The translations under genes were made by a program, and so were the position numbers. A DNA stretch of 26,983 bases from positions 1-26,983 of the IMG/VR virus record IMGVR_UViG_3300003886_000378. One strand, 5' to 3'. This document shows, in pieces, positions 1 through 26,983 of the stretch. Within the stretch, counting starts at the first letter, position 1. Each line of letters opens with the position of its first letter. The stretch comes from a virus. The notes under the pieces were generated by a model. That model had not been told where the DNA came from. It saw nothing but the letters and a program-made list of their open reading frames with translations, and ran no database searches.

Positions 1-102
1 ACCGGAACGCCGAAGCCGAGATCTGCTGTGAGCGGTCAAGGTTCCCGCTGAAAATGTCAGCGTCGTCGAACATCCAGATCCGTTCGACGTACACAAAGGA
101 AC
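1..102. other. Left edge: tail of an upstream gene and capsid leader
   Basis: No complete gene fits here. The three forward frames give a stop at 29-31, a stop at 49-51, and an open run into the capsid gene, so an upstream gene probably ends at 29-31 or 49-51. Too little is left to identify it. An AAAGGA at 95-100 is the likely ribosome binding site of the capsid gene. No convincing promoter was seen. Confidence 0.3.
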
Positions 103-105
103 ATG

Positions 106-1896
106 ATGACTCTCATCGAACTTCTTCTTTCTCTTGGCCTGATCACCGACGAGCAGGCCGTCGTTTTGACGGCTGTCGCCGGCGACGACCTGACCGGCGT
201 TGACACCGCTGCTCTCCAGGATGCCGCCGATCTTTTACATGACGTCGCCGATGTCGTGCTGGATCTCGGTTCCGGTGATCAGACCGACAGTCACATCACG
301 GTGCTTGAGGGTGCCGCTGAGCTGTTGACGGCGATCGGCGGTGAGCAGGACACACGTGTTGAAGCGATCGAGGCCCGTTCAGCCCGGATCGCCGAGCTGG
401 CCGACGGCATCCGCCCGGCTGAGCCCGAAATCGAGCCTGAACCCGAAATCGATGTCGAGGTTGTCGACGACGCCTCCAGCGACGAAGATTCGGATGGCGA
501 CGAGGGCGGCGAGCACGTCGACGAAACCGAAACGCCGGAGATCATCGAGGAACTCGTTCCGGTTCTCGCTGCGACACCACCCCGGGTTGGCCGTGTCGCC
601 GCCCGGCGACCCACCGCTGCTATTCCGACGGCCCAACCCGACCCGCTATCGGATGACGTCGGATCGTGGGGCATGGTGGCTTCCGCGAATTCGCCGGGTT
701 TCCCGGCTGGGGCACCGATCCGCAGCGAAGACGACCTCGCCGAAGCGTTCACATCGGCGTGGCATACCGCCGAGGCGTTCACGGGACCGGCCCAGAACGT
801 CCGTGTCTTGTCGATGGGCGGAGGAGCCGACGCGGTCTACGGACCCGACCGGGTCCTCGGTGCTGATCCTTTCGCGAACACGCGGATGATTTCCGCCGCC
901 CAGCAGGCCCGTCAGGGCTTGACGGCTTCGGGCGGCAACCCGGCACCAACCGAAAACCGGTACGACATTCCGGTGGTCGGATCCGAAGCCCGACCGGTCC
1001 GTGACTCGTTCCTGACCCGGTTCGGGGCGTCACGCGGCGGCGTCCGTGTCATCACCCCGTCACGCCTCGCGGCGGCGTCGGGCGCGGCGTCGGTGCACAC
1101 CGACACCAACGACATCGCCGGGGCCACGAAATCGTTTGCGACGGTGACCGCCGGCGCCGAGCAGACACAGTTGGTCGACGCGATCGTGAAACGCCTCCAG
1201 TTCGGCGAATTCCAGGACCGTTACCTGCCGGAGCTCGTCGCGTCGTGGGTGAAGCTCGCTGCGGTCGCCCATGCCCGCCTCGCAGAGGAAACGTTGATCA
1301 CGTCGATCGCTGCGGCAGGCACGAACGTGTCGGCAGGCGACGACATCCGGTCGGCGACCCGTGACATCCTGTCGCAGCTCGACCGGCTTGTCATCGCAGT
1401 CCGGTCCCGTGAACGCCTCGGCGCGGATTTCCCGTTCGACGTGCTGCTCCCTGATTGGGTATACGGCCTGATCCGTGTCGACCTGTCACGGCAGGACCCG
1501 GGCGGCGGGTCGTTCAACGACGAAGCACTCGCAGTGCAGGACGTCACCATCAACCGGTTCTTCCAGATCCGGAATCTGCATCCGGTCTGGTCGCCGGACA
1601 TGCAAGAGTTCGGTGAGCAGGGCGTCGGAGCGATCCAGGGCTTCCCCGATACTGTCGTTGGCCATGTCGCCCCGGCTGGTGGTCACGTGTTCCTTGACGG
1701 CGGTTCGTTGAACCTCGGGATCGTCCGGGATTCGACGCTCAACAACACCAACGACCTGCAGATGTTCTCGGAAACGTTCGAGCAGCACATCTACCACCAT
1801 CAGGTGCCTGCGTACCAGATCACGATGGATGTTGTGCCTTCGGGCATCACCGCCATCCCGACCGCGATCCCGAACGCCGCGGTCACCGGTTCCTGA
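106..1896 (+). CDS. Major capsid protein with fused N-terminal scaffold-like domain
   Basis: It forms the icosahedral head shell. The protein has about 596 residues, long for an HK97-fold capsid protein. Residues 1-105 are predicted mostly helical, and about 110-145 are extremely acidic (runs of E and D). A Pro/Arg/Ala-rich linker follows at about 150-180, and the capsid domain runs from about 205 to the end. The C-terminal segment containing ETFEQHIYHHQ and VVPSG resembles actinophage capsid proteins. The fused acidic N-terminus fits a built-in scaffolding (delta) domain, which may be removed by a protease encoded outside the window. There are tandem ATG codons at 103 and 106. The AAAGGA at 95-100 lies only 2 bases before the first and 5 before the second, so 106 is preferred. 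A strong hairpin follows the stop. The role is inferred from recalled family resemblance and position. Confidence 0.8.
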   Translation: MTLIELLLSLGLITDEQAVVLTAVAGDDLTGVDTAALQDAADLLHDVADVVLDLGSGDQTDSHITVLEGAAELLTAIGGEQDTRVEAIEARSARIAELADGIRPAEPEIEPEPEIDVEVVDDASSDEDSDGDEGGEHVDETETPEIIEELVPVLAATPPRVGRVAARRPTAAIPTAQPDPLSDDVGSWGMVASANSPGFPAGAPIRSEDDLAEAFTSAWHTAEAFTGPAQNVRVLSMGGGADAVYGPDRVLGADPFANTRMISAAQQARQGLTASGGNPAPTENRYDIPVVGSEARPVRDSFLTRFGASRGGVRVITPSRLAAASGAASVHTDTNDIAGATKSFATVTAGAEQTQLVDAIVKRLQFGEFQDRYLPELVASWVKLAAVAHARLAEETLITSIAAAGTNVSAGDDIRSATRDILSQLDRLVIAVRSRERLGADFPFDVLLPDWVYGLIRVDLSRQDPGGGSFNDEALAVQDVTINRFFQIRNLHPVWSPDMQEFGEQGVGAIQGFPDTVVGHVAPAGGHVFLDGGSLNLGIVRDSTLNNTNDLQMFSETFEQHIYHHQVPAYQITMDVVPSGITAIPTAIPNAAVTGS

Positions 1897-1902
1897 TCCC
1901 AC

Positions 1903-1943
1903 GTCGGGTTGGGCGCAGATCCTCTAGCTGCGTCCAACCCGGC
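1903..1943 (+). terminator. Strong hairpin after the capsid gene (terminator or RNA processing/attenuation site)
   Basis: Positions 1903-1918 pair with 1928-1943 as a 16-bp stem with two G-U wobbles, no mismatch or bulge, and a 9-base loop (atcctctag). It sits 6 bases after the capsid stop and 23 bases before the next start. There is no U-run, so it is either an actinobacterial-type terminator without a U-tract or a stabilising/attenuating hairpin. Either would raise capsid mRNA relative to downstream genes. The pairing is read directly from the sequence; the role is inferred. Confidence 0.6.
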
Positions 1944-1966
1944 CCCCTACCCGTCACGGAGGCGAA

Positions 1967-2854
1967 ATGGCAGCGAGATACCGGACAGTCGACGCGGCGC
2001 CGTCGCGGCCACCGCGTTATTCGCTGCTGGTTGCCGCCGCGATAATCGACGACGATCACCGTTTCGACGAAGGCATCCGGTGGCTTCCGGAATGGGTCGG
2101 CGACGGCCATGTCTCAGCGATCGACCCGTCGACCGGCAACACGGCCGCCCGGGCATCGTCGATTGCTGCTATCCCAGCGGAACTCACCGCCGACCCGATC
2201 TTGTTGTGGGCCGGGGAGAAAGCGTCGACGCTCGGGTCGTTCGGCCGTGACTATGTTGGTCGGGTACGCCGCAAGCTCGCAGCAACCGAATCGTTCCAAG
2301 CCGCGAAAGAACTTTGGGATGGGGCGGTCGGCACGCCCGCCGGTGCGACGCAACAATATTTCACGTCGCTGGCTTCGGATCGTCTCACAGCGGTCGGGAC
2401 GCCGGTGCCGGTCGGGACGGCGTTCGCGGATCTCGAAGCCGGGCTGGCAGCCGGGCTGGCCGGGCAGCGAGGCATGATCCACACAACCCCGCAGGTCCTG
2501 TCGCTGGCGTATCAGGCCCGGGTTGTGGTCGACGCCGGGACCGCAGGGCAGCCGTTGTGGCTGACCCCGATGGGCCATGTCGTTGTCGCTGACGCCGGTT
2601 ACAGCGGCGACGGTCCAGCCGGCGAGGTCGCTTCGACCGCATCGCAGTGGGTGATGGCGACAGCGATGGTGTCGGTGCGTCTCGGCCCGATTTCGATGAA
2701 ACCCCGCGACGCGGCACTGCTCGAAGCAGTCGACTACGCCAACAACGATGTTGTGGTTCTCGCCGACCGGCCGTGTGTCCTGCAATGGGACGAGAATGTT
2801 CACTACGCCGCTGAGGTCAACGTCGGTATCCCGTTGATCGGCGGGGCAAGCTAA
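1967..2854 (+). CDS. Conserved actinophage virion protein, function unknown
   Basis: A 295-residue protein without signal peptide or membrane span. The start is supported by GGAGG at 1958-1962, 4 bases before the ATG. Recognisable stretches are RYRTVDAAPSRPPRYSLL at the N-terminus, RGMIHTTPQVLSLAY near the middle and SQWVMATAMVSVRLGP near residue 225. Proteins of this pattern commonly follow the capsid gene in actinophages and are usually listed as hypothetical or virion-associated. It could be a decoration, head-fibre or connector-associated protein; nothing in the sequence decides between these. It lies between the capsid and tail-tube-like genes, so a structural role is likely. Confidence 0.6.
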   Translation: MAARYRTVDAAPSRPPRYSLLVAAAIIDDDHRFDEGIRWLPEWVGDGHVSAIDPSTGNTAARASSIAAIPAELTADPILLWAGEKASTLGSFGRDYVGRVRRKLAATESFQAAKELWDGAVGTPAGATQQYFTSLASDRLTAVGTPVPVGTAFADLEAGLAAGLAGQRGMIHTTPQVLSLAYQARVVVDAGTAGQPLWLTPMGHVVVADAGYSGDGPAGEVASTASQWVMATAMVSVRLGPISMKPRDAALLEAVDYANNDVVVLADRPCVLQWDENVHYAAEVNVGIPLIGGAS

Positions 2855-2876
2855 ACGACCTAGGAGGTCACCGAAA

Positions 2877-3527
2877 ATGGCTGAGCAGCCAGCACTACCC
2901 CAGGTCCACGGCATCCGGATGCGGATCGCGAACCTTGACCAGAACGGAGTGCCGACACCCGGTGTCGGGCAGCTCTACGTCACCGACGCGTTCACGAAGG
3001 TCGGGATCACCCCGGTGTACACCGACGGCAACGAGATCGAAACCAAAAACGCGCAGGGTGTCACATGCGTCAACTACCGGTCCGCGGACACGTTCAAACG
3101 GGCCGACATCGACATCGAACTGTGTTCCGTCGACCCGTATCTCGTCGCGATGCTGACCGGCGGGACAGTCCTGACCACCGGGACACCGATCAAAACCGGG
3201 TTTTCGTTGCCGGCGTTGGGTGCCGTGTCCGGTAACGGCGTGTCGATCGAAGTGTGGTCGCGTCGCGTCGATGACGGTGAGGAAGACACCGACAGCCCGT
3301 GGGGTCATTGGGTGTATCCGCGGGTCAAGAATCTTCGGATCGGCGATTGGGCCCACGACGACAACCCGAACCTGCCGAAGATCACCGGTCAAGCGTATGA
3401 GAACCCGAACTGGTTCGACGGGCCTCTCAACGACTGGACGGTCGCATCGACGAGGGTCGCGCAGTACATGCCGACGACGACGCTGCCGGTTGTGCAGGTC
3501 GGCTACTACGACATTGCTGCGTCGTGA
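2877..3527 (+). CDS. Major tail (tail tube) protein
   Basis: A 216-residue protein that probably polymerises into the non-contractile tail tube. The N-terminal pattern VHGIRMRIANLDQNGVP, the later KNAQGVTCVNYRSADTF, and an ELCSVDPYLVAMLTGG segment match the style of actinophage major tail proteins. The C-terminal half (WGHWVYPRVKNLRIGDW) looks like the second beta-rich part of the tube fold. TAGGAGGT at 2862-2869 precedes the ATG at good spacing. The gene is placed before the head-to-tail adaptor, whereas tube genes usually follow the connector genes. An alternative is another beta-rich head or tail protein. No other tube candidate is seen before the tape measure gene, which supports the call. 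Confidence 0.68.
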   Translation: MAEQPALPQVHGIRMRIANLDQNGVPTPGVGQLYVTDAFTKVGITPVYTDGNEIETKNAQGVTCVNYRSADTFKRADIDIELCSVDPYLVAMLTGGTVLTTGTPIKTGFSLPALGAVSGNGVSIEVWSRRVDDGEEDTDSPWGHWVYPRVKNLRIGDWAHDDNPNLPKITGQAYENPNWFDGPLNDWTVASTRVAQYMPTTTLPVVQVGYYDIAAS

Positions 3528-3538
3528 CCGGCTGAGCG

Positions 3539-4303
3539 ATGACCGCCCCTGCCGTACAAACATCGGCGCCGTGGTGCACGATCACGGATCTCCCGGCGAA
3601 AGCCTCCGATGGCCGGTGGGAACTGGATCTGTCGGCGGGCGGCGAAATGGCCGACTGGATCCAGGTCGCGTCGGATGTCTTGTTCAATTTGACGCGGCGC
3701 CGCTGGCCGGGGGCGACGACAGTCACGATACGGCCGATGTCGAATCCGGGTCCGGCCGGCGGTGCACCGGCAACGGTCGGGGTCGACGGCGTCTCAGAGA
3801 TCGTGTTGCCGAACCCGCCGGTCGTGTCGATCAGCCAGATCCTGATCGACGGGTCTGTCGTCGCGTCGTCGTTGTACCGGGTCGATGACTGGCGGCGTCT
3901 CGTCTACATTCCGACGGTAGGTGTGACACGTTCGGCGTGGCCTGCGTCGCAGGACCTCGACGCCCCAACCAGCGCGGCGGGAACATTCGCGGTGACATAC
4001 GTTCACGGGACTCCGCCACCCGCGGGCGGCGTTAAGGCATGCGCGGAACTCGCAACCATGCTGGGGATCGGGGCGTCACCGAAACTGGCAGGCCAGGCCC
4101 GTCTACCAGACCGGATGTCGTCGGTGTCCCGTCAAGGCGTGTCGGCTCAGGTCGCCGATCCGTCGACGATGTTCACGGATGGTCAGACCGGTATCCCGGC
4201 TGTGGATCTGTGGGTCGCGTCGGTGAACTTCGGGGCGAAGCAGCGCCGGGGCCGTGTCTACCGGCTCGGGTCGCGTCGCAGCCGCCGAACCACCGCCCCG
4301 TAA
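3539..4303 (+). CDS. Head-to-tail adaptor (connector) protein
   Basis: A 254-residue protein expected to form the ring between portal and tail. The first half has WIQVASDVLFNLTRRRWPG, the middle a beta-rich region with VTYVHGTPPPAGGVKACAE, and the C-terminal part DRMSSVSRQGVSAQ, then DGQTGIPAVDLWVASVN and a basic tail. This is the pattern I associate with actinophage head-to-tail adaptors. The ATG lies 11 bases after the previous stop and has no clear Shine-Dalgarno, so translation may depend on reinitiation. It is the last structural gene before the glycosyltransferase island. Its partner connector genes lie about 8 kb downstream, which suggests the module was split by insertion. Confidence 0.72.
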   Translation: MTAPAVQTSAPWCTITDLPAKASDGRWELDLSAGGEMADWIQVASDVLFNLTRRRWPGATTVTIRPMSNPGPAGGAPATVGVDGVSEIVLPNPPVVSISQILIDGSVVASSLYRVDDWRRLVYIPTVGVTRSAWPASQDLDAPTSAAGTFAVTYVHGTPPPAGGVKACAELATMLGIGASPKLAGQARLPDRMSSVSRQGVSAQVADPSTMFTDGQTGIPAVDLWVASVNFGAKQRRGRVYRLGSRRSRRTTAP

Positions 4304-4311
4304 ATAACGTC

Positions 4312-4320
4312 TGCTACACT
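4312..4320 (+). promoter_or_regulatory. Extended -10 promoter at the head of the island
   Basis: TGCTACACT is a TGN-extended -10 element (TACACT at 4315-4320). Seventeen bases upstream there is no convincing -35. Transcription would start near 4327. The same TACACT hexamer after TGN recurs at 26381-26389, where a -35 is present. An AGAGGAG Shine-Dalgarno at 4332-4338 follows, 7 bases before the ATG of the first island gene. This would allow the island to be transcribed separately from the head genes. Confidence 0.5.
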
Positions 4321-4345
4321 TGGGGTCTGCTAGAGGAGACACCGG

Positions 4346-5320
4346 ATGCACGTCGCATATATTGGGAATTTTCGGGCCCCGCACAGCACAGAGAACCATG
4401 TGGCCCGGGCGATGCGAGCCGACGGCCACACCGTCTCAATGCTCCAAGAAGACGACACGGTGTCGTGGTCGTGGATCGCACGGCCGACAATGCCTGTCGA
4501 CGTGCTCCTCTGGACACACACAGGCGGGTTCCCGCCCGGCGACGAAATCTGGCAACACGAGAATCTCAAATCGTTCCGGATATGGTCCGGAGCCCCGATC
4601 GTCGGTGTGCATCTCGACCGCTGGTGGGGACTACCACGCGAAACACAGATCACCGTCGACCGCAAAGCGTTCTTTCACACACCCGATGTCCTGTACACCG
4701 CCGACGGCGGACACGACCAGCGATGGGCTGATCAAGGGATCGTGCACCGCTGGTTCCCGCCGGGCATCTCAGCCCCCGAATGCGAACCCGGTATCAGATC
4801 CGGGCTCCTCGAATCGGATGTCGCGTTCGTCGGATCATGGCAAGGCGGCTACCACCCCGAATGGCCCCACCGACGGCAACTCGTCGACTGGCTCCAGGCG
4901 TCACCATTCAACGTCACATTCTGGCCACCACCCGGCCAACCTGCGATACGCGGCACGAAACTACGTGCCTTGTACGCCTCCACGAAAGTCGTGGTCGGCG
5001 ATTCGTGCCTTGTCCCGTACCCCAACGGCGACCCGGTCTGCCGCTACTTTTCGGACCGGATCCCGGAAACTATCGGCCGTGGCGGCTACCTGATCCACCC
5101 GCGGGTGGCTGGGGTGACCGACGGGACGCTCTACACGGAGGGCGAACATCTCGGTTGTTGGGGGCTCGGCGACTGGGATGAGCTCGGATATCAGATCGAA
5201 ACTGCGCTCCAGCATCCCGACCAGCGGGCCGCGGTGACGGCGGCAGGCCGGGCGCATGTCCTCGCCGATCACACGTACGAGGTCCGGATGCGGCGACTAC
5301 TCGCTGAGGTCACCGCATGA
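4346..5320 (+). CDS. CgeB-like GT-B glycosyltransferase
   Basis: A 324-residue protein predicted to move a sugar from a nucleotide-sugar donor to an unknown acceptor in the cytoplasm. The N-terminal domain starts with a Rossmann-like strand (MHVAYIGNFRAPHS), then VDVLLWTHTGGFP and IVGVHLDRWWGLP. The C-terminal domain begins near VAFVGSWQ and contains YASTKVVVGDS, then YFSDRIPETIGRGGYLIHP, which is the CgeB/GT1-type donor-binding region with its E-x-x-G-x-G-G pattern. The C-terminal helix (RAHVLADHTYEVRMRRLL) is also typical. The start is fixed by AGAGGAG at 4332-4338. Its end overlaps the next ATG by 4 bases, so the two are translationally coupled. Donor and acceptor cannot be told from sequence. 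Confidence 0.75.
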   Translation: MHVAYIGNFRAPHSTENHVARAMRADGHTVSMLQEDDTVSWSWIARPTMPVDVLLWTHTGGFPPGDEIWQHENLKSFRIWSGAPIVGVHLDRWWGLPRETQITVDRKAFFHTPDVLYTADGGHDQRWADQGIVHRWFPPGISAPECEPGIRSGLLESDVAFVGSWQGGYHPEWPHRRQLVDWLQASPFNVTFWPPPGQPAIRGTKLRALYASTKVVVGDSCLVPYPNGDPVCRYFSDRIPETIGRGGYLIHPRVAGVTDGTLYTEGEHLGCWGLGDWDELGYQIETALQHPDQRAAVTAAGRAHVLADHTYEVRMRRLLAEVTA

Positions 5321-6045
5321 CCCGTGTGGTGTCGTGGTTCTCGGCCGGTGCCGCATCCGCGGTCGCCACGAAACTCGCACTGATCGAAGGCCCGGTCTCC
5401 GTCGTGTATATCGAGACCGGGGCAGAACATCCAGACAACGCGCGATTCGTTGTTGACTGCGCAGAATGGTTCGGTGTCGAGATCGAAACGATCAAGTCGG
5501 ACAGGTACGAGTCGACGTGGGGGGTGTGGGAGAAACGACGGTTCCTGAATTCGCCAGCGGGAGCGCTCTGCACCGCTGAGTTGAAACGGCGGCCACGGTT
5601 TGCCTACCAACGAGGAGATGACCGGCAGGTGTTCGGATACACGGCGGAAGAATCCAGTCGTGCCGACCGGTTCCGGCATCAAAGTCCGGGGGTGGATCTA
5701 TGGACTCCGCTGATCGACCGTGGACTGACAAAACCAGACTGCCTCGCGATGATCGATAGGGCGGGGATCAGGATTCCGGTCATGTACGAACTCGGCTATC
5801 GGAACAACAACTGCATCGGGTGCGTCAAAGGCGGGATGGGGTACTGGAACAAGATCCGTCGCGATTTCCCCGACGTGTTCGCACGGATGGCGTCGCTAGA
5901 GCGGGACATCGGGGCGTCGTGTATCCGGACGGATGGCGAGTCGGTATTTCTGGATTCGTTAGATCCCGATAGGGGCTTGTCGAGCGAGGAACCTGACATG
6001 AGCTGTTCGCTGTTGTGCGTACTCGCAGAGGACGAAGTGACATGA
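5317..6045 (+). CDS. PAPS-reductase-like PP-loop protein
   Basis: A 242-residue member of the adenine nucleotide alpha-hydrolase (PP-loop) superfamily, in the phage subgroup labelled phosphoadenosine phosphosulfate reductase-like. The ATP-binding loop is SAGAAS at residues 9-14, in place of the usual SGGxxS. Family landmarks are YIETGAEHPDN at 31-41, CTAELKRR from Cys85, VFGYTAEE at 105-112, and NNCIGCVKGG with Cys166 and Cys169. Further cysteines lie at 202, 230 and 234, which could hold a cofactor or metal. The true reaction in phages is not established: sulfate activation, sulfur transfer to a nucleic acid, or nucleotide chemistry are all possible. It overlaps the preceding glycosyltransferase stop by ATGA. 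Confidence 0.78.
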   Translation: MTRVVSWFSAGAASAVATKLALIEGPVSVVYIETGAEHPDNARFVVDCAEWFGVEIETIKSDRYESTWGVWEKRRFLNSPAGALCTAELKRRPRFAYQRGDDRQVFGYTAEESSRADRFRHQSPGVDLWTPLIDRGLTKPDCLAMIDRAGIRIPVMYELGYRNNNCIGCVKGGMGYWNKIRRDFPDVFARMASLERDIGASCIRTDGESVFLDSLDPDRGLSSEEPDMSCSLLCVLAEDEVT

Positions 6046-6081
6046 TATGACGGTGTGCTGGCGACAGGGACAGGTCACCGG

Positions 6082-6678
6082 ATGACCGATTACGGGGCTC
6101 TTTGGGATGCACAGTCAGCGACGCGCGAGGATGCGATGTGGGCGGCGTGGGCGAATCCGGGTGACGGCATCGAACACATGTTGGCCCGGATCGGCCCGGC
6201 GGTCGACATCGACGGTCCGGTCGGGTCGATCGGCTGCGGACCGGGACGGCTACTCGTACCGGTCGCTGCGAGGCGCGGAGACGTGTACGGCGTCGATATT
6301 TCCGGCCGGATGCTCGGCCATTGCGGCCACCGGCTTGCAGCGGCCGGTGGCCGGGCGAAACTCGGTTTGGTTGACGGCGACGGGTCGTTGCCGTGGTTCG
6401 ACGGGTGGATGGCCGGGATCTGGTCGGTGCTCGCGTTCCAGCACATGCCCTCCGACACACAGCGCCGGTACGTGTACGAGGCGGCCAGGTGTCTGCGGCC
6501 CGGCGGGATGCTGGTTGTGCAGTGGACCCACAGGTCGCCGGAATCGGTTCTGTCGTTCTCAACGCCGGTCGATGTGATGACCGGCTGGTGCGAAGATGCC
6601 GGTTTTGTGACCGTGGATGTGGCCGCCGATGATCTATATCCGACGTGGCGTTGGGCCACTGCGACTAGAGGAGCATGA
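6082..6678 (+). CDS. Class I SAM-dependent methyltransferase
   Basis: About 198 residues. SAM-binding motif I reads VGSIGCGPGRLLVPV (near residue 50) and is followed by an acidic strand end, VYGVDISGRML. Later motifs are WSVLAFQHMPS and CLRPGGMLVVQWTH, the usual post-II/III region of small-molecule or sugar methyltransferases. Its place among glycosyltransferase genes suggests a sugar or glycan substrate, but this is inference. The frame is also open from a GTG at 6055, 9 bases after the previous stop. The ATG at 6082 is preferred because the family usually starts close to the TDYGALWD-type segment and the GTG has no Shine-Dalgarno. Confidence 0.7.
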   Translation: MTDYGALWDAQSATREDAMWAAWANPGDGIEHMLARIGPAVDIDGPVGSIGCGPGRLLVPVAARRGDVYGVDISGRMLGHCGHRLAAAGGRAKLGLVDGDGSLPWFDGWMAGIWSVLAFQHMPSDTQRRYVYEAARCLRPGGMLVVQWTHRSPESVLSFSTPVDVMTGWCEDAGFVTVDVAADDLYPTWRWATATRGA

Positions 6679-6680
6679 CG

Positions 6681-6983
6681 ATGCAACTGACGATCGATAT
6701 TCCGGTCGGGACGGCACGCAAGGTTGAGGTGGTTGCCGGTGAGATCGCCGACCGGAAACGGTCTGGGCCGCAGACAAGGGTCATCGCGGCGGTCATGGCA
6801 GCGGTAGCGGAGGCGTTGCCCGGGTTTTTCGAGGCCGGCGATGATGTCACTGACCGGGCATCCGGGGAGCGTGCCGTAGTTGATTCGTTCGCGAACGGCG
6901 GTTCGATGGCGGTGATCCACGACGTCGACCATGGAAACTGGCGTGTCGTGTCCTGCGACGATCTCGTGTCCTATCATGCGTGA
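6681..6983 (+). CDS. Small protein of unknown function
   Basis: A 100-residue protein that I do not recognise. It begins MQLTIDIPVGTARKVEV, a beta-hairpin-like start, then a basic helix region and an alanine-rich helix (VIAAVMAAVAEALPGFF). The C-terminal half contains a short GSMAVIHDVDHGNWRVV stretch. There is no signal peptide, membrane span or clear catalytic motif. ATG codons occur at 6675 and 6681. GAGGAG at 6668-6673 is 1 base from the first and 7 from the second, so 6681 is preferred, although 6675 would give the ATGA overlap used elsewhere here. It could be an accessory subunit of a neighbouring enzyme. Confidence 0.5.
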   Translation: MQLTIDIPVGTARKVEVVAGEIADRKRSGPQTRVIAAVMAAVAEALPGFFEAGDDVTDRASGERAVVDSFANGGSMAVIHDVDHGNWRVVSCDDLVSYHA

Positions 6984-7707
6984 CGTCGACATCAACGGCC
7001 GGTGGACGTTGACGCTCCCCGATGACCGTGCAGCCCAATGGGCGCAGTGGGGGGGCCGGTGGGAGGTTGAACGTCTCGACGCGACAGCCGCCGCGGTGCA
7101 GAGAGCCGAGGAACGTTCGACTGCCCCGCCGGTCGTCTACGACATCGGGGCGGAACGCGGCGACCTGCCGTGTCTGTGGGCGACCTGGGGCGCGCGTGTC
7201 GTACTGGTCGAACCGTCGGTAGGCATGTGGCCGACAATCCGTGCAATATTCGAAGCGAACAACATGGCGGAGCGGGTCGCAGGCTGTTTCGTCGGGTTCG
7301 CCGCCGATGCCATACCAGCATCTCGGCGGGCGTTGACAGCGGGGCCGTGGCCGTCCGCGACCCGGCAGGCTGCGATCACGGAACCCGGGTTCGGGCATCT
7401 CAACGAATCCGGCAGCCAGCCGGTATGCACGATCGACTGGCTGGCTGCCGAGCTCGACACGCCACCCGACATAATCACAGTCGACGTGGAAGGCTCCGAA
7501 CTGGCGGTCATGCGAGGCGCCGCCCGGTGCCTCGACCAGCACCGGCCCGATGTCCTGATTTCGGTTCACCCCGATTTCATGGTCGACCGGTACCGGACAT
7601 CGCCGGCGTTGCTCGGCGCCTACATGTCGGCTGCCGGGTATGTCGCCAGCCGTCTGGCGTGCGACCATGAGGAACACTTCATTTACATACCAGAGGAACG
7701 GTCGTGA
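6976..7707 (+). CDS. FkbM-family methyltransferase
   Basis: About 243 residues. Motif I is degenerate but recognisable at residues 53-60 (YDIGAERG) and is followed by VVLVEPSVGMWPTI, the acidic ribose-binding strand. The FkbM signature TIDW then DIITVDVEGSELAVMRGA lies at about residues 153-178. FkbM enzymes methylate hydroxyl groups of sugars or polyketides, so a sugar 2-O- or 3-O-methylation role in the island is plausible. The frame is open further upstream to 6931, but the ATG at 6976 is chosen because it overlaps the previous stop only slightly. It ends overlapping the HNH gene start (TGATG). Confidence 0.75.
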   Translation: MRDVDINGRWTLTLPDDRAAQWAQWGGRWEVERLDATAAAVQRAEERSTAPPVVYDIGAERGDLPCLWATWGARVVLVEPSVGMWPTIRAIFEANNMAERVAGCFVGFAADAIPASRRALTAGPWPSATRQAAITEPGFGHLNESGSQPVCTIDWLAAELDTPPDIITVDVEGSELAVMRGAARCLDQHRPDVLISVHPDFMVDRYRTSPALLGAYMSAAGYVASRLACDHEEHFIYIPEERS

Positions 7708-8132
7708 TGGATTTGCTCGACCGTTTCGTAGCGAAATACACTGTCGAAGATTCTGGCTGTTGGATCTGGCACGCAGGCACATCACGCGGCGGATACGGGA
7801 AGTTCTGGGACCCGCGGCGATATGGGCACATGGCAGCGCACAGATTCTCTTACGAAACTGCTGTCGGCCCGATCCCTGACGGTTTGCAGATCGATCATCT
7901 GTGTCGAGTGCGTGCGTGTGTCAACCCCGACCATCTCGAACCGGTCACACAACGAGAAAACATTCTCAGAGGCGACACACTCGCCACCGCAAAGTTCTAC
8001 CAAAAGCGTTGCATCCACGGTCACAGGTTCAATACACAGAACACATACACCAGACCCAACGGCACACGCGGGTGTCGTCCGTGCAGAGCAAAACGGCAAC
8101 GCGAATATCTGAGACGAAAGAATACTCAATGA
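7707..8132 (+). CDS. HNH endonuclease
   Basis: A 141-residue free-standing HNH nuclease. The core is residues 45-80, with HRFSYE then GPIPDGLQIDHLCRVRACVN: Asp63-His64, Asn73 and His76 are the likely metal and catalytic positions. Cys66 and Cys71, with a C-terminal CIHGH...CRPC set, could bind structural zinc. The basic tail (KRQREYLRRK) fits DNA binding. The start codon overlaps the FkbM stop (TGATG); AGAGGAA at 7692-7698 supports it, and a GTG three bases earlier is the alternative. The end overlaps the next ATG by 4 bases. Such genes are often homing endonucleases in phages, so its function may be unrelated to glycan modification. Confidence 0.85.
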   Translation: MDLLDRFVAKYTVEDSGCWIWHAGTSRGGYGKFWDPRRYGHMAAHRFSYETAVGPIPDGLQIDHLCRVRACVNPDHLEPVTQRENILRGDTLATAKFYQKRCIHGHRFNTQNTYTRPNGTRGCRPCRAKRQREYLRRKNTQ

Positions 8133-9778
8133 CAACCATTCCTTTCGTTTCTTGGCCCGATGACGGATGGCTCGGCTGTTGGGATCACGGCGTCATCGCC
8201 GATCTGATCGCAGGCCGGTTCGGGCAGCCCGCGGGATGGGCAGATATCATCCAGACGCATCACAACATCGACCGTGACGCACCGCTGTACGGCCACGGCG
8301 TCGCGGTCGTGCACGTCTCGGGCCGGTTCCATCACGACAAGATTGATGAGCTCAACACGTATCTGGCTCCGCTGGCCGGTGTTCTGCTGATCGTCACATC
8401 CGACGAAGAACACCTGTTCCCGATCGAGAACGTGGAGCATCGCAACATGCTGATCTGGCGGCAGCTACCAAGAATCGACGATCCGTCGTTCAGTTTGCTC
8501 GACCGCGGATTCGGGGAAGGCGCCCCCGCCGACACGTTCCGGCCTCGGGTCGGCGGGCCACGCGACCTGGCGTGGTCGTTCGCCGGTCAGATCACACATC
8601 CGAGACGTGATCATTGGATGCGCAAAATGTCGAACCGGATCACATCGGATATCACGGAACGTGCCGTGCTGGTCGCGTCGAAAGCATTCACCGATGGCGT
8701 CGCCCGTGCCGAATATTTGTTGTTGCTGCAACGTTCCCAGGTGGTGATCTGCCCGGCCGGTCCAGTGTCGCAGTCATCGTTCAGAGTATTCGAGGCGTTG
8801 GAGGCTGGCGCTGTGCCGGTCGTTGACGCCGTCCGGCCTGACGGCGGCGGTGCCGGATACTGGGATGCGATCTTTCATGACCCGCCGCCGTTTCCGGTCA
8901 TGGATTCGCCGGGGATGGAACGGGTCGATGAAGTCACCGGCCGTGGCGTTTGGGGGCGTCTCGCTGTCGATGCGTGGTGGCAGCGTGAACGACGCTGGCT
9001 GGCTGTCGATCTTGTCGACGCGTTGCGTCGCCTCGGCGCCCCCGTCCCGGCCGGGTGTCTACGGGATCGGTTGACGGCGCTGGTGACGGTCTCACCGATC
9101 AACCCGGATCGGCAGCGTAGGATCCTGGGTGAGACGTTGGCGTCGCTGCCTGACGGGATCGAAGTGGTCGTGGCATTCGACGGGGTCCGGGCCGAAGACG
9201 AGGCGTTGCGCGGCGCCTATGAGCGGACAGTCGAAACGATCCTTGATGAGATCCGCGACGTCGACCATGTCGTCCCGTACATCCCGGACGGCTGGTCACA
9301 CCAGGCTGGTCTCGCCACAGAAGCCTTGAGAAGCGTTGTGACGCCGTGTGTGCTGTTTGTTGAGCATGACACGCCGATATGTGGCGATGTGCCGTGGGAA
9401 GCGCTGTGCGACGTCGTGGAGGGCACACCGGTCGATGTGGTGCGTCTCCATCACGAGGATGTGATCCCGGTTGAGCATGGCTATCTGATGGACGGGATGG
9501 TGCATCATGCCGGGATGCCGTTGCGGATGACCCGGCAGTGGTCGCAACGGCCACACGTCGCGACAACCGGCTGGTACCGGGGCATGCTTGCTACACATTT
9601 CGGGCCGGACGACCGGACAATGATCGAAGACGCGATTTACGGGTGGGTGGAGGCCGGGAACGTGCAGGTCGGGATCTTCCATCCCGACGGCGGGATACGC
9701 CGGTCGACGCACACTGACGGCCGGGGCGACAGGATCAAACATCCGATGCTGAGGAACGGTGAATGGTATGACGGATAA
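8129..9778 (+). CDS. Two-domain glycosyltransferase (exostosin-like plus GT-A-like)
   Basis: About 549 residues. The N-terminal part (about 1-300) resembles exostosin/GT47-type enzymes: it has RNMLIWRQLPRID, SFAGQITHPRR and a donor-site region QVVICPAGPVSQSSFRVFEALEAG near 200-225 (two adjoining pieces), ending AVPVVDA. From about residue 313 a second domain starts LTALVTVSPI and continues DGIEVVVAFDGVR, then VLFVEHDTPICG near 410, resembling a GT-A fold with an acidic metal-binding motif. The protein may therefore carry two transfer activities. The ATG at 8129 overlaps the HNH stop; the open frame upstream of it merely reads the HNH gene out of frame. Acceptor and donors are unknown. Confidence 0.72.
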   Translation: MTTIPFVSWPDDGWLGCWDHGVIADLIAGRFGQPAGWADIIQTHHNIDRDAPLYGHGVAVVHVSGRFHHDKIDELNTYLAPLAGVLLIVTSDEEHLFPIENVEHRNMLIWRQLPRIDDPSFSLLDRGFGEGAPADTFRPRVGGPRDLAWSFAGQITHPRRDHWMRKMSNRITSDITERAVLVASKAFTDGVARAEYLLLLQRSQVVICPAGPVSQSSFRVFEALEAGAVPVVDAVRPDGGGAGYWDAIFHDPPPFPVMDSPGMERVDEVTGRGVWGRLAVDAWWQRERRWLAVDLVDALRRLGAPVPAGCLRDRLTALVTVSPINPDRQRRILGETLASLPDGIEVVVAFDGVRAEDEALRGAYERTVETILDEIRDVDHVVPYIPDGWSHQAGLATEALRSVVTPCVLFVEHDTPICGDVPWEALCDVVEGTPVDVVRLHHEDVIPVEHGYLMDGMVHHAGMPLRMTRQWSQRPHVATTGWYRGMLATHFGPDDRTMIEDAIYGWVEAGNVQVGIFHPDGGIRRSTHTDGRGDRIKHPMLRNGEWYDG

Positions 9779-9793
9779 CCGGCAGACCGAACC

Positions 9794-10891
9794 GTGAGGC
9801 TCGGGGTGATCGCCCGCTCCGAGCACCGCGGCTTGGGATACCAGTCCCGGGCGGTCGTCGAACACATGGACCCGGTGTCGGTTCTGCATGTCGACATGGG
9901 TGTCCTGGCCCGCGGATTCGATCCGCATCCCGGCTGGTATCCCGACGCGGCGACAGTCGGGTTCGACGGCCACCGGTTCGATGATGTCGATGTCGTACAG
10001 GATTTCGTCCGGTCGGTTGACATCATCTACACGGCCGAAACGCCGTACGACTGGCGGCTCTGCGGCTGGTGCCGGACCGCCGGCGCCGGCCTGGTTGTGC
10101 ACACCAACCCGGAGCTTCATCGGCTCGTTGTCGACCGTGACGGCGAAGAACCGTCAGTCTGGTGGAACCCGACCGGATGGCACATGGATCTGCTGCGTCA
10201 ACCAGACTGGACGCAGGCGCCGGTGGTTGAGGTTCCGATGCCGGTCGACACGGACCGGTTCCGGCCCGTCAAGCAACCATCCGGCCGTCCGACGTTTCTG
10301 CATGTCCAAGGACATCCAGCGGCCGGGGATCGCAACGGCACGTCGACGATCGCCCGGGCACTTCGTCGCGTCGCAGCACAGCAACGGTGGATCATCCGGT
10401 CGCAGAACCCGGCTGGTGTGCAACTCCCGGCTGGTGTCACCGGCGACGTGACAATCGCCGGTCCGGTTGATGATCCGGCAGGCCTGTACGTCGACGCCGA
10501 TGTGCTGGTCATGCCGAGACGGTACGGCGGCCTGTCTCTCCCGGTCCATGAGGCGATGGCGTGCGGGCTGGCGGTTGTCATGCCGGACTGTCCGCCGAAC
10601 CGGCGGTGGCCGATCATCCCGATGCTGGCGGAGCATCCCGGGGTGATCAACCGGCGTGGCATCGTCGCGTGGTCACCGAATTTCGTTGATTTGGCGGCGG
10701 TGTGTGATCGGCTTGACGGGTCACCGGATCTTGTTGCCGGTGCTCAAGCCTGGTCGTTGGCGTGGGCTGCCAAGAATTCGTGGCAGGCCTTGAAACCGGT
10801 GTGGCAGGCTGCACTCGAAACAGCGGCCGGTGCTAGCCCCAGCACCCTGCCGAAACGTCCCACGGCTGTGTCCCGTCGCGCAGCCACGTGA
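9794..10891 (+). CDS. GT4-type (GT-B) glycosyltransferase
   Basis: About 365 residues with a GTG start, 15 bases after the previous stop and without a strong Shine-Dalgarno. The N-terminal domain begins VRLGVIARSEHRGLGYQ, where the glycine loop probably contacts donor phosphate. The C-terminal domain starts RPTFLHVQGHPAAGDRNG and contains ADVLVMPRRYGGLSLPVHEA with MACGLAVVMPDCP, the E-x7-E-type GT4 signature region (Gly-Gly-Leu, then Glu). The final 19-20 codons run antisense into the 3-prime end of the oppositely oriented lipoprotein gene (59-base overlap). That suggests the C-terminal tail was changed when the neighbour arrived. Sugar specificity cannot be read from the sequence. Confidence 0.78.
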   Translation: MRLGVIARSEHRGLGYQSRAVVEHMDPVSVLHVDMGVLARGFDPHPGWYPDAATVGFDGHRFDDVDVVQDFVRSVDIIYTAETPYDWRLCGWCRTAGAGLVVHTNPELHRLVVDRDGEEPSVWWNPTGWHMDLLRQPDWTQAPVVEVPMPVDTDRFRPVKQPSGRPTFLHVQGHPAAGDRNGTSTIARALRRVAAQQRWIIRSQNPAGVQLPAGVTGDVTIAGPVDDPAGLYVDADVLVMPRRYGGLSLPVHEAMACGLAVVMPDCPPNRRWPIIPMLAEHPGVINRRGIVAWSPNFVDLAAVCDRLDGSPDLVAGAQAWSLAWAAKNSWQALKPVWQAALETAAGASPSTLPKRPTAVSRRAAT

Positions 10892-11273
10892 ACACCGCGG
10901 CTTCGTCCTGTTGCCACGGTTTCGCCTGAGCGGCTGTCGCAGCGTCATAGCGTGCAGCATGCCCGTACCACATCCACGAGGATCGGAGGAACTGATACGC
11001 CCCCGACGCCCCCGACGACGGGTTGCGGGCGGTGTAGTTGTCACGGGATTCGCAGCGTCGGATGTCTCTGAGGATCGGCGGCCCCCAGATGCCGTGACCG
11101 AGGTCGACCCAGCCACCGATCGTCGACGACCCATCGAGCCATCCGGCGATCGCCACGGCAGTGCTTTGGGTCGCAGTCGGCCTGTCATGTAGTACGAGCC
11201 ATGTCTGGACTTCGGCTGGGGTGCAAGCCGATATCAGCAACGCGAGGGCTACGGCCAGCAGAACAGGTCTCAT
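10833..11273 (-). CDS. Rpf-like transglycosylase lipoprotein
   Basis: A 146-residue protein, the only convincing minus-strand gene. MRPVLLAVALALLISAC is a lipoprotein signal with lipobox ISAC and acylated Cys17. Residues 70-140 form a resuscitation-promoting-factor/transglycosylase-like domain: RRCESRDNYTARN with catalytic Glu75, then GASGAYQFLRSSW, and a final WDVSAGCWG. Cys74 next to the Glu and Cys144 near the end match the disulfide pair of the Rpf fold. It should cleave peptidoglycan from the outer face of the membrane. The start is fixed by GGAAGG (plus-strand 11279-11284) 5 bases upstream of the ATG and by the signal peptide; the frame extends upstream but without sense. It is divergent from the GT-B gene and convergent with the GT4 gene. 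It probably acts as a moron rather than a virion part. Confidence 0.8.
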   Translation of the reverse strand: MRPVLLAVALALLISACTPAEVQTWLVLHDRPTATQSTAVAIAGWLDGSSTIGGWVDLGHGIWGPPILRDIRRCESRDNYTARNPSSGASGAYQFLRSSWMWYGHAARYDAATAAQAKPWQQDEAAVFTWLRDGTQPWDVSAGCWG

Positions 11274-11301
11274 GTGGGCCTTCCGGTCGGCAGACCCGAA
11301 C

Positions 11302-11313
11302 AGGCTACTATCC
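11302..11313 (-). promoter_or_regulatory. Minus-strand promoter of the Rpf-like gene
   Basis: Read on the minus strand, GGATAGTAGCCT contains overlapping -10-like hexamers: TAGCCT (11307-11302) and ATAGTA (11311-11306). A start near 11295 would give a leader of about 20 bases holding the GGAAGG Shine-Dalgarno. No clear -35 is visible. It overlaps the plus-strand -10 of the divergent gene, so the two promoters may compete for polymerase. Confidence 0.4.
11306..11311 (+). promoter_or_regulatory. Leaderless-type -10 element of the GT-B gene
   Basis: TACTAT lies exactly 6 bases before the GTG at 11318. With initiation about 7 bases after a -10, transcription would begin at the GTG itself and yield a leaderless mRNA. 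The same spacing recurs before 12258, 21858 and 26218. No -35 is evident. The site overlaps the minus-strand -10 of the lipoprotein gene. Confidence 0.5.
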
Positions 11314-11317
11314 GCGG

Positions 11318-12253
11318 GTGGACTATTTCGCTTCGCAGCCCCACTACTCGGCTCATCTCCGGCCGGTCCACGCCCAGCTCGGCGGCCGGGTTTTCGGTAC
11401 AGCCCGGGCACGGTGGGGCGAAGCCACATATCCGGTCGGTTGCGGGCCGATGTGTGTCGCGTCGGCGGTCGACGCGCAACGTTTCAGCCACCGACCCGTC
11501 GTCTACCTCGAGCATGGCGCCGGACAGTCCTACACTGGTGACCCGGCGGCCCGGTCAAGCCCGTCGTACGCCGGAGGGCTCGGGCTCGGCAACGTCCGCT
11601 TGTTTATCTGCCCGTCGCAGCGGGTCGCCGACATGTGGCAGGCCACATATCCTGACACGGCGACAGCGGTCGTTGGCTGCCCCCGTCTCGACCGCTCCCG
11701 ACCGCGCCGCGACCACGCCCGGCGAGGTCGCGCACGGGTGTTGTTCGTGTGGCATTGGGAATGCCGTCTCTGCCCGGAGACACGCACCGCATGGCCATAT
11801 TGGCGGGCCGTAGTCCTCGACTACGCCACAAGCCACGGCAACACGGCGGGTCACGCCCATCCGCGGGCCCCACAGATCGACGCGTCGATGCGAAGCCTCG
11901 GGATGGAAACGTTCGGCGATGTCGACGACGCCCTCGACTGGGCTGACGTCGTCGTCGGCGATAACACGTCGGTCCTGTACGAGGCATGCGCGATCGGTCT
12001 GTCAACTGTCGTGCTCAACGCACCCTGGTACCGGCGTGACATCGAACACGGGATGCGGTTCTGGTCGACGCCACCCGGCCCGCAGATCGACGACCCTGCC
12101 GGGCTCGCCGACATGATCAGCCGGGTGGCCGCCGACCCGGACTATCACGCCGCGATCCGTCACACAGCCGCTGTCGCAGCCTACGACGGCCTCGTCGACG
12201 GTCAGGCCGCGTGGCGGGCTGCCGCGGCGATCCGGGCGGCTGGTCTAGCATGA
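11318..12253 (+). CDS. GT-B transferase, CDP-glycerol glycerophosphotransferase-like
   Basis: About 311 residues from the GTG at 11318, beginning VDYFASQPHYSAHLRPV. Family marks are VVYLEHGAGQSYTG (a conserved HG near the centre), FICPSQRVADMW, RARVLFVWHW opening the second domain, and DVVVGDNTSVLYEACAIGLS (the donor site of teichoic-acid-type polymerases) followed by TVVLNAPWYRR. It may transfer a polyol-phosphate or sugar to a wall glycan or virion protein. The frame is open back to 11201, but that extension is antisense to the lipoprotein signal peptide and has odd composition. The GTG is also 6 bases after a TACTAT -10. The stop codon overlaps the -10 of the next gene. Confidence 0.7.
   Translation: MDYFASQPHYSAHLRPVHAQLGGRVFGTARARWGEATYPVGCGPMCVASAVDAQRFSHRPVVYLEHGAGQSYTGDPAARSSPSYAGGLGLGNVRLFICPSQRVADMWQATYPDTATAVVGCPRLDRSRPRRDHARRGRARVLFVWHWECRLCPETRTAWPYWRAVVLDYATSHGNTAGHAHPRAPQIDASMRSLGMETFGDVDDALDWADVVVGDNTSVLYEACAIGLSTVVLNAPWYRRDIEHGMRFWSTPPGPQIDDPAGLADMISRVAADPDYHAAIRHTAAVAAYDGLVDGQAAWRAAAAIRAAGLA
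12246..12251 (+). promoter_or_regulatory. Leaderless-type -10 element at the resumption of tail genes
   Basis: TAGCAT ends 6 bases before the GTG at 12258. The 19-base block TAGCATGACGCCGTGACCG matches the block at 21846-21864 (TAGCCTGATGCCGTGACCG) at 17 of 19 positions, both spanning a GTG start. No Shine-Dalgarno is present upstream of this GTG, which agrees with leaderless translation. It would restart tail-gene expression after the island. Confidence 0.5.
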
Positions 12254-12257
12254 CGCC

Positions 12258-12761
12258 GTGACCGATTACCGCCGTGGCTTGAAGATCGCCGAAACGGTTC
12301 TCGCCGCGGCGGTCGACGGGATCACCGCCGCCGGGCAGGCCGTCCCCGAATTCCGTTACGTTTCGGCGGGTGTACCAGTGTTCGACGGCGAAATGTTGGC
12401 GGTGTCGATGCCGTCGATCATCCCGACCGAAGGCGGCCCGGCCGATCAGACCACCCGGCCGATCCGGTCGTTGCATCAACGCACCGCCGAAATAGCTGTG
12501 TTTCTGGTCATCCCCGCGGCGACGTTCGACACTGCGGTCGGGCAGGTCATCTTGCCGACCGTCGATGAACTCACAGCCCTGTCCGAACGGGTCTACGCGT
12601 CGCAGATCGGGTCGATCACCGGGATCATCGACGCTCTCCGGACGGGACGGTTCGGGGTCGGAACGGTTGTGCTTGCCGATTCGACGATTATCGGGCCGGA
12701 AGGCGGATTTGTGGCGGTCGTGACCCGCTGGTACATCGGGATGGCGGCGACACCGACGTGA
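12258..12761 (+). CDS. Tail terminator-like / neck protein
   Basis: A 167-residue protein with GTG start and no Shine-Dalgarno, apparently leaderless. It lies immediately before an HK97-gp10-like gene and the chaperone genes, the usual place of the tail terminator that caps the tube. The sequence is alpha/beta, with RRGLKIAETVLAAAVDGI as first helix, VSMPSIIPTEGG, then RTAEIAVFLVIPAATFD as a strand pair, and a closing FVAVVTRWYIGMA strand. This order fits tail-terminator folds, but I do not recognise a diagnostic motif. Its stop overlaps the next GTG by GTGA, so the two are coupled. Confidence 0.5.
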   Translation: MTDYRRGLKIAETVLAAAVDGITAAGQAVPEFRYVSAGVPVFDGEMLAVSMPSIIPTEGGPADQTTRPIRSLHQRTAEIAVFLVIPAATFDTAVGQVILPTVDELTALSERVYASQIGSITGIIDALRTGRFGVGTVVLADSTIIGPEGGFVAVVTRWYIGMAATPT

Positions 12762-13192
12762 CGATAGACGAACTCGGCGGGACGTTCGGTGCCCGGACGG
12801 TGATCGACCCGACGAAACTCGCTGAATGGCTGCGGTCGCCGTCGGGTCCGGTGGTGAGGGAGCTGCTGGTCGCCGGTGATCTCGTGAAAGCCAAAGCCAA
12901 AACGTTGGTTGGCATCGACACCGGCAAGCTGCGCGACTCGATCGTGAAACGGATGACCCAAACCCCGAAAGGCCCCGAAACGCTCGTGGGTTCACCGGCC
13001 GAATACGCACTGTGGCATCACGAAGGCACCGACCCGCATGTGATCCGTGCAAAGAAACCGGGTGGCGTCCTGACGTTCATGTGGAAAGGCAAACGAGTCT
13101 TTTTCGCGTCGGTCCGGCATCCCGGCACGAAACCCAACCATTTCTTGACCGACGCGTTGGATGTCCTGCGTGCCCGCTACGGGCTACGCTGA
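12758..13192 (+). CDS. HK97 gp10-like neck/tail-completion protein
   Basis: A 144-residue protein. The family pattern is clear: VKAKAKTLVGIDTGKLRDSI (helix, then T-G-x-L-R-x-S), followed by LVGSPAEYALWHHEGTDPHV and FFASVRHPGTKPNHFLTDAL. These proteins connect head and tail or complete the tail end. It begins with GTG overlapping the previous stop (GTGA). The next gene has a strong Shine-Dalgarno of its own. The order terminator-like, gp10-like, chaperones, tape measure is standard for siphoviruses, and supports both this call and the view that the island interrupts the connector module. Confidence 0.78.
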   Translation: MTIDELGGTFGARTVIDPTKLAEWLRSPSGPVVRELLVAGDLVKAKAKTLVGIDTGKLRDSIVKRMTQTPKGPETLVGSPAEYALWHHEGTDPHVIRAKKPGGVLTFMWKGKRVFFASVRHPGTKPNHFLTDALDVLRARYGLR

Positions 13193-13217
13193 CCATCAAC
13201 CTGGAGGAGCACCGACC

Positions 13218-13565
13218 ATGCCGACATTCGTCCCGACCGGCCGTGACCACGAACCGATCATCCTGAACCTGCCGGTCTACGACATGACCACGGACACGTG
13301 GGAGACCGTCGAACTGCGATGCAAACAGGTCCTGCCGCCACGGCTCATGCTCGACATCGCCGCCGGCGACGAAACAGACATGTCGATCGAACGGCTCGTC
13401 GACTACTGGACAGCGGTCCTCTCCCCCGATTCTGCGGCTGTCATGGCCGACATTCTCACCGGCGACAACCAGGGCATCGACCTGAAAGTCCTGACCGAAG
13501 CGTTCGGTTGGGTCATGGGGCAGCTCGGGGTTGACGGCGGCGACCCTTCCTTGCCGCCCGTCTGA
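13218..13565 (+). CDS. Tail assembly chaperone, short (G-like) form
   Basis: A 115-residue protein that should bind the tape measure protein during tail assembly and is normally absent from the virion. The start is fixed by GGAGGAG at 13203-13209, 8 bases before the ATG; upstream in-frame codons overlap the preceding gene. The middle contains TVELRCKQVLPPRLMLDIAA and an acidic stretch; the end LGVDGGDPSLPPV leads into the putative frameshift region. The following frame is open without its own start and ends just before the tape measure gene, the classic G/GT arrangement. The family is called from position and architecture more than from motifs. Confidence 0.72.
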   Translation: MPTFVPTGRDHEPIILNLPVYDMTTDTWETVELRCKQVLPPRLMLDIAAGDETDMSIERLVDYWTAVLSPDSAAVMADILTGDNQGIDLKVLTEAFGWVMGQLGVDGGDPSLPPV

Positions 13566-13825
13566 CCTGGTGGGCGGCGCAACACCGAACCTACATCGAG
13601 GGCCGCCTGATTCTTGCCGGTGTCGACATCGATCAGATGAACATGTCTGCGTTTCTGTGCTGCGTCGAGGCGATCGTTGTGGACACGGTCGCCGGCGGAA
13701 TGGGCGACCGGCTCGCGGTCCTCGAAATGTTGCATAAGCAGCCTGAGGAGATGACCGAAACGGGATGGGGGGCGTCGGACACCGCGCAGGCGGCGGCGCG
13801 TGCCATGATAGGACTCGCCGACTAG
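13218..13825 (+). CDS. Tail assembly chaperone, -1 frameshifted (GT-like) product
   Basis: This is the inferred fusion of the chaperone above with the -1 frame, which is open from 13535 to the TAG at 13823-13825. The joined C-terminal part reads ...FLAARLTWWAAQHRTYIEGR, then LILAGVDIDQMNMSAFLCCV and a long helix, ending ARAMIGLAD. The part between 13566 and 13636 has no ATG and no Shine-Dalgarno, yet reads as plausible protein, which argues for frameshifting rather than independent initiation at 13637. The product would be about 200 residues, normal for GT-type chaperones. No ideal XXXYYYZ heptamer is present. Confidence 0.62.
13535..13563 (+). other. Candidate -1 ribosomal frameshift window
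   Basis: The -1 frame has a TGA at 13532-13534 and the zero frame a TGA at 13563-13565, so any shift must occur between them. The best visible site is CCCTTCC at 13544-13550: a P-site proline tRNA on CCT can re-pair perfectly on CCC after slipping one base back. The A-site pairing (TCC to TTC) is weaker, so this is not a canonical heptamer. Confidence 0.45.
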
Positions 13826-13842
13826 CAGGAAAGGGACATCGT

Positions 13843-16800
13843 ATGGCGATCGGGACGACCGTCGGTTCGGTGTTCGTCAAGATCCGGGCTGACGGTTCGA
13901 AGCTCGGATCCGACATGGACGGGGTCGGTGACAAGGCCGGACGCCGGTTCGGTGCCGGGTTCAGCCGCGGGTTCAAAGCCTTGAAAGTCGGGGCGGTCCT
14001 CGCAGCCGGGCTCGCAGCGGTTTTCGTCAAGAAAGCGGTCGAGGCGGCCTCCGGGTTCGAAACCGAAATGAATCAGGTGTTCACGTTGATGCCGGGGGCG
14101 TCGAAGAAAGCAATGGACGCCATGTCGGCGCAGGTCCTGGGTTTCGCGTCGGATATGGGGGTGCTACCGGAGACAGTCATCCCGGCCCTGTATCAGGCCT
14201 TGTCGGCTGGCGTCCCCGCCAACAACGTGTTCGATTTCATGAAGACCGCTCAGAAAGCGGCGCTAGGGGGCGCCACCGATCTTGAGACGGCGGTCGACGG
14301 GATCTCGTCGGCGGTCAACGCCTACGGTGCCGATGTCCTGTCAGCAGCGAAAGCCTCTGACGACATGTTCACAGCGGTGAGGCTCGGAAAATGTATCCGT
14401 GGGGATCAACGAGTCGTGATGTCCGACGGCACGTATCGTCGCATCGACGAGATGTCCGACGGAGGGACTGTCGTCGCATACGACGGCCGTGGTCTCGTCC
14501 CGGCCGAAGCACGGTGGGTGAGCCAAGGCAAAAAGCCGACGGTTACTCTCGAAACACGGCTCGGCAGGAAAATCGTCACAACGTGGAATCATCCCTATCT
14601 CGTGTCACGTTGCCGACACGGCGATGCATGTCAACGGCATACCTGCAAACGTGAGGAATGGGTGAAGGTCAAGGACATGGCCGTCGGTGATCGTGTCGCG
14701 GTGCCGACACATATCCCGGTCGAAGGAACAGTGTCTGTTGACGAGCATGAAGCGTCGATGCTCGGATTGTGGCTGGCGGAGGGCACCAATGCTCTCGGGT
14801 CTGTCGGCATCACAACCGCCGATTACGGAGACGAAATCGAACTGTGGGCAGCGAAATGGGGGCTTTCGGTGACGGGGCGTACCCCCGCCGGGAAAGCAAC
14901 GACGTACCGTCTCACGGCGGGTCCCCGTGGCACACGTGTCAACCCGCTCACCGAATGGCTCCGTGGAATGGGCCTCGGAGCGCCCGTCGCGAAACATGTC
15001 CCTGCGGTGGTGTTCGGATGGGATCGCGAATCGACAGCAACAATGTTGCGATGGTTTTTCAACGGCGATGGTTGGCTCGCTGATCTCCGACCGTCAGGTG
15101 CATCCGGGTTTCAGGTCGGCGTCTGCTCGAAAGATGAGCAACTGATCCGGGATGTGTCGCATCTGCTGCTCCGGTTCGGGATCGTCGGCCGTGTCCGTCA
15201 CCGGCCCAAGGTCCACGCATGGGTGTGGGAAACAAACCGGTGGTCACAGATCGACCGGTTCGTACGGCTCATCGGCATTGATCGCCCCGCGGCACGCCTC
15301 GTATCCGGGCACGAGCCGCAGAAACAAAGACGACATGTCGGGCAGATCGAGTTCGATCCGGTTGTCGCCATCGTCGAGAATGAACCCGCGGACGTGTATG
15401 ACCTCATGGTCGACGGCTACCACAATTTCGTGGCCGAAGACATGATCGCCCATAACACGACTTTCCCTGAGCTGGCCCGGTCCTTGTTCAACGTCACGCC
15501 GGTCGCGGCGGCGTTGGGGGTTTCGTTCGATGACGTGACCGCCGGGCTGGCGGCGATCACCGCGCAGGGCACACCGACGTCGGTCGCTGCGACACAGATG
15601 CGGCAACTGTTCGTTGAACTATCCAAAGCCGGTGGGCAGGCAGCGACGACATTTCAGGGGCTGGCCGGGAAATCGTTCCAGGATTTCATCGCCGGGGGTG
15701 GTGATGTCGCCGGGGCGTTGGCGGTCATGGCGAAAGGCGCCGGTGCGTCCGGTTTGCAGATCCAGGACATGTTCTCGTCGGTCGAGGCCGGGCAGGCCGC
15801 TTTGCAGTTGTCGGGCAACAAGGCGTTTGTGTCGACGGTCAAAGAGATGGGATCGGCGGCCGGGGCGACCGGCGCTGCGTATGATCAGATGGATCAGGGG
15901 ATCGCCCGGTCGTCGGATCGGATAGCCGCGAAGTGGGCGACCATGAAAATCCGTGCCGGCGACGCGCTCGCACCGATCATCGAGAAGATGATGGAGATTG
16001 CGTTGGTGTGGGCGCCGAAGATTTCGGCGGCGATCGGTGACATGGTGACGAAGGTCGCAGGGTGGCTCGAAGCAAACCGGACGAAATTCGAGGCGACATG
16101 GAACGCGATCAGGATGGTGGTCGTCGGGGTTGTCGATGCGATCCGGGCAACAATCAACAATGTGCGTGACAACATGTCGGCGTGGGCGCCGGTTATGGCT
16201 GCGGCGATCGCTGTGATTGTGACCGGGCTGGTCTTGTGGACGGTGTCAGCGGTGGCGGCCGGTGCGGCGTCTATCTCTGCTGCGGTCGCGGCGGGGGTGG
16301 CGTGGGCGGCCGCTGCTGCCCCGTTGACATTGACGATCGTGACGATCGCTGCGGTCGCGGCGGCGTTCACGCTCGCTTATCAGCACATCGAAAAGTTTCG
16401 TGCCGCGGTCGACGCGGTAGGCCGATTTGTGCGCGACCGGTGGCGTCCGGTCCTCGATGGCATCCGGGCTGCCATCGTCTACACGTTCATCGGCCTCGGA
16501 CCGCGTCTCTGGGCGTTGATCAGAATCGCCTGGGATTACCTGGTCGCCAAGGTCAAAACTTTGAATCCGATCAATCTCGGCGGCAAGATCATCGGGTCGC
16601 TGCCGGGTGTCGGATTGTTTCGGCGGGCCGCCGGGCTGATCCCGGGGTTTGCTTCGGGTGCCGTGTTGACGAAACCGACCTTGTTTGTGGGTGGTGAAGG
16701 CGGGTCGCCGCCGGAGATCGTGACACCGCAGGCGTTGATGGCCAAAACGTTTGCTGCTGTCCTGGCCCGTCAAGGCGGCGGCGGTGATATCCGTTTCGCG

Positions 16801-16947
16801 TCGGGGGCGATCGTCGTGAACATGTCGGGTGGCAGTGACCGGGAGGCACGCCGGGCCGGTGAGACGATCGCCGATATTGTGGCGGCACGGCTCAGTGAGC
16901 GTCGCGCCGCGGTGTCTGTCCGTGCTAGGCAGGGGGTGTCGGCGTGA
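13843..16947 (+). CDS. Tape measure protein with an in-frame intein
   Basis: The precursor has 1034 residues; splicing out residues 184-538 gives 679, which would imply a tail of about 100 nm by the usual 0.15 nm per residue. The start is supported by AGGAAAGGGA at 13827-13836; open codons upstream overlap the chaperone. The N-terminus has a hydrophobic helix (VGAVLAAGLAAVF near 50), then the TP901-type core with ETEMNQVFTLMPGASKKAMD, and the extein junction FTAVRLGK/TTFPELARSLF, a conserved site of this family. A long hydrophobic region lies near precursor residues 783-845. The C-terminus has FASGAVLTKPTLFVGGEGG and ends in a basic helix. It sets tail length and probably helps DNA entry. The stop overlaps the next GTG. 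Confidence 0.9.
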   Translation: MAIGTTVGSVFVKIRADGSKLGSDMDGVGDKAGRRFGAGFSRGFKALKVGAVLAAGLAAVFVKKAVEAASGFETEMNQVFTLMPGASKKAMDAMSAQVLGFASDMGVLPETVIPALYQALSAGVPANNVFDFMKTAQKAALGGATDLETAVDGISSAVNAYGADVLSAAKASDDMFTAVRLGKCIRGDQRVVMSDGTYRRIDEMSDGGTVVAYDGRGLVPAEARWVSQGKKPTVTLETRLGRKIVTTWNHPYLVSRCRHGDACQRHTCKREEWVKVKDMAVGDRVAVPTHIPVEGTVSVDEHEASMLGLWLAEGTNALGSVGITTADYGDEIELWAAKWGLSVTGRTPAGKATTYRLTAGPRGTRVNPLTEWLRGMGLGAPVAKHVPAVVFGWDRESTATMLRWFFNGDGWLADLRPSGASGFQVGVCSKDEQLIRDVSHLLLRFGIVGRVRHRPKVHAWVWETNRWSQIDRFVRLIGIDRPAARLVSGHEPQKQRRHVGQIEFDPVVAIVENEPADVYDLMVDGYHNFVAEDMIAHNTTFPELARSLFNVTPVAAALGVSFDDVTAGLAAITAQGTPTSVAATQMRQLFVELSKAGGQAATTFQGLAGKSFQDFIAGGGDVAGALAVMAKGAGASGLQIQDMFSSVEAGQAALQLSGNKAFVSTVKEMGSAAGATGAAYDQMDQGIARSSDRIAAKWATMKIRAGDALAPIIEKMMEIALVWAPKISAAIGDMVTKVAGWLEANRTKFEATWNAIRMVVVGVVDAIRATINNVRDNMSAWAPVMAAAIAVIVTGLVLWTVSAVAAGAASISAAVAAGVAWAAAAAPLTLTIVTIAAVAAAFTLAYQHIEKFRAAVDAVGRFVRDRWRPVLDGIRAAIVYTFIGLGPRLWALIRIAWDYLVAKVKTLNPINLGGKIIGSLPGVGLFRRAAGLIPGFASGAVLTKPTLFVGGEGGSPPEIVTPQALMAKTFAAVLARQGGGGDIRFASGAIVVNMSGGSDREARRAGETIADIVAARLSERRAAVSVRARQGVSA
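14392..15456 (+). mobile_element. LAGLIDADG intein in the tape measure gene
   Basis: It has 355 residues, in frame. Block A starts at Cys1 (CIRGDQRVVMSDGTYRRID); block B is KIVTTWNHPYLV with the T-x-x-H arrangement. Block F reads VYDLMVDGYHNFVAED; block G ends MIAHN, with penultimate His, terminal Asn and extein +1 Thr. These are all residues needed for class 1 splicing. Between them lie two LAGLIDADG motifs: MLGLWLAEGTN (about intein residues 122-132) and MLRWFFNGDGWL (about 218-230), each keeping an acidic residue, so the homing endonuclease may be active. A Cys/His-rich insert SRCRHGDACQRHTCKREEW follows block B and could bind zinc. Joining K183 to T539 restores GKTTF, a conserved tape-measure segment. 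Confidence 0.93.
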
Positions 16948-19900
16948 CTTTGTCGCATTGGAATCCGTCGACCCCGAACCGTGTCGGTCTCGAGTATGAG
17001 GCTGATCTGGCGTCCGGGTCGGTTGGGACGAAACAGTTGTCGCTGGTGCAGGGCTGGATACAGCGGATGCGGTCGGAGACCGCTGAGACTGTCGACGGTG
17101 TTGTGGTCGGCCGGACAATCGCTGCGCCGCCTTCGTCTGTGGACGACGATTATTCGGCGTGGCTGCTCGAAGTGTTGACCGCCGGATCGGAAGCAGCCGT
17201 GTTCGGGGCGGGAACCGATTATCTACCGAACGGCGATGGTGCTGTAGGCGCTGAGTGGATCACACAGAGTTCTCCTGTCCCGGTAGGGTCGTTGTCGGTC
17301 GCTACACAAGCCACATTGCCGTTTAGTTTGGGATTTTCGGCTGACGGCACGAAAGCCTACATCGTCGATTTCACCACCGCGGCGGTCTACCAGTACACGT
17401 TGTCGACGGCGTGGGACATTTCGACCGGGACATACGCGACGAAATCGTTGTCGGTCACGACGCAAGAATCGCAGCCGACCGGAATGGGATTTTCGGCTGA
17501 CGGCACGAAAGCCTACGTCATCGGTTTTATCAACAAAACGGTCTACCAGTACACGCTCAGCACGGCGTGGGACATCAGCACCGGGACATACGCGACGAAA
17601 TCGTTGTCGGTCGCAACCGAAGATACCGATCCGTCCGGTATCGGATTTTCGGCTGACGGCACGAAAGCCTACATCACCGGCAATATCAACAACACGGTCT
17701 ACCAGTACACGTTGTCGACGGCGTGGGACATTTCGACCGGGACATACGCGACGAAATCGTTGTCGGTCGCAACCGAAGCTCCCGGTCCACGCGGTATCGG
17801 ATTTTCGGCTGACGGCACGAGTGTCTACATCACCGATACTTCGACCGCGGCGGTCTACCAGTACACGCTCAGCACGGCGTGGGACATCAGCACCGGGACA
17901 TACGCGACGAAATCGTTGTCCACAGGTTTGCAAGACATAACTCCGGTTGGTATCGGATTTTCGGCTGACGGCCTGAGCGTCTACATGCTCGGCCAAGCCA
18001 ACAACACGGTCTACCAGTACACGTTGTCGACGGCGTGGGACATTTCTGCATTGGCCCCGAACCTGTACCTGTCGACCGATGACACGCTCACCAGCACATT
18101 CGTTTATGTGTCGAACAGCACCGGGGCGTCGGTCCAGCCGACGTACGAGACACAGTTCGCTGTCGGCGCTGCGACGTTCACATCGAAACGCATCAAACTT
18201 CAACTCAAAATCAGTACACGGTTAGCGACGGGTGCAGGCCAAACCGATGTCCCGTGGATCATCGGGTTTACGACCAACTCCGGAACCGATCACTGTATTT
18301 TCGCTCAACTCAACGCCGCCGGTAGTTACACGCTTGACCTGCCGGAGATCAATCCGTTTACGAAACTCGCGTGGACGCAGGCAGACGTACAAGCGTTCGA
18401 TTCGACGTCACGGATCACGCTACGGCCAGCATCGCTGGTGGCCCCGTCGACGTTCACACAGAATGTGGTCTATTCGATGTCGCTCAACGTGGCGGCCGTC
18501 GCCGAGAACCGGCAGGCGATAGCGGTCGGCATGGACGCGGCCGCCGCGACAAACAGGCAGAAAACGTTGACGTTGACACAAGACGACGTGACGACAGCAT
18601 GGACGAAAGCCGTGAACACGACCTATTCGGTGGTGATCCGGGCGTTGTCGCTCGGCGCTGCGACACTCGGCTACCTGTATGTTGATAACGGGACGACACA
18701 GGAACGCTGGTATTCGACCGGACCGACGATCCCGTATCTGACCGGCCCGACCGACCCGGGATGGACCGGATACGCGGTCGATGTCGCCGCGGTCACCGCT
18801 GACGGTCTGATCGTCGCGACCGGAACAACCACATGGGCGGCAGTCGCCGCGGGTGCGATCGCACAAATCATTTGGCTGTCAGGGGCGACCGAACGGACAG
18901 ATTCGCAGCCGTACTCGGCGGTCCGCGACGACCCGGTATCGACCGGCGCCGCGTTGTATCAAGAGTTTCTGGCTCCGGCGTCGGCGTCGTTTGATGGCGT
19001 CGAGTTCATCGGATACATCCCGTCGACGGCACGACCAACCTCGGATCTGACAGTCGAAGTGCAACGGATCTCCGACTCGACCGTGTTCGGGACAGGGACG
19101 GTCACACCGACCGCGGTCGATGATTCGCCGCTGATCGGCGGATCTGCGTGGCGCAAAATCACGGTCGCCATGACCTCTGTTGTGGCGCTCGTAGCTGGCA
19201 CCGGATACAAGATCGTGTTCTCATCGCCGACCCCCGACAGTCTCCCATACCGGATCCAAGGCCTCGACACGCAGCAGAACTTGACGTCAACCGGATACGG
19301 CGCATCGGGTTTCGGTGGGATCGGCTCGAGCGCTGTGATCGGCGGTGTCGCACGCGACGAAGCCGACGTTGTTGCCTGGGCGTACGACGGGCCTACACCA
19401 CCGGCGTCGCTGACAGGTGTCGGCGGCGCGGTGGCGTCGGCGTGGACCGGCATGATCGGCGTTGACCCGGTCGCATGTCCGCCGACAGCAGTCCCATACA
19501 TAGCGTTGTCGTGGACTGCGACGACGCTCAGCGGAGGGTTCATCGAATATGATCTGCAACGCCGCGACGCCGTCGACACGACATGGCAGACCATCGCGAC
19601 GATTATCGTTGAAGCGACCAGTTCGTTCGCCGATTATGAGGCACGCATGTCGGTCGACGTCGACTACCGGATCCGTGCCGTGTCGTCGTACGGTGCCGGG
19701 TCATGGTCGACGATCGTCGGCGTGTCGATCGAAGCCGCAGCGGCGATGCTGACGTTCACAACGAACATCGACCGGACCCGGGTCGTCGCGGTGCTCGACA
19801 CGTACAGCAACGACGCAACCATCGAATACGATTTCGCGGAGGCAAGCCAACTTCTCTCATATCCGGTGCACGGCCGTGACACGCCGGTCGTGTTCAAACC

Positions 19901-20186
19901 GGTCGAACGGTCAGGATCGGCGTTTGAACGGACTGTCGTCGCCGACGTGTTCGACCTTTCGGCGACGCCACCGGCCGGACCCGACGCGGTCGCGTCGTTG
20001 CGTGATCTCGCCGCCGACGCTGCCGTGTCGCTCGTATGTGTCCGTGACACGATCGGCAACCGGTGGTTCGGCAACATATCTGTGCCATCCGCCGCGGCTG
20101 TCGTTCTCGACGGTGTCACAGTGATGATGACCGCGACTATTCGTGTCGCTGAATCGTCGATGATCCCGACACCTGCCGCGTCGTGA
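16944..20186 (+). CDS. Large minor tail protein with propeller-like repeats
   Basis: A 1080-residue protein with GTG start overlapping the tape measure stop. Residues 1-115 look like a tail-attachment region (QLSLVQGWIQRM). Residues 117-368 are five tandem 52-residue repeats with GIGFSADGTKAY, then TVYQYTLSTAWDISTGTY, the YncE/NHL-like beta-propeller blade pattern also found in environmental phage structural proteins. Residues 370-820 are beta-rich carbohydrate-binding-like modules; 845-930 resemble a fibronectin type III domain (YDLQRRDAVDTTWQ, VDYRIRAVSSYGAGSWS). A C-terminal domain follows that resembles minor tail proteins preceding the hub. It probably sits at the tail tip and contacts the host. 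Specific receptor unknown. Confidence 0.75.
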   Translation: MTLSHWNPSTPNRVGLEYEADLASGSVGTKQLSLVQGWIQRMRSETAETVDGVVVGRTIAAPPSSVDDDYSAWLLEVLTAGSEAAVFGAGTDYLPNGDGAVGAEWITQSSPVPVGSLSVATQATLPFSLGFSADGTKAYIVDFTTAAVYQYTLSTAWDISTGTYATKSLSVTTQESQPTGMGFSADGTKAYVIGFINKTVYQYTLSTAWDISTGTYATKSLSVATEDTDPSGIGFSADGTKAYITGNINNTVYQYTLSTAWDISTGTYATKSLSVATEAPGPRGIGFSADGTSVYITDTSTAAVYQYTLSTAWDISTGTYATKSLSTGLQDITPVGIGFSADGLSVYMLGQANNTVYQYTLSTAWDISALAPNLYLSTDDTLTSTFVYVSNSTGASVQPTYETQFAVGAATFTSKRIKLQLKISTRLATGAGQTDVPWIIGFTTNSGTDHCIFAQLNAAGSYTLDLPEINPFTKLAWTQADVQAFDSTSRITLRPASLVAPSTFTQNVVYSMSLNVAAVAENRQAIAVGMDAAAATNRQKTLTLTQDDVTTAWTKAVNTTYSVVIRALSLGAATLGYLYVDNGTTQERWYSTGPTIPYLTGPTDPGWTGYAVDVAAVTADGLIVATGTTTWAAVAAGAIAQIIWLSGATERTDSQPYSAVRDDPVSTGAALYQEFLAPASASFDGVEFIGYIPSTARPTSDLTVEVQRISDSTVFGTGTVTPTAVDDSPLIGGSAWRKITVAMTSVVALVAGTGYKIVFSSPTPDSLPYRIQGLDTQQNLTSTGYGASGFGGIGSSAVIGGVARDEADVVAWAYDGPTPPASLTGVGGAVASAWTGMIGVDPVACPPTAVPYIALSWTATTLSGGFIEYDLQRRDAVDTTWQTIATIIVEATSSFADYEARMSVDVDYRIRAVSSYGAGSWSTIVGVSIEAAAAMLTFTTNIDRTRVVAVLDTYSNDATIEYDFAEASQLLSYPVHGRDTPVVFKPVERSGSAFERTVVADVFDLSATPPAGPDAVASLRDLAADAAVSLVCVRDTIGNRWFGNISVPSAAAVVLDGVTVMMTATIRVAESSMIPTPAAS
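17292..18047 (+). repeat. Five tandem 156-bp repeats (52-residue propeller blades)
   Basis: Units start at 17292, 17448, 17604, 17760 and 17916 with an exact 156-base period; the last is cut after 44 codons. The anchor gattttcggctgacggc recurs at 17332, 17488, 17644, 17800 and 17956. The STAWDIST segment is encoded by two synonymous versions: ttgtcgacg...atttcg in units 1, 3 and 5, and ctcagcacg...atcagc in units 2 and 4. The protein repeat is LSVxTxxxxPxGIGFSADGT, then a variable loop and VYQYTLSTAWDISTGTYATK. Confidence 0.95.
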
Positions 20187-21253
20187 CCACCACCACCCAG
20201 TGGCTTGATCTCGCTGCCGGGGTCGGCGGCCGTGCCGACCAGTTCCGGTTCGATGTCGTCAACGCACACCTGTCCGCTGTCGGCACAATCGACATCAAAC
20301 AGACCCCAGTGGCGACCGTCGTCAACAACATCAACTCGACGATCAAACGGACGCTGGAATGCCAGCCTGTCATCGGTGCCCTCGACGGCGTCGACCTGTT
20401 CACGCTACGAATCCGGCCGGTGATGATCCTCCCGGACGGCACAGAATACAACCTCGGCGTGTTTCTTCCGGCGGATGCGTCGGCGGTCAGATGGTCATAC
20501 GGGTCGAACGTCGAGTCGATGTCGTTTGTTGACCAGGGCCTGATCGTCGACCAGCCGTTGCAGCACGCGTTCGGTGTCGACGTCGGCGGGTCTGTCAAAA
20601 CGGCTATCGAAACGCTGCTGACCGCCGCCGGGATCACCACATTCCAGATCGATGTCGATGCGACGGTCACATCGCCGATGGGATGGCCTCCCGGTACGAG
20701 CCGCCAGCATGCCATCAACCAGTTGGCGGCACGAGCCGGTGGCTACTCCATGTTTTTCGATGGTGACGGTGTCGCACGGGTGATCGCCGCGCCCGCGTTG
20801 GATTCGCCGACACTCACATATTCGACGACCAGCCCGAGGATTGTCGCCGGGTCGATCGTCACATCCGACGACACGCTTGATGCACCGAACCGGTACATCG
20901 TTATTTCGATGACCGGCGACGGTGTCGGTGTCGCCGCGGTCGGCACATACGACATCGATTCGGCGGCCCCGCATTCGATCCTGAACCGCGGGTTTGTGGT
21001 CGCACGTGTGTTGACTGTCGACGGCCTGACATCGGCGGCGGCGGCGACCGCGGCGGCACAGACATGGGCGAAACAAGGGTCACGTAATTATCAGTGGATG
21101 TCGTTCACGTCGCCGCTCGATCCGAGGCACGGCACGTTCGATGTCGTATCGGTCGATGTCGGCGACGGTGCTGCTGTCTGGCGTGAGCAGGGCTGGTCGA
21201 TGCGTCTGATCTCGGGTGGTTTGATGACACATGATCTCAGGAGGTCATGGTGA
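20183..21253 (+). CDS. Minor tail protein, hub/baseplate-like
   Basis: A 356-residue protein with GTG overlapping the previous stop (GTGA). The N-terminal third contains VVNNINSTIKRTLECQPVIG and LFTLRIRPVMILPDGTEYNL, then LGVFLPADAS. The middle has GWPPGTSRQHAINQLAARAG and YSMFFDGDGVARVI. The latter resembles the gpD/gp44-like hub fold, where a short domain measures ligand coordinates. The end contains SPLDPRHGTFDVVSVDVGDG, as in many siphovirus hub proteins. This type commonly follows the distal tail gene in actinophages and is usually just called minor tail protein. It has no membrane span or enzyme motif. Position between tail-tip proteins supports the role. Confidence 0.65.
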   Translation: MTTTTQWLDLAAGVGGRADQFRFDVVNAHLSAVGTIDIKQTPVATVVNNINSTIKRTLECQPVIGALDGVDLFTLRIRPVMILPDGTEYNLGVFLPADASAVRWSYGSNVESMSFVDQGLIVDQPLQHAFGVDVGGSVKTAIETLLTAAGITTFQIDVDATVTSPMGWPPGTSRQHAINQLAARAGGYSMFFDGDGVARVIAAPALDSPTLTYSTTSPRIVAGSIVTSDDTLDAPNRYIVISMTGDGVGVAAVGTYDIDSAAPHSILNRGFVVARVLTVDGLTSAAAATAAAQTWAKQGSRNYQWMSFTSPLDPRHGTFDVVSVDVGDGAAVWREQGWSMRLISGGLMTHDLRRSW

Positions 21254-21837
21254 GATCCAAAATGTTTCCGGCGTCTGTCTCGGCCGGCGGGGCAACGACA
21301 GGGTCGGTGATTATCGACGGCGACACGCTGCCGATCGGTGCGGTCAACACTCTCGATTCGCCGTTGGTGGCAGGCGATCGTGTGTTCGTCGATTTCGTCG
21401 GCGATTCCGGCGTGTATGTCACAGGTCGTCTCGGTCCGGTTGTTGCCCCGTGGGTCGTGTGGACCCCGACGATCGGCGGGTGGGTTGCAGGCAACGCCGT
21501 GTTCGATTGTGCGTATCAACCCAACGCCGGGTTCTGCCATGTCCGGTTCGGGATGACCGTCGGGTCGTCGACGACGTTCGGTGCCGCGTTGACGGTCACA
21601 CCGCCGGTGGCGGCGGTAGGCGAAGTCGACGTGTACCACGGGATGGCCGGGACGGTCACTGATACGTCGGCGTCGGTGACCGCGCCTGTCGAAGCCCGGT
21701 ACGTGTCGAGCCTGTTCCGGTTGTACGCGTTGACGTCGGTCACGGAGATGAACAACAGCGGACTGATCTCGACTGTGCCTCACACATGGGCGGTCAATGA
21801 CCGGGTCGATTTCTGGTTGACGTATCAGACAGGCTAG
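21247..21837 (+). CDS. Minor tail protein with OB-fold-like N-terminus
   Basis: A 196-residue protein. The first 65 residues (GSVIIDGDTLPIGAVNTLDS, then VAGDRVFVDFVGDSGVYVTG) resemble the small OB-fold region of hub-associated baseplate proteins. The rest is a beta-rich domain with aromatic and glycine residues (WTPTIGGWVAGNAVFDCAY, HVRFGMTVGSSTTFG, WAVNDRVDFWLTYQTG), similar to phage receptor-binding or fibre-tip modules. CAGGAGGT lies just before the ATG at 21247, at only 2 bases. The next codon, GTG at 21250, has a better 5-base gap and may be the real start. It overlaps the previous gene and is followed by a leaderless-type promoter. Confidence 0.62.
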   Translation: MVRSKMFPASVSAGGATTGSVIIDGDTLPIGAVNTLDSPLVAGDRVFVDFVGDSGVYVTGRLGPVVAPWVVWTPTIGGWVAGNAVFDCAYQPNAGFCHVRFGMTVGSSTTFGAALTVTPPVAAVGEVDVYHGMAGTVTDTSASVTAPVEARYVSSLFRLYALTSVTEMNNSGLISTVPHTWAVNDRVDFWLTYQTG

Positions 21838-21845
21838 ACCTGATG

Positions 21846-21851
21846 TAGCCT
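21846..21851 (+). promoter_or_regulatory. Leaderless-type -10 element
   Basis: TAGCCT ends 6 bases before the GTG at 21858. The block 21846-21864 matches 12246-12264 at 17 of 19 positions. No -35 lies at the expected distance; a TTGACG at 21817-21822 is 23 bases away, too far for normal spacing. There is no Shine-Dalgarno before the GTG. Confidence 0.48.
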
Positions 21852-21857
21852 GATGCC

Positions 21858-22226
21858 GTGACCGCTATCCAGATCCGGCATCGGACGAAACGGTCGTCGA
21901 TCGGCGGGCTGCCTCACACCGTCCCGAACATCGACCGGCCGATCCGTACCGTCGACCGGTTCGGGAAACTACTCACCAGGATCTGTCCGACATGCGGCGT
22001 GCATCATCCATGCAAAACGACGCATCTGTGGCTCGATGACACCGGTGCGGCACTGATTTCGCCGGGTGTTCTCTGTGAGTTGCAGGCCGCCGGGATGCCG
22101 GATCTCGATGTGGTCGGTGGTTCGGTGTCGGCTCCGTCCATCAGCTTGAACGTGCCGCGGGCTATCGTGGACCGTGACAACCGGGCGATCCGCCCTCTGA
22201 CCTCAGCGAAAGCGAGAACGGTATGA
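21858..22226 (+). CDS. Small protein with Cys/His cluster, unknown function
   Basis: A 122-residue protein starting at GTG directly after a leaderless-type -10. I do not recognise a named family. The N-terminus is basic. Residues 43-56 contain ICPTCGVHHPCKTTHLWLD, with Cys43, Cys46, His49/50, Cys52 and His56 as a possible zinc site. The following LISPGVLCELQAAGMPDLDV stretch looks like a strand and helix. Proteins with this look occur among minor tail genes of actinophages without assigned role. It overlaps the next ATG by 4 bases (ATGA) and so is coupled to it. Confidence 0.6.
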   Translation: MTAIQIRHRTKRSSIGGLPHTVPNIDRPIRTVDRFGKLLTRICPTCGVHHPCKTTHLWLDDTGAALISPGVLCELQAAGMPDLDVVGGSVSAPSISLNVPRAIVDRDNRAIRPLTSAKARTV

Positions 22227-22432
22227 AGATGGGTGCAGGGATGCGTGGCCCCGGGTTCTACGCCGACATGACACCAACCGAACTCACGACGCATCAGGCC
22301 CGCGACAACGGTGACCTGTCCGACGACATGATCCGGTTCGACGAACAGATCGCCGTGATCGAAGACATGTCGCCTGCCGAGCGGGCTGCGGTGGCGGTCA
22401 TGCATTTCGAGGAGCTGAAGAACCGTGGCTGA
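22223..22432 (+). CDS. Small acidic protein, unknown function
   Basis: A 69-residue protein that begins MKMGAGMRGPGFYADMTPTE and ends in an amphipathic helix (PAERAAVAVMHFEELKNRG). It has no signal, membrane span or known motif. The ATG overlaps the preceding stop; its own 3-prime end overlaps the next GTG by 8 bases. The tight packing argues it is a real gene of the late operon. It may be a small structural or assembly factor. Confidence 0.55.
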   Translation: MKMGAGMRGPGFYADMTPTELTTHQARDNGDLSDDMIRFDEQIAVIEDMSPAERAAVAVMHFEELKNRG

Positions 22433-22847
22433 TATTTTGTACGATACGCAACGTAATTCGATGTGGGGTCTCTCGGCGATTTCGTTCGCTGATTTGGACA
22501 CCGACACGATCAAGGCTCTGCTGCGTGACGAGGGTGTCACTGCCGTGTCGGCCGCGCACACGAACCTGTCGCAGATTTCGACGGCGGGTGTCGGCACTGA
22601 TCAGACGATCGCATCGCCGACCATCGGTGTTGTGGCGGTCGGCGTGTTCGACCACGCCATCGTCACCTGGACGGCACTGTCGGGTGCGTCGGTCGAATCG
22701 CTCGACTACTACAAGTCGTCGGGTGTCGCCACCACCTCACCGCTGATTGCCAACATCGATTCGGCGACCGGTCTGCCGCTCACCCCGAACACCGGCGACG
22801 TGACCTTCGACCCGGACGCCACCGGCCTGCTGATCCTCGGAGCCTGA
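22425..22847 (+). CDS. Putative minor structural protein
   Basis: A 140-residue protein starting at GTG, with GAGGAG at 22409-22414 ten bases upstream. It begins MADILYDTQRNSMWG and has DLDTDTIKALLRDEGVTAVS, then a long beta-rich stretch (TIGVVAVGVFDHAIVTWTAL) and a C-terminal TGDVTFDPDATGLLILGA. The IKALL...D start and the terminal strand pattern resemble small decoration or fibre-associated phage proteins that begin with a statement of lattice contact, but the match is weak. It sits just before the spike-like gene. It could be an adaptor on which the spike is mounted. Confidence 0.5.
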   Translation: MADILYDTQRNSMWGLSAISFADLDTDTIKALLRDEGVTAVSAAHTNLSQISTAGVGTDQTIASPTIGVVAVGVFDHAIVTWTALSGASVESLDYYKSSGVATTSPLIANIDSATGLPLTPNTGDVTFDPDATGLLILGA

Positions 22848-22849
22848 CC

Positions 22850-23899
22850 GTGGCGTTCGCCGACGCCGCCGACATTCCGCCGTGGGCGTTGAAGGCCGCC
22901 GAATGGGCTGAGCAGGCCGGGATTATCGAAGGTAAACCGGTGGCCGGTGGTGGTGTGGCGTTCGACGCCGGTGGCATTGTGGATCGTGCACAGTTGGCTA
23001 CGATCCTGTGGCGTTACGACCGGCAGGCCAACGGCACACCATCCGTGCCGCCGCCTACGCCACCAGTGGTGACCCCAACACCCCCGTCACCGTCGGCATC
23101 GGCCCGGCAGGACATCATTGATGCTGTCGGGCCTGTCGGCACGACACACAAGGTCGTCAAGAATCTGGTGTTGACCGACGCCAACCCTCACGCCGAGGGT
23201 GTCGAGTTCGAGACGCTTCGTGTGGAGACGGCGCAAGGTTCGATCACCGATTTCGTGTGCCGGGGCGTAGCCAACGACAACGGGTATGCGGTGACCGCTC
23301 CCGGAGCGTTCTCGACGGCCGGCAAATACACGCTCACCGCCAGTTCCGGCCTGTTCGGTCGTAGAGGCGACCGGACCGGTGGCGGCGGGTCGATCGCCGT
23401 GCCGCCCTATATCACACAGGTGTTCGATCATGTTGAGGTCCGTGACTGGATCGACGGTCTGCGTGGCGCTTCAGGGTCGAAGTTCGTGTGGTGCTACTCG
23501 CATGACGTGTACGCTCCGACGACGCAGCACGCCGACGCAGCTCAGATCGAAGGCCAGTCCGACATCCTGTTCGAGGATACGATCCTTGAGGCCGGGGCGT
23601 GGCTGGCATCCGATGGTCTCGGCAATTCGGCGTTGCAATGTTCACAGCGCCTCGGCGACGTATCCAACATTGTGATACGCCGGGTGTGGGCGTCGGCCGG
23701 GAACCACGTCTTCAATTTCGGGATCAAGAAATCTTCTTCTGGGGTGTATGCGAACATGCTGTTGGAGGATGTCACGTTCGAGGGTGTGCCCGGCACTATT
23801 GGCCGTCGGGCTAAACGGCTGCCGTTGCGGATTGCGGACCGTTCGGCTTTCACAGTTGTCCGCTGTTTCGACGATTTCACCGGTTTGCCGGTGCACTGA
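22850..23899 (+). CDS. Tail-spike-like protein: SLH-like module plus beta-helix
   Basis: A 349-residue protein, GTG start 2 bases after the previous stop. Residues 2-60 resemble an S-layer homology domain: FADAADIPPWALKAAEWAEQ, GIIEGKP, then FDAGGIVDRAQLATILWRY, with the usual FxD, W, GII and RAQ positions. A proline-rich linker (about 64-83) follows. Residues 85-349 look like a right-handed beta-helix of the pectate-lyase-like type: WIDGLRGASGSKFVWCYSHD, QHADAAQIEGQSDILFEDT, VSNIVIRRVWAS and NMLLEDVTFEGV form coils with regular hydrophobic strands. No active site can be assigned with confidence. SLH modules bind pyruvylated wall polymers in bacteria, so a wall-binding spike is plausible; this is inference. 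Confidence 0.7.
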   Translation: MAFADAADIPPWALKAAEWAEQAGIIEGKPVAGGGVAFDAGGIVDRAQLATILWRYDRQANGTPSVPPPTPPVVTPTPPSPSASARQDIIDAVGPVGTTHKVVKNLVLTDANPHAEGVEFETLRVETAQGSITDFVCRGVANDNGYAVTAPGAFSTAGKYTLTASSGLFGRRGDRTGGGGSIAVPPYITQVFDHVEVRDWIDGLRGASGSKFVWCYSHDVYAPTTQHADAAQIEGQSDILFEDTILEAGAWLASDGLGNSALQCSQRLGDVSNIVIRRVWASAGNHVFNFGIKKSSSGVYANMLLEDVTFEGVPGTIGRRAKRLPLRIADRSAFTVVRCFDDFTGLPVH

Positions 23900-23911
23900 G
23901 GGTAGGGCGTC

Positions 23912-25837
23912 GTGGCTGTCGCCGTTGTCAATGACGCCTTGCAGGCGCAGAACACCGGGCAGACAAACCCGGTGTCGTTTGCGTTTCCGTTTGTGCCTTC
24001 GGCCGGTAACCGACTTCTGGTGTTTCTGGCGCAGGATTCTTCGCCAAGGCATTATTCGACGTGTGTGCTCGATGGGACGGTGACGACGTGCACTGAGATC
24101 GCCAACGGTACGGGTAGTTCGTCCAAAGAGTGGGGGATGGTGTTCATTTCCGACACGTTGTCGGGGACCGTGCCGACAACGGTCACCTTGTCGGGCGACG
24201 GAACGGTCGAACAAAACCTGGTGATGGTTGTCGAAATCTCTGGTATGGACACGACGCCCGGGTCGACGTCATCGACGATCGAAGTGTTGCGCACCAATTC
24301 GTCCGGTGTGACGGTGACGTCTCTGGCGTTGAATGGCACAGCGACAGTGACGGACGCCGGTTCGTTGACTGTGGCGGTGGTTGCGCTCAATTCTTCTGCC
24401 GGTGCGCAGGGCGTCGTAGCGGGCTGGACACAGTTTGCGTCGTCGGCGTCGTGGACCAATGTCAGTGCGTTGGCGTGGCACGAGGCAACCACCACGTCTG
24501 ATGACCCTGACGTGACATTGACATGGACGACGGCACGTCAGTGCTGGGGCTGCACATTCACGGTACGCCCTGCCGCCACATCGAGCGCTCAGGCGTTGAC
24601 CGGTGCCCTTCACTCGATCATCACGACGCATGTCGCCGGTGTTGTCGCGTCGATCAAAGCGCTCGCCGGTGCCGTGCATCCGGTGACGGTGACACATCCC
24701 GCCGGGGCGGTCGCTGCCGGGCCGGTCAACTTGGCCGGTGCCGCACATCCGGTTGGTGTCACCCACCCCGCCGGGACGGTCGCTTCGGTCAAAGCTCTCA
24801 CCGGGGTAGCGCACACGCCGACGATCGGCCATCCGCAGGCGACCTTGACGGTCGGTCCCGTCGGCCTTGCCGGTCAGCCACATGCCGTCGGTGTGACGCA
24901 TCCAGCCGGGGTTGTCACTGTCGGGCCGGTCGCGCTCGTCGGACAAGCCCACACGGCCATCGTGGCACATCCGGTCGGGGTAGTCGCTGATCTTGTCGCT
25001 CTCACCGGGGTAGCACACACGCCGACGGTGACGCATCCAGTCGGGGCAGTGAGCGCGGGTGCCGTCGCGGTCACCGGTGTAGCGCATCCGGTCGCTGTGA
25101 CCCATCCGGTTGGGACGGTTGATGCGGGTCTGGTGGCGCTCGTCGGGCAAGCCCATCCAGTCGCAGTGAGCCACCCCGCCGGGACGGTCGCCACGGTCAA
25201 AGCCCTCAGTGGGCAAGCACACGCTGCGATAATCACGCATCCTGTCGGGTTGCTGGCAACGGGGACAACTGCGCTGGCCGGGCAAGCCCATCCTGTCGCC
25301 ACAATCCATCCGGCCGCAACGTTGACAGCCGGGCCGGTCGCGCTGGGCGGTGTCGCACATCCGGTCACGGTCACGCATCCTGTTGGGATAGTCGCGTCGG
25401 CCAAAGCCCTGGCCGGTGTCGCACATCCGGTGGCAGTCATCTATCCGCAGGCTGCCCTGTCGCCAGGCACGGTCGCCGTCGGTGGCGTCGCGCATGCCGT
25501 CGCGACGACACATCCGGTCGGGGCAATGAGCACGGGTGCCGTGGCGTTGACCGGCGCCAGCCACACTGTCGCAGTCAGTCACGCCGTCGGGCGACTCCAC
25601 GCCATCTACATGCTGGCCGGGGCACTCCACGCTATTGTGGTCGGTCATCCTACCGGGACAGCCGTGTTGGCGGTCGTGAACCTGCCTGGCACGTCACTGC
25701 TTGCCATGTCGACACCGTCGCAGATCGAAGCATCCCGGATGACGCTGCTTGCCGCAGCCGCCCCGTCGCAGATCGACGCGCACCGACTGTCGCGGTTCGC
25801 TGCGGCTGCGCCGTCTATGATCGACGCACATGACTAG
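23912..25837 (+). CDS. Fibre-like protein with sixteen histidine repeats
   Basis: A 641-residue protein starting at GTG 12 bases after the previous stop, with GAGGGTAGGG upstream. Residues 1-225 are a beta-rich domain (SFAFPFVPSAGNRLLVFLA, VVEISGMDTTPGS, CTFTVRPAAT) like those found at the base of phage and bacterial surface proteins. Residues 228-589 are sixteen repeats of 22 or 23 residues, typically ALAGxAHPVxVTHPxGxV. The last 50 residues hold three shorter repeats around PSQIEASR, PSQIDAHR and PSMIDAHD. A fibrous, possibly trimeric shaft is the simplest reading. The paired His residues could bind metal. It is probably a tail fibre or decoration; no receptor or enzyme motif is visible. 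Confidence 0.7.
   Translation: MAVAVVNDALQAQNTGQTNPVSFAFPFVPSAGNRLLVFLAQDSSPRHYSTCVLDGTVTTCTEIANGTGSSSKEWGMVFISDTLSGTVPTTVTLSGDGTVEQNLVMVVEISGMDTTPGSTSSTIEVLRTNSSGVTVTSLALNGTATVTDAGSLTVAVVALNSSAGAQGVVAGWTQFASSASWTNVSALAWHEATTTSDDPDVTLTWTTARQCWGCTFTVRPAATSSAQALTGALHSIITTHVAGVVASIKALAGAVHPVTVTHPAGAVAAGPVNLAGAAHPVGVTHPAGTVASVKALTGVAHTPTIGHPQATLTVGPVGLAGQPHAVGVTHPAGVVTVGPVALVGQAHTAIVAHPVGVVADLVALTGVAHTPTVTHPVGAVSAGAVAVTGVAHPVAVTHPVGTVDAGLVALVGQAHPVAVSHPAGTVATVKALSGQAHAAIITHPVGLLATGTTALAGQAHPVATIHPAATLTAGPVALGGVAHPVTVTHPVGIVASAKALAGVAHPVAVIYPQAALSPGTVAVGGVAHAVATTHPVGAMSTGAVALTGASHTVAVSHAVGRLHAIYMLAGALHAIVVGHPTGTAVLAVVNLPGTSLLAMSTPSQIEASRMTLLAAAAPSQIDAHRLSRFAAAAPSMIDAHD
24593..25678 (+). repeat. 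Sixteen tandem 66/69-bp His repeats in a three-unit super-repeat
   Basis: Unit pattern: [AN]LxGxxH-x5-HPxGxVxxGPV. Histidine occurs at unit position 7 in all sixteen units and at position 13 in all but unit 13, which has Tyr. Units 1, 3, 6, 9, 12 and 15 have 22 residues; the other ten have 23 (362 in all). From unit 3 on the cycle is 22-23-23, a 68-residue (204-base) higher-order period. The 22-residue units tend to end in SVK, TVK or SAK, the 23-residue ones in GPV or similar. Confidence 0.93.
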
Positions 25838-26177
25838 CCAGATCGTCGACGTGACCCGCATCGAACCGGTGGTCGGCACCGGCATCGTGTTCGTCGCCCG
25901 CTGGTTCTCTGACGCTGATTCGTTGACACCAGCCGACCCGACCGGTGTGACGTTTAGGGTGCAGCTCCCGTCGGTGGCCCCCAACGACGCCGCGTACGTC
26001 TACGGCGTCGACTCGGAGGTTGTGAAGAACGGTGTCGGCGTCTACGAGTTCCGGTACGCGGCGTCGGAGGCCGGGCTGGTGGCGTTTCGGGCGGAAGCAA
26101 CGGGTGCGGTTGTCGATTCGGTCGAGTGGACGGTGCATTTCCGGCCGACGGTGTTCGACGCGACAGCCGGACCGTAA
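25830..26177 (+). CDS. Small putative virion protein with Ig-like beta fold
   Basis: A 115-residue protein whose ATG overlaps the end of the fibre gene. It starts TSQIVDVTRIEPVVGTGIVF, continues DPTGVTFRVQLP, then VVKNGVGVYEFRYAASEAGL and VAFRAEATGAVVDSVEWTVH. Strand spacing and the G-V-Y-E-F...E-A-G-L pattern are those of small Ig-like phage proteins often found beside fibres and near lysis genes. Exact role unknown. It is the last gene of the structural block: after it, genes have their own promoters. Confidence 0.6.
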   Translation: MTSQIVDVTRIEPVVGTGIVFVARWFSDADSLTPADPTGVTFRVQLPSVAPNDAAYVYGVDSEVVKNGVGVYEFRYAASEAGLVAFRAEATGAVVDSVEWTVHFRPTVFDATAGP

Positions 26178-26182
26178 CAAGG

Positions 26183-26211
26183 TAGACATTACAGCCGTCA
26201 CATGCCATAAT
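26183..26211 (+). promoter_or_regulatory. Consensus-like leaderless promoter
   Basis: TAGACA (26183-26188) and CATAAT (26206-26211) are separated by exactly 17 bases, and TGC directly precedes the -10 (extended -10). The ATG at 26218 lies 6 bases after the -10, so the transcript should begin at the start codon. There is no Shine-Dalgarno. This is one of the two best promoters in the window. Confidence 0.72.
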
Positions 26212-26217
26212 TAGTGT

Positions 26218-26352
26218 ATGGCTAACCGGCAGATGATGATCGACGATGACGCCGTGCTCGAGCGGATCCGTGTCTTGCGGGCCGAGCTGGCTGCCGCGCC
26301 TCGGGCCGTGCCGACGGTCGCCGAGATCCTTCGGACTCCCGAAGCGGCGTGA
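26218..26352 (+). CDS. 44-residue leaderless small protein
   Basis: A short open frame: MANRQMMIDDDAVLERIRVL, then RAELAAAPRAVPTVAEILRT and PEAA. It is mostly helical and amphipathic, with an acidic and basic alternation in the first helix that could form a short coiled coil. There is no Cys, signal or membrane segment. Support for it being real comes from the consensus-like promoter placed to start transcription at this ATG, and from plausible codon use. Function unknown; a small regulator is possible. The next promoter follows its stop directly. Confidence 0.55.
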   Translation: MANRQMMIDDDAVLERIRVLRAELAAAPRAVPTVAEILRTPEAA

Positions 26353-26360
26353 CAAACCAC

Positions 26361-26389
26361 TAGACACCGGCCATAACTCGTGTTACACT
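26361..26389 (+). promoter_or_regulatory. Sigma-70-type promoter with extended -10
   Basis: TAGACA (26361-26366), a 17-base spacer, TGT, and TACACT (26384-26389). Transcription would start near 26396, leaving a leader of about 20 bases that contains AGGAG at 26406-26410, 6 bases before the ATG at 26417. The -35 is identical to that of the promoter at 26183, and the -10 is identical to that at 4315. Confidence 0.72.
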
Positions 26390-26416
26390 GTGGGTACACA
26401 ACCACAGGAGCACAAC

Positions 26417-26671
26417 ATGACCACCACCCAAACCCAAGCCGAGTTTCTCGAAGAGCCCACCCGGGTGTGGAGCATCAGCTACCTCGCCGAAATGATGGGG
26501 GAGGACACCAGCGAAGAAATGGCTGAGGCCATGCGGGACCTGCTGATCGAAGCGGGCTATCTCGACTGGTCCGATGGCAACGGCGGATGGACCGACGACG
26601 ACGGCGGTCTGCTCTACCCCATCCCCGATGACATCTGGGACCGTCTGCTCGCCGAAGCGGTGACAGCATGA
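26417..26671 (+). CDS. Small acidic protein, unknown function
   Basis: An 84-residue, strongly acidic protein. The start is set by AGGAG at 26406-26410 and the promoter upstream; an open frame to 26246 would cross that promoter. VWSISYLAEMMGEDTSEEMA and AMRDLLIEAGYLDW suggest two or three helices, similar in outline to a small helix-turn-helix or winged-helix module. Next comes an acidic GNGGWTDDDGG loop, then IPDDIWDRLLAEAV. I do not recognise a family. It overlaps the next gene by ATGA. Possible roles include an early regulator or host-takeover protein. Confidence 0.62.
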   Translation: MTTTQTQAEFLEEPTRVWSISYLAEMMGEDTSEEMAEAMRDLLIEAGYLDWSDGNGGWTDDDGGLLYPIPDDIWDRLLAEAVTA

Positions 26672-26886
26672 CCACCACCGAAGGTAAAGCCGAAGTCCTC
26701 GCCGCGAAGTGTGCATCTTGCGACCGGGCGATCAGCCCCGTGGCTCGGGAGACGTTTCCAAGTGGCACTGTGACAGTGTGGGAGCCGATCGATGGCGGTC
26801 CGGTCGAGTGCCCGGCGAAGCGGCGACCACGGTACTGTGTCCCGGCCGGGTGGGTCGTCAGCCGGGACGGATGGGCAGGAGCATGA
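26668..26886 (+). CDS. Small four-cysteine protein, possible zinc ribbon
   Basis: A 72-residue protein coupled to the preceding gene (ATGA). CASC at residues 15-18 and Cys48 and Cys57 (ECPAKRRPRYC) could form a CxxC...Cx8C zinc ribbon. Between them lies a short beta-rich piece, TVTVWEPIDGGPV. The tail is Trp- and Gly-rich. Zinc ribbons of this size occur in many small phage proteins that bind nucleic acid or protein. Function cannot be assigned. Confidence 0.55.
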   Translation: MTTTEGKAEVLAAKCASCDRAISPVARETFPSGTVTVWEPIDGGPVECPAKRRPRYCVPAGWVVSRDGWAGA

Positions 26887-26983
26887 GCGCCATCATCACA
26901 CTGTTCGGCCCGCCGGTCATGGTCGGCCTGCTGGGTTTGATCATCCGCTGGGAGCTCATCGAGCGTCGAGGCCAGTGGGGGAC
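26883..26983 (+). CDS. Membrane protein, cut off by the window end
   Basis: Only 33 residues are visible. It starts MSAIITLFGPPVMVGLLGLI, a single membrane-spanning helix, followed by IRWELIERRGQWG with positive charge on the presumed cytoplasmic side. The ATG overlaps the previous stop (ATGA). AGGAG at 26877-26881 is only one base away, so coupling is likely. Short phage proteins with an N-terminal span followed by a charged tail include holins and their partners, and a lysis cassette often follows the tail genes. The rest is needed to decide. Confidence 0.5.
   Translation, partial: MSAIITLFGPPVMVGLLGLIIRWELIERRGQWG

Follow-up and report, generated by a model that had tools for sequence, protein, structure and literature searches.

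Why does the tape measure protein (TMP) gene of a tailed phage contain several hundred codons that its homologues lack, and what keeps them there? We addressed this question at a locus in the IMG/VR virus record IMGVR_UViG_3300003886_000378, of which positions 1 to 26,983 (26,983 bases in all) were analysed; this whole stretch is referred to here as the window. Insertion points are marked below by an arrow, as in GK↓T.

An intein within the tape measure gene

Head, tail and connector genes, recognised by their PHROG matches, precede a single plus-strand tape measure ORF that ends at 16947 (stop codon 16945-16947). Its likely start is the ATG at 13843, and a further in-frame ATG lies upstream at 13765. 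Without the insert, the gene encodes a TMP of 679 residues with exteins of 183 and 496 residues, which match the TP901 and PhageMin_Tail tape measure profiles as well as the PHROG 991 tail tape measure family (8.6e-58); the N-extein is 51-72% identical to IMG/VR homologues with an empty site. Elsewhere in the window, glycosyltransferase, PAPS reductase-like and methyltransferase-like genes are found within the head/tail gene cluster (4346-6678). The TMP gene is followed by a 1080-residue ORF with a tandem repeat of ~156 bp in ~4 copies (17331-18046); this repeat (GFSADGTKAYI...YQYTLSTAWDIS) resembles beta-propeller-type repeats and gave no PHROG match.

Features of the interrupted tape measure gene, in window coordinates
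Feature	Coordinates	Strand	Evidence
N-extein of TMP, 183 aa, ends ...FTAVRLGK	13843..14391	+	PHROG tail length tape measure families, TP901 profile
Intein, 355 aa, class 1 by motifs, LAGLIDADG endonuclease	14392..15456	+	Profiles, alignment, AlphaFold model
Cys1, first splicing nucleophile	14392..14394	+	Invariant in 8 full-length members; NCBIfam intein_Nterm begins here
Block B TTWNH (TxxH motif), residues 63-67	14578..14592	+	Invariant in 8 full-length members
LAGLIDADG motif 1 LGLWLAEG, catalytic acid E130	14761..14784	+	Alignment; model helix 118-130
LAGLIDADG motif 2 LRWFFNGDG, catalytic acid D226	15046..15072	+	Alignment; model helix 212-226
Blocks F/G DVYDLMVDGYHNFVAEDMIAHN, ends His354-Asn355	15391..15456	+	NCBIfam intein_Cterm; alignment
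C-extein of TMP, 496 aa, starts TTFPELARSL, +1 Thr, with stop	15457..16947	+	TIGR01760 tape_meas_TP901 1.6e-19; junction continuous in homologues

An initial annotation had placed a complete LAGLIDADG intein at this position, with all class 1 splicing residues present and the acidic residues of both endonuclease motifs retained. Its coordinates proved exact, as the 355 codons run through the single TMP ORF without a stop or frameshift, and the listed residues were all found. The Pfam profile Intein_splicing matched intein residues 8-355 (1e-15) and LAGLIDADG_3 matched residues 216-273, in the second half (4e-10), while the NCBIfam models intein_Nterm and intein_Cterm matched the two intein ends, both above their cut-offs. 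Cys1, TTWNH, blocks F and G (which read VYDL...HNFVAEDMIAHN) and the +1 Thr are present, and the intein therefore belongs to class 1 by motif; its C-terminal junction, AHN↓T, comprises the penultimate His354, Asn355 and the +1 Thr. Both E130 and D226 are invariant across the eight aligned full-length family members. Judged from its sequence, the insert is an intact class 1 intein with a two-motif LAGLIDADG endonuclease, and its motifs indicate that it most likely splices.

An AlphaFold model of the window intein, based on the alignment of the eight full-length members (mean pLDDT 86.9, pTM 0.88), covers the complete HINT and LAGLIDADG fold; this is a prediction of fold, apart from activity. 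VIA-align superposed the full chain on the TliVMA intein (7qsu; Z 32.9, 313 residues, 3.1 A), with PI-PfuI (1dq3) and intein homing endonuclease II (2cw7) as further full-chain matches; DnaB inteins (1mi8; Z 21.5, 1.1 A) matched the splicing part. The HINT fold of the model aligned to DnaB, RecA and VMA inteins with Z scores of 20-33. The best structural match was to the archaeal VMA-b inteins (TliVMA, PhoVMA; 7qsu, 7qss, 7qst), which likewise combine HINT and LAGLIDADG domains. VMA-b inteins insert in a P-loop motif and carry an accessory domain (PMC8966425), and in this insertion point they resemble the TMP intein, whereas their host is a P-loop ATPase (~23% sequence identity) and the TMP is a predicted all-helical structural protein. 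As the PDB holds few full-length LAGLIDADG inteins, the Foldseek/VIA ranking was not read as kinship to VMA inteins, and this candidate relationship was set aside.

The insertion site is empty in most tape measure genes

If the insert is an intein, its removal should rejoin a continuous TMP, and the initial annotation had pointed to a conserved GK-TT(F) segment of TP901 type and to empty sites in related tape measure genes. Uninterrupted homologues bore this out: 83 of 83 align across the junction with 0 extra bases, 82 of them reading GK-T and one GK-M. This set comprises 3 public phages and 80 IMG/VR contigs, some near-identical, so that independent cases are fewer. The exact coordinates together with the seamless junction go far beyond chance and are confirmed.

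Such exact rejoining also bears on whether the insert is an intein at all, rather than an in-frame domain of a mosaic TMP that undergoes Hint-type processing without ligation. Hint domains are found in non-intein autoprocessing proteins too, and that of Hedgehog can be superposed on the splicing part of the window intein. The C-terminal His-Asn followed by the +1 Thr, the LAGLIDADG insertion and the 83 precisely continuous homologues nevertheless argue against a domain of this kind, which we regard as extremely improbable.

A DNA pattern for FTAVxxGKT was found in at least 120 contigs, and 95 of the 118 new loci examined proved to be TMPs (tblastn) with an empty site. With Thr replaced by Cys, the pattern (FTAVxxGKC) occurred in 17 contigs, 7 of them TMPs with an intein, and a second DNA pattern, FTT[VI]xxGKC, returned no lineages beyond those already found. 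At least 93% of the TMPs with the FTAVxx upstream motif are without an intein. With at least 95 empty FTAVxxGKT loci versus 7 occupied FTAVxxGKC loci, this conserved point is seldom occupied, and its occupancy is sporadic. No near-identical pair of occupied and empty alleles was found, the nearest empty relative of an occupied TMP being ~74% identical (L103/L006); thus, recent homing was not caught.

A family of inteins at one point of distant tape measure proteins

The window intein is no singleton. Profile searches with the intein identified 14 other IMG/VR contigs, in all of which it lies in a TMP at the same GK↓T point (once GQ↓T). Screening IMG/VR with overly strict patterns, based on the full-length precursor or on this intein alone, gave no match; of the genome contig profile scans, the first gave no match and the second one locus. 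Two of the 14 contigs (L111 and L113) end within the intein, leaving the N-side alone visible. When near-identical contigs are merged (L104/L105/L110 and L116/L117), the 14 represent ~11 lineages, so that related inteins occupy the same site, always sporadically, in ~12 lineages counting the window. In the L116/L117 intein (L116:3001-4236), which is ~60 residues longer, the extra sequence KVSSDVVQEICAIYTSGDYTQEEIAKKYGLSQQCISLIINGKRRG before block F reads like a helix-turn-helix and is possibly an added DNA-recognition module.

In the tree, the TMP GK↓T inteins form one clade with an SH-aLRT of 100. Pairwise identity across the family is 43-67%, with one close pair at 95%; the window intein, at 43-55% to the others and on a long branch of 0.85, is one of the more divergent members. 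Across the occupied loci measured, GC content spans 42% to 69%, and in every case the intein has a slightly lower GC content than its flanks. The TMPs of L109 and L115/L116 are 24-30% identical to the rest, and their inteins are 43-61% identical to other members, with values of ~50-60% for L109 and L115. Vertical descent alone would fit this discordance poorly, whereas transfer between distant TMPs at one point would fit it well.

We then considered selection on the endonuclease. Over the 203 codons of this region, the close pair L104 and L106 differ at 58 codons synonymously versus 11 nonsynonymously, from which it follows that in these relatives the endonuclease is being kept by purifying selection; the pattern of codon differences is similar in the splicing part and the exteins. 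No close homologue of the window intein itself was found, and the comparison covered this pair of relatives. The sporadic and cross-lineage occurrence at a conserved site is what a homing element would leave, and it lends indirect support to the predicted cleavage of empty sites.

We consider it very probable that a mobile class 1 LAGLIDADG intein has colonised the TMP gene of a tailed phage at the conserved GK↓T codon pair. Following translation, the intein would be excised by an N-S acyl shift at Cys1, transfer to the +1 Thr and cyclisation of Asn355, which would yield a normal 679-residue TMP. In a cell infected by two phages, the endonuclease would cut the empty TMP allele around the GK↓T codons, and repair of the cut allele would copy the intein across. 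As a selfish element, the intein would owe its persistence to its target, since TP901-type TMPs almost always have GKT there and the site lies in a predicted turn between helices.

The initial annotation had also suggested that splicing would set the time at which the ruler is competent for assembly. Retained as a regulator, the intein would delay the TMP until tail assembly through conditional splicing in response to redox, DNA or temperature. Conditional splicing has been described for other inteins in work cited in PMC7156551, and with an insertion within the helical core of the TMP the unspliced precursor is probably not functional. However, the intein is missing from the majority of homologues that share the upstream motif, its distribution is sporadic and crosses TMP families, and relatives show purifying selection on the endonuclease. 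Homing alone accounts for this pattern; the suggested control of assembly was therefore not upheld, and retention for regulation appears very unlikely.

A relative that has lost its splicing residues

One member of the clade is free-standing. In contig JACSRF010000162.1 of an Anaerolinea MAG (L114), a 367-residue ORF (3971-5074) has lost Cys1, the block B Thr and the C-terminal His-Asn and has kept both LAGLIDADG motifs. Directly downstream of this ORF is an uninterrupted TMP (5145-8096) with a target that reads GGK-L-TFEEL, and a residue other than Thr at the target occurs in only 1 of the 83 other empty TMPs. This single case suggests an intein that has become a free-standing endonuclease and whose target has changed; lying beside that altered target, it would provide a natural snapshot of the passage from an intein to a lone homing endonuclease. 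An HNH-like ORF (3612-3974) overlaps the start of the free-standing LAGLIDADG ORF.

The loss of splicing residues in this related copy, together with the long branch of the window intein, could also be taken to mean that the window copy is a fading relic, in which the endonuclease or splicing is impaired, or in which partial splicing is costly to the phage. The window copy itself, however, has all catalytic residues and neither a frameshift nor a stop, and we therefore consider such decay unlikely.

The target turn and a possible origin from P-loop inteins

To what extent does the TMP site resemble the P-loops in which other inteins reside? AlphaFold, run on 20 empty TMP cores (mean pLDDT 91.5), predicts an all-helical domain with no strand, in which the GKTT turn (residues 128-131 of L006) connects helices 114-127 and 132-141. 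Because no strands are predicted and TAVRLGKT has Thr where a P-loop has its first glycine, the GKT site of TMPs is not a P-loop, and the host does not qualify as a P-loop NTPase. A PDB search with the TMP core gave no significant fold match (best E 0.04); therefore, the fold was judged from prediction alone.

In the window and nearly all relatives, the insertion is at GK↓T. The corresponding position of the Walker A motif, between Lys and Thr/Ser, is a 'classic' intein point, and TerL1-a of mycobacteriophages occupies this 'classic' P-loop point (PMC5050341). Several of the top relatives outside TMPs sit there. The best-scoring among them are bacterial DnaB/AAA+ P-loop inteins and phage terminase and helicase P-loop inteins (Bacillus phage KLEB27-3 TerL, Salmonella phage helicase), which share the GK/AK↓T/S point, although the TMP site is no P-loop. 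In INPHARED, the nearest non-TMP relatives include the Salmonella phage helicase intein (MGSGK↓TSST) and the Bacillus phage terminase intein (RRIGK↓TWTM). Bacterial relatives were sought in 400 genomes from the phylum of the Anaerolinea MAG, where, after the MAG itself, the highest scores (150-136 bits) belonged to 3 inteins in AAA+-like ORFs, inserted at PGTAK↓S. The next matches were varied: DnaB inteins at GK↓T were frequent among them, and others sat at another DnaB site or at an FNK↓SHAADY site whose host is labelled DnaE.

These similarities suggest the hypothesis that the TMP intein derives from a P-loop intein by a move onto a look-alike GKT. We advance it only as a hypothesis, because the tree places no P-loop or other intein group as sister of the TMP clade and because P-loop inteins are common. 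A fuller scenario is possible but tentative, in our view closer to a one-in-three guess than to an even one: an intein whose endonuclease was directed at the GK-T codons in the P-loop of an ATPase would have jumped to the look-alike GKT turn of a TMP and founded a TMP-only clade, which homing would then have carried between distant tailed phages; in at least one case splicing would have been shed, leaving a free-standing endonuclease beside a GK-L TMP. The short GKT turn of a non-ATPase thus offers a testable case of inteins jumping between genes via a DNA look-alike.

Relation to known systems

The initial view that a TMP is an unusual intein host agrees with our survey of the open-licence literature, in which no published case of an intein in a tape measure protein was found. 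The find is a class 1 LAGLIDADG intein; what is new is the host gene and the site. A structural morphogenesis gene with its own recurrent site thereby joins the intein hosts. Automated annotation is expected to misread such TMP genes, as the ORF length exceeds the ruler by ~350 residues, and this matters for tail-length prediction.

The TMP of Gordonia phage BearBQ (OR253908, gene 17) also has an intein (L002:8313-9428), which matches the window intein over its full length at 26% identity and is not named in the GenBank product line or feature table. This phage had come up as a same-site case through a tblastn match to the precursor and was ruled out, the insertion site being different: it lies at WGDC↓SGA, unlike GK↓T, where the sequence resembles that around the catalytic Cys of an NlpC/P60 peptidase domain, and the TMP GK↓T clade does not include this intein. 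Homing endonucleases are known to target tape measure genes, in ICP1 and elsewhere (PMC10448857); the tape measure of ICP1 has an HNH-type endonuclease gene that is removed by transcript splicing, in contrast to the intein described here. Another phage structural host protein is the portal protein of Mycobacterium phage ET08 (L122:2001-3068), which has an intein-like insert, KFS↓TLN, related to the TMP intein family.
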